Source: Leptolyngbya sp. CCY15150
GTDB taxonomy: Bacteria; Cyanobacteriota; Cyanobacteriia; RECH01
Length of the DNA: 64,000 nt
Assembly: GCF_016888135.1 (NCBI RefSeq)
Contig: NZ_JACSWB010000218.1
Span: 62,001 to 126,000, forward strand
Direction of reading: 5' to 3'
Below the pieces are notes generated by a model. That model worked only from the letters and a program-made list of their open reading frames with translations, was not told the DNA's origin and did no database searches. Position 1 is the first letter of the stretch, and every line of letters begins with the position of its first letter. The translations under genes were made by a program, and so were the position numbers. Shown here piece by piece: positions 1 through 64,000 of the stretch.

Positions 1-390
1 ATCAGTGATTGTACGGAAACACGTTGCCTGACTCTTCTATGGGTTCTATAGATTGACGAGATAGGCACCTGTAATGTTCTGGCAAGCTCGTGATTCCCAC
101 GCCCATCTGTGAGTTATGAGCGAACGATAGGGGCTTGCCTGGAATAGGTTCTAGGGTCTTGGCTACTGCTGCAGGGGAGACAACCCAGCCCGGCATCTTG
201 CAAGAGTGAAACGCTAGAATCGCCCAAACCAAAAAGCGATCGCCCTCCCTAGTCCCATTGTGAATGAGCTTAGGGGCGATCGCCTCCAGTTAACCTACGG
301 ATTTTCTGCACTCAAATCATAAAGATTCGTCAGACGCGATCGCCTGATCCTTGCATACCTGCATGGCGCTGCGATCGCGTCTAGGGCTAG
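1..390. other. left-edge spacer without a supported gene
   Basis: This stretch contains several HIP1 octamers and AT/GC-mixed spacer sequence. A 76-codon reading frame on the minus strand (2-232) has no recognisable domain, no convincing ribosome binding site and no neighbour supporting it, so I do not call it a gene. The next feature to the right is a repeat element. Confidence 0.5.
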
Positions 391-532
391 CACTCTGAGG
401 CGTAGGTAACCCGCCTATGTGCTAAGGCGGGAAACCTCGTGTCTCCTGGATCCTCTTCGTTTTCCTGTCTTCGTTCTTCTGTTTTCGTTCTTCTATTTTC
501 ATTCTTCTGTCTTCGTTTTTCTGTCTTGCGAT
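391..532 (+). repeat. hairpin plus 14-bp minisatellite element, copy 1
   Basis: A perfect 7-bp stem (CCCGCCT at 410-416 with AGGCGGG at 425-431, 8-nt loop) is followed after about 25 nt by five head-to-tail copies of a pyrimidine-rich 14-mer, consensus TTCGTTCTTCTGTC, at 456-525, ending in TTGCGAT. A second copy with the same hairpin position, the same 8-nt loop length and the same 14-mer (two copies only) lies at about 8505-8615. Both sit just past the 3' end of a minus-strand gene. The arrangement is seen directly; its role (terminator, small RNA, or decayed mobile-element end) is unknown. Confidence 0.8.
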
Positions 533-533
533 C

Positions 534-1775
534 CTAGCTGTAGACCTGATCTAGGCGCACGAGGGTGTGGAGCAACACGGTCGCTCCCTGAGTACATTGT
601 TCTGGGGAAGTGTATTCTTGGTCGGAGTGACTGATGCCGGCATGACTGGGCACAAAAATCATGCCCATGTCGGTGATATGCCCCATTTCCATAGCGTCGT
701 GACCGGCGCGGCTGGGTAAGGCATGGGCGGAAAATCCTAGGTCTTGGCAGACTTCGCGGATGACGGACTTGATGCTGGCGGCGGCGGGGGAGGGCTTGAC
801 TTTCAAAATAGGGGTCATGTCAATGTCGGTGCGGGTCTTGGCGGCGATCGCCCGCAGGTGCCGCGATAGCTGATAGGTCATGTCATCCAGACAATCCTGG
901 GACAGATCCCGCATATCTACGGTCAGTTCCACCCGACCGGGGACAATGTTGGCAGCGTTGGGAGACACGTTGAGGGAGCCCACGGTGGCCACAGGACGGC
1001 TGGGTTGCTCTAGGGCGATCGCCTGCACGGCCAGGGTCACCTGAGCGGCAGCCACCAGAGCATCATGGCGCATATCCATGGGGGTGGTGCCAGCATGGTT
1101 GGGCACGCCGGTGATGGTAATGGCGTAGCGGTTCATGCCCACCACGCCATCCACTACGCCAATTTCATAGCCTTTGCTGTCGAGCACACTGCCCTGTTCC
1201 ACATGCAGTTCTACAAAGGCCGCCATATCTTCGCGGCTACGGCGGGCCGAGAGAATGCGCGACCAGTCACCGCCCACGGCATCCAAACAGGCTTGAATCG
1301 AGGTGCCCTGTTCTGGATGGTAAATCGCTTCTCCCTTCACGGCACCAGCGATCGCCCGCGACCCAATCATGCTGCTTTCTTCGTCGCTGAAAACAATGAC
1401 GTCTAGGGGATGGTCTAGCCGTAGCCCTTGTTCATGGAGGCTCTGCACCGCTTCAATGCCTGCCAAAACCCCAAGAACGCCGTCATAACGACCGCCCGCC
1501 GGCACGGTATCAATGTGGGAGCCGGTGGCGATCGCCGCCAGCTTGGGTTGTTGACCGGCATAGCGGCCAATCATATTTCCGGCTGCATCAACCCGTACCT
1601 TCATGCCAGCCTGTTCCATCCACTGGCGCACCCGCTGCCGAGCTTGGCAATCTTCGGGGCTAAAGGCCAAACGGCGAATGCCACCGTGGGGCAGCCGACC
1701 TAGTTCGGCTAGTTGATCAATATGCTGATTGAGGCGATCGCCATTGACAGCGAGAGCGGTAGTAAGTACGGTCAT
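534..1775 (-). CDS. M20-family Zn-dependent amidohydrolase (N-carbamoyl-amino-acid hydrolase / allantoate amidohydrolase type)
   Basis: The 413-residue protein has the layout of the hydantoinase/carbamoylase branch of M20 peptidases: an N-terminal catalytic domain with GSHIDTVPAGGRYDG (first metal-binding His and Asp, about residues 87-101), SDEES (bridging acidic residues, about 130-134) and HVEQG (about 192-196), then a dimerisation domain and a closing metal-His region near HAGISHS. Members hydrolyse N-carbamoyl amino acids, allantoate or ureidoglycine/ureidoglycolate, releasing ammonia; the exact substrate cannot be read from the sequence. The length is normal for the family. It is transcribed divergently from a small cyclotransferase-like gene and guanine deaminase, which favours a purine/ureide nitrogen role. 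ATG start at 1775; no signal peptide, so probably cytoplasmic. Confidence 0.85.
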   Translation of the reverse strand: MTVLTTALAVNGDRLNQHIDQLAELGRLPHGGIRRLAFSPEDCQARQRVRQWMEQAGMKVRVDAAGNMIGRYAGQQPKLAAIATGSHIDTVPAGGRYDGVLGVLAGIEAVQSLHEQGLRLDHPLDVIVFSDEESSMIGSRAIAGAVKGEAIYHPEQGTSIQACLDAVGGDWSRILSARRSREDMAAFVELHVEQGSVLDSKGYEIGVVDGVVGMNRYAITITGVPNHAGTTPMDMRHDALVAAAQVTLAVQAIALEQPSRPVATVGSLNVSPNAANIVPGRVELTVDMRDLSQDCLDDMTYQLSRHLRAIAAKTRTDIDMTPILKVKPSPAAASIKSVIREVCQDLGFSAHALPSRAGHDAMEMGHITDMGMIFVPSHAGISHSDQEYTSPEQCTQGATVLLHTLVRLDQVYS

Positions 1776-2146
1776 AGACGAGATGCCTCCTAAAATGTGA
1801 GTGAGTTTTGCCTAGGTGCGCTGGGGTCTGAAGGGATCGAACCGCGAGCAGGGCGACAATGCAACCTTGGCGGAGCCCTAGGGCTGATTATTGAACGAAC
1901 GTGATGGGGCGATCGCCCATCCTATGACGGTACCTAGGATAGGTTCCTGAAAAATGTTCTCTATAAACTAAACTACCAGCCTTGCTGTGAAATTGAATCC
2001 GCCCTTCTGCTGACCTAGGAGCGATCGCCCATCTCCGTCACCCATCTCCGTATCTGAGGAAATGGTCACTTAAGACAGTTGACGAGATGGATGCAACAAG
2101 CCTTAATGAGATCTGTCATCGATCTACGAACGGGATTTCAACTGGC
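1776..2146. promoter_or_regulatory. divergent intergenic region of the purine/ureide cluster
   Basis: This 371-bp spacer separates the amidohydrolase (minus) from the cyclotransferase-like gene and guanine deaminase (plus), so it must hold promoters in both directions. An AT-rich TATAAACT stretch near 1960-1970 could contribute a -10 element. I looked for the NtcA consensus GTA-N8-TAC expected for nitrogen control and did not find a perfect one. HIP1 octamers are present. Confidence 0.4.
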
Positions 2147-2560
2147 ATGACCGACTCGAACGCATCTGTTAAACATATCTTCATTTGCGGATCTGCACTG
2201 CAAGGGCAGCCTGACCACGGCAATCTCCAGGGGGCAAAGTTTTTGGGCCCCACCTGCACTCAGCCCCGCTACCGGCTCCATGCGGCAGGCAATGGATGGC
2301 ATCCTGCGATCTATGAAGTGGAGACCGGAGGCATCAGTATTCCTGGAGAAGTCTATGAAATGACCTTGGCTGAATACGAGTACTTGCTGGCCAATGAGCC
2401 ACCCAATATGTATCCCGATGACGTGGTGCTAGAGAACGGTGATGTGGCGACTGCCATGCTGTATCCCAAGGCACTGATTGATCAACACCAATGGCCCGAT
2501 ATTTCCCACTACGGCGGCTGGGCAGCATACAAAGCAGATCAACCACAGGCTAGCTCATGA
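2147..2560 (+). CDS. gamma-glutamylcyclotransferase-like / allophanate hydrolase C-terminal-domain-like protein
   Basis: The protein opens with IFICGSALQGQPDHGNL, resembling the F-V-(Y/C)-G-(S/T)-L loop of the gamma-glutamylcyclotransferase fold, and continues through a segment about choosing GEVYEM and LANEPPNMYPDD, as in the stand-alone homologues of the AtzF (allophanate hydrolase) C-terminal domain. That domain acts on N-carboxyurea-type intermediates in AtzF (family knowledge); activity here is not established. I prefer the ATG at 2147 (137 aa) because the domain begins about ten residues later; an ATG at 2087 would add 20 unmatched residues. Its stop overlaps the guanine deaminase start by 4 nt, indicating translational coupling. 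Confidence 0.65.
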   Translation: MTDSNASVKHIFICGSALQGQPDHGNLQGAKFLGPTCTQPRYRLHAAGNGWHPAIYEVETGGISIPGEVYEMTLAEYEYLLANEPPNMYPDDVVLENGDVATAMLYPKALIDQHQWPDISHYGGWAAYKADQPQASS

Positions 2561-3033
2561 CAGAACCCAATCCTGAATTTATGCGAGAGGCGATCGCTCA
2601 GTCCCTAGAGGGCATGCGCCATGGCCATGGCGGCCCGTTTGGCGCAGTGATTGTCAAGGATGGAACTATTATTGCTCGGGGACATAACCGAGTCCTGACG
2701 TCCAACGACCCCACAGCTCATGCGGAGGTCAGCGTGATTCGAGATGCTTGCCAGCAACTGCAAAGCTTTCAGCTCGACGGCTGTGAGCTATACACTAGCT
2801 GTGAACCCTGTCCTATGTGCCTAGGCGCAATCTACTGGTCTCGGCTCGACCGGGTTTACTATGGCAATACCAAAGTTGATGCCGCCGCCGCAGGGTTTGA
2901 CGATCAGTTCATCTATGATGAGCTAGATGTGTCCATGGGCGATCGCCAGCTCCCCATGAAGCCTTTCCTGCGCGAGGAAGCCCAGAGTGCCTTCCAAGAG
3001 TGGATTGAAAAATCTGATAAAACGCCTTACTAA
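2557..3033 (+). CDS. guaD: guanine deaminase (CDA-fold nucleoside/base deaminase)
   Basis: The 158-aa protein has the zinc-binding signature of cytidine-deaminase-fold enzymes: HAE (about residues 73-75; Zn His and proton-shuttling Glu) and PCPMC (about 104-108; two Zn Cys). The spacing, the GGPFGAVIVKDG segment and the acidic C-terminal half match the Bacillus-type guanine deaminase rather than tRNA adenosine deaminase TadA. It would convert guanine to xanthine and ammonia in the cytoplasm. It overlaps the preceding cyclotransferase-like gene by 4 nt (ATGA), so the two are an operon. TadA remains an alternative but is less likely because of the purine-ureide neighbours. Confidence 0.82.
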   Translation: MTEPNPEFMREAIAQSLEGMRHGHGGPFGAVIVKDGTIIARGHNRVLTSNDPTAHAEVSVIRDACQQLQSFQLDGCELYTSCEPCPMCLGAIYWSRLDRVYYGNTKVDAAAAGFDDQFIYDELDVSMGDRQLPMKPFLREEAQSAFQEWIEKSDKTPY

Positions 3034-3044
3034 CGCCTGGAAAC

Positions 3045-3076
3045 CTGGTTGGGTCGCACTTGCTTGACCCAGCCAG
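3045..3076. terminator. hairpin between convergent guaD and iscA-like genes
   Basis: An 11-bp stem with one G-T wobble (CTGGTTGGGTC at 3045-3055 with GACCCAGCCAG at 3066-3076) and a 10-nt loop lies 12 bases past the guanine deaminase stop and 40 bases from the end of the convergent Fe-S gene. There is no long T-run on either side, so it may work as a bidirectional transcription barrier or RNA 3'-end stabiliser. Confidence 0.6.
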
Positions 3077-3116
3077 ACTTGGACTAGCTATTTCCTTGAC
3101 TAGCTATCCTAAAGTA

Positions 3117-3464
3117 CTAGGCCAACGTGAGCTCGGGTGATTGGGTGGAAAAAGAATTGCCACAGCCACAGTCTTGCCGAGATTGGGGGTTGCGGAAGCG
3201 AAAGCCACCGCCCATTAAATCTTCGGCATAATCCACCGTGAGTCCTTCTAGCACCGCCGCACTCTCGACATCCACAGCAACCCAGATATGGTCATGCTGA
3301 GAGACATGATCATCAGCATGGGGGCGATCGACTAAGTCGAGGATGTAATAGAGATCTTGGCAGCCGCCCGGCCGCACCGAAATCCGCAGCCAGGCATCGG
3401 GCTGGTCTCGACTATGTTTCAGGCGATTGACTTCTGCGATCGCAGTTGAACTGAGGTGAATCAT
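3117..3464 (-). CDS. iron-sulfur cluster assembly protein, IscA/SufA/HesB family
   Basis: The 115-aa protein has the A-type carrier pattern: an early Cys in RPGGCQDL (about residue 35) and a C-terminal CGCGNSF (two Cys, about residues 99 and 101), with GGGFRFRNP before it. These three cysteines bind or pass on Fe-S clusters in the family. The length is about ten residues longer than minimal IscA because of a serine/threonine-rich tail. It stands alone, convergent with guaD and followed upstream by a separate cupin gene on the same strand, 208 bp away. Cytoplasmic. Which A-type subfamily (IscA, SufA or ErpA) cannot be decided. Confidence 0.88.
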   Translation of the reverse strand: MIHLSSTAIAEVNRLKHSRDQPDAWLRISVRPGGCQDLYYILDLVDRPHADDHVSQHDHIWVAVDVESAAVLEGLTVDYAEDLMGGGFRFRNPQSRQDCGCGNSFSTQSPELTLA

Positions 3465-3643
3465 AGCTGTTACTGAACAGATGTCTTTGAACAGGACGTT
3501 ATCCCAATCCTGTCCAATGTCTCATTACTGTAGCAGCACAATGACACCAAGCACGAGAGTCGCGTCGGCTAGTAGAGCGGTGAAGCGATCGCCTGATGGT
3601 GGAGCGATCGCTGTTCTGGCTCAACCTAGCGTATGCTGGGCGC

Positions 3644-3688
3644 TAGGATTTGCGATCTTAGGATTTGCGATCTTAGGATTTGCGATCG
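3644..3688. repeat. three tandem 15-bp units
   Basis: Three consecutive copies of TAGGATTTGCGATCT run from 3644 to 3688; the third ends in G and merges into a GCGATCGC HIP1 site. The stop codon and last residues of the minus-strand cupin gene lie inside the third unit, so array growth could move the cupin C-terminus. Confidence 0.85.
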
Positions 3689-4089
3689 CGGGCGTAGTCG
3701 TCTTGGTAGCGAATAATGTCGTCTTCTCCGAGGTACTGACCGTTTTGCACCTCAATTAAGATCAATGGAATCACCCCAGGGTTTTCGAGACGGTGCTGGG
3801 TGCAGGCCGGTACATAGGTTGATTGGTTGCTAAACAGCAGCTTCTCTTCCCCATCACAAACCACCTTAGCGGTTCCCGATACCACAATCCAATGCTCACT
3901 GCGGTGGTGGTGCATTTGAAGGCTGAGGCGATGGCCCGGCTTGACTTCAATGCGCTTAATCTTGTACCCCTGCCCTTCTTCCAGAACGGTGTACGACCCC
4001 CAGGGACGTGGCTCAGCTTCCCCAGAACCACCCGAGGTGCTCGGGAGCGTTAAATTCACGGGTACTGTCGCTTCCTTGGTCTGAGTCAT
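3673..4089 (-). CDS. small cupin protein related to the C-terminal domain of type II phosphomannose isomerase
   Basis: The 138-aa protein carries RPWGSYTVLEEG and KPGHRLSLQMHHHRSEHWIV, the hallmark of the cupin domain found at the C-terminus of mannose-1-phosphate guanylyltransferase/mannose-6-phosphate isomerase enzymes; the HHHRSEHW cluster gives the metal-binding histidines, and VPACTQHRLENPG the closing His. The nucleotidyltransferase half is absent, so this is a stand-alone cupin, common in cyanobacteria. A role in sugar-phosphate isomerisation or sensing is inference only. ATG start at 4089. The stop is inside a 15-bp tandem repeat. A GGSGEAE linker precedes the domain. Confidence 0.8.
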   Translation of the reverse strand: MTQTKEATVPVNLTLPSTSGGSGEAEPRPWGSYTVLEEGQGYKIKRIEVKPGHRLSLQMHHHRSEHWIVVSGTAKVVCDGEEKLLFSNQSTYVPACTQHRLENPGVIPLILIEVQNGQYLGEDDIIRYQDDYARDRKS

Positions 4090-4801
4090 GAAACTGCTCT
4101 CCTAAAAATCCGGGTGTGCAACATCTCAAACGTGCTGATGGATCTCATCATTCAGGCGAGTTGGGGCTGATACTCTTCACTATGGCTGTGATGAAGATGA
4201 ATGCCCCTACCCTTCTCAATATTCCCAAGTATCTACAAAGGAGACCGCTCTTTTGCCCTGATGCCATGCCCAGGGTAGACCCAACCTAACATAACAAACT
4301 CAGATCTTCTGTACGCGATCGGCGGTATTGTATGACACGAGTACAGGTCAATTCTTCATAAAACTAGGGTGATGTTCAAAGATGATATGAAGTTATCCCA
4401 AGTCAAGCAATGGGGCCCGCGAGAGATTTGACCAACGTTCGATGAACGACCCGAAACGTTAGGTGTGGTTTGACTTCAGAGGAGTATAGTGCAGCTATAT
4501 CCTTAGCAAGGTGCCCGACTTGCGTCTCGTCCCATCCCTCTTGAAGCGGATAGGGCAACGGTGAGGTTAGCCAAAGCGTGCGTGACCGTCGAAACTGTTC
4601 TTCATGTTACATTTTAGGGCTGTTAAGATTTCGTAAAGTAACGAAGCACTGAGACGGGTTGAAGAGCGATCGCTCTCTCGGTTCCTAGAGTAACCGATGG
4701 ATTTATCACCAGAACCCCCTTGCTGACAAGATAATATAGATTCAGCAACGATTCTCAATATTCGGTATAGTCATTCAGGCAAGCGAGGAGCATCGCAACG
4801 C
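4090..4801. promoter_or_regulatory. long leader/spacer upstream of dnaK3
   Basis: This 712-bp spacer separates the divergent cupin and dnaK3. I see no CIRCE element (TTAGCACTC-N9-GAGTGCTAA), tRNA or recognisable riboswitch. Near the dnaK3 end there is a TATAGT at 4766-4771 as a possible -10 and GAGGAG at 4785-4790 as a ribosome binding site 11 nt before the ATG. A 14-bp palindrome built on HIP1 (AGAGCGATCGCTCT) lies near 4665-4680. A short minus-strand frame at 4567-4758 looks random. Confidence 0.4.
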
Positions 4802-7318
4802 ATGGGAAAAGTCGTCGGTATTGACTTGGGCACCACAAACTCAGTTGTCGCTGTGATGGAGGGCGGCAAACCCATTGTCATCGCCAATTCAGAAAGTATG
4901 AGGACGACTCCCTCCGTGGTTGCGTTTAGCAAAGATGGAGAGCGCCTCGTGGGGCAGATGGCCCGTCGCCAGTCTGTGCTAAATCCTCAAAATACTTTTT
5001 ATGGCATCAAGCGCTACATCGGTCGGCGCTACAGCGAACTGCCTGCGGAGTCGAGGCGGGTGCCCTACACTATCCGGCGGGATGAGGTGGGTAACGTGAA
5101 GGTGCAATGTCCGCGCTTGCAAAAGGAATTTGCCCCGGAAGAGATTTCGGCCATGGTGCTACGCAAGCTGGTGGATGAAGCTAGTCGCTACCTGGGAGAA
5201 TCGGTGACCGGTGCGGTGATTACGGTGCCGGCCTATTTCAACGATGCCCAGCGGCAGGCTACCCGCGATGCAGGGCGGATTGCTGGGCTGGAGGTGAAGC
5301 GGATTATTAATGAGCCAACCGCGGCGGCCCTGTCCTATGGCCTAGAGCGCCGGGACAGTCAGCGTATCTTGGTGTTTGACTTGGGCGGCGGCACCTTTGA
5401 TGTGTCGGTGCTGGACATCAGCGATGGCGTTTTTGAGGTGAAGGCCACTAGCGGCGATACCCAATTGGGCGGCAGTGACTTTGACAGCAAAATTGTCGAT
5501 TGGCTAGCGGAGCAGTTTCTAGAAGCGGAAGGCATTGATCTACGGCGCGATCGCCAAGCGCTGCAGCGGTTGATGGAGGCGGCGGAGAAGGCCAAAATTG
5601 AGCTGTCTGGGGTCACGAATACGGAAATTAATTTGCCGTTTATTACCGCTACGCCGGATGGCCCTAAGCATCTTGAGACCCGGCTGACGCGATCGCAATT
5701 TGAAGGACTCTGTGGTGACTTGATCAGCCGCTTGCAGCTTCCCGTCAAGCAAGCGATCGCTGATTCAGGACTACCGCCGAGCCAAATTAATGAAGTGATT
5801 CTCGTAGGCGGCGGTAGTCGAATGCCGATGGTGCAGCGGTTGGTGCGATCGCTGATTGACCTAGAGCCCAATCAAACGGTGAATCCTGATGAAGTGGTGG
5901 CGGTGGGTGCAGCGATTCAAGCCGGCATTCTCAACCAAGACATTCAAGACATTTTGCTGCTGGACGTGACGCCGTTGTCTATTGGTCTGGAAACCATTGG
6001 CGGCGTCATGAAAAAACTGATTCCGCGCAATACGACGATTCCCGTGCGGCGATCAGATGTGTTTTCCACGGCGGAAAATAACCAAACCTTGGTGGAGGTG
6101 CATGTCCTCCAAGGGGAACGGGAAATGGTGGCAGACAACAAATCTCTAGGCCGCTTTAAGCTCATGGGCATTCCCCCAGCGCCGCGTGGTGTGCCGCAAA
6201 TTCTCGTGTCTCTGGACATCGACGCTAACGGCATTCTGCAGGTGACGGCCCTCGATAAAACCACCGGTCGAGAACAGGGCGTCACTATTCAGGGCGCTTC
6301 CACTCTGAGTGAGGAGGAAGTCAACCGCATGATTCTGGAGGCAGAGCAGTTTGCGGATGAAGATCGGGCGAAGCGAGAACGGATTGAAAAACGCACCAAG
6401 GCTGAAGCCCTCACCTTCCAAGCCGAGCGCCTGCTGCGCGAAGTGGCCCTAGACTTTGGGATGCAGTTTGCTGGCAGCTATCGCCGTCGTATTGAGCGAT
6501 TGGTGCAGGATCTGCGGGATTGCCTGGATCGCAAGGATGACCGGGGTATTGATATGACCCAGTCGGAACTGCAGGATGCGCTCTACGATCTGCGCCAGGA
6601 AGCCTATCAATTTGCCAAGGAGGAAGAGGAGGAAGACGACTTCTTTGGATCCATCCGTCGCACGATTGCCAACTTGGGCAAGGATGATGATGAGTATGAT
6701 TATTATGATCGCCGTAGGGATCCCTATGAGCGCGATCCCTATACTCAGGATCCTTACAAGCGTTCTCCTTACCAGGATCCCTACAGACGTGATCCCTATG
6801 CTCAGGATCCCTACCAGCCGAATCGCGATCCGTATCGGGCAGAGCCATCGCGATCCGATGCCGGTCGCCGTGATCCCTATCCGTCCTACGACTATCGGCA
6901 AGATGCGCCCAGCCGGGATCCCTATGCTCAAGATCCCTACAATGCGCGTCCTAGCAAGGATCCGTATAGCAAAGATCCCTATGCTCAGGATCCCTACGAT
7001 GCACGTCCTACGCGGGATCCCTATGCTCAAGATCCCTATGATGCACGTCCTGCTCGGGATCCCTATGCCCAGGATCCCTATAATGCTCGCCCTAGCAGAG
7101 ATTCGTATAGCAACGATCCCTATGATGCGCGTTCTACACGCGATCCCTATGGCGATCGCCGCCCGGCTGCTCCCTCCGACCCCTATGCTGCTCGTCCTCC
7201 ACTGGATCGCCCGCGAGGAGAGCGATCGCCTGCACCGCCGCCCAATGACTATGACAATCGCCGTACCCCTCGCTATTCTGACGATGAAGATTGGGGTGAC
7301 GAGGATGAATGGCTCTAA
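4802..7318 (+). CDS. dnaK3: Hsp70 chaperone DnaK3 with a DPY-repeat C-terminal tail
   Basis: The first ~600 residues are a complete Hsp70: [16 protein letters not shown] (phosphate 1, residues 6-21), [27 protein letters not shown] (phosphate 2) and [11 protein letters not shown] (adenosine), a substrate-binding domain and a helical lid. From about residue 606 an acidic segment leads into a ~200-residue disordered tail with about 20 DPY triplets in units such as [11 protein letters not shown], ending in an acidic EDW...EDEWL. At 838 aa it is about 200 residues longer than ordinary DnaK; long tails mark the cyanobacterial DnaK3 type, reported to associate with thylakoids. A dnaJ follows 169 bp downstream, as known for dnaK3. 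RBS GAGGAG precedes the ATG. Confidence 0.92.
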
Positions 7319-7334
7319 GTCTAAGGGGTTGATG

Positions 7335-7389
7335 GCTACTAGGTTGCCACTAGGTTGCTACTAGGCTGCTACTAAGTTGTCACTGAGGG
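7335..7389. repeat. five tandem 11-bp units between dnaK3 and dnaJ
   Basis: Five head-to-tail variants of GCTACTAGGTT occupy 7335-7389, immediately downstream of the dnaK3 stop and upstream of a HIP1 site. The first four differ from each other by one or two bases, the fifth is more diverged. No hairpin terminator is visible in the gap, which is compatible with read-through into dnaJ. Confidence 0.8.
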
Positions 7390-7502
7390 GCGATCGCCTT
7401 CATCTCCAGCTTGATGTCATCTCCAGGTTGACTACTGATACTTTTGATACCTGTATCTCGTTCACATAACGCTCTGACTCATTCGCCGTGTCCAACGCCT
7501 CT

Positions 7503-8495
7503 ATGCAAAACTTCCGGAACTACTATCAAATCTTGGGAGTTCCTCGGGACGCTACACTTGACGATATCAAAAAAGCATTTCGTGCCTTGGCCCGCCAATA
7601 TCATCCGGATATGAATCCGGGGAATAAAGCAGCGGAGGAAACGTTTAAAGATCTTGGCGAGGCCTATGAGGTGCTGTCAGACGTCAGCCGCCGAGAACAG
7701 TACGATCGCTTCAGCCAATATTGGAAACAGCCTGGATTCCAGCGAAAAGCTCGGAGCGGTCGTGGTGCGGCCGATGATCTCAACTTTAGTGATTTCCCAG
7801 ACTTTAATAGCTTTGTCGATCAATTGCTGAATCGCCGGGAGGAAACGGTTGCCCGTGCCCCTGCGCCACGTGCCGCCTCTCCCCGTCCGGCAGCGTCTAC
7901 CTCAGCTCCCCCGCGGCCAGCATCTACGGGCAAAGCACCTCGGCGATCGCCCCCTCCGAAATCCACGGCTAATCCTTCTCCGCGCGCTCGGGACACAGAA
8001 GCCCGCCTGACGGTGCCCCTAGAAACGGCCTACGCGGGTGGACGGGAGCGAATTCGTCTGGAAGATGGGCGATCGCTTGAGGTGAATATGCCAGCAGCGA
8101 TCGTCAGTGGACAGCGGATTCGCCTCAAAGGACAGGGATCTCAAGGGGGAGATCTCTATCTAAAAATTACCCTTGCTCCCCATGCTTTTTTTGGCGTTGA
8201 GGGAGCAGATATCTATTGCAAGGTGCCGGTGACGCCCAGTGAAGCAATTCTCGGTGCGGCTGTGGAGATTCCTACCCTAGATGGCCCGGTGAAAATGACG
8301 ATTCCGGCGGGGGTGCAGCCAGGGCAAAAGTTACGGTTGGCGGGCAAAGGATACCCCATTGAAGGGCAGCGGGGCGATCAAATTGTGGAGATTGTTCTGG
8401 CTCTGCCGAAGGATCTCACCACCCATGAACGGGAACTCTACGAAAAACTGCGGCAGCTTGAAACCTTTAACCCTCGGGGGCATTTGTTCTTATAA
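7503..8495 (+). CDS. dnaJ3: DnaJ-type co-chaperone without zinc finger, partner of DnaK3
   Basis: The protein starts with a J-domain ([10 protein letters not shown]...[11 protein letters not shown], with the HPD tripeptide that stimulates Hsp70 ATPase at about residues 36-38), followed by a Pro/Ala/Ser-rich linker (about 105-165) and the two beta-barrel C-terminal substrate-binding domains ([13 protein letters not shown] to the end). No CxxCxGxG repeats are present, so it is a type II (CbpA-like) DnaJ. I choose the ATG at 7503 (330 aa) because homologues begin MQNF; a GTG at 7488 would add five residues. Its position after dnaK3 suggests a dedicated pair. Confidence 0.88.
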
Positions 8496-8504
8496 TGCTC
8501 ACGC

Positions 8505-8615
8505 AGATGGCTAGTCCTCTGAAGCGGAAGTCACCCGCCTATGGACTCAGGCGGAAACCTTGTTTTTCCTGGAATTCTTTTTCGTTCTTCTGTCTTTGTT
8601 CTTCTGTCTTGCGAT
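8505..8615 (+). repeat. hairpin plus 14-bp minisatellite element, copy 2
   Basis: This is the second copy of the element at 391-532: stem CCGCCT (8535-8540) with AGGCGG (8549-8554), 8-nt loop, GAAACCT-like sequence, then two 14-bp units (8581-8608) identical or nearly so to those of copy 1 and the same TTGCGAT end. It lies directly after dnaJ and before the convergent small membrane-protein gene, so the hairpin with its T-rich flank could end dnaJ transcripts. Confidence 0.8.
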
Positions 8616-8634
8616 ACTGGTCAGCTAGGACTCG

Positions 8635-8859
8635 CTAGCGGCGGAATGGAATTTTTACCGCCGATGTGCCGCTCATGAGCAGCAGACCGATCAGCACTAG
8701 CTTGATGAACCATGGGGTCAAAAATAGGCTCACAAAGAGGCAAAACAGGGCAACGAGTAAGGCTAGCAGGGTAATGCCTTCTGCTTCTTCCGCAAGGTGG
8801 GTGCCAACATAGAAGGAGGCGATCGCTAAGCCTAGGGCAATCAGGCTAAGTCCAATCAT
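8635..8859 (-). CDS. small two-to-three-helix membrane protein, unknown function
   Basis: The 74-aa product is almost wholly hydrophobic: helix 1 (about residues 2-22), helix 2 (about 28-48) and a third hydrophobic stretch (about 50-64), ending in a basic KIPFRR tail. It looks like a conserved small cyanobacterial inner- or thylakoid-membrane protein, but I recognise no named family. ATG start at 8859. Convergent with dnaJ. The composition argues against chance: a random frame would rarely keep such a regular hydrophobic pattern. Confidence 0.55.
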   Translation of the reverse strand: MIGLSLIALGLAIASFYVGTHLAEEAEGITLLALLVALFCLFVSLFLTPWFIKLVLIGLLLMSGTSAVKIPFRR

Positions 8860-9442
8860 GGGACAAACCTCTACGAGGATAGGCGCGTTAACAGACGGCT
8901 AGGGCTGTATGCTCTGGGGCAGACATCGTTGAGCCGCGGCAGCGCTTAGATCACTAACATTCCCTCAGAATACCCAAAACCCGTCAGATTTGGGGCAAGG
9001 TGAGCTAAATCTTGAGTCAAATCCTGTAACGGAATCGTTGCGGTTCATGGCTAAGCATAAACTTTAGTGAATACCCTACCTACACCGAAAAAGACGTGAT
9101 ACTTTTAGATCAAGGCACAAGGCAATCAATCTTCTCTTCAAGTTGATTCCCTTACCCCCCTTGAGTTAGAACCTGTGCCTCCCGTTCTAGTTCAACACAG
9201 CACTCTACTTGTACGTGACAGATCAACACTACAGCGGTCATTAGTAGATAGCGATTGGTTTAGTCGAGGTCTATTCCTGACTCAAAGCTCACTAGCCTCC
9301 TAAAGAGACTCGATCTGTCCAGCATGAGAGCCTGTTGTGGGTTCATGTCCACCTCATTATTTTCTCTAGACACGGTTCACGGATTACGTTTCAATCTGAT
9401 TCGAGTTAGTCTAGCGTGATTTTCTGATTTTCTAATTGTTCT
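8860..9442. other. long AT-richer spacer, no gene seen
   Basis: About 580 bp between the divergent small membrane-protein gene and the end of the minus-strand duplicated-module gene. It is poorer in HIP1 than its surroundings and has no supported reading frame or tRNA cloverleaf. A small RNA could be hidden here, but nothing specific can be shown. Confidence 0.4.
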
Positions 9443-9467
9443 GGGGGCTGCGATCGTTCGCGCCCCC
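9443..9467 (-). terminator. candidate terminator after the duplicated-module gene
   Basis: A 6-bp G/C stem (GGGGGC at 9443-9448 with GCCCCC at 9462-9467) encloses a 13-nt loop, about 55 bp beyond the stop of the minus-strand operon ending at 9523. Read on the minus strand it is followed by AGAACAATTAG, not a real T-run, so intrinsic termination is only plausible. Confidence 0.45.
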
Positions 9468-9522
9468 ATTATCATGTGGGGCCAATTTTGAGCCAAGGTG
9501 CTCTTGTTTTGGCAAAACGACC

Positions 9523-11112
9523 CTAGCGCGGCGGGATATCCCAGAATTCAAGCTGGAGGTCTAGCTGCAAGGTTGCTGGAGTAGGGCGATCGCTCTCAGC
9601 GTTCCATAGATCGACGGGTAGGGGCGATCGCAGTTGGTCGAGCAGAGGCGTGTGGTAGCACTGTTCTAAAACGGCTTTTTGTAGAGATTCTATGGATAGG
9701 AGTTCCGCATTCCAGCCGAGGCAGCGAGGACGAGCGATCGCGTCAGGATGGATAGCGCTGTGCGGTTGGTCTTGGGCTTGACCGGTGGTGAGATCGAGGA
9801 GGAGATCTTGGGTTTCTGTCTTCAGATGCAAACCGGCCCAGAGGTGTAGGGTTCCTGATTGCCAAGCGGTACCGGGTTGGAGCACCTGAACGGATATGCC
9901 GCCTAGGAGCTGCATCACAGGATAGGCGCTGCGGCTGATTTGCCACAACAGCCATCGTTGCCATTGGTAGACAGGAATGGCTTGGTGCAGCAGCATGGAA
10001 TGGTAGGTGAGGGCTGGGTGGCGCAGGGTCTCGGTGACTTGGCAGGCTTGATAGGCCCAGTCACCAATAGACTGCACGGTTGGCATTTGAGCGATCGCTT
10101 GCCAGGCCTCAGCTCGGTGAGCGATCGCCTCTTGGCGCTGGTGGGCGATCACCGCTGCGATCAAGGCTGTGCGCTCAGGTTCTTGGACAGCACATTGGGT
10201 CGGTGTGGGTTGCCCTGCGGTAGTTGGTGGTGAAGGGATGTCCGCTGTATCTGATGGAGTTGGAGCTAATAGAGTTGGATCTAACGGTGACGTATCCGAT
10301 GGTGCAGGGGAATGGGGGATGAACTCAAAGCCAAACTGCAGTTGAATATGCCCCCGCTGCCAGGTTTGCTCCGGCTGCAAAATATCCACGCGTTGTCCAT
10401 CGAGCAGGGGTTTTAGCCGAGGCGTGGTGACCTGTAAGCCATCGAGAAGCAGCGCTAATAGGTTTTCCACCGAACAGGGAGTTTGCTCTAAACCTTGGGA
10501 GTCTGGAGTTTGGGACTGCAGTAAGACGCTGGCATCGAGCAAGGGGGAGGGCTGCTGCTGGGTTGTCAGATCAAAGGCGATGGTCTGCTCTAGGGTGAGA
10601 ATGCCGTAGGGAACTAGGCGCACTTGCCCCTGGATGGGCGCTGCATCTGGGGATAGCACGACCGTTGCTTCCAACCCCTCCATCCACTGCATAGCGATCG
10701 CACTGCCCCGTACCACCGCCCAAAGCAAGCGCGATCGCCAGGTATCCACGTCAATGTAATGGCTAGTTTGTTGGGGGAGCCCACTAGGAGCGATCGCCTC
10801 TAGGATCGAGGGAGTTGGCTTCGGTGGTGCATGACTCCAAGCTTCCAAGACCCGATCAATTTCCTCAGCTACGTAGGGAGCGAGGGTCTCTGGGGTTTGG
10901 GGTAGGTCACTGGGCCAGCCACTATCGGTGGTCTGGAGTTGGGCCACCATGGTCACCAAGGCATCGAGGGTTTGCGCCACCGGCTCTGGCAGAGTGGGCG
11001 ATCGCCCATCCAGACCTTCTAAAACTGGAGTTGGAAACCGCAGTACGGTGGCCATGAGAGAGTCCGTGGCTGCTGTTGTCGTGGGTGCCTGAGTTAACAA
11101 CACATCGGTCAT
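9523..11112 (-). CDS. unrecognised protein with two tandem copies of a ~190-residue module
   Basis: I cannot name the family. The 529-aa product holds two copies of one module. In each, a Trp-rich start (WRSRLLWAVVRGSA / WQRWLLWQISRSAY) is followed by LSPDAAPIQGQVRLVPYG / LQPGTAWQSGTLHLWAG, then FDLTTQQ / LDLTTGQ, and closes with a TP-L-LL-VD segment and an LQFGFEF / LQLEFWD strand. A Pro/Thr-rich linker separates the copies. No signal peptide or membrane helix is evident. The ATG at 11112 overlaps the stop of the upstream MBL-fold gene by 4 nt (ATGA), so the two are translationally coupled; a longer frame into the upstream gene is rejected. Cyanobacterial DUF1822-type proteins were considered but the match is not secure. 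Confidence 0.6.
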   Translation of the reverse strand: MTDVLLTQAPTTTAATDSLMATVLRFPTPVLEGLDGRSPTLPEPVAQTLDALVTMVAQLQTTDSGWPSDLPQTPETLAPYVAEEIDRVLEAWSHAPPKPTPSILEAIAPSGLPQQTSHYIDVDTWRSRLLWAVVRGSAIAMQWMEGLEATVVLSPDAAPIQGQVRLVPYGILTLEQTIAFDLTTQQQPSPLLDASVLLQSQTPDSQGLEQTPCSVENLLALLLDGLQVTTPRLKPLLDGQRVDILQPEQTWQRGHIQLQFGFEFIPHSPAPSDTSPLDPTLLAPTPSDTADIPSPPTTAGQPTPTQCAVQEPERTALIAAVIAHQRQEAIAHRAEAWQAIAQMPTVQSIGDWAYQACQVTETLRHPALTYHSMLLHQAIPVYQWQRWLLWQISRSAYPVMQLLGGISVQVLQPGTAWQSGTLHLWAGLHLKTETQDLLLDLTTGQAQDQPHSAIHPDAIARPRCLGWNAELLSIESLQKAVLEQCYHTPLLDQLRSPLPVDLWNAESDRPTPATLQLDLQLEFWDIPPR

Positions 11113-11795
11113 AGCAAAATTGGCGCGGTCTGCGCCTGCTCCAAATCGATGGTGGTGACCTGACGGTAGGCATCGGCGATCGCCCGCTGTCCTCGCAGGA
11201 AGCCTGTATTGGCTCCAGGGCATAGGTAGGTTAGGGTTTCGCTGGAAAAGCGATCGCGGATAGCCTGCACACTGCGAAGCTGGCGGGGCCAGTGGAAGGT
11301 TTTGGCCGTACGCAAGGGCACAGGCTTGCCCTGCCGATCGGGTAAGAGATGCCGCCCGGTCAACAAGATGCCGCCTTGCCTTGGGTCATACACACAGGCT
11401 GATCCCGGAGAGTGGCCGGGTGTCCAGAACACCTGAAGGCGATCGCCTAGGGTGAGGTCATGGTGAAACGACACCACCTCCACCTCCGGCAGTAAGTAGG
11501 CTTCCTGTTCTTGGATGACGACCTGGCACTGGAGCGCCGTTTGGATCTCCTTCACCTTGCCTAAGCCGCCGCGATGGGTGATGACCAGCCACTGAACTCC
11601 ACCATGGGCTTGGAGAAATGATAGATGTTCTGCATCCCAAGCCGGACAATCTACCAGAATATTGGCCGGTTGGCTATCGATCTGGTCTAGGATGAGATAG
11701 GCTGTTCCACCCATGGTGTCGCGGTTTGGAGGAAATGCAAATAGGGTGTCAACATAGTCAAGCACCGGACGAGGAGATTTAGACGATGTTGGCAT
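11109..11795 (-). CDS. metallo-beta-lactamase-fold protein with degenerate metal site
   Basis: The 228-aa product has the MBL layout: GGTAYLI, ILVDCPAWD, a TPGHSPGSACVYD strand-turn, ILLTGRHLLPD and a final CPGANTGF. However the signature HxHxDH is replaced by THRGGLGKV, the usual TGD by TGR, and the late PGHG by PGAN, so most metal ligands are missing while TPGHSPGS is kept. It may therefore be a non-catalytic binding protein. The ATG at 11795 is preferred; the frame upstream begins only with TTG/GTG. It is the first gene of a two-gene operon, overlapping the duplicated-module gene by 4 nt. Confidence 0.75.
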   Translation of the reverse strand: MPTSSKSPRPVLDYVDTLFAFPPNRDTMGGTAYLILDQIDSQPANILVDCPAWDAEHLSFLQAHGGVQWLVITHRGGLGKVKEIQTALQCQVVIQEQEAYLLPEVEVVSFHHDLTLGDRLQVFWTPGHSPGSACVYDPRQGGILLTGRHLLPDRQGKPVPLRTAKTFHWPRQLRSVQAIRDRFSSETLTYLCPGANTGFLRGQRAIADAYRQVTTIDLEQAQTAPILL

Positions 11796-12147
11796 AGCAC
11801 ACTCAAAAAACACCAAACGCGATGCGGGTCAGGATTTTACCCGTGAACTCAGCGATCGATCCATGGGCGATCGCCCCAAAATGCAGCAAGATTCCTAAAT
11901 TTCACTGGAGCCTGACCGCATTTATTTCTTACCATAATTTTAGGGATAGATTTTAGAGCTGGAGTTGAACCCTTCATAAAATGGGACGATTAATCTCCAT
12001 GGGAGAGTCGTCTGTCCTCGGCAGCCCTCGTTAAAACCTAGCCGAGGATTTCGTAGACTACTGGGTTCAAGGGCGTTGACGTTGCATGATGCAGAGTTGA
12101 CGCAGGTTTCCCCTTTCTCCGCTCATCGACGCTTTGAGACAGATGGC

Positions 12148-13653
12148 ATGATCATTCTACTGCTCGTTTTCTTCACACTGAGCCTATTCACCTACATGGT
12201 CGTGAAGCGCAGTGTCGCCAAGATTACCCGCACTCCTATTTGGTTACTCTGGGCAGTCATGATGGCCCCAGCCTTCATTTGGATGGCTTGGCTGGTGGTC
12301 AATGGTGAGAATGAGCAAATGCCCTTTGCCCTTTTCATTATTCCCTTTGTGGTGTGTCCGATGCTCTACTGGTTTTTGGTGCAGTGGGGGCGCTTGCCCG
12401 AAGCACCGAAGCCGTCTCGCACTGCCGACGATCTACCCACCTCTGACGGCTTGCTGACCTACTCCTCGTCCTTAGAGGGCAAGTCAACGGTTCGGCCGGT
12501 TAACCAAGAGGAAGAGAAGCAGTTGCGCAACTGTTTTTCTTGGTCGGTTTATTACCTACAAACCGTGGAATATCGCCCTCAAGCCGTTATCTGTCGGGGG
12601 CAGCTTCGGACGTCTCCTGAGGTTGCCTATAAGACCATTCGGGAAAATATTGAGGCTCAGTTTGGCGATCGCTTCTTGATCATTTTCCAAGAAGGTATGC
12701 AGGGCAAGCCCTTTTTTGCCTTGGTGGTCAATCCAGCGGCGAACAGCAACGAGGATGCGTCGCCGGTGTCTCGCCCGCTGCTGGCCCTGGGGCTTTTGGT
12801 CGCAACGTTACTCACCACCACCTTGGCCGGGGCTTGGCTGATGATTCCTCCAGGGAGCGAGTTTACGCCGGAAGCCTCAATGCTATGGAGCGGTTTGCCC
12901 TATGCCTTGTCGATTATGGCGATTTTGGGTACCCATGAGCTGGCCCACTATCTAGCCGCTCGGCGGTATCGCATCCAGGCGACCTATCCCTACTTCATTC
13001 CCGTCCCACCGGCACTTATTTTTCCCTTCGGTACCTTTGGGGCCTTCATCCAAATGCGATCGCCCGTCCCCCATCGCAAGGCGTTGTTTGATGTGGGTAT
13101 TGCGGGGCCCCTGGCAGGCTTTGTTATGACCATTCCGCTGCTGATTTGGGGACTCGCCCATTCTGAAACCCTACCCTTGGAGGAAACCTCTAGCCTGTTT
13201 ACCTTTGACTCTTTCTCTCCTACCTCATCCTTGCTGCTCACCCTGCTGGCCCGGTTGTCCTTGGGTAGTGCGTTCACGGCCGACCAAGCCCTGAGTTTAC
13301 ATCCCGTGGCGATCGCTGGCTGTTTGGGCCTCATCGTCACGGCCCTCAACCTGATGCCGGTTGGACAGCTTGATGGCGGGCATATTGTTCATGCCATGTT
13401 TGGGCAGCGTACCGGAGCCTTGATTGGCCAAGTGGCTCGTTTTCTGGTTTTGGCTCTAGCTTTTGTACAATCTAGCTATCTGGTCTGGGCGATTCTGCTG
13501 TTTTTGATGCCGACGGTGGATCAACCTGCTCTCAATGATGTGACGGAACTGAATGACTCCCGCGACTTTTTGGGACTCTTGGCTTTGGGGCTGCTGGTGA
13601 TCATTGTCTTGCCAGCACCGCCGCTGCTCCTTGATATGCTGCTGGCAGGCTAG
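12148..13653 (+). CDS. site-2 protease family membrane metallopeptidase (M50, EGY1-like)
   Basis: The protein begins with two hydrophobic helices, has a ~100-residue soluble segment, then a multi-helix core with the zinc motif HELAH (in GTHELAHYLAARRY) and the distal NLMPVGQLDGGHI, whose LDG Asp is the third zinc ligand. This is the intramembrane S2P arrangement and most resembles the cyanobacterial relatives of chloroplast EGY1. The ATG at 12148 (501 aa, MIILLLVFF) is chosen because it begins at the first helix; a TTG at 12076 would add 24 polar residues. Likely in thylakoid or plasma membrane; the substrate is unknown. Confidence 0.85.
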   Translation: MIILLLVFFTLSLFTYMVVKRSVAKITRTPIWLLWAVMMAPAFIWMAWLVVNGENEQMPFALFIIPFVVCPMLYWFLVQWGRLPEAPKPSRTADDLPTSDGLLTYSSSLEGKSTVRPVNQEEEKQLRNCFSWSVYYLQTVEYRPQAVICRGQLRTSPEVAYKTIRENIEAQFGDRFLIIFQEGMQGKPFFALVVNPAANSNEDASPVSRPLLALGLLVATLLTTTLAGAWLMIPPGSEFTPEASMLWSGLPYALSIMAILGTHELAHYLAARRYRIQATYPYFIPVPPALIFPFGTFGAFIQMRSPVPHRKALFDVGIAGPLAGFVMTIPLLIWGLAHSETLPLEETSSLFTFDSFSPTSSLLLTLLARLSLGSAFTADQALSLHPVAIAGCLGLIVTALNLMPVGQLDGGHIVHAMFGQRTGALIGQVARFLVLALAFVQSSYLVWAILLFLMPTVDQPALNDVTELNDSRDFLGLLALGLLVIIVLPAPPLLLDMLLAG

Positions 13654-13876
13654 ATGCCCCATGACGGCGGAAGCGTAGGGCAATAGAACGCTGAACCAGG
13701 ATAAATTTGCTAGTCTTAGGGTTGCTAGCCCTAGGGGTCACCCGTCCCATCTTGCTAGGAAGCCATGGCGGAGGAGCGATCGCTGCCTAAACCCGCTGAG
13801 AAAAGTTTTTGATTTATGAGTTCTAGAGTCTGCCATCGTTGAGCCATATTCCTTTTAGTCGTCCCATGTTCTGACC

Positions 13877-14422
13877 ATGTCGCAAGATGTTAAACAGTGG
13901 ATCGCAGAAATTCGCACCCTCCAGCACCAGATTCAGGTTGCTAATAAGGAGCGCGACCAAGCCTATGCCAGCGCTGAAAACTGGCGAAAGCTCTACCAAG
14001 CCGAAGCTCAGCAGCGTCGTACCGATGCCCGGCTAATGCAGGAAAAGCTGGATCAGCTCGGTATGGAGCTGCAAACGCTACAACAGCAGATCTCTAGCGA
14101 TCGCTCCGTCGATGGGGGGGGCGAACAACCGGCGATGCAGCTTGATCAGCTTGAGGCTCTCTCCGTGGAACAGCTTCGGGAGTCGCTGCAGCAGGCGATC
14201 GCCGATGCCAATGGTCTACGGCAGGCGCTGCAGGCAGAAAAAATGGATCATAAAAATACGCGCCAGAGCTTAACCACAGCCCTGGCCGACACCATGGATT
14301 TGCTGACGCGGGAAAAAAGCGATCGCCCCATGCCTGCTGCAAGCAGCGATCGCCCTTCTGAGTCGTCCGATGCTCAACCCCAGCCTAAAAGCCCATGGCC
14401 TGAGCTACCACATCTACATTAG
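13877..14422 (+). CDS. coiled-coil protein of unknown function
   Basis: The 181-aa product is rich in Gln, Glu, Ala and Leu with heptad-like spacing over residues about 5-75 and 90-140, indicating long coiled coils, and ends in a Pro/Ser-rich disordered tail. No domain is recognised. It is convergent with threonine synthase and the two reading frames overlap by 38 bp at their 3' ends. HIP1 sites lie inside the coding frame, typical of resident genes. Confidence 0.6.
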
Positions 14423-15485
14423 GCGGCAAACCTTTCTTGACCTGGTTGTTGCCGTGCTCAATGGCCGTATCTGGATCCTTGAGGCCGTTCCCTGTGAGGA
14501 CACAAACCACCGTGGCACCCTCCGGCACCTGATCCTTAACCTTGAGTAGACCGGCTACGGATGAGGCGCTAGCGGGTTCACAAAACACCCCTTCTTCCGC
14601 TGCTAGCAAGCGATAGGCGTGCAGAATTTCTTCATCCGTGACGGCGTTGAACTCGCCCTGGCTCGCATCGCGCACCGCCACCGCATGGTGCCAACTGGCG
14701 GGGTTACCAATGCGGATGGCCGTCGCTACCGTTTCAGGATGGGCAACGGGGTGACCGCTGACGAGGGGTGAGGCTCCAGCAGCCTGGAAACCCATCATGC
14801 GCGGTAGGCGTTGACTGCGGCCCACTTCTCGGTATTCGCAAAATCCCATCCAGTAGGCTGAAATATTGCCAGCATTACCCACGGGAATGCAGAGCCAGTC
14901 GGGAGCATCACCGAGGGCATCTACCACTTCAAAGGCAGCGGTTTTCTGTCCTTGGAGGCGATAGGGGTTCACGGAATTGACCAACGTGACGGGGTAACGA
15001 TCTGCAATGTCGCGCACCAGAGTGAGGGCTTGGTCGAAGTTTCCATCAATCGCCAGCACATCAGCACCGTAGAGAAGTGCCTGAGCCAACTTGCCCAGCG
15101 CTACATAGCCATCGGGAATCACCACAAACGCTCGCAGCCCGCCGCGCCTTGCGTAAGCCGCTGCCGCCGCCGATGTGTTGCCAGTACTGGCACAAATGAC
15201 GGCCTTAGCCCCTTCTTCCTTGGCTTTGGAGATGGCTAAGGTCATACCTCGGTCTTTGAAACTGCCGGTGGGGTTCAAGCCATCAAACTTAACGAAAACC
15301 TTCACCGATCGCCCCACTTGGGCCGCGATCGCCGGGGCGGGAATGAGGGGCGTATTGCCCTCTAGCAGGGTCACAACGGGGGTTTTCTCAGTGACCGGTA
15401 GAAAGGGGCGATAGGCTTCAATTAAGCCCGGCCAGCTTCGGGACGACAGATCAACCGGGTTGGAAACAGAAAAACTAGGGATCAC
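14385..15485 (-). CDS. thrC: threonine synthase
   Basis: The 366-aa fold type II PLP enzyme has the lysine motif [13 protein letters not shown] (Schiff-base Lys at about residue 77), EGNTPLIP near the N-terminus, [14 protein letters not shown] (phosphate-binding), [12 protein letters not shown] and a late GNGLKDP. It converts O-phosphohomoserine to threonine in the cytoplasm. The length fits the short, non-plant class. The start appears to be GTG at 15485; no ATG lies nearby in frame. Its 3' end overlaps a convergent coiled-coil gene by 38 bp. Confidence 0.93.
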
Positions 15486-15950
15486 GGCAGTTAACGCATT
15501 ACCTCAAGCATACTTTACACGACTGGCCCAGCAAAATACCGACGATGCGGGTGGCAGAGCCGTTAGAATTCCTGTCCGCTCTGGGTTAGGTGGGCTGGCG
15601 GAGTGATGACACCTCTTTTTGCCAACGGACTAACCAGGGTAGCCTATGCTACATCCAAATGGGTAGCCCAAATGAGTAGATAGATCAGCGTATCGATGAT
15701 CGAGCTATCCTTATGGTGATCATTCGTTGAACAGAATCCCACCTTTTAGTCTAGCTTGCCCTGTTGCTGTCCCTGTATAAATTTAGGGATCAGGGCTGTC
15801 TCGATGGAACCGTTGAGGCAGACCGTTGGGGCAGACCGTTGGGGCAGACAGTTGAGGAACTGCCACACCCTTTTGGGAGGCGATCGCTATATTGCATACA
15901 ATCGATTGCGTTGGATACGATAGAATACGCCATGTTGTGAGTGAGTAAAA
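15486..15950. other. spacer upstream of thrC, with a 13-bp tandem repeat
   Basis: This 465-bp divergent spacer contains three adjacent 13-bp units, consensus GTTGGGGCAGACC, at 15812-15850 with a partial fourth. No tRNA, riboswitch or long reading frame is seen. Promoters for thrC (minus) and for a small plus-strand gene must lie here. Confidence 0.6.
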
Positions 15951-16190
15951 ATGACTATCCAAGCTTCTATGGCTAATGTACTCCTAGAACGTCCAAGTTC
16001 ACCGGTTACGAGCTCTCAGCCTCACCCCTCTGAGGCGATCGCTGCATCGGCCCTGACGTCGTCCGCCCACGCATCTATCCCGGAGACCTCTCACCTGCCC
16101 TACTGCGCCATGCACCAAGCTGAGCTGCTATCGCTGCAAGCGGAAGCCGATGCCCTTTTGCACCACCTTCAAGCCCTGCGGCAGGAGTAA
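15951..16190 (+). CDS. small hypothetical protein with a C-terminal helix
   Basis: The 79-aa product has a Ser/Pro/Ala-rich N-terminal half and a helical, Leu/Ala/Gln-rich C-terminal part starting near PYCAMHQAELL. No family is recognised. Support is modest: an ATG with only a weak upstream purine run, one HIP1 site in frame, and a good terminator hairpin about 150 bp downstream that fits a plus-strand transcript. Confidence 0.4.
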   Translation: MTIQASMANVLLERPSSPVTSSQPHPSEAIAASALTSSAHASIPETSHLPYCAMHQAELLSLQAEADALLHHLQALRQE

Positions 16191-16336
16191 TTGATAGGAA
16201 AGCTTGAACCGCTTGCCCTTCTCAGATGGCCCATCGTGGTCAACCTTAGCACCGTGACCAGACGGGTTACCTTGCATCACCGATTGTGGTCGACAGACTC
16301 ATCTAGTTAAGAATCCTTAACACTATACTCAGACTA

Positions 16337-16372
16337 GCGCAGCTCTCCCCGAGGGCTGCGCCTCTTGTTTTG
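16337..16372 (+). terminator. rho-independent-type terminator
   Basis: A 7-bp stem (GCGCAGC at 16337-16343 with GCTGCGC at 16355-16361) is followed by CTCTTGTTTT. It would end plus-strand transcription from the small gene at 15951-16190 and insulate the doxX promoter downstream. Confidence 0.65.
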
Positions 16373-16439
16373 GGGCATTGTGGTGAGGTTTTAGACGGAT
16401 CTTTGACGGTTTAACAGGGTGAAGGCGATCGCCCCCCGT

Positions 16440-16555
16440 CAACATGGGCTGTTTCACTTCAATATTAATCTTAATCAATATGATTGAGTTTCCTTAACAA
16501 TCATTAAAATTAATTACAATGATAAGTAGACAATCTAGAGCAACCCCTGGGGCCC
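16440..16555 (+). promoter_or_regulatory. AT-rich promoter region of the DoxX gene
   Basis: The 115 bp before the DoxX start are markedly AT-rich compared with the window, with TACAAT at 16515-16520 as a possible -10 and several ATGATTG/TCAATAT-like inverted words upstream that could be an operator. No specific regulator box can be assigned with confidence. Confidence 0.4.
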
Positions 16556-17092
16556 ATGACTACAACCCAACGTTTAACCCAAACCGCAACGGCACTTCTA
16601 AAATCTAATTTGTCTGCCAACTACGGATCTCAGGCCGTATGGACGATTCTTCGCGTCGTGGCAGGTGTGGTGATGATTCACAATGGTCTTGACAAGTTGT
16701 CGAATATCGAAAGCTTTGCCCAGGCCTACGTACAGGTGATTGGACTGCCTTTCCCAATCTTCTTCAGCTATGTGGCAGCCTACACGGAACTGCTGGGCGC
16801 ACCGCTGCTCGCCCTCGGTCTACTAACCCGTCCCGCAGCCTTGGGTCTGTTTAGCACCATGGCGGTGGCGATGTATCATCACGTCTTGGTAGCTGGATTG
16901 AGCATTCCCTACCTAGAGCTATCGGTGCTCTACGCTGCCTGTTTCCTGTTCTTCCTGGTGAACGGAGCGGGTCTGTTCTCCGCTGACGCCCTCATTGCTG
17001 GTTGGCTCGATGCTGCTAGCGGCAATGCTCAAGCTCAGGCGATCGCTGAAGCAGAATCAGCCTATAGTGCCTCTCAGCCTATTACCAAGTAG
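16556..17092 (+). CDS. DoxX family membrane protein
   Basis: The 178-aa protein has four hydrophobic helices (about residues 25-45, 68-90, 96-116 and 120-142) with RVVAGVVMIHNGLDKL at the first helix, a typical DoxX signature. DoxX proteins are poorly defined inner-membrane proteins linked to redox or thiol stress. The C-terminal ~30 residues are Ala/Glu-rich and cytoplasm-like. It stands alone behind a strong AT-rich promoter-like region. ATG start at 16556. Confidence 0.8.
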   Translation: MTTTQRLTQTATALLKSNLSANYGSQAVWTILRVVAGVVMIHNGLDKLSNIESFAQAYVQVIGLPFPIFFSYVAAYTELLGAPLLALGLLTRPAALGLFSTMAVAMYHHVLVAGLSIPYLELSVLYAACFLFFLVNGAGLFSADALIAGWLDAASGNAQAQAIAEAESAYSASQPITK

Positions 17093-17311
17093 GTGCAAGC
17101 GCCCGTTTGGCAGTTCATCTGCCTTGGTCGGAAGCGCATCTACCTTGTATCTACACATTAAGCTAGCGGATTCGGGGGACTGTCCTTGGATCCGTTTTTT
17201 TGACGCTCCGCTAACGCTTCGCGTATGGCAGGAGATTCCTTGTTCACAGAGTCGTAGAGTTTCTAGGCTAGCTGGCACGTTCATAGGGGCTGCTGGAGCC
17301 TGCGGATTCAG

Positions 17312-17638
17312 CTAGAGCAGCAGATCGGCGTCATTGCCCCTGGCATCTAACGGCGGCATCAAGGGCTTGCAAGACTGAACCGGAACGGTGGCTACCAAGT
17401 CCCCTTTCACCAAAAATTTAATGTGCCGCGCAATGCGCAGTTGAGCGATCGGTTCACGGATTAATTCACTCAGATCTCGGAGAGCTAAGGCTGTTGATGC
17501 GGTATGGCACTCAATCCGTAGCGATCGCCAGCGACGGGTCAGTTTACACTGACGCAGGAGGTTGAGTTGCTCTAACTCTGCGGTATTTTCGCGATAGTAG
17601 TTTAGGATGAGTTGAGTAAGCTGTGATTGCCAGTTCAT
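17312..17638 (-). CDS. small conserved-looking protein of unknown function
   Basis: I choose the ATG at 17638 (108 aa, MNWQSQLTQLI) because the 46 residues upstream in the frame look non-coding. The product is amphipathic and basic in its middle (KLTRRWRSLRIECHTAS) and has LRDLSELIREPIAQLRIARHIKFLVKGDLV, suggesting an alpha/beta domain. No family is recognised. It lies between doxX and mutL without clear operon partners. Confidence 0.45.
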   Translation of the reverse strand: MNWQSQLTQLILNYYRENTAELEQLNLLRQCKLTRRWRSLRIECHTASTALALRDLSELIREPIAQLRIARHIKFLVKGDLVATVPVQSCKPLMPPLDARGNDADLLL

Positions 17639-18046
17639 AGTCTTTCTGCGGCGAATTCTCAAACATTCAACAATGGCGAATAGACCGCCTACTGAGGCTA
17701 TGGGTGGCAGCTCAGTATCGGTTCTTAGTCTTTTAGGTGATACCAACCGGGTGGACGTATCGCCCTCTACCGTCATTGAACCCTAGTTCCCTTTGGGGCA
17801 GATGGGTCTTGCAAGAAGACTTAACGACTTGTCGCCTCTGTTCATAGAGCAAAATCCGGGGCGATCGCTGATGGGCCTTGAGGTTGACGATATCTCGCCG
17901 CGATCGCTACCGTAATATTCCCGAGGGATTTCTTGAAGAAACTCAACAAATGGCAAGGGAGAATAGTGTGAGGGCTCATGCTCTAGGGGCTCTGATGGGA
18001 CGATTGGATGGTGATGGCGCGATAGGGTGTCTATGACAGTGGGTCT

Positions 18047-19729
18047 ATGACGGATGCAATTGGCGCATTACCGAGGGATGTCGTCCATTTAATGGCGGCG
18101 GGCGAAGTGATCGATTCGCTGGCGGCGGTGGTGCGAGAACTTTCGGAAAATGCCATTGATGCTGGCGCAACTCGCATTGCGGTGACGGTGTGGGGATCGC
18201 AATGGCGGCTGCGGGTGGCGGACAATGGCGCGGGTTTATCGCTGCTGGACTTACAGCAAGCGGCTCTGCCCCACTACACCAGTAAAATCAAAACCTGTGA
18301 TGATCTGTGGCGGATTAAGAGTTTAGGATTTCGCGGGGAGGCTCTCCACAGTCTGGCCCAGCTTTCCATCTTAGATATTTGCAGCCGGCCGAGAGCAGCA
18401 GAGCATGGTTGGCAAGCTCACTACGGTCACGATGGGGTGCCCGTTGCCACGCAGACCGTAGCGATCGCCGCTGGAACGGTGGTGACGGTGCAGGATCTGT
18501 TTGGCAATTGGCCGGGACGGCGGCAGGGATTGCCCTCGTTACCCCAACAGTTGCGGGCGGTGCAGCTTATGGTACAGAAGCTGGCCCTATGCCATCCTCA
18601 GATTACCTGGCAGATGCAGCAGGGCGATCGCCCTTGGTTTTCGATCAGTGCAGGGCAGAGCGGCTGTGATATCTTGCCGCAATATCTACGGGATGTGCAG
18701 CGATCGGATTTGCGCGATGGACAGGTAGGTTTAGCCAATCCTGAGGGCGCTGACGGGGATACTCAGCGGGAGGATCCCCGTCTGTATGTCTTGCTAGGAC
18801 TGCCCGATCGCTGCCATCGCCACCGGCCAGATTGGGTGCATGTGGCTGTTAATGGCCGGATTGTCCAATGTCCTGAGCTAGAGCAAATTGTGGTGGGAGC
18901 CTTTCGCCACACCCTGCCCCGCGATCGCTACCCGGTTGGTTTTGTCCACCTGACCTTGCCACCAGAGTATGTGGACTGGAATCGCCACCCGGCTAAGGCA
19001 GAGCTTTACTTGCATCACCTGTCTCATTGGCAGGCCCAACTGCGGGAGGCGATCGCTCATCTGCTAAATCTACAGATCACGAATGGCGATTTGATCCCGC
19101 AGCGTACGGGGCAGGTGTTCAAAAGTGCTGAACAGTCCACCCGCTATTTACCCGGTGAAAATGGCCAGAAGCCGCGATCGCCCGTTAGCCTGCCTTTGAA
19201 AGCGATCGCCCAAGTGCATCAGATGTATATTTTGGCCGAGCATCCAACCGGCCTATGGTTGATTGAGCAGCACATTGCCCATGAGCGCGTGCTCTATGAA
19301 CACCTGTGCGATCGCTGGCAGATGGTTGACCTAGAACCGCCGTTGATTCTCCCCCAGCTCTCAGCATCGCAGGTGGAGCAATTGGAGCGTATTGGTGTGA
19401 AGGTGGATCTATTTGGCGATGATCTATGGGCCGCTAGAACCGCCCCTGAGCCCTTAGCCCAGCGGCCCGACTGTGCAGATGCGCTGCTGGAACTTAGCCG
19501 AGGGCCCGACCTGGATACGGCGCTGGTGGCCACGGCCTGTCGCACGGCGATTCGTAACGGCACGCCGCTGGAGCTGCAGGCGATGCAAACCTTGATTGAT
19601 CAATGGCAGACCACCCGCCATCCCCAAACCTGCCCCCATGGCCGCCCTATCTTTTTGCCCCTGGAGGAGTCGAGTCTATCTCGGTTCTTCCGGCGACATT
19701 GGGTGATTGGCAAGAGCCATGGGATCTAA
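18047..19729 (+). CDS. mutL: DNA mismatch repair protein MutL
   Basis: The 560-aa protein has the GHKL ATPase motifs: ENAIDAGA (Mg-binding Asn/catalytic Glu region, about residues 35-42), DNGAGL, TSKI and GFRGEAL. A shorter linker leads to a C-terminal endonuclease-type domain with EQHIAHERVLYE, the ACRTAIR segment and CPHGRP. These match MutL homologues from organisms lacking MutH, where the C-terminal domain nicks DNA with a divalent metal. The first position is E instead of D in DQHA, which I believe is common in cyanobacteria. ATG start at 18047. Confidence 0.92.
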   Translation: MTDAIGALPRDVVHLMAAGEVIDSLAAVVRELSENAIDAGATRIAVTVWGSQWRLRVADNGAGLSLLDLQQAALPHYTSKIKTCDDLWRIKSLGFRGEALHSLAQLSILDICSRPRAAEHGWQAHYGHDGVPVATQTVAIAAGTVVTVQDLFGNWPGRRQGLPSLPQQLRAVQLMVQKLALCHPQITWQMQQGDRPWFSISAGQSGCDILPQYLRDVQRSDLRDGQVGLANPEGADGDTQREDPRLYVLLGLPDRCHRHRPDWVHVAVNGRIVQCPELEQIVVGAFRHTLPRDRYPVGFVHLTLPPEYVDWNRHPAKAELYLHHLSHWQAQLREAIAHLLNLQITNGDLIPQRTGQVFKSAEQSTRYLPGENGQKPRSPVSLPLKAIAQVHQMYILAEHPTGLWLIEQHIAHERVLYEHLCDRWQMVDLEPPLILPQLSASQVEQLERIGVKVDLFGDDLWAARTAPEPLAQRPDCADALLELSRGPDLDTALVATACRTAIRNGTPLELQAMQTLIDQWQTTRHPQTCPHGRPIFLPLEESSLSRFFRRHWVIGKSHGI

Positions 19730-19759
19730 GGCTGGGGACGTGGGTGGACAATCGCTAGG

Positions 19760-21151
19760 TTAGCGTTCTGCTACGCCATCTTGACGAGCTGCTTGCTGCA
19801 CCGCCGCCGCCACGGCTGTTGCTACCCGTTCATCAAAGACGGAGGGAATAATATGTTCGCTATCCAGGTCGCTAGGCTTGATCAAGGAGGCGATCGCTGC
19901 TGCTGCTTCTAGATACATGAGGGTGGTCATGGTCTTGGCCCGGCAGTCTAGGGCTCCCCGGAAGATGCCGGGAAAGGCCAAAACATTGTTGATTTGATTG
20001 GGATAGTCACTGCGGCCGGTGGCCATCACGGCAACATCGCTGCTGATCAACTCCGGCTGAATTTCAGGAATGGGGTTGGCCATGGCAAAGACAATCGGGT
20101 CGCGGGCCATGGATCGCACCATGTCCGGTGTCACCACTCCCGGCACACTCACCCCAAGAAATACATCTGCGCCGATCATGGCGTCGGCGAGGGAGCCACC
20201 TTTCTCCACGGCGAACTCCCGCTTTTGGGAATTCAAATCGGTGCGGCTATGGCTGATGATGCCTCGGGAATCGCAAAGACAAATATGCTTGGCCCCTGCC
20301 TTTCGCAGGAGGCGAGCGATCGCCACTCCAGCTGCCCCGGCCCCATTCAGGACAATCCGCACCTCATCCATGGGCTTTTTCACCCACTTCAGGGCATTAA
20401 ACAGGGCGGCTAGGGTGACGACGGCGGTGCCATGTTGGTCATCATGGAAGATGGGGATATTCAGCTCTCGCTGAAGGCGGGCTTCAATTTCAAAGCAGCG
20501 GGGAGCGCTAATGTCTTCTAGGTTAATGCCGCCAAACACGGGGGAAATATTTTTCACCGTTTCCACGATGGCATCGGTGTCTTGGGTGGCGAGACAGACA
20601 GGGAATGCATCGATCCCCGCAAATTCTCGAAACAGCATGGCCTTGCCTTCCATGACCGGCAACGCTCCCTCTGGGCCTAAATTACCTAGTCCCAGCACGG
20701 CACTACCATCGGTGACGATCGCCACGGTGTTGCTTTTGATGGTGAGATTAAATACCTGCTCGGGATCATTGGCGATCGCGGTACAAATTCGGCCAACCCC
20801 TGGGGTATAAGCCATGGCCAGATCCCCCTGATTTTTCAGGGATAATTTGCTGCGAACTTCGATCTTGCCGCCTCGGTGTAGGGCAAAGGTGCGGTCATAC
20901 ACATCCAGCACTACAATGTCGGTGAGCGCTCGCACGGCGTTGACAATGATTTCTGCATGTTCAGAACTAGATGCATCCACCGTAATGTCGCGCACAATCA
21001 CCTTGCGGGTTTGCTCCACTAAATCAATCTGCCCGATATTGCCCCCGGCCTGGGCGATCGCTTGGGTCACATTGGCCAGCATCCCGGCTTGGTTGGGAAT
21101 TTGAAATCGGATCGTTAGACTGTAGCTGGGGTTAGGTGTCAGATTGACCAT
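19760..21151 (-). CDS. NAD(P)-dependent malic enzyme with N-terminal ACT domain
   Basis: The 463-aa protein starts with an ACT domain (residues about 8-85: LTIRFQIPNQAGMLANVTQAIAQAGGNI), followed by the malic enzyme catalytic region (SLKNQGDLAMAYTPGVG, the catalytic Tyr in this segment; FHDDQHGTAVVTLAA, metal-binding Asp residues; VLNGAGAAGVAIARLL, NAD-binding Rossmann loop). It decarboxylates malate to pyruvate in the cytoplasm. An ACT domain implies possible amino-acid or other small-ligand control. Convergent with mutL, 30 bp apart. Confidence 0.92.
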   Translation of the reverse strand: MVNLTPNPSYSLTIRFQIPNQAGMLANVTQAIAQAGGNIGQIDLVEQTRKVIVRDITVDASSSEHAEIIVNAVRALTDIVVLDVYDRTFALHRGGKIEVRSKLSLKNQGDLAMAYTPGVGRICTAIANDPEQVFNLTIKSNTVAIVTDGSAVLGLGNLGPEGALPVMEGKAMLFREFAGIDAFPVCLATQDTDAIVETVKNISPVFGGINLEDISAPRCFEIEARLQRELNIPIFHDDQHGTAVVTLAALFNALKWVKKPMDEVRIVLNGAGAAGVAIARLLRKAGAKHICLCDSRGIISHSRTDLNSQKREFAVEKGGSLADAMIGADVFLGVSVPGVVTPDMVRSMARDPIVFAMANPIPEIQPELISSDVAVMATGRSDYPNQINNVLAFPGIFRGALDCRAKTMTTLMYLEAAAAIASLIKPSDLDSEHIIPSVFDERVATAVAAAVQQAARQDGVAER

Positions 21152-21568
21152 GGTGTTTGCGTCGCTTCAATAAAAAAAGGGTTCCTTCATCCTGACGGAT
21201 TGATGACCGCTGCAACCGTCATATGGGTAACAGGACTGAGTTAGCATACTACGGATGTCAGCGGCGATCGCCTGTTATACCAACTTTCTGAAGACCTACT
21301 ATCCTTAGCCCGCGCCCTCCATATCTATCTCTGAGGGCGAGAGGTTTTGACGTTAACGATCCTGTAGCCTGATCGTACGAGAATGGATAGTACGTGGATG
21401 AACTCCATTGAATGGAACTGCCGGGTTTCGACGTCGCTCAATCCTCTTCTCATCAAGATTGGAGCATTATGTCGGGTTTCGACGTCGCTCAACCCTCGTC
21501 TTAGGTTCTCCCACGTACTGAGAACTCAGTCCCTTCCCTGTCGCACTGTCCACGGTTGTTTTGTCGTT
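21152..21568. repeat. spacer with a duplicated 20-bp palindrome-like word
   Basis: The divergent spacer between the malic enzyme gene and the SRPBCC gene holds two identical 20-bp words beginning CGGGTTTCGACG, at 21422-21441 and 21473-21492 (51-bp period). Each contains GGGTT...AACCC flanking GACGTC, so it can fold back. Similar words (GGGTTTCG...CAACCC) are dispersed in many cyanobacterial genomes. Confidence 0.7.
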
Positions 21569-22009
21569 ATGCCTAGCCTTTACACCGAAACGATTATTCA
21601 TGCTCCACGGGCAGTGGTCTGGCAGGCCCTTGTCCGCAAGCAAGACTGGCTGAAGTGGAATACGTTTTTATTCGATCGCCAGCCCGAGCAAGCTTTTCAA
21701 GAAGGGCGATCGCTGCTGCTGTCGGTGCGGCGGGTGGAGGGGGGCGACGAGATAGAATTTGAGGCTTCGGTCAACCGCGTGCAGGAAAACTGTTACCTGC
21801 GATGGCGCTCTTCAGTTCCAGGTTTGTGGAATGAGCATAGTTTTGAGCTACAGGATGTGGGCGTGAATCTCACGCAATGTATGCATCGCAATCGCTTTGA
21901 TGGTCTAGTGGCACCGATGATTCTGCCTTTTATCCGCCAAGATGAGCAGCGGGGGATGCGGCGCATGGCCCAAGAACTGCGGCAGTATGCTGAATACCTC
22001 AGTTACTAA
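21569..22009 (+). CDS. SRPBCC (START-like) domain protein
   Basis: The 146-aa product fits the polyketide-cyclase/START-like fold: TETIIHAPRAVVWQALVRKQDWLKWN at the N-terminus is the typical opening strand-helix, followed by antiparallel strands and a long C-terminal helix (QDEQRGMRRMAQELRQYAE). The family binds small hydrophobic ligands. I start it at ATG 21569; the in-frame extension to 21383 only translates the duplicated 20-bp repeats. It ends 4 bp inside the convergent SLH gene. Confidence 0.75.
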   Translation: MPSLYTETIIHAPRAVVWQALVRKQDWLKWNTFLFDRQPEQAFQEGRSLLLSVRRVEGGDEIEFEASVNRVQENCYLRWRSSVPGLWNEHSFELQDVGVNLTQCMHRNRFDGLVAPMILPFIRQDEQRGMRRMAQELRQYAEYLSY

Positions 22010-23262
22010 GTTTGGGAATTGTCTAGCTCATTGCCATTTGTAGAATTGTTGCCATCAGACCTAGTGCCATCAGACCTAGTGCCATCAGAATCCACGGAGC
22101 GATCGCTTGCGTCGATGTCTTCTGTGTCCATTGTGTCCATGTCTTCATCCCCGGTGCTTGGATCACGGCTCTCTTGGCTACGGGTACGCAGCACGTCTTG
22201 AGCCGATCGCCCATCGCCTTGATAGCCAAAAAACCACAGCACAGCAGCAGCTTCAGCGCGGGTGACCGATCGCTTCGGCTGCAGCAGGGTGGTAAAACCA
22301 AAGGCGCGGCGGGTGCTGGCCCGTTCCCCATTTTGGTAATCGGCTAGTACGGCCTGCAGGGCATCGGGATCAATCTGTCCGGCATCTTGAAAGCCCCAAG
22401 TTTGGCTGATGGCTTCAACAGAGGCCGTGGGCAGGGGCTGGCGTAAATCTAGGGGCACCTTCCAGCGCAGAGCCGTTTCACGGGTCAAGGGTTCGTCGGG
22501 GCGAAAGTTGACGGTGGTGGCATTGCCTGACAGCGGACTGGGCAGCAGACCGGCTTCAGCTAAGCCCTGAATGGCGGCAAAGTCGGGATCGCTGGGGGGC
22601 ACATCTTGAAAGGCAGGCTGAGCGGTGTCGGTGGCTAAGCGAATGCGATAACTGGGGCGATCGCTAAACAGTTGATTATTGGTGGCGACTAGCCAACGAG
22701 CAAACTCGCGGCGGGTCACCGGTTGATTAGGTCGTACTACGTTGCGTTGATCCGGTGGATTGGATTGATCCGGTGGGTCAGCCGCGTCTGCCGCGTCTAC
22801 GGTTTCAGACTCCAGCACGCCCAACTCCGCTAGGTCTAGGAGGTAGGGGCGCAAATCCTCAGGAGCGTCGTCTAAATCGGCAAATTGCTGGGGCGGCCGC
22901 GGCGGCAGGACATCCAATGCTTGTCCAAGTCGATCAGCGCTTGGGAAAAGCCACTGTTGTCCGAACTGGTCGCCCAATTCCATGGGCTGCTCGGGGGCGG
23001 ACGGTTGGAAGGAGGACGATGATGGCGCTGGTACCTCCGGATCTGCTCCATCGGTATATCGCGGATCCGCAGACAGGGATCGCTCTACGTCCTCCGCAAA
23101 CGGACTGTTTGCACAGGATGCGATCCCTCCCCCAAGCAGAATCAGCCCTAGGGCGATACTGCAGGGGCGTTGGATACGTTGATAAATCCAACGCGATCGC
23201 TTCACTGCCAGCAACCGAAGCTGCTCTACATGCGATCGCGTCCTTCCAAGTCGCTCGATCAT
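22006..23262 (-). CDS. SLH-domain lipoprotein
   Basis: A basic N-terminal region and hydrophobic stretch end in GGGIASCAN, a plausible lipobox with the acylated Cys near residue 51 of this start, so the protein is probably a lipoprotein. Residues from about 135 onward contain SLH-type segments (VTRREFARWLVATNNQLF, LTRETALRW, VTRAEAAAVLWFFGY), typical for anchoring to peptidoglycan-linked polymers. The C-terminus is an Asp/Ser/Thr-rich disordered tail. I use the ATG at 23262; the longest frame begins with TTG at 23274, and a GTG at 23205 would give a more ordinary signal length. Confidence 0.78.
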   Translation of the reverse strand: MIERLGRTRSHVEQLRLLAVKRSRWIYQRIQRPCSIALGLILLGGGIASCANSPFAEDVERSLSADPRYTDGADPEVPAPSSSSFQPSAPEQPMELGDQFGQQWLFPSADRLGQALDVLPPRPPQQFADLDDAPEDLRPYLLDLAELGVLESETVDAADAADPPDQSNPPDQRNVVRPNQPVTRREFARWLVATNNQLFSDRPSYRIRLATDTAQPAFQDVPPSDPDFAAIQGLAEAGLLPSPLSGNATTVNFRPDEPLTRETALRWKVPLDLRQPLPTASVEAISQTWGFQDAGQIDPDALQAVLADYQNGERASTRRAFGFTTLLQPKRSVTRAEAAAVLWFFGYQGDGRSAQDVLRTRSQESRDPSTGDEDMDTMDTEDIDASDRSVDSDGTRSDGTRSDGNNSTNGNELDNSQT

Positions 23263-23297
23263 CTCGATCCTCAATAGCCCAACAGTCGTTAGCCGGG

Positions 23298-23906
23298 CTA
23301 GGCTTTCCGGGAGTAGTACTCAACCACTAGGAGCTCGTTGATTTGTAGCGCGATCCACTCACGTTCAATCAACCCGGTTACCTTACACTCTAGCTTGCTC
23401 TTGTCGAACTCTAGGTGGGTGGGCAGGTTGGCTAAACCAGGGAACTGGAGGTTGGCTTCCACGAGTTTGCGAGAGCGATCGGTATCCCGAACCCCAATCA
23501 CATCACCGGGTTTGCACTGGTAGCTGGCGATATCTAGAACACGGCCGTTCACGGTCACGTGACCATGGTTGACCAACTGACGAGCGCCTGGAATGGTGGG
23601 AGCCATACCTAAGCGGAAGACCGTGTTGTCTAGACGCATTTCCAGCATCTGCAAAAGAGCTTGCCCCGTTGAAGTGGTGGAGCGTCGGGCCTTTTTCACA
23701 TAGGTCACCAACTGCCGCTCGGTGACGCCGTAGTTGTAGCGTAGTTTTTGCTTTTCTTCTAGACGAATGGCATATTCAGAGCGCTTCCGACGGGCTTGGC
23801 CATGTTGCCCAGGCGGATAGGCTTTTCTGGGGGTTTTGCGGGTCAATCCTGGCAGATCTCCCAAGCGGCGCACCACCCTTAGGCGCGGACCTCGATATCG
23901 AGACAT
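23298..23906 (-). CDS. rpsD: 30S ribosomal protein S4
   Basis: The 202-aa protein has the S4 layout: [16 protein letters not shown] at the N-terminus, [29 protein letters not shown], and the RNA-binding S4 domain with [11 protein letters not shown] and [14 protein letters not shown]. It nucleates 16S rRNA assembly. Length and start are standard. It lacks the zinc-binding cysteines of some S4 proteins, as in other cyanobacteria. The SLH gene follows 35 bp downstream on the same strand. Confidence 0.97.
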
Positions 23907-24171
23907 TGATTTCTTTTCCTCTCTCTAAGAACGTACCCAAAACTCTAATTCTAGGGATAAAACCCCACAAACGCAACTCATTCACGCTATAGTGAATTTA
24001 AGGCGCTCTGTTAGTGTACGTGAATAGTATGCTACAGTATGCGGAGTGTTGAGCAGCCCCGGTAGTACAGCTAGCTACGCATTGTATTACTGCATCCGAT
24101 ATCGTCCTGAATCCGATGTCGTCCATAGTCGGGTTGCATGTAAGATCTTTTCAAAAATTTACAATTTTGTT

Positions 24172-24402
24172 ATGTCTAAAGGTGTTTTGAGCCAGCCGGT
24201 TATTCACCCAATGGTGAAGTTCCAGCGCAAGGTAGACTCCCTAGTCAAGTCTGGTGTTGTGAAATCATCCGATAGTATCTGGAAAATCGCGTTGCTCTAT
24301 GGCGACGATTGGGCCTATTGGAAACAAGAGCTGGAAGATTTCGAATTTTCTGTGCAGGATCCGATTGGGGATCTGTTGGTGGTTGAAAGCTGGGATGATT
24401 GA
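24172..24402 (+). CDS. DUF4327 family small protein
   Basis: The 76-aa product (MSKGVLSQPVIHPMVKFQRK) contains VDSLVKSGVVKSSDSIWKIA, LLYGDDWAYWKQELEDFEFS and QDPIGDLLVVESWDD, matching my memory of the cyanobacterial DUF4327 family. The function is unknown. I use the ATG at 24172 because the family starts a few residues before HPMV; the frame extends upstream to 24046 without similarity. Soluble, acidic. Confidence 0.75.
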   Translation: MSKGVLSQPVIHPMVKFQRKVDSLVKSGVVKSSDSIWKIALLYGDDWAYWKQELEDFEFSVQDPIGDLLVVESWDD

Positions 24403-24749
24403 TCCCTCAACTGTTCCAGTCTGATCAACTCTAGTTTAATCCACTGCTTGGCAGTCGGTACTGTATCTCTGGGGGATGGTTGTTCCAATACCTGTGAATA
24501 GCTATCCCTTTTGCTTGGCCCCTTTTCCTTGGGTTGGTCACGTGATGTTTCCCGCTATGGCGATCGCCCCTTTCCTGAGAAGGCGTTTGCCTCCGGGATC
24601 TCCGGGATTGTTTCGCTAGGGCCCCGACCCGATCAGTCTGAACCGTTATGGGATGCAGTCTGTCCCAACCAAGGTGCAATGGCTATTTTTGCCATGGTTG
24701 CACCAGCCGCCACCCTGAGGATCTCGATCCAAGGTAATTGCGTTGGCGT
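24403..24749. other. spacer, no gene seen
   Basis: This 347-bp gap lies between the DUF4327 gene and the end of the EcsC-like gene. Both strands contain short frames of 80-82 codons that mirror each other and show no domain or ribosome binding site; I do not call them. No obvious terminator or tRNA is present. Confidence 0.4.
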
Positions 24750-26192
24750 CTAGATTGTAGTCGCTGATGATGCTTGCTGCATCTGCTGGGCGATCGCGTC
24801 TAGAATATCCTGCTCGGCGGCTGTAATAGTGTCGTCGAGGTGGGCAATGCGCTCACATTGGGCGAAGACAGAGCTGGTAAAGGTGCTGTCTAATTGAGGT
24901 AACAGATTCTCCAATGGTGGTGGATCTGATAGGTTAAGGGCGATCGCTTCCAAGGATGCAGGACTTAAACCAACCTGTTCTAGTGAGGGCAGCATCAGAT
25001 CCCAGGTTTGGTCGGGATGACTGGCCAACACCATATGCACCAGAACCTGATCCATCAGAGTTTGCTGGTCAATGGCGTGATCTTGGAAGTCTTGCGTATC
25101 TCTTACTAGCCCATCAAGGTCTTGCTCGTTGAGTGCTTGGTGCTCACCACCCATACTGTAAAACTGACAGGCGGCGTGGCCTAGAGTATAGAGCATGACG
25201 GCATTGGAACTAGCGCCGATCAGGGCCCCCGCCACTGGTGCTGTTTTGAGTAGACCCAGTCCGGCTTTGAGAGCACGACTGCCGCCTAAACTTAAGCCAA
25301 AAATAGCGAGCACCTCACCTTTGCGGGCAGGGTCTTGGAGATCGAGCCCATAGGCGGCGGCAATCTGGTAAACCAGTTCTGCTTGCAGGAGGGTGGTGGC
25401 CATGAGGTCTACGGTAAAGGTGGCGGCGGCCAGACCGGGGATGAAGCTGCCGGCCAATCCTGTTCCCCCTGCCAATAAGGTCTTTTCCACCATCAAATGA
25501 TGGGCGATTTGCCGTGGCGTTTCTTCCGGATGTTTTTTCTCTAGGCGACGCACTGCCTGTTCTGCCTTGACCAGATCGACGTGATCGGTGACGCCCAACA
25601 GCCAATCTAAATTGAGTATGGACGTTGTTCGTCGCAGCAGGGGATTATCTGTGACCCAGGAGACGGCTTTCCCTACTGTACTTGTCGTTTGTTGCAGAGC
25701 CTGGTGGGTTTGCTGGGTGGCAGATTCTCCTAAGTTGACTACGGTAGCGGCTGCCTGGGATGCGGCGCTGCTCATGGTTTTGCCGGTGTGGGCGGCGGTG
25801 TCGCTCATCCGTTGACCTGTTTGAGCAGTGGTTTGAGCGATCGCTTCACCGGCATCTGTCATCACCGTTTTGACAGATTGTTGGGCTTGCTTTGCAGATT
25901 CTCCAACTGTTTTTCCAAACTCTGAAAGTTTATTGGACACTGCTGACCAACGATTGGGCGGAGTAGGCGGTGTTACCTCAATTTCAGTACTCTCAATGCT
26001 TTCAGTACTCTCGTTACTGTCTGAGTCTGTCTTTATATCAGGCTGGGGCAACGACTCAGGGGGCGTGGCGTCGGATGGGTTGGGATGAGACATGGCACTA
26101 GGGGCGATCGCAGTGAAGAATAGGGTTAGTCTCGACAGGACTAGGCCCAGCGTAACCCAATGAAGAAGAGAATTCCCATGGGACTGAACCAT
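24750..26192 (-). CDS. EcsC-like membrane-associated protein, unknown function
   Basis: The 480-aa product has a signal-like N-terminal hydrophobic segment (about residues 10-33), an acidic Ser/Glu/Asp-rich stretch, a region with repeated SAKQAQQSVKTV/AAHTGKTMSSAA heptads (about 85-180), and a core (about 190-350) with GSFIPGLAAATFTVDLMATT, LQAELVYQIAAAYGLDLQDP and further hydrophobic helices. The core resembles EcsC-family proteins. The C-terminal ~100 residues are helical. Function is unknown. ATG at 26192. Confidence 0.5.
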   Translation of the reverse strand: MVQSHGNSLLHWVTLGLVLSRLTLFFTAIAPSAMSHPNPSDATPPESLPQPDIKTDSDSNESTESIESTEIEVTPPTPPNRWSAVSNKLSEFGKTVGESAKQAQQSVKTVMTDAGEAIAQTTAQTGQRMSDTAAHTGKTMSSAASQAAATVVNLGESATQQTHQALQQTTSTVGKAVSWVTDNPLLRRTTSILNLDWLLGVTDHVDLVKAEQAVRRLEKKHPEETPRQIAHHLMVEKTLLAGGTGLAGSFIPGLAAATFTVDLMATTLLQAELVYQIAAAYGLDLQDPARKGEVLAIFGLSLGGSRALKAGLGLLKTAPVAGALIGASSNAVMLYTLGHAACQFYSMGGEHQALNEQDLDGLVRDTQDFQDHAIDQQTLMDQVLVHMVLASHPDQTWDLMLPSLEQVGLSPASLEAIALNLSDPPPLENLLPQLDSTFTSSVFAQCERIAHLDDTITAAEQDILDAIAQQMQQASSATTI

Positions 26193-26279
26193 GTCCTACA
26201 ATGCACCCTAGCTTCACCTTCTCAGGGAACGGGCCTCATTTCGGATAGCCATACCCCATGGATCCTGATCTAGCGGGGC

Positions 26280-28205
26280 TTATAGGTTAGCGATCGCCAC
26301 CGGCTCAATAGTCTCGGCTAGCTCAAAACCAAAGACCTGGGCATAGAAATAGAGTTCGCCATCTAAGGTGCGTTTAATATTCTCCGCCTTACGAAAGCCG
26401 TGCTGCTCCCCTGCAAACAGCACATAGGCGACCGGCAACCCCTTATCTTTGAGGGCAGAGACCATCATTTCGGCCTGATTGGGGGGCACAATTTTATCTT
26501 CGTCACCCTGGAAGAAAATCACTGGGCAGGCTAGCTGATGAATATGGTGGATGGGCGATCGCGCTTCGTACAGATCTTGGCGTTCGGGGTAGGGGCCAAT
26601 TAATCCGTCAAGATATCGTGACTCAAACTTATGGGTATCTTCCGCCAGAGCTTTGAGATCACTGACGCCGTAGTAGCTGGCCCCGGCCTTAAAGGTATTC
26701 CGGAAGGTGAGGGCCGCTAGGGTCGTGTAACCGCCAGCACTGCCGCCCTGAATCACCAAGCGATCGCCATCCACTTGCCCCTGCTGCACCAGATATTCTG
26801 CACCATGAGCACAGTCGTCTACATCCACGATGCCCCAGTTGCCCTTGAGGCGTTCGCGATAGGCTCGACCATAGCCGGTACTACCGCCATAGTTGACATC
26901 GAGAATGCCAATGCCGCGACTTGTCCAATATTGAATACCGGGGTTGAAGGTAGCTGAAGTGGCCGCCGTCGGCCCGCCATGGCCCTGCACCCGCAGGGGT
27001 GGACGTTCACCCTCTGGGGCCACAAAGTCTTTATTTTGGGGTGGGTAGTAAATAGCGTGGGCGGTTAGACCATTGCTGGTGGGAAATTCAATCACCTGGG
27101 GCATGGAGAGATAGCCGGGATCGATGTCCATCTGGCTAGAACGACGCAGCACCTGCACCTGTTCGGTGATCAAATCTAGGGCAGCGATCGCACTGGGAGC
27201 ATCGGGGGAACCGCCCAAAAATACAGCTTGCTTGTCGGAGACTTGCAGGCCACCGATGGCAGTGTAGGGGGTGGCGATCGGCGTTAGCTTTTTAGTTGTT
27301 GTATCTAACCGAGCCAACACCTGAATGCCGCGTTCCACATAGGTGCAGATCAGGGTATCGACTGAGGCAAAACCGTAGGTGGCCATACGGAACACCCATT
27401 GGGGTAGGCCAAACTCGGCTGATTTAGGACACATGGGTTCAACCATGTTGTCATGCCAGCGGTAGAGATTCCACCAGCCGGTGCGATCGCTGACGAAATA
27501 GAGCACGCCGTCGGGCGACCATTCCGGCTGAAACACGGATTCTTCCAAGCCACCAGCAATGCAGTGTGCGCCATGTACCTGGCCTTGCTCATCGACCTCA
27601 GCCAGCCACAGTTCCGTGCCATCCCAGGGCATATTGGGATGGTTCCAGCTAATCCAAGCGAGGTGGCGACCATCGGGGCTGAGGCGGGGCGATGCATAGA
27701 AGTCACTGCCGGACACCAGCACAGTGCCGTAGCTGTCTGGATCTAGGCTCAGGGCAGCGATCGCGTTGACCGGTTCGCCATCCCCACTGCCATCTTCACG
27801 GATACAGACTAAACGCTGACGTCCTGCATCCCATACGGCATCGGCGTAGCGATAGGGCCCCTCCGGGGTCACGGGCGTCGGATCTGCTCCCGGCGCTTGG
27901 CGATAGAGACGTTGATCTAGAAAATTCGAGAAATAGACAATTCCATCGACGACAATATAGGCTCCGCCGCCATATTCATGGACACGGGTACGTACATTAA
28001 ACGGAGCTGGGGTGACATCTTGGGTGCTGCCAGCCTTCCAACTGACCACAACATTGCGGCCCCCTTCCGTAGGCCGCCCCTCACTCCAATAGAGGCGATC
28101 GCCATCTAGGCGAATTTCACCCAGCCGCAGACTACCCGCCACAATGAGGTCAGAGGTAATGGGTGAGGCCCAACTTCCATAGGGAGCAACTTGAGGTTCA
28201 GACAT
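26280..28205 (-). CDS. S9 family prolyl oligopeptidase-type peptidase
   Basis: The 641-aa protein has an N-terminal beta-propeller (residues about 30-380, with [16 protein letters not shown] and [20 protein letters not shown] blades) and a C-terminal alpha/beta-hydrolase domain. The nucleophile is in [10 protein letters not shown], the acid likely in [12 protein letters not shown] and the His in GEQHGFRK. It should cleave short peptides or acyl-peptides in the cytoplasm; no signal peptide is seen. The ATG at 28205 ([10 protein letters not shown]) is preferred to one 12 codons upstream. It is the dipeptidyl/acylaminoacyl-type S9 class, substrate unknown. Confidence 0.9.
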
Positions 28206-28382
28206 AATACTTCGCAGACCAGAAAACCTTACATCATACAAAGATAGAAGGTTCTGCCGGTGATGCGCTAGGGCTCAAGCTATTCTCAGGGTGAAACCGA
28301 CCCTGATTCCAACTAGGTCGTGCTTCAACGATCATGGTTGTGAGTGCTAGAACGCTGATTCATCCAGGATTCAATCTGCCAT

Positions 28383-28530
28383 AGAGTCGCAGGAGCGACC
28401 AAGATGGGTGTCAACGCGAGCTGGCATTATAAAACACAGGAGCGTTGGCACCATACAAGAGTCGCAGGAGCGACCAAGATGGGTGTCAACGCAGGAGCGT
28501 TGGCACCATCAACGTTGGCACCATCAACGT
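28383..28530. repeat. 75-bp-period repeat with short hairpins
   Basis: A 35-bp word starting AGAGTCGCAGGAGCGACC occurs at 28383-28417 and 28458-28492. It contains GTCGC-AGGA-GCGAC, a small hairpin. In the second copy it runs straight into AACGC-AGGA-GCGTT, another hairpin; in the first copy about 20 bp split that second hairpin. The word GTTGGCACCATCAAC then recurs at 28500 and 28514. The block lies just downstream of a Tat-exported MBL gene (ending at 28573) and upstream of the S9 peptidase. Confidence 0.8.
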
Positions 28531-28572
28531 TGAGCACGACCCGTGATTCAGACCCAGGATTAAAAACTGGGA

Positions 28573-29340
28573 TTAAAACGAGTAGTTGAACACCCGCACA
28601 CTCGACCCAGAGGCGGGCAGGTCGGCGGCACCGATGGACACGGTATCCGTGGTATGGCGCGTGATGGGTGTGCCCGATAGAAGGTTCAGAAAATCATCGA
28701 CCGGCGTAATATCGCAGGTGTTGGCATCGGCGGCGGCGGTGCGATAGTGGGTGGGAATAATCACCTTGGGGTTCAATGCCTCAATGGCGGCGATCGCTTC
28801 CTGGGGCGTATAGGCCTTGTCACTACCGCCGACGGGAATCAGCAGCACATCGGGGCGGCCAACAAGCACCTGTTGCTCAAAGGTAATGGGAGCAGCAGCT
28901 CCACCCATATGCAGAATATTCAGCCCGGCCTGTTGCCAGTTCCACATGACATTGGTGCCAAATCGCCGTCCACCCACGCGATCGTGGGCAATGGGAATCC
29001 CTTCAATTTGAGTTCCCGATAGCTCATAAAGTCCCGAGCTGGAGAGAACGCGGGGATTGCCCGGCAGCCCTTCCACTACGCCTTCGTCCAGCAAACGGCT
29101 GCTGATCATGACGACATCGGCGGTTACTTGGGGGGCTCGATAGCCTGCAGTACAGCCAATGGCTTGAAAGGGATTGACAAGAAATGTCTGACCATCGCCC
29201 GTAAACGAAAAGCACGTATGCCCCAGCCAGCGAATTTGCACAGAACTGGACTGAGCTTGGGCGGCGTTGCCCAACAGACCCAGACCCACACTTGCGCCTA
29301 ACCCAGCTCCCGTATATTGAATAAACTGTCGCCGCTTCAT
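28573..29340 (-). CDS. Tat-exported metallo-beta-lactamase-fold protein with altered metal site
   Basis: The N-terminus MKRRQFIQYTGAGLGASVG is a twin-arginine signal followed by a hydrophobic stretch and AQAQ cleavage site, so the protein is exported folded. The mature part begins IRWLGHTCFSF, typical of the UPF0173/UlaG-like MBL branch, and ends with VIIPTHYRT. However the canonical HxHxDH position reads ISSRLLDEG and the HxGD/H position reads HMGGAAAP, so most metal ligands are absent. Activity is therefore doubtful. The ATG at 29340 is used; seven residues upstream belong to a longer frame. It is 118 bp downstream of trpG on the same strand. Confidence 0.75.
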   Translation of the reverse strand: MKRRQFIQYTGAGLGASVGLGLLGNAAQAQSSSVQIRWLGHTCFSFTGDGQTFLVNPFQAIGCTAGYRAPQVTADVVMISSRLLDEGVVEGLPGNPRVLSSSGLYELSGTQIEGIPIAHDRVGGRRFGTNVMWNWQQAGLNILHMGGAAAPITFEQQVLVGRPDVLLIPVGGSDKAYTPQEAIAAIEALNPKVIIPTHYRTAAADANTCDITPVDDFLNLLSGTPITRHTTDTVSIGAADLPASGSSVRVFNYSF

Positions 29341-29458
29341 AATTTCCTCAGGATTCACCACTGCTGAACGCGATCGCCCTTGACCCAGGCAAGCTTAGGT
29401 TCCATCGAGATGCCTATCCAGCACGATGGAGGGACGAGTATTGATGCTATTTCGGTGT

Positions 29459-30070
29459 TCAGTGCGCTACGAGCGATCGCTGACTCACCTCAGCCAAAAA
29501 GTTACTTAACAACAGCTTGCCGGATGCCGTCAAGATACTCTCTGGATGAAATTGGACACCTTGGAGGTGCGGATAGTTCCGATGACGCACGCCCATAATT
29601 GTGCCATCTTCTACCCACGCCGTAATTTCCAACACATCCGGACAAGACTCGCGATCGATGATCAAACTGTGATAGCGAGTGGCTGTGAAGGGGGTTTCAA
29701 GACCGGCAAAGACCCCTACTCCGGTGTGATGGACTGGAGATGTCTTGCCATGCATTAACTCTGGGGCAGAGGTAATCCTACCACCAAAGACTTGCCCCAT
29801 GCTTTGGTGCCCAAGGCAAACGCCGAGAATGGGATAGTCGGGCCCCAAGTCGCGAATGAGGTCTAGGGAAATGCCCGCATCTTCGGGACGGCCGGGGCCG
29901 GGTGAGATGACAATGCCGTCAGGATGGAGCGATCGCACCTGATCGAGGGTGATTTGGTCATTGCGATAGACCTGGATCTCAGCAGCGACGGCATGGTCGG
30001 CACCTAACTCGCCCAAATATTGAACGAGGTTGTAGGTAAAACTGTCGTAATTATCGATAACAAGGATCAT
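29459..30070 (-). CDS. trpG: anthranilate/aminodeoxychorismate synthase glutamine amidotransferase subunit
   Basis: The 203-aa class I glutaminase has [10 protein letters not shown] at the N-terminus, the nucleophile in [11 protein letters not shown] and the HPES of the His-Glu pair near the C-terminus. It supplies ammonia for chorismate amination to anthranilate (TrpE partner) or aminodeoxychorismate (PabB partner); the same protein often serves both. The ATG at 30070 is preferred because [11 protein letters not shown] is the standard start. It lies 138 bp downstream of dgkA, in the block trpG-dgkA-ybeY-DUF3285. Confidence 0.9.
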
Positions 30071-30208
30071 AGTTTCTATGCAACGCGGGCTATGCAACGC
30101 GGGGATGAAGGACAAGGCACGCCTTGAACAAGGGCGGGACACCTACCCTAGGTTGGGCGTGGATATAGTGTGTGGCAAGGGTTAGAACCGTCTAGCTTGA
30201 TCCTAAGA

Positions 30209-30661
30209 CTAGCTGACCCAGAGGAGAATTCGCTGGAGTAACGGAGGGAGAAGCAGTGAACCTGCCACAATCACGGCTGCTAGCGCCGAGGTGAGGACGG
30301 CTCCTGCGGCACAGTCTTTGGCAATTTTAGCGAGGTCGTGGTAGCTCTGCTTGACGGTTAAATCGACCACAGACTCAATGGCTGTATTGAGTAATTCCAT
30401 GGTCAAAACGGCACCCGTGGTTAAGCCAATGATGGCCATTTCCACGGCGGTGAGCTGGAGATAGATGCCCAGCACTAGGGCAAGCGTGCCGACCAGCAGA
30501 TGAATTCGAAAATTGCGCTGGGTGCGGAAGGCGTAGCGTAGGCCCGCCCAAGCGTACCGAAAACTCACAAATAGATTTGACGCAACCCGCCATGAAAGCT
30601 CCCGATTTTTGGGCATCGTGGAGGACTGGGATGCTGTCTCCGTTGAGGTCTGCTGAGACAT
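30209..30661 (-). CDS. dgkA: diacylglycerol kinase family membrane protein
   Basis: The 150-aa product has a polar N-terminal tail, then the DgkA pattern: RNFRIHLLVG, a hydrophobic helix, MELLNTAIESVVDL (active-site Glu and Asn) and AKDCAAGAVLTSALAAVIVAG. It is a three-helix inner-membrane enzyme family that phosphorylates diacylglycerol or undecaprenol. The ATG at 30661 is used; a TTG two codons upstream is possible. Its place between ybeY and trpG matches the order I recall in other cyanobacteria. Confidence 0.88.
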   Translation of the reverse strand: MSQQTSTETASQSSTMPKNRELSWRVASNLFVSFRYAWAGLRYAFRTQRNFRIHLLVGTLALVLGIYLQLTAVEMAIIGLTTGAVLTMELLNTAIESVVDLTVKQSYHDLAKIAKDCAAGAVLTSALAAVIVAGSLLLPPLLQRILLWVS

Positions 30662-30966
30662 AGGCAACGTTACCTGATCAAAACAATTTGAACTGCTCTC
30701 TCGCCGTTGCGATCGCGCCTAGCAGAGAGGTCTATATGGATTACCTGAGTATGGCATTCACGGCGATCAACCCTATCAACGGAATGCTCTCATGGTACCT
30801 AGAGGCGCTAGAAATTTATAGCTTGGCGTTCCTGCTGATGCTCTCTTGGCTGCGGCCAGGGGCTCGGCAAGAAACGAGACATGCAGCAAACTCATTCATG
30901 GTACATCCTCTCCCTAGAAGAACAAAGAGCATCCTATGACTGAGTGAAGCAAGGCTAAGGACTTCT
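30662..30966. other. gap between dgkA and ybeY
   Basis: This 305-bp gap separates dgkA from ybeY. A plus-strand frame (30688-30939) would encode an 83-residue peptide with one hydrophobic segment, but it runs against the operon and has no family match, so I leave it uncalled. Confidence 0.4.
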
Positions 30967-31491
30967 TTAGGCTACGGGGTCAGGCAGCAAGGCAGCGGTG
31001 ATACCTACGGTAGCAAGCAACACCTGCTGTTGGTTCAGCATATCCCAGAGGGTATCATCATCGGGATGATCCCATCCCAGCAGATGCAGTAGTCCATGGG
31101 TTGCCAGAATCGCCAGTTCATCCTTTAAAGAATGAGACGTAGCCTGCCGCTGGGCTGTTTCAACAGAAATGACAATATCACCCAGGTAGACCGGCATTTG
31201 CGATCGCATCTCAGCTAGCCCCGGCAGAGGATCATCTAAGGTGGCAAAGGCCAAGACATCCGTGGGGCGATCGACTTGGCGGTACTGGGCATTTAGCTCA
31301 TGGATGTCGGCATCGGTGGTCAGCCGCAGGCTGATTTCATACTGCCCAATGGGGGAGACATCAGGCTGCATTTCGGATAGCCAATCCTGGAACCACTGCT
31401 GCCACTGGTCATCTGAGGGGCGATCGCTTCCCTGGGGCCAGTCATCTACGTCATCCTGCACCAAGAGTTCTAAAACGGGGAGGGGAGCCAT
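30967..31491 (-). CDS. ybeY: endoribonuclease YbeY (rRNA maturation factor)
   Basis: The 174-aa protein ends its core with HGLLHLLGWDHPDD, the HxxxHxxxxxH/D-type zinc motif (here HGLLHLLGWDH) of YbeY/UPF0054, preceded by DVLAF in the conserved PTDVLAFATLDD. YbeY is a zinc-dependent single-strand RNase in 16S rRNA 3' maturation and ribosome quality control. The ~25-residue acidic N-terminal stretch before the domain is typical in cyanobacteria. Its start is 11 bp downstream of the DUF3285 stop, indicating an operon. Confidence 0.92.
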   Translation of the reverse strand: MAPLPVLELLVQDDVDDWPQGSDRPSDDQWQQWFQDWLSEMQPDVSPIGQYEISLRLTTDADIHELNAQYRQVDRPTDVLAFATLDDPLPGLAEMRSQMPVYLGDIVISVETAQRQATSHSLKDELAILATHGLLHLLGWDHPDDDTLWDMLNQQQVLLATVGITAALLPDPVA

Positions 31492-31502
31492 GGTGATCTG
31501 AC

Positions 31503-31721
31503 CTAACGAGTGAGGTAGGCCAGACCCACTAGCAGCGCTAGCAGACCAACCACTGTGAGACCAAAATGCACTAAAGACTGCCCGCCTTTTTTGACCATGT
31601 TGCGCATGGCTAATTTGACGTAGCTGGGTGCGGGCTCGTTGGGGGTGATGGCTGGCCCTGGCTGGCTTGGATCGATGGGCAGGTCTGCTGGAGTGGGAGA
31701 GGGGGAAGACGGTTGGGTCAT
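31503..31721 (-). CDS. DUF3285 family small membrane protein
   Basis: The 72-aa product has a Pro/Ser-rich N-terminus, then SYVKLAMRNMVKKGGQSLVHF and a single membrane helix (LTVVGLLALLVGLAYLT). This pattern matches cyanobacterial DUF3285 proteins. The function is unknown. It is the first gene of the ybeY-dgkA-trpG strand, 11 bp before ybeY. ATG start at 31721. Confidence 0.78.
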   Translation of the reverse strand: MTQPSSPSPTPADLPIDPSQPGPAITPNEPAPSYVKLAMRNMVKKGGQSLVHFGLTVVGLLALLVGLAYLTR

Positions 31722-32242
31722 GGAGCCACGGGATAGATGGTCAAACTACAACGTTCAGAGGGCAGCTAGGTGAGCCGTCTGTATGCACAGGGTAACAAAA
31801 AAAGAGCTGGGCAGAGAAGAGCGATCGCGCTCTCACGATGAGCTAGGGAAGAGCCTTAACACACTTCTTGGTATACTTGCATACTCTACTTATCTCAAGA
31901 CTTAGGGCTGTATATGAAGCTCGTCAGAAAAGATAAGCAAAAGAGATTGAACTGCTGATTAAGCCTCTATACCAGTTGTTTCACGGCTTAAGTTGTCAAA
32001 GAGATCCAGGAACGTTCACAGAGTTGATCATTTATCTGGAATCTATCTCAAGCCAAATATCCAACGCTATACCCGTGTCCTCAAGATGGACAGGTATCCT
32101 TGAGCGGTAGGATGCCAGCCGTGTCTTGTGCAAGACTCCAGAGGGTTCTAGGCTAGGGTCTCTCACTGTGGAAACCTGACAGGCTAACGGCTGAGTCTTG
32201 TAGCATAGATCTAAAGCATAGCCGGTTCTAGGCACTACTCCG
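31722..32242. promoter_or_regulatory. divergent spacer between DUF3285-ybeY and the adenylate cyclase gene
   Basis: This 521-bp spacer must carry promoters in both directions. A hairpin AGAGCG-ATCG-CGCTCT centred on HIP1 lies near 31828-31843. The central part is AT-richer than the flanks. No CRP-type palindrome (TGTGA-N6-TCACA) is evident. A short minus-strand frame (32032-32256) looks random. Confidence 0.4.
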
Positions 32243-33481
32243 ATGAGGCCGCTCAAACCAACTCCGCCCCAATCCGCTACCCGATTGTCGCTCCAAGCAA
32301 CCCTCGATCAAGTCGTGGCCGCCGAAGCCCACAGCAATGAGCGCAATTTCGCCTATGTACGGGCGGTTGTGCTGTTCATTTCTTCCGTTCTTGATGTAGC
32401 CGTGTTCTTGTTTCCCCAGCCCTTGATGGGTGAAGACTATATTCCTCCGACGGTGATGATCATTAGCCTCTGTGCCAGTATGTTTGCTCTGGGGCTGGTT
32501 AAAGTTTTACAGCGACCCCTATCGTTGCGTAGACTGCGGCAGTGGCAGTTGATTATTCCAGTTTTTGATAGCCTGCTGCTATGTGCATTTATCACCAATA
32601 TCTGGAAGGTGCTGGGCGAAACTCAGCCTCTTATTTTAACGAATATCGCTGCTTTTTGTTGCTTAATAGCTATATCTGGAGGCATCCGCCTCAATCGTCG
32701 TGCTGCTTGGTTGACGACTCTGTTGTCCTTGGCTAATTTTACCTATGCAGCTTATTTATTTCAGGTTGATATAGCGATCGCTCTTTTCGCGACTATTACT
32801 ATTTTTGGTACAGGCTTTTTAGGCATGTGGATGGGGGGGATTGTTCGCCGCCATATTAAAAATGAGTCAGGGCGCGTGTTGATTGAACGATTTTTACCTC
32901 GAACGGTGGTGGAAACTGCTTTCGAGTCGCCCCTTAATCTCCTGCAGCAACCTAAAAAATGTGATGTGACTGTGGTGGTTGCTGATTTACGTAGCTTCAC
33001 TCAGTATTCTGAACACCTAGATCCTCAAGCGGTGCTGGATTTTCTTAACCGCTACCAGGGGTTGCTAGCTACGATTGTTGAGCAGCACGGTGGCTGGGTG
33101 GATAAATTCATGGGAGACGGCATGTTAGCGGTGTTTGGGGCTCCAGAACCTCTGGAAAATCATGCAGAGAAAGCACTAACGGCAGCGATCGCCATGGCGT
33201 GGGAGGTGAAACAAATGTCTCCCTTAGCTATGGGCATTGGCATTCATTCTGGGCAAGTAGTTGCAGGTTGCCTAGGCTCAGTGCAGCACTTAGAGTTTAC
33301 AGTCATTGGCGATACGGTGAATGTGGCATCTCGCATTGAGGCGCTCACGAAAACGCTAGGTTATCCTCTGCTTGTGAGTCGCACTACGCAAGAACTGATC
33401 ACGTCTAAGACGCTTACGTCTGTGGGGTTTCAAACGATTCGGGGACGGGTAGAAAAGCTAGAATTGTTTACGCTAGGCTAA
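32243..33481 (+). CDS. membrane-bound class III adenylate cyclase
   Basis: The 412-aa protein has five or six hydrophobic helices in residues about 38-205, a short linker, and a class III cyclase domain (about 235-410). The catalytic pattern is complete: VVADLRSFT (first metal Asp), VDKFMGDGMLAVFG (substrate-selecting Lys and second metal Asp), and FTVIGDTVNVASRIEAL (Asp/Thr for adenine, transition-state Asn and Arg). Lys plus Asp/Thr indicates ATP as substrate, so cAMP production at the membrane is expected. No CHASE, PAS or HAMP domain is recognisable in the membrane part. The ATG at 32243 is used. Confidence 0.88.
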   Translation: MRPLKPTPPQSATRLSLQATLDQVVAAEAHSNERNFAYVRAVVLFISSVLDVAVFLFPQPLMGEDYIPPTVMIISLCASMFALGLVKVLQRPLSLRRLRQWQLIIPVFDSLLLCAFITNIWKVLGETQPLILTNIAAFCCLIAISGGIRLNRRAAWLTTLLSLANFTYAAYLFQVDIAIALFATITIFGTGFLGMWMGGIVRRHIKNESGRVLIERFLPRTVVETAFESPLNLLQQPKKCDVTVVVADLRSFTQYSEHLDPQAVLDFLNRYQGLLATIVEQHGGWVDKFMGDGMLAVFGAPEPLENHAEKALTAAIAMAWEVKQMSPLAMGIGIHSGQVVAGCLGSVQHLEFTVIGDTVNVASRIEALTKTLGYPLLVSRTTQELITSKTLTSVGFQTIRGRVEKLELFTLG

Positions 33482-33509
33482 CCCCTACATATCCTATCTA
33501 CCGTTTGAG

Positions 33510-33974
33510 TTAATCATCTAGCAGGGCAAGCAGCCGCACCAAATCGTTTTGAACCGATGCATGGGTATATTCATCATCGGGGTGGGGCATTTGTCCGGGC
33601 TGTTGAAAATGGGGACGCTCGTCATACATCTGTCCCCATTTCATATCTGCCTGCTGCACCAGTTCATACAAGAGTTGTGGGTGTTCCAAAATATTCTGGA
33701 TAGCCTGCCGCAAAGCATTCAGGGGCGTTTCAATATGCTGACTCAGCAATCCCTCATGGGTGCCGACCCAGTTTTTGAGCGTCACCTGCAGGGCTCCAGA
33801 TGCGTCTACTAGGTGGCGATCGATGAACAGATCTACAGCATGTTTAGCCTGAACTAAGGGGGGAATCATTGACTCTCCTTTCAGAAAGTCTCCGCCTTCC
33901 CGAGCAATTAATTCTGCGATGGAAAATTCTCGCCCCATGCGAAGCTCTTGTTCGAGGTCTGCCTGATCTGACAT
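33510..33974 (-). CDS. hypothetical helical protein
   Basis: The 154-aa product is soluble and mostly helical, with EFSIAELIAREGGDFLKGESMIPPL near the N-terminus and a Pro/His-rich loop (QQPGQMPHPDDEYTH) before a Leu-rich end. I recognise no family, though it has the look of a conserved cyanobacterial protein. ATG at 33974. It is 28 bp from the end of the convergent adenylate cyclase gene and shares its strand with the SBP-OmpA gene 69 bp downstream. Confidence 0.5.
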   Translation of the reverse strand: MSDQADLEQELRMGREFSIAELIAREGGDFLKGESMIPPLVQAKHAVDLFIDRHLVDASGALQVTLKNWVGTHEGLLSQHIETPLNALRQAIQNILEHPQLLYELVQQADMKWGQMYDERPHFQQPGQMPHPDDEYTHASVQNDLVRLLALLDD

Positions 33975-34043
33975 AACTGCTCCGGTCTTGACGAGTTCAT
34001 TCTATCGCGATCGCTTTCCATCGTGGCACAGATCGTCTGTAAT

Positions 34044-35729
34044 TCAAAGCTTGGCGATCGCTGCCCATGGATCAGCGATCAACACCGATAGTCCTGTACT
34101 CCAAGCTAGCGATCCAGGATCGAGGTGAGGCAGGGGCGATCGCTGCTGCGTTTGGGCTGTGGTATTCACCCGCACTAGGCGAATTTCGGTGCGTTGGTTG
34201 CGGGCATCTTCGGGGGCGATGCCGGGTAGCGGTTCGTTAAACCCCTTACCCTCGGCGGCAATATTATGCTGAATACCCTGACTGCGTAGATAGTCTACGA
34301 CCACCTGGGCCCGCTGTTGGCTGAGCTGTTGATTGATAGCGGCACTACCGGTACGGGAGGTATGACCAATGACCCGGACGGCTACGGTTTCGATGCTAAA
34401 TTCTTTAATTTCTGTCGCGAGTTGATTCAGGGTTTGTTGACCCTCGGGCGTCAGTTGGGCGGCTCCGGTGGCAAAGCTCACGTCACCGCGTACATCAAGG
34501 TTGCCGATGTCGGGGGCAGCTTGGATTTGGGCTGGCTCTAGGGTGGGGGCGGCGGGGGCAGTGGAGCGTTGGGCACCCATAAGCTGATCTGCTAGTTCTG
34601 GATTATCTGCCTTAACTAGGTCAATAAGCGCTTGGGTGTTGCTGGCGGCTTTGACAATGAACTGAGGATCGTAGAGATCACTGAGGTTGTCAGGAACAAC
34701 GTTGACTTGATTGGATAGGGTAAGAACAGCAGCGATCGCTCCGATACGGGTCTCTAGGATACCTTCGGTCATCCAAGCCTGAGCTTCAGCAGCGGTGAAA
34801 AACTCAATGCCATTGACGACAGCAGCGGCATCAGCGGGTGATAGGTTACCATCTTCGGCAATTTGGGCCTGCAGTTGGGATGAGTCGCGGACATTGGCAT
34901 CAATACGGCGGTAGTAGGCTTCTAGGAATTCTGAAACCAGGTCAGGCTGCGATCGCACCAAGCGATCGGAGGCGACCATGACGTCAACAATGGCTCCTGG
35001 GGCATCTTCACTAGAGAGGACGACGGTATAGCCCTGCTGCCGCGCTTGGGATACAAAGGGTTCCCAGATGATGGCAATGGCGATCCGTTCGTTTGGATCT
35101 TGAATGAGCTGCCATGCCTCTGAAGCGTCGCCCACTCGGGTGATATTGAAATCAGATAGGTTAAAGCCGTCAAACTTGGTATCCAGCACGAGGGCCAGAT
35201 ATTCGCTGGGTGTATCGCCAGCAAAGGCCATGCCGAGGGGTTGTCCTTGGCTTTTGGCTTCGGCGGTGAGCTGGTTGAGGTTTTGCAGGGAGGTGAGGTT
35301 GGGATAGGCGGGGGTGTTGAGAATGACGGCATCGGCTCCGACGGTGCGATCGATTAAACCGACGATGCGTCCGTCGGGCTGCTGCTGCACAAATTGATCG
35401 AGGGTGGTGACAATGATATCGGCATCGCCTTGGTTGAGGCGATCGGCGCGGGCGGCTTGGTCAAATTCATCGTCGTAGGACAGGCTAATGCCTAGCTCGG
35501 ACAGGGTGGCTTGAAAAGCGCTATTGCGGAAGGTGCTATAGCCGCTGAAAGTATCACCCAACACTCGCAGGCGGCCTGCTTCACGGCGATCGCCCGTCAG
35601 ACTAGGAAGGGGATTCGATCCGCCAGACAGGGATCCCAACATCCACAGACCGCCTGCCACCAGACCGCCGGTAAACAGGAGGGTCACCACAAGGGCAACA
35701 ATTAAGGTTGGATCAATGCGCTTGCTCAT
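34044..35729 (-). CDS. periplasmic substrate-binding-like domain fused to an OmpA C-terminal domain
   Basis: The 561-aa protein begins with a single N-terminal helix (about residues 9-33) that can act as an anchor or uncleaved signal. Residues about 50-370 look like an ABC-type solute-binding domain of the nitrate/taurine (NMT1-like) class: RLRVLGDTFSGYSTF, a GDADIIVTTLDQFV segment, and VDVMVASDRLVRSQPDLVSEFLEAYY. Residues about 415-535 are an OmpA-like domain (FATGAAQLTPEGQQTLNQLA; LSQQRAQVVVDYLRSQGI; NQRTEIRLVR). The peptidoglycan-binding Asp of GHTD is Ser here (GHTSRTG) while the Arg in LSQQRA is kept. No permease genes are adjacent. Confidence 0.82.
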   Translation of the reverse strand: MSKRIDPTLIVALVVTLLFTGGLVAGGLWMLGSLSGGSNPLPSLTGDRREAGRLRVLGDTFSGYSTFRNSAFQATLSELGISLSYDDEFDQAARADRLNQGDADIIVTTLDQFVQQQPDGRIVGLIDRTVGADAVILNTPAYPNLTSLQNLNQLTAEAKSQGQPLGMAFAGDTPSEYLALVLDTKFDGFNLSDFNITRVGDASEAWQLIQDPNERIAIAIIWEPFVSQARQQGYTVVLSSEDAPGAIVDVMVASDRLVRSQPDLVSEFLEAYYRRIDANVRDSSQLQAQIAEDGNLSPADAAAVVNGIEFFTAAEAQAWMTEGILETRIGAIAAVLTLSNQVNVVPDNLSDLYDPQFIVKAASNTQALIDLVKADNPELADQLMGAQRSTAPAAPTLEPAQIQAAPDIGNLDVRGDVSFATGAAQLTPEGQQTLNQLATEIKEFSIETVAVRVIGHTSRTGSAAINQQLSQQRAQVVVDYLRSQGIQHNIAAEGKGFNEPLPGIAPEDARNQRTEIRLVRVNTTAQTQQRSPLPHLDPGSLAWSTGLSVLIADPWAAIAKL

Positions 35730-35930
35730 AGAACTACCGGATATTCCACTGGTTGAGTCTTCTGGATGGAGGACGGGAACTCCTGATGGATAGCGGGATT
35801 TGTAAGGGTTTGTAACGTTTCCTAGGGCGATCGCCGCTAGTCCTAGAATACCCCCCCTAGCATCGATGTCTATATCTACGTCAGCCTAGCTGGAAGGGCA
35901 GGCACGAGAACACCTTTGGCTTCAAGCGGC

Positions 35931-38060
35931 TTAAAACAAGGCCAGGATCATGGGTAAGAGGCTTGTGCAAGCGGTGGCGAGTTTGGAGGCTTCGGTCAGG
36001 GGTTCGGCGATCGCCTTCAGCGTGGCGGTGGCCCGTTTTGCAAGGCGCTGCATGGTGCTTTCTTTGGGATTGCTGCCAGCTTTGACTAGTTTGGCGACCT
36101 CTTCTAGAGCTTCGGCTTTTTCATCGTCGCTGAGTTCAGTATCGGTTTCGATGGCGGCTTTGAGCTGCAGCAACAGGGTCTTGAGGCTCGGTTGATTGGG
36201 CGTGGGAGCAGCATCGGGCAGTTGATTGATCTGATTGCTGACCTGTCCACTAATGTCCCCGAGGTTGAGGGTGCTGCCGGTGAGGTTGACGTCGCCACCT
36301 GCGTAGAAACTGCCGTCGCCGGTATTGATTGGATTGTTCATATTATGAATGGATAATGGGTTTTGGGTAAAACTTAGCATGACTTCCTTTAGATCATTGG
36401 CGCGCTGGGTTTGTCCTTCCAACAAGCCACTGTGATATCCCTCCTTTAGTCCAAGTTGATATCCTTCGTCCCACGTTCGCTCAATCTTGGCTTTATCTGT
36501 TCCTGACGGCACTTGCAACGTGAGTAGAATATCCTGTCCTTGCCGTTCAAACCCTTGAATTGAATCACGACTTACGTCAGGATTTTCAGCCGTCACCTTC
36601 TTAAAAGCAGTTCTGAACGCTGCGGGATCAATTCCATTACGGATTAGAATTTGAACGGTATCTAGGGTCTCTTTGAAGAATTTCTCGAAATCGCCAGGCT
36701 GAAAGTCCTTATCTAGATTGTGGGGACGTCGTTCTCTGTCACCCCGATCATCCGGCTTCTCTTTAAGAAAGATATGTTGACAGTCAACGTCTTTTAGGAT
36801 AGTTGTTTCATCAATATTCCAAGCTTCTAGACAAGCGCCGGTGAGGTGGGCGGCGGTGAAGTTAGTGGCAATACACTGGGCTTCGGTGAGGATAGCTCCG
36901 TGAAGTTCTGCACCTTCCAGGGTTGCGCCGTTGAGCATGGCATTGTTTAACCTAATGCGGTGGAGTTGGGCGCTGGCTAAGTTTGCACCATGTAGATCGG
37001 CATGGGACAGATCATGATCAATACCGTTGAGGGTAGTAAGCAGAGTGCAAACGCGAGGATCTTGGAGGATGCTGGAGCCCAGCCGAGCGCGATCGAGATC
37101 GTGAGACTGGTGCCAGCGTACGTGGGTTAGGATTGTAGGTTTATGGCGGGAATCTGCAAAATTGGTACGTTGAAGATAAGCATGGGAAAACGAAGCCCCG
37201 CTCAAATCAGCACCATTAAATGTGGTTCCCCCCAGTGCGGCAAACGCTAATCTAATGATACGAAGATTCTCAAATCTCTGGTCTCGCTTCCGGATACATC
37301 GGTTAATGTAGATAGAGAGAAGTAAGCTTGTGACAGCGACAGCGCCAGCGAAAGCGACAGCGAAAGCGAAAACGAAAGCGCCAGCGAAAGCGACAGCGAC
37401 AGCGAAAACGAAAGCGCCAGCAACAGCGCCAGCGACAGCGACAGCGAAAGCGCCAGCGACAGCGACAGCGACAGCGCCAGCGACAGCGAAAGCGCCAGCG
37501 ACAGCGACAGCGCCAGCGCCAGCGCCAGCGACAGCGAAAGCGAAAGCGCCAGCGAAAGCGAAAGCAAAAGCGACAGCGACAGCAAAAGCGACAGCGCCAG
37601 CGAAAGCGACAGCGACGCTCCCCAGTGCTTTGATTGAGCATCCTTGGCGGGCGATCGCGAAAAACGTACCCGCAACCATAATGATGGCAGCGATCGCTGC
37701 TGCCTTATCAGCATAAGCAGAGGAGCTGTATGTCAGCCAATACCCAATCCAAGCTCCTACGTAACCTTGTAATGCTCCTGCCAACCCTGCAATCATCACC
37801 ACCAACAGCAACTGCCCCAGCCACCAGCGGCGCTGTAGGCCTGCCTGGGCACCACAAAACTTGGCATTCTGCAGCGTGGCATCCACAAACCGCGCACTGC
37901 GGATGTCTGCCCCGCTAAAATCTGCCCCGGAGAGATCGGCTCCCCGAAAACTGCAGCCGCGTAGAATGGCACCCCGGAAGTCTCGCTCTCCCGCTGCATA
38001 GAGCCGTAACACATCCTGCGCCTTCAGTCGTTGTCCGTGGTATTTGCCCCGTTCTGTCAT
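35931..38060 (-). CDS. pentapeptide-repeat membrane protein with a repeat-encoded Ala-X hydrophobic core
   Basis: The 709-aa protein has pentapeptide repeats at about residues 28-75 ([16 protein letters not shown]), two ordinary hydrophobic helices (about 82-140), about 47 dipeptides of Ala alternating with Val, Phe or Gly (about 150-243) and a basic turn. A second pentapeptide block (about 282-420) and a cytoplasm-like tail follow, with [17 protein letters not shown] (about 535-550), [19 protein letters not shown] and an Ala/Glu-rich helical end. The Ala-X core is encoded by a hexanucleotide microsatellite. The tail resembles segments seen in cyanobacterial signalling or effector proteins, but no named domain is certain. 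I use the ATG at 38060. Confidence 0.8.
37333..37614. repeat. 282-bp hexanucleotide microsatellite inside the pentapeptide gene
   Basis: From 37333 to 37614 the plus strand is an almost uninterrupted run of GCGACA, GCGAAA and GCGCCA hexamers, about 47 units. Read on the coding (minus) strand each unit gives Ala plus Val, Phe or Gly. Any gain or loss of whole units keeps the frame. Because the unit length is a multiple of three, the other frames are open too and give spurious Ser/Leu, Cys/Arg and Lys/Ala/Thr frames. Confidence 0.95.
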
Positions 38061-38291
38061 CACGTCGCCACATCAGGTCTTGCCACCATTTAAGCCCAAA
38101 TTCTTGGGAGACACCACTTTCTCTACGATAGACGGATACATGAACCCTTCCGAGGATTTGCCTACAGCTCCCTGAATCGGGAAAGTCTGAACGCCATGGA
38201 ATCGTCATCAGCAGAACGGGAGCGATCGCGGTACGATGGAAAGCACCCCAAATCTCATGTCATCGTCAAGGTTCGCCTGCTTTCAGTGCTT

Positions 38292-39596
38292 ATGGTGCAA
38301 GGTAATCAGTCCAATGCCTCCGGTTCTATCCCAGAACCCTTGCGGGCGCTTCACAGTTATTTGCAACAGCGCGAAGGTTCTGCCCAGGCGGATCCGACGG
38401 ATGCGGATGCGGTGATGCAGTGGGCGCTGCGAACGTTAGATACGGCAGATTTTGGAGAGCGGTGGGATATTGCCAAGCTGTTGTCTCAATGTGGGGCGGT
38501 GGCGATCGCCCCAATTTTAGAGCGTCTGCAACGGTTGGATGAGGATGATTGGGAACTGCAATGGTACTTGATTCGAGTCCTGGGAGATTGTCGCCATCCT
38601 GACGCTATGTCGGTTCTGGCGGAGCAGTTGCGAACCACCGATCATGCTGATATTGCCCAAGCGGCTGCGATCGCCCTTGCCAATATGGGTGCTCCAGCCA
38701 TTCCCGTGCTAGCCCAGCTCTTGGAGGTACCGGAACTGCGGCTGCGGGTGGTGCAAGCCTTAGCTCAGTTATCTGACGTGGCGGTGGTGTCTGTGCTGCA
38801 AACCGTGGTGGATGATCCGACCCCATCTGTGCGGGCGGCAGTGCTGGAGGCGTTGGCGCAGTATAACGATGAAAGCACTGTGGCGGCGCTGATCCAGGGA
38901 TTAGCGGATCATCATGCAGAAGTGCGGCGGGCCGCGGCGGCGGGGCTAGGACGCTGTGCGCCCAAGGTAGATTCTTCAGAGTTAGTGGATAAGCTAGGAG
39001 ACCTACTGGCTGATTTAAACCTAGAGGTGGCCGGGCAGGCCGCCATGACCCTTGGTCGATTGGCTACAGACGATGCGGTGGCGGCGTTAACCCAACCATT
39101 GCGATCGCCCCATACGCCCGCGCCCTTACTGACCCATGTGATTCATGCCCTCGGTTGGATAGCTACACCCACTGCTCTGCAACAGTTAGCGGAGTTTCTA
39201 CACATGGCTTGGCAAGAACCCCATCGCCATCGCACGGATACGGTTTGTGGGGAAGCGATCGCCATGATATCTCAGGTGACGGATAAATCCTTGACACCAA
39301 CGGCGGCGACGCTGCTGATTCAGGTCTTGCAGGAAGGCGGCGATCGCCTTAGTCCCATTCTGCGTCAACGTCTGGCGCTAGGCCTCGGACGGCTACAGGA
39401 AGCGATCGCCTTGGATCCGTTAGTGCAGTTACTGACCGACACCCATGCGGGGGTGCAACTCCACGCGATCGCGGCCCTGAAGCTATTGCCGGGGTCAACG
39501 GCCTATGATCATCTGCAGGATCTGGCCCAGGAGGCTGATCTAGATCCCGATCTGGCCCAGGGGGTGGCGATCGCTCTGCGGGAATGGCATCGTTGA
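38292..39596 (+). CDS. HEAT-repeat protein
   Basis: The 434-aa product is built of HEAT-like helical pairs from about residue 65 onward (for example DIAQAAAIALANMGAPAIPV, PSVRAAVLEALAQYNDESTV, AEVRRAAAAGLGRCAPKV, LEVAGQAAMTLGRLATDDAV). Such proteins are scaffolds; some cyanobacterial members are phycobilin lyase-like, but no lyase neighbour is present. I use the ATG at 38292 (MVQGNQSNASG); the frame is open to 38196 but that part overlaps promoter space. Divergent from the pentapeptide gene. Confidence 0.85.
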   Translation: MVQGNQSNASGSIPEPLRALHSYLQQREGSAQADPTDADAVMQWALRTLDTADFGERWDIAKLLSQCGAVAIAPILERLQRLDEDDWELQWYLIRVLGDCRHPDAMSVLAEQLRTTDHADIAQAAAIALANMGAPAIPVLAQLLEVPELRLRVVQALAQLSDVAVVSVLQTVVDDPTPSVRAAVLEALAQYNDESTVAALIQGLADHHAEVRRAAAAGLGRCAPKVDSSELVDKLGDLLADLNLEVAGQAAMTLGRLATDDAVAALTQPLRSPHTPAPLLTHVIHALGWIATPTALQQLAEFLHMAWQEPHRHRTDTVCGEAIAMISQVTDKSLTPTAATLLIQVLQEGGDRLSPILRQRLALGLGRLQEAIALDPLVQLLTDTHAGVQLHAIAALKLLPGSTAYDHLQDLAQEADLDPDLAQGVAIALREWHR

Positions 39597-39626
39597 GGTA
39601 TCTTAGCTGAATTTGGGAGCGATCGC

Positions 39627-40571
39627 TTACGCTAACTGATGCAGTTGAGCAATCCATTCTCCCATGCGTTCGGTGTGATGGTGGATGAAGCCAGCTTTGG
39701 ATAAGGCAGCAGATACGTCTTGTTCATAATCGTCGGTGTAGCCAGCGGTGATCAGATAGCCATGATCGGAGGGCGATCGCTCTAGGGCACGGCGAAAGTC
39801 GGGGGCGAGGGCGATGTGAATGCGGGCAAAAATATTGGCGACGATCAGGTCAAAGCTGGGGGTGATGTCGAGGACGGCTTGGTGAGCGATCGCATCGCCC
39901 CCCAGCCAGTGGCCGAGGTCGTTGCCTTGCCCTAAACTGCCTTGAATGACCGTGACGCGATCGGCGACGTGGTTATCCTGGACGGCGGCGCGGGTAGACT
40001 GAACGGCGATCGGATCGTTGTCGGCAGCGAGAACCGTGGCTCCCAGTTTAGCCATGAGGATGCTGAGAATGCCGGAGCCGGAGCCAAGGTCGAGAGTGGT
40101 CATGCCGGGGGTGATGGAGCGTTCGAGGAGACGAACGCAGAGGCTGGTGGTGGGATGCAGACCACTGCCGAAGGAGAGGGTGGGTTTGAGGGTGATGGGA
40201 ATGTCGTTGGCATGGCGGCCGGGGGACTGAAGGGGGCGATCGCTGCTTTGCAACACAACGCGTTGTCCGCAGCGGGTGGCGCTAGTCTGAGCGGTGGCGG
40301 GAAGTTCGGCAACGTGATGTTGGCGGAGCAGGCTGGTTTGTCCGGTGCGGTGCAGAGGATGGAGGGCATCGGCGATCGCCTGCACTTGTCCGTTCATCGT
40401 GGCGGCTGAGGAAAGGTAGAGGTGCAGGGTGAAGTCCCAATCGGTTGGGTCAGCCTGGGTGCAGTGCGGCTGGATGGCTAGGGGTTGGGTCACTCCATGG
40501 GTGGCGAGGAGGGTGCGGATCCAGTCGATGGCTTCGTGGGTGGTGTCTAAGCTGAGTTCAGTCCAGGTCAT
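39627..40571 (-). CDS. prmA: ribosomal protein L11 methyltransferase
   Basis: The 314-aa protein has a N-terminal substrate domain (MTWTELSLDTTHEAIDW) and a Rossmann methyltransferase domain with LDLGSGSGILSILMAKLGA (SAM loop), VLAADNDPIAVQ and DLIVANIFARI. The FGSGLHPTTSLC segment is the PrmA signature. It methylates L11 with SAM in the cytoplasm. The ATG at 40571 is preferred; the TTG at 40592 would add seven residues. Convergent with the HEAT gene, 30 bp apart. Confidence 0.92.
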   Translation of the reverse strand: MTWTELSLDTTHEAIDWIRTLLATHGVTQPLAIQPHCTQADPTDWDFTLHLYLSSAATMNGQVQAIADALHPLHRTGQTSLLRQHHVAELPATAQTSATRCGQRVVLQSSDRPLQSPGRHANDIPITLKPTLSFGSGLHPTTSLCVRLLERSITPGMTTLDLGSGSGILSILMAKLGATVLAADNDPIAVQSTRAAVQDNHVADRVTVIQGSLGQGNDLGHWLGGDAIAHQAVLDITPSFDLIVANIFARIHIALAPDFRRALERSPSDHGYLITAGYTDDYEQDVSAALSKAGFIHHHTERMGEWIAQLHQLA

Positions 40572-40994
40572 GCGGTTTTTGGGATGCGTCAACGGGATGT
40601 CTAGCGCGGCTAGGCAACCTTGACACTATACAGGGCGATCGCATTATTCTGCATTCAAGCTTTTAAGAATCTTTGCTGATCGGGATTTGCATAACACCCC
40701 AAGCAGGATAGCTACACGGACAATTTTCAGCCTAGTCCGCCTTAGGGGAGGTAATATTCAGCTATTAGTCTAGCTAGTCATCTCAAGAGAGATTGTTATG
40801 ATGATCCAAGGGAGCATATTCGGACTAAAACACAGTTAGGCTTGCTCAGTCATGCAGCTTTTCCCGTTTAATTTTCTTTGAAGCGTAGTTATCTCCTTCG
40901 CATTAGTCTAGCTACTTGTGGTGCTGAGCATATGTGAGCATCTTTTGTATGTGCCATACTTGAGTTTATGAACTTTTAGGTTTAGACATTGGTC
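40572..40994. other. spacer with copy A of a diverged ~75-bp element
   Basis: This 423-bp spacer separates prmA from hicB. From about 40776 to 40846 it contains AGTCATCTCAAGAGAG, TTGTTATGAT, GCATATTC and CAGTTAGGCTTGCTC in order; the same word order occurs at about 41849-41920 in front of the GGDEF gene. The last 130 bp before hicB are AT-rich and probably hold its promoter. Confidence 0.6.
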
Positions 40995-41204
40995 ATGAAC
41001 ACATTTACTGCTGTTGTGGAAAAAGATTCTGACACTAACCTCTATGTTGGGTATGTTCCCGGCTTCCCTGGAGCACATTCTCAAGGTGAAACCTTGGATG
41101 AATTACAAAGCAATCTTTGTGAAGTAATAGCAATGCTACTTGAGGATGGACAAACGAAATTTGAAGCCGTATTTGTTGGAACACAACAAATTACAGTTGC
41201 ATAA
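40995..41204 (+). CDS. hicB: HicB-type antitoxin (short form)
   Basis: The 69-aa protein (MNTFTAVVEKDSDTNLYVGY) has the partial RNase H-like fold of HicB: VPGFPGAHSQGETLDELQSNLCEVIAMLLED. It lacks the extra C-terminal DNA-binding domain of long HicB proteins, so the pair may rely on another way of self-repression. It sits 2 bp upstream of hicA. The ATG at 40995 is used; a TTG two codons upstream is open. No HIP1 sites are in the gene, unlike resident genes. Confidence 0.85.
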   Translation: MNTFTAVVEKDSDTNLYVGYVPGFPGAHSQGETLDELQSNLCEVIAMLLEDGQTKFEAVFVGTQQITVA

Positions 41205-41206
41205 TT

Positions 41207-41431
41207 ATGGGCAACATACCTGTTCTGAAACCACAGGAGGTAGTTCGGATATTGGAAAGTCTCGGGTTTGTTGAAGTGCGTCAAAAGGGATCACATAAGC
41301 AGTTTCGACATCCAGATGGGCGTGCAACAACCGTTCCTTTCCATAAAGGACGCGATATTTCTCCTCGCTTACTGCGACAGATTGCAACTGATATTAACTT
41401 AACAATGGAGGAATTTTTAGAGTCACGGTAA
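41207..41431 (+). CDS. hicA: HicA mRNA interferase toxin
   Basis: The 74-aa protein has the dsRBD-like HicA fold: KPQEVVRILESLGFVEVRQKGSHKQFRHPDGR with the catalytic His at residue 30 (GSHKQF), followed by TTVPFHKGRDISPRLLRQI. HicA toxins cleave mRNA and are neutralised by the HicB next to them. Here the antitoxin gene comes first, an order seen in part of the family. Complete length, so the toxin should be functional. Confidence 0.9.
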   Translation: MGNIPVLKPQEVVRILESLGFVEVRQKGSHKQFRHPDGRATTVPFHKGRDISPRLLRQIATDINLTMEEFLESR

Positions 41432-41586
41432 AGCCTAATCAGGGTATGCAGCGGATGGTCTCAATACTCTTGTGATGACTCAAAGATTCCTACCGCTGCT
41501 GCTGCCCAAGCCTTTATGGAGCAGGCATTGTACTGCATCAGGTGTAGCATACTCCAACATATCTCATTTCCCTGGAGAACCTCTGA

Positions 41587-41796
41587 GCGATCGCTTTTCC
41601 TGAGAGAGACTGGGAGGGGCGATCGCTTTTGCTAGGAATAGTTTTAAGGGGGGCGATCGCTTCTCCTGGGGCGAGTGTTGGAAGGGGCGATCGCTTTTTC
41701 GGGGAAGAGTTTTGAGGGGGGCGATCGCTTTTACTGAGAAGAAAGTTGGAAGGGGCGATCGCTTTTTATGAGACAAGTGTTGGGAAGGGCGATCGC
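41587..41796. repeat. HIP1-centred tandem array, 34-bp period
   Basis: Seven GCGATCGC sites begin at 41587, 41619, 41653, 41687, 41721, 41755 and 41789: spacings 32, then five times 34 bp. Between sites the sequence also aligns (CTTTT-N-CTGAGAA-AGTGTTGGAAGGG), with tails alternating between GTTTTRAGGGGG and GTTGGAAGGG types in the middle units. It lies between hicA and a GGDEF gene. Confidence 0.9.
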
Positions 41797-41848
41797 TTGG
41801 CAGTGAACCGATTTTAGCAGTCCGAGTAACATCCCACTACAAGTCGAG

Positions 41849-41920
41849 AGTCATCCTAGAAAGGGTTGTTATGATTGTTAGAAGAGACATCTTCAAAATG
41901 AACAATAGTTAGCCTTCTCT
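41849..41920 (+). repeat. copy B of the diverged ~75-bp element, upstream of the GGDEF gene
   Basis: AGTCATCCTAGAAAGGG, TTGTTATGAT, ACATCTTC and TAGTTAGCCTTCTC occur in the same order as in copy A at about 40776-40846. By eye about two thirds of positions agree. The block ends roughly 20 bp before the GGDEF start, so it may contain its promoter. Confidence 0.55.
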
Positions 41921-41938
41921 ACACAAAGAGAGATCCTT

Positions 41939-42811
41939 ATGAAACCCAAAGATGCTAACAAAATCGCGTCTGCCAAGAAAGCCTCGCTTGGACATGTGCT
42001 TAGAAAAAATGAAAAAATCAAAGAAACTGTCAGAGATGCTGCCAGTGAACTCACATCAGTCAATGAAGTTCTGAAGCAAGAAGAAGTCCCTGTTGAGGTT
42101 ATTGAACAGGCCCTCACTAAGAATGAAGATGTTGAACATAAGATTACAAAAGCAGCAGTTGATTTGAAGCGAGTTAACACCAAACTTTCCAAAGAGTTGG
42201 CTGACCGCATAGCTATCGAATCTGAACTCGCTGATGCGAAGACCGAGCTGGCCGAAGTACGTGTCGATTTATTAGAATCCCGCACCAAAGAAGAAGAAGC
42301 ACAGAAAATTGCGCTTCAGGACGCACTCACCGGACTCCCAAACCGTGTGTTATTTGAACAGGGGCTTGACCACGGATTGATTCAGGCAAAGCGGCACGGT
42401 TGGAAACTCGCCGTCCTATTTATTGATATCGATAAATTCAAGAGTATTAATGACTCTCATGGTCATGATGCGGGAGACCATGTACTCGTGACGGTGGCAC
42501 ATCGTTTACAAACTTTTATCAGAGGTGAAGATAGAATCAGTCGTTGGGGGGGCGACGAATTTGTTTGCCTGTTATTGGAAGTCAAGCAAGAAGCTAACGT
42601 GACTTCCCTTGCAGAAAAGATGATAGATCGGCTTGCTGAACCCTGCGAGTTTAATGGGAATGTTTTTTCTATAAAAGTAAGTATCGGTATTGCCATATAT
42701 CCCACACATGGAGAAACGGCCAACATTCTTTTCAAAAATGCTGATACTGCAATGTACAGAGCTAAGAGAACAAAGAAGCGAGTTGTGCTGTTCCGAGAAT
42801 CTGGTAAATAA
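41939..42811 (+). CDS. GGDEF-domain diguanylate cyclase
   Basis: The 290-aa protein has a long charged coiled-coil N-terminal region (residues about 10-120) without a recognisable sensor domain, then a GGDEF domain: DALTGLPNRVLFEQGL, FIDIDKFKSIND and the active-site RWGGDEFVCLL. An intact RxxD inhibitory site (RGED) stands five residues before GGDEF, so it should make c-di-GMP with product inhibition. No EAL domain is fused. The coiled coil could bind a partner or drive the dimerisation needed for activity. No HIP1 in the gene, low GC: likely acquired. Confidence 0.88.
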   Translation: MKPKDANKIASAKKASLGHVLRKNEKIKETVRDAASELTSVNEVLKQEEVPVEVIEQALTKNEDVEHKITKAAVDLKRVNTKLSKELADRIAIESELADAKTELAEVRVDLLESRTKEEEAQKIALQDALTGLPNRVLFEQGLDHGLIQAKRHGWKLAVLFIDIDKFKSINDSHGHDAGDHVLVTVAHRLQTFIRGEDRISRWGGDEFVCLLLEVKQEANVTSLAEKMIDRLAEPCEFNGNVFSIKVSIGIAIYPTHGETANILFKNADTAMYRAKRTKKRVVLFRESGK

Positions 42812-42838
42812 AAGCGGGCTAACATCGCAAGAAAATCT

Positions 42839-43162
42839 ATGCGCCGATTAACCTTACGATTACCTGAAACTTTGCATCAACGGCTTGCTCAACTTGCTGA
42901 AGGTGAAGGTGTATCGCTGAATCAGTACATCGTTTATGCATTAACTCGTCAGGCAGCTCTGGCGTATGGAATTCAGGCTGTTCCCGATGCGGACGTTGCA
43001 CAGCAACAGCAAGCGTTTCAATCATTGATTAAGCAATTAGGACAAGCTTCGCTGCCTGAAATTAAGTCTGTTTTAGCGACCCGTGAGACAACTGATCCAG
43101 AAGCAGAATTGAGTGCAGATATAGTTGAGCGTCTTCAAGAACGCATCCGAAAGGGAGACTAA
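42839..43162 (+). CDS. orphan ribbon-helix-helix (HicB-family-like) antitoxin protein
   Basis: The 107-aa product starts with RRLTLRLPETLHQRLAQLAEGEGVSLNQYIVYALTRQA, a ribbon-helix-helix DNA-binding domain as in the CopG/Arc/HicB group, followed by a helical tail. Such proteins are antitoxins or autoregulators. No toxin gene follows. It lies 27 bp after the GGDEF stop and may be cotranscribed. No HIP1 sites. Confidence 0.75.
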   Translation: MRRLTLRLPETLHQRLAQLAEGEGVSLNQYIVYALTRQAALAYGIQAVPDADVAQQQQAFQSLIKQLGQASLPEIKSVLATRETTDPEAELSADIVERLQERIRKGD

Positions 43163-43296
43163 TCATAAAAGCTTAGAGTAGTGCCAGCCAGATAACAAGT
43201 CGTTGGAGCGCAGGGCCTAGTTTTGTGGACGACTATGAGCTACCTCATAGAATTTGATGAGAATCTTTGTCAAGCTTAGTCCATAGCACTCAGGTG

Positions 43297-44091
43297 ATGA
43301 CCATGGTTCAAACCCCGATCAACCTCAAGACAGCTCCCGGTCACCAGGTTTTGGCGGCGGCGGGTAAGCAGACCTTACGCCCCGGTGGTTATGGTGCAAC
43401 AGAGCAACTGCTGGGTTGGGCTAATCTACAGCCGGGTGAAACCGTTTTGGAACTAGCTGCTAGCTTTGGTTATAGTGCGATCGCTCTGGCTCAGCGCTAC
43501 GGGGTGCGGGTGGTAGGGATTGAGAAAAATCCGGCCAGCGTCGCCCAGGCTCGTATCAATGTAGAACAGGCTGGGCTCACGGATCAGGTCACGATTCAAG
43601 AGGGCGATATTTTTCACCTAGATCAGGTGACGGAACTCTTTGATTGTGTTTTAGCAGAGGCAATTTTATCCATGCAGTCGGCGTCAGGCAAGGCTAAGAT
43701 TTTGGCTGGGGTGCGCGATCGCCTCAAGCCGGGCGGCCGTTTTCTCAGTCATGAGTTGCTGGCCAATGGCCCCAACCCTGAGGAGATTCATCGCGACCTC
43801 ACAGCCGCTATTCGGGTCAATGCCCAACCGCTTTCCAGTGCCGCCTGGATCGCTGCCTGCCAGGAAGCAGGGCTGATGGTTCACCACCACGCCACTGGCC
43901 CCATGGCCCTGCTCGATCCCCAACGCATTGTCCAAGAGGAAGGTCTGCCCACCTTACTTACTCTCGGCTGGAATATGATAACTCGTCCAGTCATGCGCGA
44001 TCGCATCCTCACCATGCGCCAGGTCTTCCGTCGTCATGCCGACCACCTTGGCTATGTGATTCTCTGTGCTCAATCGTCCCATTTAGGTTAA
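43297..44091 (+). CDS. class I SAM-dependent methyltransferase
   Basis: The 264-aa protein has a Rossmann methyltransferase core: TVLELAASFGYSAIALAQRYG (SAM loop; the usual GxGxG reads AASFG), VVGIEKNPASV (acidic residue for ribose), and GDIFHLDQVTELFDCVLAEA. It contains RPGGYGATEQLL near the start. The substrate is unknown. I use the ATG at 43297 (MTMVQTPINL); a TTG ten codons upstream is possible. The cupin gene starts 7 bp after its stop, so they form an operon. HIP1 is present here. Confidence 0.8.
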   Translation: MTMVQTPINLKTAPGHQVLAAAGKQTLRPGGYGATEQLLGWANLQPGETVLELAASFGYSAIALAQRYGVRVVGIEKNPASVAQARINVEQAGLTDQVTIQEGDIFHLDQVTELFDCVLAEAILSMQSASGKAKILAGVRDRLKPGGRFLSHELLANGPNPEEIHRDLTAAIRVNAQPLSSAAWIAACQEAGLMVHHHATGPMALLDPQRIVQEEGLPTLLTLGWNMITRPVMRDRILTMRQVFRRHADHLGYVILCAQSSHLG

Positions 44092-44098
44092 TGTCACT

Positions 44099-44434
44099 AT
44101 GGCTACTACACTCATCACATCAACCACAACCACAATCCAGCTCAACGATCACCTTAACTTTCCTGATGCTGGTGTTCTCAGTAAGGTAATTTGGAAGGAT
44201 GCCGTCTGTCAATCCAGCCTTTTCTGTCTGGCTGAGGGAACGGAAATCTCGGAACATACCGCTACCCGCAACGCTACGGTGCAGGTGATCGCGGGTAGCG
44301 GTACCCTTACCCTAGAGGGAAAACCTATTGCTCTGGAACCTGGCGTTTTTGTTTTCATGGCGGCTAATGCTCCCCATGCACTGGCGGCAGCGACGAACCT
44401 AGCTTTTCTGCTAACTCTAGCCTCAGATTGTTAA
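44099..44434 (+). CDS. small cupin-domain protein
   Basis: The 111-aa product is a single beta-barrel cupin: LFCLAEGTEISEHTATRNATVQVIAGSGTL (first motif, with only one His) and the second motif PGVFVFMAANAPHAL. The second metal-binding position carries one His. It starts 7 bp after the methyltransferase stop. Known members of this short cupin group have been linked to redox or nutrient-stress response, but the function here is open. Confidence 0.8.
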   Translation: MATTLITSTTTTIQLNDHLNFPDAGVLSKVIWKDAVCQSSLFCLAEGTEISEHTATRNATVQVIAGSGTLTLEGKPIALEPGVFVFMAANAPHALAAATNLAFLLTLASDC

Positions 44435-44633
44435 TCCCCTGTTGCCCAAGCCCAGGAACCAGCATCCACCTCGTCAGTGATAGTATCGTTTTACGGTGAG
44501 TGGAAGGACGTAAGATTGATAAGCATTTCAACGTTCTACTACCTGCCGATCACTGGAATATGGAGTTCATGGGGTGGTACTGGTTTCGTTCCATGAGTTA
44601 GACTTGACGAAATAAGTCTTAGGAGGTTGCAAC

Positions 44634-45146
44634 ATGTCAAGTCAGAACATAGATTCCATCAAAACCATCTTCCAAAGCCGCCTAGCGACTCTTGAGCACC
44701 TCTTAACGTCAGCCCAGACACATTTCAGTGAGGATGAGGCTTTCCTGCAGGAGCGCATTGCGGCTGATATGCTTCCCTTGGGTACACAGATAGTTTTTAC
44801 CTGCAATCAACCACGCAACTTTGCGTTGTGGTGTGATGGCAAGCCGATGGATAATCTAGATCCAAATGTCTTATCTCTAGCGCATGCATCCGACCATATT
44901 GTGAATACTAAGGAACTGCTTTCGAGCATTAACGCTGAAGATGAAAAGCTGAGTGAGATTACGCGCATCGATCTGGGTCAAGATCTTTGCATCACCATGT
45001 CTGGTAGCGCTTATGTACATGACTTTTTAATGCCCAATTTCTATTTCCATATGGTTACGGCTTACGATATTCTTCGCATGGTGGGTGTACCTATTGGAAA
45101 GCGAGATTACATGATGCATCTGCTTCCGTTCCTCAAGCAGGTGTAA
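44634..45146 (+). CDS. DUF1993 family protein
   Basis: The 170-aa helical protein matches the DUF1993 pattern: LEHLLTSAQTHFSEDEAFLQERIAADMLPLGTQI, DHIVNTKELLSS and a C-terminal VTAYDILRMVGVPIGKRDYM. The family is of unknown function (it shares a fold with DinB-like metal-binding proteins). A strong AGGAGG at 44621-44626 stands 7 nt before the ATG. It lacks HIP1. Confidence 0.78.
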   Translation: MSSQNIDSIKTIFQSRLATLEHLLTSAQTHFSEDEAFLQERIAADMLPLGTQIVFTCNQPRNFALWCDGKPMDNLDPNVLSLAHASDHIVNTKELLSSINAEDEKLSEITRIDLGQDLCITMSGSAYVHDFLMPNFYFHMVTAYDILRMVGVPIGKRDYMMHLLPFLKQV

Positions 45147-45468
45147 GTCTAACTGTTCAAATACAGGGGGCGATCGCCTATTCTTAGGATGTTTTGGTAC
45201 AGCATAATCTAGCGATCGCTTAACTGTTGCTCTGGTTTCGGTGGACTCCCATGGGGCCGTGGCCGTACTGGCAACAACAATGGTATTCTGAATTCCTTGG
45301 CGTTACACTAAGCATAAAGATTCTTTGATCTATCTTCATCACATCCTAAAGCCGGTATAAAGTTGCTATCATAATCTTTGGCAAACAGAGAAAACCGGGT
45401 CATTGGTATGGATGAAGCACTTTCGGGTAATCTTAAGTAAGTGAGTACTAGCGGTTGGGACAAGCAAC
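45147..45468. other. spacer before the nuclease gene
   Basis: A 322-bp spacer between the DUF1993 gene and the HsdR-N nuclease gene, AT-richer toward the nuclease, with two HIP1 sites in its first third. No gene, tRNA or clear terminator is visible. Confidence 0.4.
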
Positions 45469-46668
45469 ATGGTTTTTTCAGATGACATTGCCAAAGTTTC
45501 AGAACAAGTTCGCAAGCGAGCTGATTTAGTTACGGGTGAAGAAGCCACTAAGATGGGTCTGATTGTGCCATTTTTTAGTGCACTTGGCTACGATATTTTT
45601 GACCCAACCGAATTAATCCCGGAGTTCATAGCTGATTTTGCCATCAAAAAATCAGGACAGCTAGAAAAGGTAGATTATGCCGTAGCTATCAATGGCGTTA
45701 TCGTCATGATCGTAGAAGCAAAGGCAAGGGACAAAAAGCCAGATGCTCATGATGGTCAACTAAAAAGATACTTTAATGGGTTACTTGTAACTAAGGTTGC
45801 TATTGTCACCAATGGAATTGAGTATCGATTCTTTACGGATTTACGTCACGAAAACGTAATGGATGACGAGCCATTTTTTAACTTCAACATCCTAAGTTAT
45901 GATCAAAAGCAGATTGAGAACCTCAAATTTTTTCACAGAGATAACTTTGATTCGGCTATCATCAAGCAACATGCTGAAGAGATGGTTTATCTTAAGGGAA
46001 TGACTCAGCTTGTAGACAACCTTTTGCGTTCACCCTCTGATGAATTTATTCGGTTTTTAGTTGCCCAACTCAGCACGATAGCTCCCAGCTACGCAGTAGA
46101 AGGCAGAGTTACAAATAAAGTTGTTGATAAGTTTCGTCCGATTGTTAAAAAGTCACTTCAGAGCAGCCTAGTTGATTTGATGACTCAATCAATTAGCAGA
46201 GAGATGGGGCAGTCAGGAGTATCTCCCGAACTTCAAACTGTTGAAGTTGAGGCAATTCAAGATGAGCAAGAGCAAGATTTAGAAGAAGTAAAAGTTGAAA
46301 CAACGGCCGAAGAAATTGAGGCTTTTGATAAGGTTAAGTCCATTGCTGCCAATTCTGAAGCTTATAATCTAGATGTGAAATACAAGGACGTTATTTCTTA
46401 TTTTGGTATTAATGTTGGTAAAACAACTTGGTGGTTCTTGAGGTTCTATTTGTCGCCTAAAAAGAAAAGCTTTGTAACTCGATTGTCAGTCGAGGAAGCT
46501 AGGGCATTGGCACCAGGTTTTGAAGTGCAAGAAATGTCGGCTTCAATGGGAGATGCTGCTTCGAGAGTGATAATTTCATCAGTTGATGATTTGGATCATC
46601 TCTCTGATTTAATTCTTAGGTGCTATGAGACTGAGGCTGCAAAGCATTTCTCGAAGAAGATGGTGTAG
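45469..46668 (+). CDS. stand-alone HsdR N-terminal-like PD-(D/E)XK nuclease
   Basis: The 399-aa protein begins with a region like the N-terminal nuclease domain of type I restriction HsdR: GEEATKMGLIVPFFSALGYDIFDP, then VDYAVAINGVIVMIVEAKAR, the D...EXK core (Asp in VDYAV, Glu and Lys in VEAKA), followed by QLKRYFNGLLVTKVAIVTNGIEYRFFTDLR. The helicase/translocase part of HsdR is missing. The second half is acidic with an EQEQDLEEVKVE stretch and a folded tail. It matches the COG4748 type group. Without HsdM/HsdS partners, a role in restriction or other DNA metabolism is open. HIP1-free, low GC. Confidence 0.8.
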   Translation: MVFSDDIAKVSEQVRKRADLVTGEEATKMGLIVPFFSALGYDIFDPTELIPEFIADFAIKKSGQLEKVDYAVAINGVIVMIVEAKARDKKPDAHDGQLKRYFNGLLVTKVAIVTNGIEYRFFTDLRHENVMDDEPFFNFNILSYDQKQIENLKFFHRDNFDSAIIKQHAEEMVYLKGMTQLVDNLLRSPSDEFIRFLVAQLSTIAPSYAVEGRVTNKVVDKFRPIVKKSLQSSLVDLMTQSISREMGQSGVSPELQTVEVEAIQDEQEQDLEEVKVETTAEEIEAFDKVKSIAANSEAYNLDVKYKDVISYFGINVGKTTWWFLRFYLSPKKKSFVTRLSVEEARALAPGFEVQEMSASMGDAASRVIISSVDDLDHLSDLILRCYETEAAKHFSKKMV

Positions 46669-46932
46669 TTTTAGAGTCCAATAATTGCAGTTTAGTGAAT
46701 TAGCCGTAACTGTTTGGGTGAGATACTAGAACCCTGGCAACTGCCCATAACGGTTGTGGGCAGCGGTTGCCGCATAAGGTGTAGACTACTACCCCGATAA
46801 ATTCCACCCCTGAGAGAGACGTTGGGAGGAGCGATCGCTTGTTCTAAGTCATGCAATAGCTGAGGCGATCGAGGAGCCCATCGATCGATAGCTTCTTTCA
46901 ATGGACGGGGCTGTTGCTTCAGGGGCAAGATC

Positions 46933-47160
46933 TTGGGCAACAAAGGCTCATGTTTTACTCTGCATCCATCAGACTACGACTCTTGGGAGCATGACGTCTT
47001 GGTTGAGAAGGTAGTGACTGCTGAGAGTGACGTTCGCTACCCCGTCTGCGTTAAGGCTAAGCGAGCCTGCCCACCCGAAGATTGTGGTGGAACGTGGGGC
47101 TATAAAGCGGTTCTAGAAGCCATCCAAGACCCTGAAATCCTGAGCACGAGCACTACTTGA
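46933..47160 (+). pseudogene. fragment of a plasmid pRiA4b ORF-3-like protein
   Basis: The reading frame gives YDSWEHDVLVEKVV...RYPVCVKAKRACPPEDCGGTWGYKAVLEAIQDP, the most conserved part of pRiA4b ORF-3-like proteins (the motif ACPPEDCGG is diagnostic). The N-terminal half of the family and the usual C-terminal end beyond it are absent, so only a central piece of about 65 residues is left. It is a decayed mobile-element- or plasmid-borne gene. It lies between the nuclease and metK. Confidence 0.85.
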
Positions 47161-47538
47161 ATGGGTAGATGGTTTCTTCAACGTGTGCTTTCGCGTGCTG
47201 ATGGTTGTCGAACTCGTGTTCAGCCAAAAATGTTAAAGTTGGAGCCAATAGAGCGATCGTTCCGGATGTCCAAGGCAACTTGGCGCAAACTGTTGGGTGC
47301 ATCGTGCCAACTTCATGACCATGCTCATGCGTGGGAATGTGCTGCCAGTTTTGATGGATTTCATCGAGAGAGTCCGCCTATCAACACTTTGCAATAAGTT
47401 TTAAAGAAAGCTTGCAAACTGTGAAGGAGCGCTTTACTCTGATTGAATGCATTGATCTGGGTGCAGATCAAGCCCCTAAGAGATTTGGCTTTGCGAATCG
47501 ACTGGGTTCTTAACGCTAGTAAGGGAGAAATCGGTTCA
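47161..47538. other. spacer between the pRiA4b remnant and metK
   Basis: This 378-bp segment has a short frame (47161-47397) with no recognisable domain, and the last part is the metK leader. It is probably the mix of a decayed mobile sequence with the metK promoter. No SAM riboswitch was found. Confidence 0.4.
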
Positions 47539-48792
47539 TTGTCTCGTCGTTATTTATTCACGTCTGAATCTGTTACCGAGGGGCATCCCGACAAAATTTG
47601 TGATCAAATTTCGGATGCTATCCTAGACGCACTCCTGACTGCTGATCCCACCAGTCGAGTTGCGGCTGAAACGGTGGTCAATACAGGTCTTGTATTGATT
47701 ACAGGAGAAATCTCATCCACGGCTCCGGTTAACTACGTTGACGTGGTTCGCCAAAAAATTGCTGAAATTGGCTACACCGATGCAAACAATGGCTTTTCGG
47801 CTAGTAGCTGTTCGGTTATTTTGGCGATCGATGAGCAATCTCCAGATATTGCTCAAGGGGTTGATCAGGCCCATGAGAGCCGAGAACAAGCCAGCGATGA
47901 AGAGCTCGATGCGATTGGCGCTGGTGACCAAGGGCTGATGTTTGGGTTTGCCTGCAATGAAACCCCGGAATTGATGCCATTGCCCATTAGCTTGGCTCAC
48001 CGGATTTCTCGCAGCTTAGCGTCAGTTCGTAAGTCTGAACAGTTGCCCTACCTGCGTCCAGATGGCAAGACCCAGGTGACGGTGCTGTATGAAGATGGTC
48101 AGCCAGTGGGCATTGATACCATCTTGGTGTCTACTCAGCATACGCCCACCATTGATTCGATTACCGATGATGCCGGAGTGCAGGCGCGTATTCGCGAGGA
48201 TCTATGGGAAGCCGTGGTTACGTCAGCTTTTTCTGACCTCAGCCTCCGCCCAAGCGATCGCACCCGTTTCTTGGTGAACCCAACCGGTAAGTTCGTCATC
48301 GGTGGCCCGCAGGGCGATTCGGGGCTAACGGGTCGTAAGATTATCGTCGATACCTATGGCGGTTATTCTCGCCACGGCGGCGGTGCCTTCTCGGGCAAAG
48401 ATCCCACTAAGGTGGATCGAAGCGCTGCCTATGCGAGTCGTTATGTTGCCAAAAACATTGTGGCTGCTGGCCTCGCCGAGAAGTGTGAGGTGCAGCTCAG
48501 CTATGCCATTGGGGTTGCGCGTCCAGTCAGCATCATGGTCGATACCTTCGGCACTGGCAAAATTGAAGAAGAGCGTCTGCTGGACTTAGTCAGACGGCAC
48601 TTTGAGCTACGTCCGGCGGGCATCATCCAAGCCTTCAATCTGACGCGTCTACCGGCACAATTTGGAGGCAAGTTCTACCAAAACGTAGCCGCCTATGGCC
48701 ACTTTGGACGCACCGATCTAGATTTGCCGTGGGAGAAAACCGATAAGGCAGAACTCCTCCGGGAAGAAGCTGCTACGTCGCTGGTTGTCTGA
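47539..48792 (+). CDS. metK: S-adenosylmethionine synthetase
   Basis: The 417-aa enzyme has [21 protein letters not shown] at the start (His-Pro-Asp ATP motif), [21 protein letters not shown] (signature 1) and [16 protein letters not shown] (signature 2). It makes SAM from methionine and ATP. The conserved start maps to a TTG codon at 47539 (TTG TCT CGT CGT); a GGGAGA lies 11-16 nt before it. The open frame extends to another TTG at 47443 but those 32 residues match nothing. It ends with a strong terminator. Confidence 0.95.
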
Positions 48793-48832
48793 GGACTATT
48801 CCTCTACCCATGCCTGCGCCCTGACTCTCGGT

Positions 48833-48863
48833 GAGCGATCGCCAAGGTTGGGGCGCTCTTTTT
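48833..48863 (+). terminator. rho-independent terminator of metK
   Basis: GAGCG (48833-48837) pairs with CGCTC (48854-48858); an inner CCAA (48842-48845) pairs with TTGG (48848-48851); TTTTT follows at 48859-48863. It starts 40 bp after the metK stop. Confidence 0.85.
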
Positions 48864-48978
48864 ATGGAACGTCAGGTCGGGTTAAGGAGGTTTTTAGCTT
48901 GGTGGATGAAAGAATCCAGATTTCAGCCCAGGAGACCATCAGCCTTTCCGTTCATTCCAAGCTTAGGATCGGCAAAAA

Positions 48979-49566
48979 CTAGCCATCTGCTTCAACCAAC
49001 GGAGGCGGGCTAGCATCGGCATCGGGCACAGGAGTTAGGGCTTCTGTCTCAAATTGGTAGAGAGCGTCACTATCTTGGAAGGGCAAATCGGCCACTGAGT
49101 GAATGTAGTTTCGCTCTAGCAGCGCCTCTCCCAGGCGAGTGGCTTCCAAACGGGTGCCTTTGTGGTGACGCACTAACCAGGTTACTGCTTCAGCACCGGT
49201 AAAGCTTTTGGGATAAAGATTGAGACGGTAGCGGTGCTTTTTCAACGGGATACCCTCTTCGCCGGCCATGGCTTGGGCGATCGCTCTTAGATTGTCCTCG
49301 TAGGTTTGGGCAAGCTGGGTTGGATCGGGTTCTGTGGCAATCAGCAACGCCATGCCATTGCGCACAATTTGCCGCAGCCGCAACACAATACCGCTAGCCG
49401 CCACTCCCCAACCGATACAGAGTAGCAGCGTCACGCTGCGATTCAGCAGGGGAATATCGCCATACCCAGACAGGGCCGCCAGCATTTTTACAAATCCCAA
49501 TCCCAAGGCCAGGGCCACAACTCCGCCGGGAATAGCGCTACGAAGGGATTGAACGGTCATGACCAT
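48979..49566 (-). CDS. membrane-anchored DEP-domain protein
   Basis: The 195-aa protein has two hydrophobic helices (about residues 12-32 and 40-62), then a DEP-like domain: GIPLKKHRYRLNLYPKSFTGAEAVTWLVRHH...RLEATRLGEALLERNYIHSV, with the FTGAEAVTWL core. DEP domains sense or bind membranes and proteins in signalling. The C-terminal 25 residues are Pro/Asp-rich. ATG at 49566. Convergent with metK. Confidence 0.8.
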   Translation of the reverse strand: MVMTVQSLRSAIPGGVVALALGLGFVKMLAALSGYGDIPLLNRSVTLLLCIGWGVAASGIVLRLRQIVRNGMALLIATEPDPTQLAQTYEDNLRAIAQAMAGEEGIPLKKHRYRLNLYPKSFTGAEAVTWLVRHHKGTRLEATRLGEALLERNYIHSVADLPFQDSDALYQFETEALTPVPDADASPPPLVEADG

Positions 49567-49655
49567 CTGCCTGAGTAACTAATCCTCTCGATCCTAGGCG
49601 ATCGGGCCAGGGGGCTGTCAACTGCCTAAGGAGCGATCGCCCGTCTCAAACGCCC

Positions 49656-50654
49656 TTAAACACCCACCGCTACGAGGGTTGCCTGCTGTAGATCCAGTGC
49701 CTGCTGCAGCACCTCCGCACCAGCTCCCATCTGGCAAGACTGTTCCGTGAGATGGCGACGCCAGAGGCGGCTACCGGGTTGCCCCGCAAAGAGGTGGATC
49801 ATATGGCGGGTAATTTTGTTCAGCTTCTGACCGCGATCGCTCCACCGTTGCACATAGGGCAGCATGGCGGCCACGACTTGGGCACGGCTGGGAGGGGCGA
49901 TCGCTGCTCCGTAGATATCGCGATCCACGGTGGCAAAGAGGTAGGGATGATCATAGGCGGCGCGGCCGATCATCACGGCGTCTACGGCCGTGAGGTGCTG
50001 GGCGACTTGCTCTAGGGTGGTGATGCCGCCGTTCACCTCGATCCATAGATGGGGAAACTCTTGCTTGAGGCGATAGACATCGCCATAGCGCAGGGGCGGC
50101 ACGGTGCGGTTTTCCTTGGGGTTGAGACCCTGCAGCCAAGCCTTGCGGGCATGGACGGTGAAGTGTTGACAGCCGGCTTGGGCCACGGTGGCCACAAACT
50201 GCACTAGGTCTTCGTAGCGATCGCGATCATCAATGCCAATGCGATGCTTGACGGTCACCGGCAGGCGAGTAGCGGCTTTCATGGCAGCCACCCCTTCTGC
50301 GACCAGCTCCGGCTGGGCCATGAGACAGGCTCCAAAGTTGCCGGTCTGCACCCGATCGCTAGGGCAGCCCACATTTAGATTCACCTCGTCGTAGCCCATC
50401 TCCTCCGCGATCTGAGCACAGCGGGCTAGGTCTTGAGGGCGATCGCCCCCGAGCTGCAGCGCTAACGGTTTCTCCTCGGGCGAAAATCCCAATAGATGGT
50501 CGCGATCGCCATGGAGGATGGCAGCCGTGGTCACCATTTCGGTGTAGAGCAAGGTGCGGCTAGTGATCTGCCGCATGAAATAGCGATAATGGCGATCGGT
50601 GCGATCCATCATCGGCGCAATGCTCAGCGGATTGCCCACCGGAGCGATCGCCAT
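49656..50654 (-). CDS. dusA: tRNA-dihydrouridine synthase A
   Basis: The 332-aa FMN enzyme has SIAPMMDRTDRHYRYFMRQ (DusA N-terminal signature), ALQLGGDRPQDLARCA and the catalytic Cys in NLNVGCPSDRV, then FTVHARKAWLQGLNPKENR and MIGRAAYDHPYLF. It reduces uridines 20/20a of tRNA with NADPH. The ATG at 50654 (MAIAPVGNPLS) is used; the longer frame begins with TTG at 50735 with no family support. Confidence 0.92.
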   Translation of the reverse strand: MAIAPVGNPLSIAPMMDRTDRHYRYFMRQITSRTLLYTEMVTTAAILHGDRDHLLGFSPEEKPLALQLGGDRPQDLARCAQIAEEMGYDEVNLNVGCPSDRVQTGNFGACLMAQPELVAEGVAAMKAATRLPVTVKHRIGIDDRDRYEDLVQFVATVAQAGCQHFTVHARKAWLQGLNPKENRTVPPLRYGDVYRLKQEFPHLWIEVNGGITTLEQVAQHLTAVDAVMIGRAAYDHPYLFATVDRDIYGAAIAPPSRAQVVAAMLPYVQRWSDRGQKLNKITRHMIHLFAGQPGSRLWRRHLTEQSCQMGAGAEVLQQALDLQQATLVAVGV

Positions 50655-50876
50655 AGTTAAAGGAGGCAGGTTAGACAAAGCACAATTCCCAACAGACGTA
50701 TGTCCACTCTGCCGTGGGTCTGCTGCGATCGTCAAGCCTTCTCATGTCCAGTCTGCTTGAAGGGTCATGGCTGCAACATCCTGCCTTCAATCCCCCGCTG
50801 CGCCGTTTCATATCCAGGGGGGATAGACATCTGGATTGGCCACCGTCCCCCATGCATAGCGCGTCTAACGCTGATC

Positions 50877-51707
50877 TCACCCCATGGTTTGCATGAGCAT
50901 TTGAAAAGTAGCCGTGTTGCGTACTGGATCAAAATTGGAGTCGGTTTTCGCCATCACCTTATATAGATTGGGGCTGAGGATAATGGCCCGCTTCAGGCAT
51001 TTGAGGGCGTGGGCAGCATCATCGAGACTGGCAAAGGATGACGCCTTGCCATACCAAGCTTGAGGGTTGTTGTTCATGCATTTGAGGGAATTGTCAAAGC
51101 TGGCGATCGCCTCCTCATGGCGATTGAGCTTGGCGAGCACCGTCCCCCGTTGATTCCATGCGTAGTAGCAGGTTTGTTTAATGGTCAGGGCGGTGTCGAG
51201 GCTGGTGAGAGCATCGCCATAGCGACGCAGCGACACCAGCGAAACAGCCCGATTGTACCAAGCCCGGTAGTTATCAGGACGTAGCTCCACGGTTTTCTCA
51301 AAGCACACCATCGCCTCTTTATAGCGATAGAGCCCCATCAGAGCATGGCCCTTGTTGTACCAAATCTTGTAGTCGTCGGGACTGTGGGTAATGGCTTGGT
51401 CGAAACTGGCGATCGCTTCTTCAAACTGCTCCATGCGCGTTTGGGCCAGTCCGCGGCCGTGCCAGGCTAGCGCGTAGGACGAACAATAGCGAATCGCCTG
51501 ATCAAAGCTAGCGACAGCTTCGACGAATGCCCCCATTTTAGACAGCGCATAGCCCCGTCGGCTCCAAGCTTCATGGTTATCTGGGCAGGTTTTCAGATAT
51601 TTATCAAACTTAGCGATCGCCCCTTCATAGCGTTGAATTTTGTACAGTGTGTTGCCCTGGCTAAACCAGGTATGGGCGTCACTATTATTAGTCATGGTAG
51701 AGCGCAT
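50877..51707 (-). CDS. TPR-repeat protein
   Basis: The 276-aa protein is a string of about seven tetratricopeptide repeats with the consensus ...W...G.AL..L..Y.EA...FD.A....P.... (for example AWYNRAVSLVSLRRYGDALTS). TPRs bind partner proteins; no catalytic or signal part is attached. ATG at 51707, or four codons later at 51695. It stands between dusA and a long spacer. Confidence 0.88.
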   Translation of the reverse strand: MRSTMTNNSDAHTWFSQGNTLYKIQRYEGAIAKFDKYLKTCPDNHEAWSRRGYALSKMGAFVEAVASFDQAIRYCSSYALAWHGRGLAQTRMEQFEEAIASFDQAITHSPDDYKIWYNKGHALMGLYRYKEAMVCFEKTVELRPDNYRAWYNRAVSLVSLRRYGDALTSLDTALTIKQTCYYAWNQRGTVLAKLNRHEEAIASFDNSLKCMNNNPQAWYGKASSFASLDDAAHALKCLKRAIILSPNLYKVMAKTDSNFDPVRNTATFQMLMQTMG

Positions 51708-52243
51708 ACAAAAGCCCTAGCTAAATGGCGGAATTGAGCAATGCAAAGCGGCTCATCAGAAAACTCGATGGCACGCCCGATGATGGAGACATAGCATCTA
51801 AACCCGTACCCGCCGGAGGCAACAACGGTAGGTCAATTCATGGAAAAAGCGACTGCTTACAACCCTTCATGGACTCAGGGGCAACATGCATTCTACTGAC
51901 CACCGTCGGCCGTAGCTGTGTCTAACATGCATGGATTCCTAAAAGTAGATACCCCATGCTTGGGGCAGCTAAAAGCAGCGCGATATGTAGTGCAACCCTA
52001 TATGACATTCAGACCTGATTTTTTCAGCTTATCACCGCTGTCTTCTAAATGACATCCGCAAACCCTACACTTACGGGATATTTGCACCCAGGAGGATTAG
52101 TATGAAGTTTTGACGAATTTTTGGGGGAATGGTGAGCGATCGCCCATTGCTGAACGCCGCTGTTCACCAGACAATGGAGCAGGACAGCAAGGGGAATTCT
52201 CGCTCGAAAACCCCACGCACATGATCATGGAAGGATATGGGCT
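51708..52243. other. divergent spacer upstream of aspA
   Basis: This 536-bp spacer separates the TPR gene from the aspA gene. A plus-strand frame (51725-51925) of 66 codons has no domain and no family support, and the aspA promoter likely lies in the AT-rich part around 51950-52120. A HIP1 site is near 52137. No riboswitch is recognised. Confidence 0.4.
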
Positions 52244-53656
52244 ATGGCAGACGCGATCGCATACCGGATTGAGAAAGACTCGATGGGAGAACGCCAGATC
52301 CCTGATGACGCCTACTACGGCATTCAAACCCTACGGGCAACGGAGAACTTTCCCATCAGTGGCCTGCGCCCTCTGCCCACCTATGTAGACGCCTGTTTGC
52401 TGATCAAAAAAGCGACGGCGATCGCCAATGCAGAACTGGGCTGCATTCCTGCCGACCTCAGCCAAGCAATCGTGCAAGCTGCTGATGAAATTCTCCAGGG
52501 TAGTCTGCGGGATCAGTTTGTGGTGGACGTGTACCAAGCCGGAGCTGGCACCTCCCACCATATGAATGTCAACGAGGTGCTGGCCAACCGCGCCCTAGAA
52601 CTCTTGGGCGACCAAAAGGGCAACTACGCCCGCGTCAGCCCCAACGACCATGTCAACTATGGGCAATCCACCAACGATGTGATTCCCACAGCCATTCGCA
52701 TTGGCGGCCTGCTGGCCCTAGAACATTCCCTCTATCCGGCCCTCACCGACGCGATCGCCTCCCTAGATGCGAAAGCGGAAGAATTCCACGCCGTGGTTAA
52801 GTCAGGCCGCACCCACCTGCAAGATGCCGTACCCGTGCGCTTGGGCGAAACCTTCAAAGCCTGGGCCCAGATTCTCACCGATCATTTCAACCGCCTAGAA
52901 GCCGCTGCCCAAGACCTGACTATTCTGGGGATTGGGGGCAGCGCCGCCGGTACGGGGTTGAACACCCATCCCCAATACCGCTATCGCGTCACTCAACTGC
53001 TCAGCGACTTGATGGGCCAGCCCCTGAAACCCGCCCCCCATCTGATGGCAGCCATGCAAAGTATGGCCCCGTTTGTGGCGGTGTCTGGAGCTTTGCGGAA
53101 CCTGGCGCAGGATTGCGTCAAGATCTCCCACGACCTACGCTTGATGGATTCTGGCCCCAAAACCGGTCTTAAGGAAATCCAACTGCCGCCGGTGCAGCCT
53201 GGTTCTTCGATTATGCCGGGTAAATATAACCCTGTGATGGCAGAAATGACCTCTATGGTCTGCTTCCAGGTGATGGGCTACGACAGTGCGATCGCTCTGG
53301 CCGCCCAAGCCGGACAACTGGAACTCAACGTGATGATGCCGCTGATTGCCTACGATCTCATCCACAGCATCGAAATCCTTGGCAACACCCTGGCCGCCCT
53401 CACCCATCGCTGCATCCGAGGCATTGTCGCCCAGAGCGATCGCTGCCATGACTATGCCGAGGGCAGCCTAGCGCTGGTGACGGCGCTGAATCCCCATATT
53501 GGTTATCTGAATGCAGCAGCGATCGCTAAGGAATCGCTCGAAACGGGTAAATCCCTGCGGCAACTGGTGCTGGAGAAGCAGTTGATGAGTCCCGAGGATC
53601 TGGCCCAGGTGCTCGATCTGGACACCATGAGCTTGCCGCCCAAACCGTCTATCTGA
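52244..53656 (+). CDS. aspA: aspartate ammonia-lyase
   Basis: The 470-aa protein belongs to the aspartase/fumarase superfamily: PNDHVNYGQSTNDVIPTA, GRTHLQDAVPVRLG (active-site region) and the signature GSSIMPGKYNPV (mobile loop). The N-terminus RIEKDSMGERQIPDDAYYGIQTLRATENFPIS and VDACLLIKKATAIAN look more like aspartase than class II fumarase, so it should convert aspartate to fumarate and ammonia. The fumarase alternative cannot be fully excluded. ATG at 52244. Confidence 0.85.
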   Translation: MADAIAYRIEKDSMGERQIPDDAYYGIQTLRATENFPISGLRPLPTYVDACLLIKKATAIANAELGCIPADLSQAIVQAADEILQGSLRDQFVVDVYQAGAGTSHHMNVNEVLANRALELLGDQKGNYARVSPNDHVNYGQSTNDVIPTAIRIGGLLALEHSLYPALTDAIASLDAKAEEFHAVVKSGRTHLQDAVPVRLGETFKAWAQILTDHFNRLEAAAQDLTILGIGGSAAGTGLNTHPQYRYRVTQLLSDLMGQPLKPAPHLMAAMQSMAPFVAVSGALRNLAQDCVKISHDLRLMDSGPKTGLKEIQLPPVQPGSSIMPGKYNPVMAEMTSMVCFQVMGYDSAIALAAQAGQLELNVMMPLIAYDLIHSIEILGNTLAALTHRCIRGIVAQSDRCHDYAEGSLALVTALNPHIGYLNAAAIAKESLETGKSLRQLVLEKQLMSPEDLAQVLDLDTMSLPPKPSI

Positions 53657-53680
53657 GCGCGGGTTTCAACACAATGAGGG

Positions 53681-53876
53681 TGTAGAATGCTGTTAGGTGA
53701 AGCCGTAACGCACTGTCCTGCAAAGCTTTGAGGCAGGCGCGATCGCTTGAGCATCCTACACATCTAGATAAATCGCGGTGTATGGTGCTGTTCAGCGAAG
53801 CCGTAATAGACTGTTTTGTAAGGCTTTGATGCGTTACGCTGGCGCTCACGCATTCTACAGGTCAATTGCGATGTAT
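53681..53876. repeat. two diverged ~95-bp tandem copies after aspA
   Basis: Copy 1 (53681-53778) and copy 2 (53779-53871) share TGTA-GTGCTGTT, GAAGCCGTAA, ACTGT-TGCAAAGCTTTGA and a closing GCAT-CTACA. Copy 2 contains GATGCGTTACGC...GCTCACGCATTC, an imperfect hairpin; copy 1 has a HIP1 site in that position. They lie between the convergent aspA and thiC ends. Confidence 0.75.
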
Positions 53877-53887
53877 CGATCTATAGA

Positions 53888-53928
53888 AAAGGGCCAGAGC
53901 CAGGACTATATCCTGTACCTAACCCTTT
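53888..53928. terminator. bidirectional hairpin between aspA and thiC
   Basis: Outer stem AAAGGG (53888-53893) with CCCTTT (53923-53928) and inner stem CAGGA (53901-53905) with TCCTG (53911-53915). On the minus strand it follows the thiC stop and leads into CCCTTTTC; on the plus strand it is followed by CCCTTTAA. It probably ends both aspA and thiC transcripts. Confidence 0.65.
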
Positions 53929-53956
53929 AACCAGATTGGATATGACGAGATAACGC

Positions 53957-55330
53957 CTAGGAAACGGCGACTTTCTCCTGGGCTAGGAACTGCTCTAGCT
54001 GGTCTAGGGCTTCGGCATCAACCTTAGTTTGCATGGGGCAGAATTTGGGCCCACACATGGAGCAAAATTCCGCTGTTTTATAGATATCGGCGGGTAGGGT
54101 TTCGTCGTGATATTCCCGAGCGCGATCGGGGTCGAGGGAGAGTTCAAACTGGCGGTTCCAGTCAAAGTTGTAGCGCGCATGGGATAGGGCATCATCGCGA
54201 TCGCGGGCCCCTGGTCGATGGCGAGCGACGTCGGCGGCATGGGCGGCAATTTTGTAGGCAATCAGGCCATTGCGCACATCCTCCGCATTGGGCAAACCCA
54301 GATGTTCCTTGGGTGTCACGTAGCAGAGCATGGCGGTACCATACCAACCAGCCATGGCGGCTCCAATGGCGGAGGTGATATGGTCATAGCCCGGTGCGAT
54401 ATCGGTCACCAGCGGGCCTAGGACATAAAACGGCGCTTCGGAGCATTCCTCCATTTGTTTGCGCACATTAAACTCAATTTGATCCATAGGCACATGCCCT
54501 GGCCCCTCCACCATGACCTGCACATCCTGAGCCCAGGCGCGGCGGGTGAGGTCGCCTAGGGTTTTCAGCTCGGCTAGCTGGGCCGCATCGGAGGCATCAT
54601 GCAGGCAGCCTGGCCGCAGGGAATCGCCTAGACTGAAGGACACATCATAGCGTTTGAAGATTTCGATGATGTCATCAAAGTGGCTATAGAGAGGATTTTG
54701 CCGATGGTGGTGCAGCATCCAGCGGGCAATGATGCCGCCGCCCCGCGATACGATGCCGGTAATCCGGTTTTTCACCAAGGGCAAATGCTCGATCAAAATG
54801 CCGGCATGGATGGTCATATAGTCCACGCCTTGCTGAGCATGTTTTTCGATGATGTGCAGAAAATCATCGGGGGTGAGCTGTTCGATCGCGCCATGCACCG
54901 ACTCTAGAGCCTGGTAAATGGGCACCGTGCCGATGGGAATGGGTGAGGCTTGGATGATGGCGGTGCGAATCGCATCCAAGTCACCGCCGCCGGTGGATAG
55001 ATCCATCAACGTATCTGCACCATATTTGACAGCTAACTGTAGCTTGGCTACTTCTTCATCCAAGTTGGATGAGTTGGGTGACGCGCCGATATTGGCATTG
55101 ACCTTGCAGGTGGCGGCGATGCCGATACCCATGGGTTCCAGATTGGCATGGTTGATGTTGGCGGGAATAATCATCCGCCCCCGCGCCACTTCAGCTTGAA
55201 TGAGTTCCGGGGATAGGTTTTCCCGTTGCGCCACATAGCGCATTTCTTCGGTCAAGATGCCCTGCCGAGCATAGTGCATCTGCGTCACGATCGGCTGACC
55301 GCGACGAGGGCTAACCCACGATTCACGCAT
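53957..55330 (-). CDS. thiC: phosphomethylpyrimidine synthase (HMP-P synthase)
   Basis: The 457-aa radical-SAM enzyme carries near its C-terminus [12 protein letters not shown], the CxxCxxxxC motif binding the [4Fe-4S] cluster, and [21 protein letters not shown] and [12 protein letters not shown] characteristic of ThiC. It makes the thiamine pyrimidine from AIR. Length fits the cyanobacterial/plant class without the N-terminal extension. The ATG is at 55330 with GAGGAA 6-11 nt upstream. A TPP riboswitch covers the 5' leader. Confidence 0.96.
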
Positions 55331-55348
55331 ATTTAATTCCTCAGATAG

Positions 55349-55430
55349 TCGCTTCCCTCCGCCGGTATGAGCCGGACTCAGGTTCTCAGGGTATATTCTC
55401 AGCCCGGTTTCCCAGACACCCCTAGCGGTT
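55349..55430 (-). promoter_or_regulatory. TPP (THI-box) riboswitch in the thiC leader
   Basis: Read on the minus strand the leader has the full THI-element core in order: GGGGTGTCTGGG, GGGCTGAGAATATACCC, TGAGAACCTGA, GTCCGGCTCATACCGGC and GGAGGGAAGC. CTGAGA-ACCC-GAACCTGA and ATACCGG are the pyrimidine- and pyrophosphate-binding parts. The 3' end is about 20 nt from the thiC ATG, with the ribosome binding site GAGGAA in between, suggesting control of translation by TPP, at least in part. One usual A in TAATACC is C-shifted to TCATACC. Confidence 0.96.
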
Positions 55431-55786
55431 GTGGATTTAATCTACCATGTCGTGCCCTAGGTCAACAAGGTCGTTACAAAATGATGGCGATCGCAACACT
55501 GATTGATGAACCCGGCTGGATGGCAGGGGTGAACAAGCGATCGCTTGGGGTTGGGGCTAGCAGTCTGTTGTTATGGATTTATAGCTTTTATAGTGGTTAT
55601 TACGTAGAGAGTTGGGGGAATGATAACAGTGTAGTGTTGTAAAGTTTTGGAGAACTTGTTTGTCCCTATCAGCCTTTTTATGCGCGCATGTTTAGCCCAT
55701 TGATAACCTATTCATCCTGATGGCCATCTATCAGGATCATCTACCTGTGTGATCTTCAATCGTCACTGACATCGGGGTAATCAACC
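55431..55786. other. spacer between the thiC leader and the TIR-WD40 gene
   Basis: This 356-bp divergent spacer holds the thiC promoter (minus) and the TIR gene promoter (plus). It is AT-rich from about 55570 onward. No other element is recognised. Confidence 0.4.
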
Positions 55787-58540
55787 ATGACAGACATCTT
55801 TCTCTCCTACTGTCGTCGCAACAAAGAGTTTGCGGTTAGGCTGCACCATTATCTTATTCAGTCGGGCAAGACTGTGTGGGTAGACTGGAACGATATTCCA
55901 CCCAATGCCGACTGGCGGTTAGAAATTGAGGAAGGTATCCAGAAAACCCATACGGTCATTTTTATATTAAGTCCAGAATGGTTGGCATCCTATGAATGCA
56001 ATGTGGAGTTAGACAAGTCCGTTGCTCTGAATAAGCGATTGCTGCCTATTGTTTGCCAGGATGTGCAATACAAGGATGTTTCTCCGACTTTAGCGGCACT
56101 CAACTGGATCTTTTTTCGAGAGACGGATGATTTTGAAACAGCCTATCAAGCGCTGCTCACGGCCTTAGATACAGATCTAGACCATGTAAAATACCACACC
56201 AAATTATTGGCGCGATCGCTGGAATGGGATAAGCGCGATCGCGACCCTAGTTTTCTGCTTCAGGGATCGCTGTTGACCGAGGCGGAAATGTGGCTGACCA
56301 CGTCCCAGGGAAAAAATCCTTTACCCACCCAGCTTCAGTCTGAATATGTGGTCACCAGCAGCCAAAAGCGATCGCAACGGCAGCGGATTACGATTATCGG
56401 CGCAACGGTGGGCTTTGTAATTGCCTGTGGATTAGCGATGACTGCCTTTGTGCAGTATCAAGTGGCGGAGCGAGAACGACGTTTCGTGGAAGAACTGCAA
56501 ACGGCGACGCTGAGTGAAACGGCTAGGGCAACGTTTGCAACCCATGATCAACTCCGAGGCTTATTGGCTAGCGCCAAGGCCAATATCCATCTAGCTGAGC
56601 TGGGATGGATCACCTCAGATAACCCTATGCATCAAAGCACGGAAGATAATCTCAGATATCTATTTCAGTTGATAACTGAACAAAATCGCATGGAAGACCA
56701 TGTTGACCTGATCACAAACCTGCATGTGAGACCGGATGGACAAATGGTTTCGTCTACGAGTGCAGATAACACCATCAAGCTCTGGCGTCCGGATGGCAGT
56801 TTGGTGGCAACCCTTGAGGGACATGAGGGAACGGTATGGACAGCCATTTTTTCCCGCGATGGGCAGCGGCTGGCTTCGTCTAGTGATGATGGAACGGTGA
56901 AAATCTGGAGCGTTGATGGTACTTTACTGAATACCCTGACCTATGATGCGCCCCTATGGAGTGTGGATTTCAATGCAGCTGGCGATACCTTAGCGATCGC
57001 TTCCGCCGATTCAACCATTCGCTTAGTTGACCTAGAAGGGAATGAGCTACGACGATGGTCTGTTGGGCAAGATAAGGTGTTTAGTATTCGCTTTTCACCC
57101 GATGGCCAGCAACTTATCTCTGGTAGTGGCGATAAAATTGCGCGCCTTTGGAACTTAGACGGATCGTTATTGCAGTCCTTTGAAGGGCATGAAGGCGAAA
57201 TCTGGGCCGTACGCTTCTCGCCGGATGGGAAACGCATTGCAACTGCCAGCGCTGACGATACCTTACGGCTCTGGGATATTCAGGGCAATCTCTTGAGAGT
57301 TCTGGAAGGGCATACCTCTGGAGTGATCAGTGCAAATTTCAGTCCCGATGGCCAGCGCTTAGTCTCGGCTAGTGCCGATCATACGGTGCGAGTTTGGTCT
57401 ACAGAAACGGGCCTGCTGATCGACACCTTCCGCCATTTGGATATTGCTTCTGGAGCGGCATTTTTTGATCGAGATACCGTTGTGTCAGGTAGCTACGATA
57501 AAACACTGCGGGTCTGGAATATTGCTGGAGAATTGCACCAAAATATTCAAGGGCATGATCGGCGGGTGCTCAGCGTTGCGGTCAGCGGAGATGGGGAGGC
57601 GATCGCTTCCACCAGCACCGATACCACCATCCAAATCTGGCGACGGAATAATCAGAACTTTTTTACCCAAGAGCTAACCATCACTCAACCTCAAGGCATT
57701 CCTAATGCGGTGAGCTTGGATGCGACCGGTGATTTGATTGTAGTCGGTGGTTCTGACGGTCAACTTTATCTATGGAATCGCCAAGGTGACCTCCTGCGCA
57801 CCGTGAATGCCGATACTCAAGAGGTGCTGAGCGTTCATATCTCTCCTGATGGTCAATGGATTGCCTCCGCAGGAGATGATAAGATTATTCGGATATGGAC
57901 GAGGCAGGGAGAGTTGGTGCGAGAGCTATCAGGACATCGAGAAGGGGTGCGTACGGTAACCTTTTCGCCCGATAGTCAATACCTAGCCTCTGCTAGTAGC
58001 GATAATACGGCGCGGATCTGGACGCTGGAAGGAGAGTTAGTTCATACCCTGGAAGGCCATCAGGCAGGTGTCTATAGCGTATCCTTTTCGCCCGATGGCC
58101 AGCGCCTAGCCTCGGGAAGTATGGATAATACCGTCATTCTTTGGTCGATGAAGGGCGAACTGTTGGAACAGTTTACGGCCCATCGTTCAGGGGTGACATC
58201 GGTTAGCTTTAGCCCTTCCGGTGAGATGTTAGCATCTGGCAGTTTTGATAATACGGTAAAGCTTTGGTCTCCAGATGGTACCTTATTGCAAACCCTAGAG
58301 GGACATCAGCAACGGGTGGCAGCGATCGCGTTTAATCCTGATGGTGATCGTCTGATCTCGGGTGCCGCCGACCGGGTGGTGAAGGTTTGGGATGTGACGG
58401 CAATCCCCGCCACTCCCCTGACCCGCACCGAGTTAATCGACCAAAGCTGTCAGTGGTTAAGTGACTACCTGCGCCACAACCGTCATGTTTTAGAGAGCGA
58501 TCGCTCCCTTTGCTCTGGTCGTGCCGGCGTTGCTGAATGA
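55787..58540 (+). CDS. TIR domain - transmembrane - WD40 repeat protein
   Basis: The 917-aa protein has a TIR domain (residues 1-140: IFLSYCRRNKEFAVRLHHYL, KTVWVDWNDIPP, VIFILSPEWLASYECNVELD). The Glu at residue 74 (CNVE) corresponds to the catalytic Glu of NAD-cleaving TIR domains. A helix at about 200-224 spans the membrane, then a helical linker. About fourteen WD40 repeats (from ~300), each with SPDGQRLASGS-type strands and an ending such as VKLW, fit two seven-bladed propellers. TIR-WD40 proteins occur in cyanobacteria and may be defence, cell-death or signalling proteins. ATG at 55787. Confidence 0.88.
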   Translation: MTDIFLSYCRRNKEFAVRLHHYLIQSGKTVWVDWNDIPPNADWRLEIEEGIQKTHTVIFILSPEWLASYECNVELDKSVALNKRLLPIVCQDVQYKDVSPTLAALNWIFFRETDDFETAYQALLTALDTDLDHVKYHTKLLARSLEWDKRDRDPSFLLQGSLLTEAEMWLTTSQGKNPLPTQLQSEYVVTSSQKRSQRQRITIIGATVGFVIACGLAMTAFVQYQVAERERRFVEELQTATLSETARATFATHDQLRGLLASAKANIHLAELGWITSDNPMHQSTEDNLRYLFQLITEQNRMEDHVDLITNLHVRPDGQMVSSTSADNTIKLWRPDGSLVATLEGHEGTVWTAIFSRDGQRLASSSDDGTVKIWSVDGTLLNTLTYDAPLWSVDFNAAGDTLAIASADSTIRLVDLEGNELRRWSVGQDKVFSIRFSPDGQQLISGSGDKIARLWNLDGSLLQSFEGHEGEIWAVRFSPDGKRIATASADDTLRLWDIQGNLLRVLEGHTSGVISANFSPDGQRLVSASADHTVRVWSTETGLLIDTFRHLDIASGAAFFDRDTVVSGSYDKTLRVWNIAGELHQNIQGHDRRVLSVAVSGDGEAIASTSTDTTIQIWRRNNQNFFTQELTITQPQGIPNAVSLDATGDLIVVGGSDGQLYLWNRQGDLLRTVNADTQEVLSVHISPDGQWIASAGDDKIIRIWTRQGELVRELSGHREGVRTVTFSPDSQYLASASSDNTARIWTLEGELVHTLEGHQAGVYSVSFSPDGQRLASGSMDNTVILWSMKGELLEQFTAHRSGVTSVSFSPSGEMLASGSFDNTVKLWSPDGTLLQTLEGHQQRVAAIAFNPDGDRLISGAADRVVKVWDVTAIPATPLTRTELIDQSCQWLSDYLRHNRHVLESDRSLCSGRAGVAE

Positions 58541-58762
58541 GGCTATGACCTTGGCATGTGAGCCATCAAGGTTCTGTGAGCGTCTCGCTCCTCCATAAGT
58601 ATGAGTTGCCATTGAAGTCCTTGGGGTCTTCATGGTATGGGTATGGGGGGCAAACCGGGGAATGGGTGGCGATCGCCCTAGATCTTGCTACGATTAGGTA
58701 CCTCATGGTGATGACCCGCGTTTTCGTCGGCGTGACGTTCCTACTATCCTGCAAAGAAAACT

Positions 58763-59746
58763 ATGGTGACTGAGCCGCTTGTGTTGTGTTTGGGCGAAGT
58801 GCTGTTTGACCGGATTGCAGACCAGCCCGGTTTGGCGGTGGATGAGGTGGTGTCTTGGACGCCCTATCCGGGAGGGGCTCCGGCCAATGTGGCTTGTGCG
58901 CTGGTGAAACTGGGGACGGCGGCAGGATTTGTGGGCTGTGTGGGAGAAGATGAGCCGGGGCAAATCTTGGTGGAACTGCTGCGCACCACCGGAGTGAATG
59001 GGGTGGGCATTCAGCGCCATGGTACAGCTCCCACCCGTGAGGTCTATGTGGTGCGTTCCCTAGAGGGCGATCGCCAGTTTGCAGGCTTTGGCGATCGCGA
59101 TACGACAGTCTTTGCCGATACGCGCCTACAGGCAGATTTGTTGCCCGGTGCCTTGTTTGATGCCGCAGAAATCTTGGTGCTAGGCACCTTGGAGTTGGCC
59201 TATCCCACCACGCGCCAGGCGATTGATCGGGCCCTAGATTTTGCCGACGATCGCTTCCTCAAGGTGATGATAGACGTGAACTGGCGGCCGATGTTTTGGC
59301 CCGATCCTAGGCAAGCCAAGTCGTTGATTCGCCAGTATCTTGAACGGGCCGACTTTCTAAAGCTCTCGGATGATGAAGCTCTGTGGCTGTTTAACACTGT
59401 AGAACCAGCGGCGATCGCCCATCTGCTGGGGCATGTGGAAGGGGTCTTGGTGACCGCCGGGGAAAAGGGCTGCACCTATTACCTGGGTGACCATGAAGGC
59501 AAGCTGCCCGCTTTCTCCTTGGATGTGGAGGACACCACCGGCGCGGGCGATAGCTTCTTGGCCGGGTTCATTCATCAACTGTGTCAGCGGGGCATGGATG
59601 CCCTCAAAGATGCAGATCAGGTGCGGCAGATGGTCACCTATGCCAGTGCGGTGGGTGCCTTGACGACGTTGAGAGCGGGCGCGATCGCTGCCCAACCGAC
59701 GGCGGCTGAGGTGGCAGCATTTCTCTATTTACAGGATCAGTCTTAG
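58763..59746 (+). CDS. PfkB-family sugar kinase (fructokinase type)
   Basis: The 327-aa ribokinase-fold protein starts with VLCLGEVLFDRIAD, has PGGAPANVACALVKLG (first PfkB signature) and the second signature DTTGAGDSFLAGF with the catalytic Asp (GAGD). It phosphorylates a sugar, most likely fructose; substrate not certain. It starts just after a 220-bp gap from the TIR-WD40 gene and precedes a CYTH gene by 20 bp on the same strand. Confidence 0.88.
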   Translation: MVTEPLVLCLGEVLFDRIADQPGLAVDEVVSWTPYPGGAPANVACALVKLGTAAGFVGCVGEDEPGQILVELLRTTGVNGVGIQRHGTAPTREVYVVRSLEGDRQFAGFGDRDTTVFADTRLQADLLPGALFDAAEILVLGTLELAYPTTRQAIDRALDFADDRFLKVMIDVNWRPMFWPDPRQAKSLIRQYLERADFLKLSDDEALWLFNTVEPAAIAHLLGHVEGVLVTAGEKGCTYYLGDHEGKLPAFSLDVEDTTGAGDSFLAGFIHQLCQRGMDALKDADQVRQMVTYASAVGALTTLRAGAIAAQPTAAEVAAFLYLQDQS

Positions 59747-59766
59747 GAAGATGGGGAGTGTAGTCT

Positions 59767-60246
59767 ATGGGCACGGAAATTGAGCGTAAGTTTTTGGTAA
59801 TTGGCGACGACTGGCGATCGCTCGGTCAGGGAACCGTCTATCGTCAAGGCTATATCGTGTCGGATCAGGGGCGCACGGTGCGGGTGCGAGTGGCGGGCGA
59901 TCGCAGTTACCTAACTCTGAAGGGGCCGACCGTGGGGCTAAGTCGGGCAGAATTTGAGTATGAAATTCCGCGCACCGATGCGGATGATATTATGCGCTTG
60001 CTCTGTTCATCGCCGATGATCGAAAAGGTTCGCTACCGAATTGCGATCGCTGACCTGGTATGGGAGGTGGATGAATTTAACGGTGATAATGCAGGTCTCA
60101 TTATCGCTGAGGTGGAACTCCACGATGAACATCAGGCGATTGACCTGCCGCCCTGGATTGGCCAAGACGTATCCGGTGATCCGCGCTATTTTAATGCTTA
60201 TCTAGCTCAACATCCCTTTAGCCAATGGTCAACTTCTGGAGACTAG
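59767..60246 (+). CDS. CYTH-domain protein (inorganic triphosphatase type)
   Basis: The 159-aa protein opens with MGTEIERKFLV, the ExExK motif of the CYTH triphosphate-tunnel superfamily, and continues with VRVRVAGDRSYLTLKGP and YEIP, then VRYRI. Single-domain bacterial CYTH proteins hydrolyse tripolyphosphate or thiamine triphosphate; here the function is undetermined. It is 20 bp after the sugar kinase gene and its stop is 4 bp before the DUF1802 start, indicating an operon. Confidence 0.9.
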   Translation: MGTEIERKFLVIGDDWRSLGQGTVYRQGYIVSDQGRTVRVRVAGDRSYLTLKGPTVGLSRAEFEYEIPRTDADDIMRLLCSSPMIEKVRYRIAIADLVWEVDEFNGDNAGLIIAEVELHDEHQAIDLPPWIGQDVSGDPRYFNAYLAQHPFSQWSTSGD

Positions 60247-60249
60247 ACG

Positions 60250-60855
60250 ATGATGGCACCTCTTGATCTAACCTCTGCTCTAAAGGAATGGCATGTGGCG
60301 GTACAGGCGCTCACCCAGGGCGACACCATTCTGCTCTTGCGCAAGGGCGGCATTCGCGAAACCCAGGGAGAGTTCACTATTCCCCATCGGCAGGTGTGGT
60401 TATTTCCAACCTACGAGCACCAGAAACCTGCTTTGCTGAAGCCTGTGTATGCCCATCAGGTGCAGCCGGTGGAATCGGGATGGCATCCCCAAAACGTCAC
60501 CCTCACAGGCTGGGCGCAGATTACCGATGTTCTATCCTTACCCAAAGCGATCGCCCTCCAGCCTCTACTGCCGTTTCATATCTGGAATGAGACGTTCGTG
60601 AGCGATCGCCTGAACTGGAAGCCGCGATCGCCTCTGTTGGGTCTATTGCTGCGGGTTCATCGATTATCTACGCCTCATACGCTAACCTACGATAGCAGCT
60701 ATGGCGGTTGTCGGTCATGGATTGATCTACAAACCTCTCTCTCAACAGAAGGATCGGCAGCCGTTCTGTCCAATGGTGAGTATCAGCAGCGGGTTGATCA
60801 TATTCGAGAGATTGTTGCATCAGCTAAGCCCGACGCGATCGCCTCTGAGCCCTAA
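60250..60855 (+). CDS. DUF1802 family protein
   Basis: The 201-aa product has ALKEWHVAVQALTQGDTILLLRKGGIRE, FTIPHRQVWLFPTYEHQKP and LLKPVYAHQV, matching DUF1802. The family is of unknown function. It starts with ATGATG 3 bp after the CYTH stop, giving a compact operon pfkB-CYTH-DUF1802. Its stop meets the convergent CHAT gene end without any spacer. Confidence 0.83.
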   Translation: MMAPLDLTSALKEWHVAVQALTQGDTILLLRKGGIRETQGEFTIPHRQVWLFPTYEHQKPALLKPVYAHQVQPVESGWHPQNVTLTGWAQITDVLSLPKAIALQPLLPFHIWNETFVSDRLNWKPRSPLLGLLLRVHRLSTPHTLTYDSSYGGCRSWIDLQTSLSTEGSAAVLSNGEYQQRVDHIREIVASAKPDAIASEP

Positions 60856-63552
60856 CTATGGTTGGCTGAGGGATGATTGACCCATGAGGGTAAATGCCGC
60901 CCAGTCGCGGGAGCTAGGATAGGTTTCCATTGTGGTTAACATCGCTTGGCGCAGAGCCTGAGCTGAGTCTGGTGTTTCAGCCAGGTGTCGGTAAAACTCT
61001 GTCATCAGGAGAGTGGTAGAATCATCGGGCACTGCCCATAGTGAGACAAGAACGCTATTGGCTCCAGCCGCCATAAAGGATCGAGATAACCCTAAAACTC
61101 CATCACCCGTAATCCGCCCTCGTCCTGTATCACAGGCGCTCAGGACAACCAGATCCGCAGATAAGCGTAGCTCTAAGATTTCTCCAGCGGTGAGTAAGCC
61201 ATTGTCGCTCCTGGATGGGGCAAGGGCGATCGCTCCCGGCAACCCTACTTCGCCTAAATCATCGAGAAGACCGTGAGTGGCAAGATGGATCACCTGTGCC
61301 TCTCCCATCTGCTGCACAACTCGCGATTCGGTAGCTTCTGCTCCTAGGAGAGGATCGGTATCGAGAAAAGCGGCAATTTCAATCGCTTCCTGCTCAGCAT
61401 TGGGCAGCGGCGAGAGGGGCAGCGGTGGTTGTCCAACGCTAGGCATCTGGGGATTGCCGACAATCAGAGAGGTTGGGGAAATAGGTCGCGACTGGGTGAG
61501 CGCTAACACCTGGATCGATGGCGCGGTGGTCACCGTATGCCGTTCAATCAGATAACGTCCATCCTCGTCTTGCAGGGCAGCAAAGGGTAACAGAAACAGG
61601 GAATCATGGGGAATAATAATGACATGGCTGGTCGGATCATCAGGTAAAAATGACGCAATGGGATCAATCAATAAACGATGAAACGACTGCAGTTGTGGAT
61701 TCTGGCGTCGAGTCGGAGATGTAGGAGATGGCGGCGATTCAACAGCCTGTATCGGCAAGGTGAATTCGGGCAAGTCCGCTGGTTCTAGAATGCCGCTCCG
61801 GGTTTGCTGGACTAGAGATGTCCATTGAGGATCTTGGCGTCCCCGTCCCAGGGCGGCAGCAACCCGAGTTTCTTCTGCGGCCATGTTTAGGGTCAGATCG
61901 CTGGAATTGAACTGCACCAGTTGAAACTGGATTTCACCAGTGGGTTGAATCACCCAAATAGCCAACTCCGCTGATGAAAGAATGGAATATTGAATGATCG
62001 TGGCCTGCTGTTGACGAGCGATCGCTTGTATATCCGATAAACTGGGCGGCGGCACCTGTAGGGAAGCGGCGATCGCTGGCGATTGACGATTTGCCACCAG
62101 TTCGATGAACGTTCGGGCCCGCCCCCGCTCCGACATTTCCAGGGCATCATCATAGCGGTTGAGGCGAATCAGCGCCCGCTGGAGCAACTGATAGGTGGAC
62201 ACTTGGGTTTCAAATAATGACACCTGATCCTCATCCTGCAGCCCCGGACGCATGGACTCCCACACTTCAACGGCATCCTTCAAATACACCACAGATTGTT
62301 CATAGTCTGCTTGGTTGAAGTAAAAAGCACCCAGATAATCTAGCGCCAACCCCTGACGGCGCAGATCGCCCGTTTCCACAGCCAACTGCAAGCTTTGCTC
62401 GTAGTAAGATAAAGCCTGATTGGATTGACCTAGCTGTTCCGCCATTTGCCCTAGATTACCCAAAGCCATAACCTGTCCATGGCGATCGCCCAAGGTTTGG
62501 GATAGCTCTAGACTTTGTTGATAGGCTTGGATAGCCAGATCATTCTCTTGGAGGTCGGCATAGATATTGCCCAAACTGTTGAAACCCGTGGCCAATCGAG
62601 GGCGATCGCCTAAGGTTTGCAATTGATCGAGGGCAAGCTGTAACTCTGGCAAGGCCCGATCCATCTGTCCTAGATGACGATAGGCCAGGGCTAGGTTACC
62701 TTGGTTGTAGGCCTGTAGGCGTGGATCGCCCAGTTGTTGGGCGATGACCTCAGTTTGTTGATAATAGTCCACAGCTCGCTCAGGATTACCCAAATCTAAA
62801 TAAAGATTGCCTAAACGTTGAAGTACTATGGCCTCGCCCTGTCGATTGCCCTCTTGTCGCACTAACGCTAGGGTGACTTCATAACGATCTAGGGCTTGGG
62901 GATAGCGGCCGGTCTCTAGATATGCGTTACCTAAATTACCTTGGCTATTAGCCTGCAAGGATAGATCACCAAGCTCTTCTGCGATCGCTAAACTCGCCTC
63001 AAATTCAGCGATCGCTTCATCCATCAGTCCTTGAGCTTTCAGAACAATGCCAATTTGATTCAGCAGATAAGCTTCATCAGCGCGATCGCCTCGGGACTGG
63101 GCTAGGGGTAGACCTCGCCGTAAATAGGTTAGGGCTTGCTCATAGTCTCCATTCCGTTCATACAAATATCCCAAATTTCCTAGGGCATAGCTTTGTCCTG
63201 AGGAATCTTGAATCTCTTCCGCCAAGGCAAGACTTTCTTGGTAGAACGTCAGCGCCGTCTCGGTTTGATAGAGATTCTCATAGGCGCTGCCGAGGTTGGT
63301 GAGTAGATAAACTTCTTGGCGGCGATCGCCCAGTTGTCGATAAAGCTCCAGAGCTTGCTCCCAGGTGGCGATCGCTTCTGTAAACTGGCGATTGTTGTAC
63401 TGCTGCCCTCCCAGGTCAAACAGTTGCCGAGCTTGGGTGGCTAGGGGGGTGGCAACGTCAGCCGGACGAGCCAGGCTGGGTGGGAGAATGAGCAGACTAC
63501 CCAATCCCGCTAGGAGTACACTAAGCCCTAAGCTCCAATGCGATCGCGCCAT
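60856..63552 (-). CDS. secreted TPR-CHAT protein
   Basis: The 898-aa protein has a signal peptide (MARSHWSLGLSVLLAGLGSL, cleavage near residues 29-30), about ten TPR repeats (residues ~45-440; for example RRQEVYLLTNLGSAYENLYQ), and a C-terminal CHAT protease-like domain (about 600-890). The CHAT catalytic pair is present: His in HLATHGLLDD (about residue 759) and Cys in LSACDTGRG (about residue 806). CHAT domains are caspase-like proteases. ATG at 63552. Divergent from a trypsin-like protease gene 245 bp away. Confidence 0.9.
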   Translation of the reverse strand: MARSHWSLGLSVLLAGLGSLLILPPSLARPADVATPLATQARQLFDLGGQQYNNRQFTEAIATWEQALELYRQLGDRRQEVYLLTNLGSAYENLYQTETALTFYQESLALAEEIQDSSGQSYALGNLGYLYERNGDYEQALTYLRRGLPLAQSRGDRADEAYLLNQIGIVLKAQGLMDEAIAEFEASLAIAEELGDLSLQANSQGNLGNAYLETGRYPQALDRYEVTLALVRQEGNRQGEAIVLQRLGNLYLDLGNPERAVDYYQQTEVIAQQLGDPRLQAYNQGNLALAYRHLGQMDRALPELQLALDQLQTLGDRPRLATGFNSLGNIYADLQENDLAIQAYQQSLELSQTLGDRHGQVMALGNLGQMAEQLGQSNQALSYYEQSLQLAVETGDLRRQGLALDYLGAFYFNQADYEQSVVYLKDAVEVWESMRPGLQDEDQVSLFETQVSTYQLLQRALIRLNRYDDALEMSERGRARTFIELVANRQSPAIAASLQVPPPSLSDIQAIARQQQATIIQYSILSSAELAIWVIQPTGEIQFQLVQFNSSDLTLNMAAEETRVAAALGRGRQDPQWTSLVQQTRSGILEPADLPEFTLPIQAVESPPSPTSPTRRQNPQLQSFHRLLIDPIASFLPDDPTSHVIIIPHDSLFLLPFAALQDEDGRYLIERHTVTTAPSIQVLALTQSRPISPTSLIVGNPQMPSVGQPPLPLSPLPNAEQEAIEIAAFLDTDPLLGAEATESRVVQQMGEAQVIHLATHGLLDDLGEVGLPGAIALAPSRSDNGLLTAGEILELRLSADLVVLSACDTGRGRITGDGVLGLSRSFMAAGANSVLVSLWAVPDDSTTLLMTEFYRHLAETPDSAQALRQAMLTTMETYPSSRDWAAFTLMGQSSLSQP

Positions 63553-63797
63553 GATTAAGATCCAAGCTATGTATGAACAATCTACGGATGGGAAGCCCCT
63601 GTATCGCTCCTGATTTAACTAGAATAGCCTGCTTAAGTAGGATGGAGAACCAGGTTTAGGCATCCAAGCCTAGGGCTAAAGCAGGTCGTATGGGGACATT
63701 CGCCGGTTGTCATGACTATTGGGGGAATGATGCAGATGTTTGCTGCTCTGATTCAGAGATTACACTAGAGTGAAAAGCGCCGACGAAGGAGTAGGCC

Positions 63798-64000
63798 TTG
63801 ACGCCGCTGCCGCTAGAGGAGTTGCTGCAACAGTGTACGGTTAAGATTACTGTCCCCGGTGGCTGGGGGACGGGCTTTTTTGTGGCGTCTGGGTGGGTGC
63901 TCACCTGTGCCCATGTGGTACGTAGGGCGGCGGATGCGCCGATCGCCCTGTTCTATGCAGCGCGAGGATTGTCTCTGTCGGCGATCGCTACGGCAAAAGC
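63798..64000 (+). CDS. trypsin-like serine protease N-terminus (cut by window edge)
   Basis: From TTG at 63798 the frame reads TPLPLEELLQQCTVKITVPG, GWGTGFFVASGWVLTCAHVV and RRAADAPIALFYAARGLSLS. The GxGFFVA...LTCAHVV is the trypsin-like N-terminal barrel with the catalytic His in TCAHV. The gene continues past the window, so the Asp/Ser and C-terminal domains are not seen. AAGGAG at 63786-63791 lies 6 nt before the TTG, supporting that start. In cyanobacteria such trypsin domains are often fused to NTPase or WD40 modules. Confidence 0.82.
   Translation, partial: MTPLPLEELLQQCTVKITVPGGWGTGFFVASGWVLTCAHVVRRAADAPIALFYAARGLSLSAIATAK

Follow-up and report, generated by a model that had tools for sequence, protein, structure and literature searches.

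The window, a stretch of 64,000 nucleotides, encodes on its forward strand (55787-58540, +) a protein of 917 amino acids with a TIR domain containing Glu74, a membrane helix and a fourteen-blade WD40 region, and the family of TIR receptors to which it is assigned is nearly confined to genomes that encode, in addition, a protein related to the ADP-ribose-sensing part of animal TRPM2, here the LSDAT protein. The best explanation, to which we give about an even chance (roughly 0.5), is a pathway in which a TIR receptor sensing outside the cytosol would act through an LSDAT sensor of the ADP-ribose type and a SLATT effector. It builds on what was observed of the domain layout and conservation of the protein, of the co-occurrence of the genes and their operon linkage in relatives, and of the homology between LSDAT and TRPM2.

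Architecture of the TIR-WD40 protein

The Pfam family TIR_2 (PF13676) matched residues 4-124 (E=5e-25), and the TIR domain, predicted to be cytosolic, was assigned to residues 1-125 (55787-56161, +), with the putative catalytic Glu74 (codon 56006-56008, +) lying within the motif CNVE. It is followed by a conserved helical linker (residues 126-199; 56162-56383, +) that is repeated together with the TIR in tandem relatives, by one strong hydrophobic segment at about residues 203-221 (56393-56449, +), where the top-scoring 19-residue hydrophobic window begins at residue 203, and by a helical stalk (residues 225-296; 56459-56674, +; helices at 215-295 in the model). WD40 (PF00400) matches covered the C-terminal two thirds of the protein (E=1.4e-138), and blade ends spaced 40-45 residues apart gave fourteen blades at residues 298-869 (56678-58393, +), a number that would be enough for two seven-bladed propellers. 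These blades contain no Cys and are predicted to lie outside the cytosol. The helical tail (58424-58537, +) holds Cys888 and Cys909, a putative disulfide pair conserved in relatives; the remaining Cys are residues 9, 71, 90 and 214.

The full-length AlphaFold2 model (mean pLDDT 89, from a 26-row alignment) showed the same order, with the TIR, helices up to residue 207, a poorly modelled stretch at 203-220 (pLDDT <50), the helical stalk, fifty-odd short strands at residues 298-869 and the helical tail. The TIR and linker modelled alone reached a pLDDT of 92 and matched SPARTA TIR, AbTir and SARM1 in Foldseek (AbTir 7uxu, TM-score 0.82 by target length). The layout given by the sequence-only reading, namely a TIR-TM-WD40 protein with Glu74 in CNVE and fourteen blades, was thus confirmed by Pfam, hydropathy, blade ends and the model. 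Recent blade amplification of the WRAP type was ruled out, since the blades have diverged and the best ungapped pair is only 60% identical at the protein level and 53% at the DNA level.

In paralogues from the same genome and from others, the helix is preceded by three to five TIR-linker modules in tandem; such tandem proteins with one helix are L010, L011 and L056-L063, located on other contigs and in other genomes. The catalytic Glu was retained in 28 of 34 tandem modules, and its loss in the other six suggests pre-assembled TIR stacks that mix dead and live copies. Two further proteins of the same genome (L064, L072) place an nSTAND1 domain or a Ser/Thr kinase before the helix and WD40 region, so the helix-propeller part serves several kinds of effector; the nSTAND1-TM-WD40 protein has a tail Cys pair like that of the TIR receptor. 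In a TIR-TM-WD40 subfamily (L009, L050, L052, L054, L055) the N-terminus is extended by about 110-150 residues; this extension gave no Pfam match in L009, the one member of the five that was searched.

Membrane topology

The sequence-only reading had allowed the protein to sense outside and act inside or the reverse. The first orientation, with the TIR inside and the WD40 propellers outside the cytosol (in the periplasm or thylakoid lumen), is well supported if not proven, because of the positive-inside charge bias, the tail Cys pair and the outside-type domains found in relatives, which together disfavour the reverse one.

The charge and Cys comparison began from 84 proteins, of which 13 (9 open-ended and 4 without a helix at the cut-off) and those with fewer than 6 blades were removed, leaving 60 closed members including the window protein. 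The net charge of the 15-residue helix flanks averaged +2.9 before the helix (inside) and +0.7 after it (outside), and the inside flank was the more positive in 49 of the 60, equal in 8 and lower in 3. Cys content was 0.40% after the helix versus 0.89% before it, and the number of Cys was even after the helix in 50/60 members but before it in 26/60. Cys888 and Cys909, the sole Cys after the helix of the window protein, were invariant in 26 aligned rows, and a tail Cys pair was present in 44 of 59 closed WD40 relatives compared with 27 of 2950 random windows.

Among WD40 proteins of the same genome, three fourteen-blade proteins without a TM helix contained 14, 18 and 19 Cys in blades and tail, and the two with an internal helix contained 2 and 3. 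A low Cys count by itself does not prove export, because nine proteins of 5-7 blades without a TM helix also contained just 0-4 Cys.

Pfam found CHASE2 after the same helix in L061, L062, L090 and L126 and the bacterial SH3 domain (SH3_3) in L149 and L113, with L133 just below the cut-off; these domains and ARC6-IMS we take to be of outside type. It is very unlikely that the protein has the opposite orientation, with the propellers as cytosolic scaffolds and the TIR outside, or that the helix is buried in a wholly cytosolic protein. Such arrangements would suit the eukaryotic WD40 propellers, which are usually cytosolic, the STAND-WD40 proteins without a TM helix in the same genome, and the fourteen-blade relative L121, in which no membrane helix was found at the cut-off used, but they fit poorly with the charge bias, the Cys pairs and the C-terminal domains of the relatives.

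One further TIR-TM protein, L089, ends after its helix in an ARC6-like IMS domain, a domain known from chloroplast division proteins. A Cache-like region noted by eye between two helices of L053 was not found as such a domain by Pfam, and visual inspection suggested PPC-like tails for L125 and L144 that were absent among the Pfam families listed; the topology argument leaves these three proteins aside.

Conservation of the putative TIR active site

Family members were gathered from named genomes at 80 loci by TIR patterns that exclude Glu74; most come from cyanobacteria or Chloroflexota, and single records are, by title, of Gammaproteobacteria or Actinomycetota type. The 84 aligned modules comprised that of the window protein and those of 83 ORFs at the 80 loci, a small number of which are incomplete. 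In all 84, residues E74, C71, S7, Y8 and S68 were invariant, and D33 was retained in 83. The earlier statement that the catalytic Glu is retained therefore extends to the whole aligned family, and the conservation of E74 and C71 is more than chance, because the modules were collected by patterns elsewhere in the TIR. By alignment, S7 corresponds to S140 and D33 to D167 of AbTir, both of which are required for NADase activity according to the part of the source consulted (PMC11374754).

The same reading had called the surrounding TIR motifs intact, which does not hold for the Trp of the WxxxE motif. Its position is Glu70 in the window protein (codon 55994-55996, +), and the 84 modules have V in 55, I in 13, E in 8, Y in 6, S in 1 and P in 1, never W. 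In excerpts of PMC11374754, the change W204A abolished AbTir activity, TcpC withstood the equivalent change, and the Trp is associated with production of cyclic ADPR. As TcpC can do without the Trp and AbTir cannot, it is typical of TIR NADases and not strictly defining. Set against TIR NADases as a class, the window protein has the TIR fold and the catalytic Glu on helix C (E74) and lacks the WxxxE Trp. If the TIR is active, a non-cyclic product (linear ADP-ribose or another non-cyclic derivative) is the more likely one, because the Trp linked to cyclic ADPR is missing.

The substitution of this Trp in all 84 modules would also suit a TIR that has lost NADase activity and signals through contacts between TIRs, as the TIRs of most animal receptors do, with Glu74 kept for structural reasons. 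The loss of the Glu in six tandem modules is in line with such a non-enzymatic scaffold, as is a survey which, in the portion cited, reports that the Glu is common even in those TIR groups for which no activity is known (PMC7075850). We consider it unlikely, however, given that the Glu is invariant in the 84 family modules and that the partner LSDAT is a type of domain that binds ADP-ribose.

Similarity of LSDAT to TRPM2

The sole LSDAT of the window genome, a protein of 270 amino acids, matched TRPM2 chains in the PDB and aligned with the ADP-ribose-binding region of human TRPM2 (E=1.4e-8). When human TRPM2 binds ADP-ribose, R358 makes contact with the phosphates and R302 with the adenosine ribose, while Y295 acts as a clamp on the ligand, as given in the part of PMC6759353 consulted. 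The aligned residues in LSDAT are R214, I168 and W161, respectively. Across 28 LSDAT rows, which include at least 4 repeats of one gene fetched twice, R214 was invariant, position 161 was W in 25 and F in 3, and position 168 was mostly I. With R214 kept and the R302 equivalent lost, the ADP-ribose pocket is partly kept.

Co-occurrence and linkage of the TIR receptors with LSDAT and SLATT

In the neighbour survey of 105 ORFs, LSDAT_prok adjoined six TIR genes, and by neighbour clustering 10 of the 80 family loci have an LSDAT gene upstream of the TIR gene and in the same orientation. In L101, L104, L154 and L178 a SLATT/DUF4231 gene lies between the two (order LSDAT-SLATT-TIR). The PADLOC scan of these nearest-neighbour ORFs (134 found, 128 after excluding those >1000 aa, and 105 after 23 more were excluded by hand) gave no family in more than 3 of them, with single matches of Cas12f, Dnd/Ssp, Csx1 and caspase type.

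Among 39 relatives, the genomes with LSDAT were exactly the 12 with a match to the TIR family. Across 291 genomes of the class, LSDAT was present in 74 and a strong TIR match (E<=1e-30, a threshold chosen after viewing the match list) in 76; 72 genomes had both, 4 only the TIR, 2 only LSDAT and 213 neither (phi 0.946), and Fisher values for this table overstate independence since the genomes are related. At other cut-offs the corresponding counts (both, TIR only, LSDAT only, neither) were 74/86/0/131 (1e-3), 74/24/0/193 (1e-10), 72/11/2/206 (1e-20) and 71/4/3/213 (1e-40), so that at E<=1e-10 no LSDAT genome was without a TIR match, and LSDAT was missing from 24 genomes that have the TIR. The four TIR-only genomes at 1e-30 are G195, G199, G257 and G260, two of them 88% and 78% complete, and the two LSDAT-only genomes (G106, G128) belong to one genus and have weak TIR matches. 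The association of DUF4231 with LSDAT was 68/26/6/191 in the same genomes (phi 0.74), and the control caspase family PF00656, present in 236 of the 291, gave phi 0.28 with LSDAT and 0.29 with the TIR. In a within-genus table limited to genomes with some TIR match, TIR and LSDAT were present or absent together within g24, g70 and g82, with exceptions in g54, g82 and g124.

Outside the cyanobacteria, LSDAT was present in 14 and absent in 6 of 20 family genomes (a sample of 20 of 29 loci); in the class of one of these genomes it was found in 18 of 150 (8 with E <1e-30). LSDAT is also present in Thermotoga maritima. Among the TIR matches listed, at least 14 of the 74 LSDAT genomes had LSDAT within 5 kb of one; gene proximity was therefore set aside as the main link, and emphasis was placed on co-occurrence because few LSDAT genes lie near a TIR gene.

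The window genome encodes several TIR receptors and one LSDAT (G000:C207), together with a SLATT_1 protein of 540 amino acids (G000:C278; E=1.5e-24). These likely partners lie beyond the window, on contigs apart from that of the TIR gene. We propose an LSDAT-associated TIR receptor family, of which the window protein would be a member, having the TIR, linker, membrane helix and predicted outside domain in a genome with LSDAT and SLATT.

Proposed pathway and its alternatives

In the favoured pathway, the protein would be a single-pass membrane receptor with its propellers outside and a cytosolic TIR. A signal received by the propellers, possibly from phage, would alter the packing of the TIRs of adjacent receptors, a change of the kind that TIR enzymes require for activity. 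The TIR would then cleave NAD+ by means of Glu74, giving more likely a non-cyclic product, such as linear ADP-ribose, than a cyclic one, and this product would be sensed by the separately encoded LSDAT, the homologue of the TRPM2 N-terminal region, with the two-helix SLATT membrane protein perturbing the membrane. Several TIR receptors beside one LSDAT look as if many sensors may share one output. Several results count against the pathway, namely the missing WxxxE Trp on which AbTir depends, the lost R302 equivalent, the dispersal of the three genes in the window genome (on different contigs or far apart), the lack of LSDAT in 4 of 76 TIR-strong genomes and in 6 of the 20 non-cyanobacterial ones, the presence of LSDAT in Thermotoga maritima, the low Cys counts of the nine proteins without a TM helix and the apparent lack of a helix in L121.

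The four TIR-strong genomes without LSDAT would agree with a receptor that works alone, in which an outside signal lets the TIR deplete NAD+ and kill or arrest the cell while LSDAT keeps it company for another reason. Glu74, S7 and D33 are all kept, and loss of the cyclisation-linked Trp would suit hydrolysis over messenger synthesis. The near-perfect co-occurrence with LSDAT and the LSDAT/SLATT operons would not be expected from such a NADase, however, which makes it rather unlikely.

LSDAT could also be an enzyme that removes the TIR product, thus an off switch and not a sensor, since SLOG domains comprise both sensors and glycosidases in the part of PMC9503650 cited. We regard this as improbable, because the adjacent SLATT proteins, predicted in the consulted sections of PMC9503650 and PMC7159879 to be nucleotide-responsive membrane effectors, better suit a sensor-effector pair.

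A wider version of the favoured pathway is tentative. There, bacteria would have a transmembrane TIR pathway in which interchangeable outside sensors (WD40, CHASE2 and others) feed cytosolic TIRs whose NAD-derived output converges on a shared LSDAT gating SLATT, and the ligand-binding domain of TRPM2 would be descended from, or a sister of, this bacterial TIR read-out.

Selection and gene neighbourhood

Identity to the window protein is 93% for one same-genus orthologue and 90% for the other. Whole-gene dN/dS was 0.08 and 0.09, that of the TIR taken by itself 0.10 and 0.12, and that of thiC 0.01 in both comparisons; the TIR-WD40 protein, its TIR included, is therefore maintained by purifying selection, yet evolving faster than its neighbour thiC. 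In the G001 orthologue the TIR (window 55787-56161) is only 83% identical, with dS 0.83, and the propellers are 93-97% identical, hinting at local recombination or conversion.

The neighbours in the window are thiC, an aspartase/fumarase-type lyase, a PfkB kinase, CYTH and DUF1802. Between metK and the PfkB kinase, the gene order is fully retained in one same-genus genome; in the other, thiC is still upstream, and a caspase-domain (Peptidase_C14) gene lies directly 3' of the orthologue (G002, L044:6101-7846, -). The effector-type surroundings described by the sequence-only reading were not found, as the neighbours are mostly housekeeping genes in a context shared with one same-genus genome, and the only effector-like one in the window is a CHAT-TPR gene. 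This gene (60856-63552, -) lies 2.3 kb downstream and codes for a CHAT protease domain and TPR repeats, with an N-terminal signal-like segment by eye. A defence-island neighbourhood was ruled out for the window, where PADLOC gave no more than weak TIR matches and one match of WD40/HEAT type. The role in defence or cell death suggested by the same reading would still be compatible with the data.

Comparison with known systems

Searches of an open-access library, which did not cover Burroughs et al. 2015, turned up no account of TIR-TM-WD40 receptors or of any connection between them and LSDAT. The co-occurrence of LSDAT with TIR receptors is new here. The names LSDAT and SLATT and the prediction of nucleotide-responsive pore effectors come from Burroughs et al. 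2015, as cited in passages of PMC13143021 and PMC7159879, and SLATT is likewise predicted as a nucleotide-responsive membrane effector in excerpts of PMC9503650, PMC7159879 and PMC13143021. The bacterial TIR systems studied so far mostly sense infection inside the cell. If the pathway is true, a family of TIR receptors that face outward, found in Chloroflexota and multicellular cyanobacteria and tied to the TRPM2-type sensor domain by co-occurrence, would offer a testable path from an outside cue through an NAD-derived messenger to a membrane response, and would bear on the origin of the ADP-ribose-binding part of TRPM channels. The N-terminal MHR1/2 of TRPM2 is homologous to LSDAT of the window genome; the two differ in that TRPM2 has sensor and channel fused, whereas in the window genome LSDAT and the membrane protein come from separate genes and the R302 equivalent is lost.

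Thoeris (the TIR protein ThsB with the SLOG- or macro-domain protein ThsA) likewise joins a TIR enzyme to a separately encoded nucleotide-sensing domain, and one class of it ends in an ADP-ribose-binding membrane effector, according to the part of PMC11204291 cited. Here, in contrast, the TIR is a membrane receptor with a predicted outside sensor, the SLOG domain is of LSDAT/TRPM type, the effector would be SLATT and the genes are mostly dispersed. Membership of Thoeris was rejected: no thsA effector (SIR2-SLOG or TM-macro) adjoins the gene, whose neighbours are thiC and pfkB, and ThsB families scored below cut-off (NF058526 at 23.5 bits against 220; PADLOC ThsB at best E=0.00063).

Toll-like receptors share the outside repeat sensor, one membrane helix and cytosolic TIR, as described in part of PMC7075850. 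Their layout, an N-terminal LRR ectodomain with a C-terminal TIR, differs in order and repeat type, as the window protein has its TIR at the N-terminus, WD40 in place of LRR and the catalytic Glu kept; no common descent is implied.

The cyanobacterial STAND-WD40 (WRAP) proteins also have fourteen blades in two propellers, and TIR and STAND occur in their context, in the portion of PMC9218822 consulted. The top Foldseek match of the window protein is 2ymu (45% identity), but the protein is without a STAND ATPase and its blades have diverged.

In PknD of M. tuberculosis, a cytosolic effector, one helix and an outside propeller follow one another in the layout proposed here. PknD has a kinase in place of the TIR, and the window genome itself also encodes a kinase-TM-WD40 protein.
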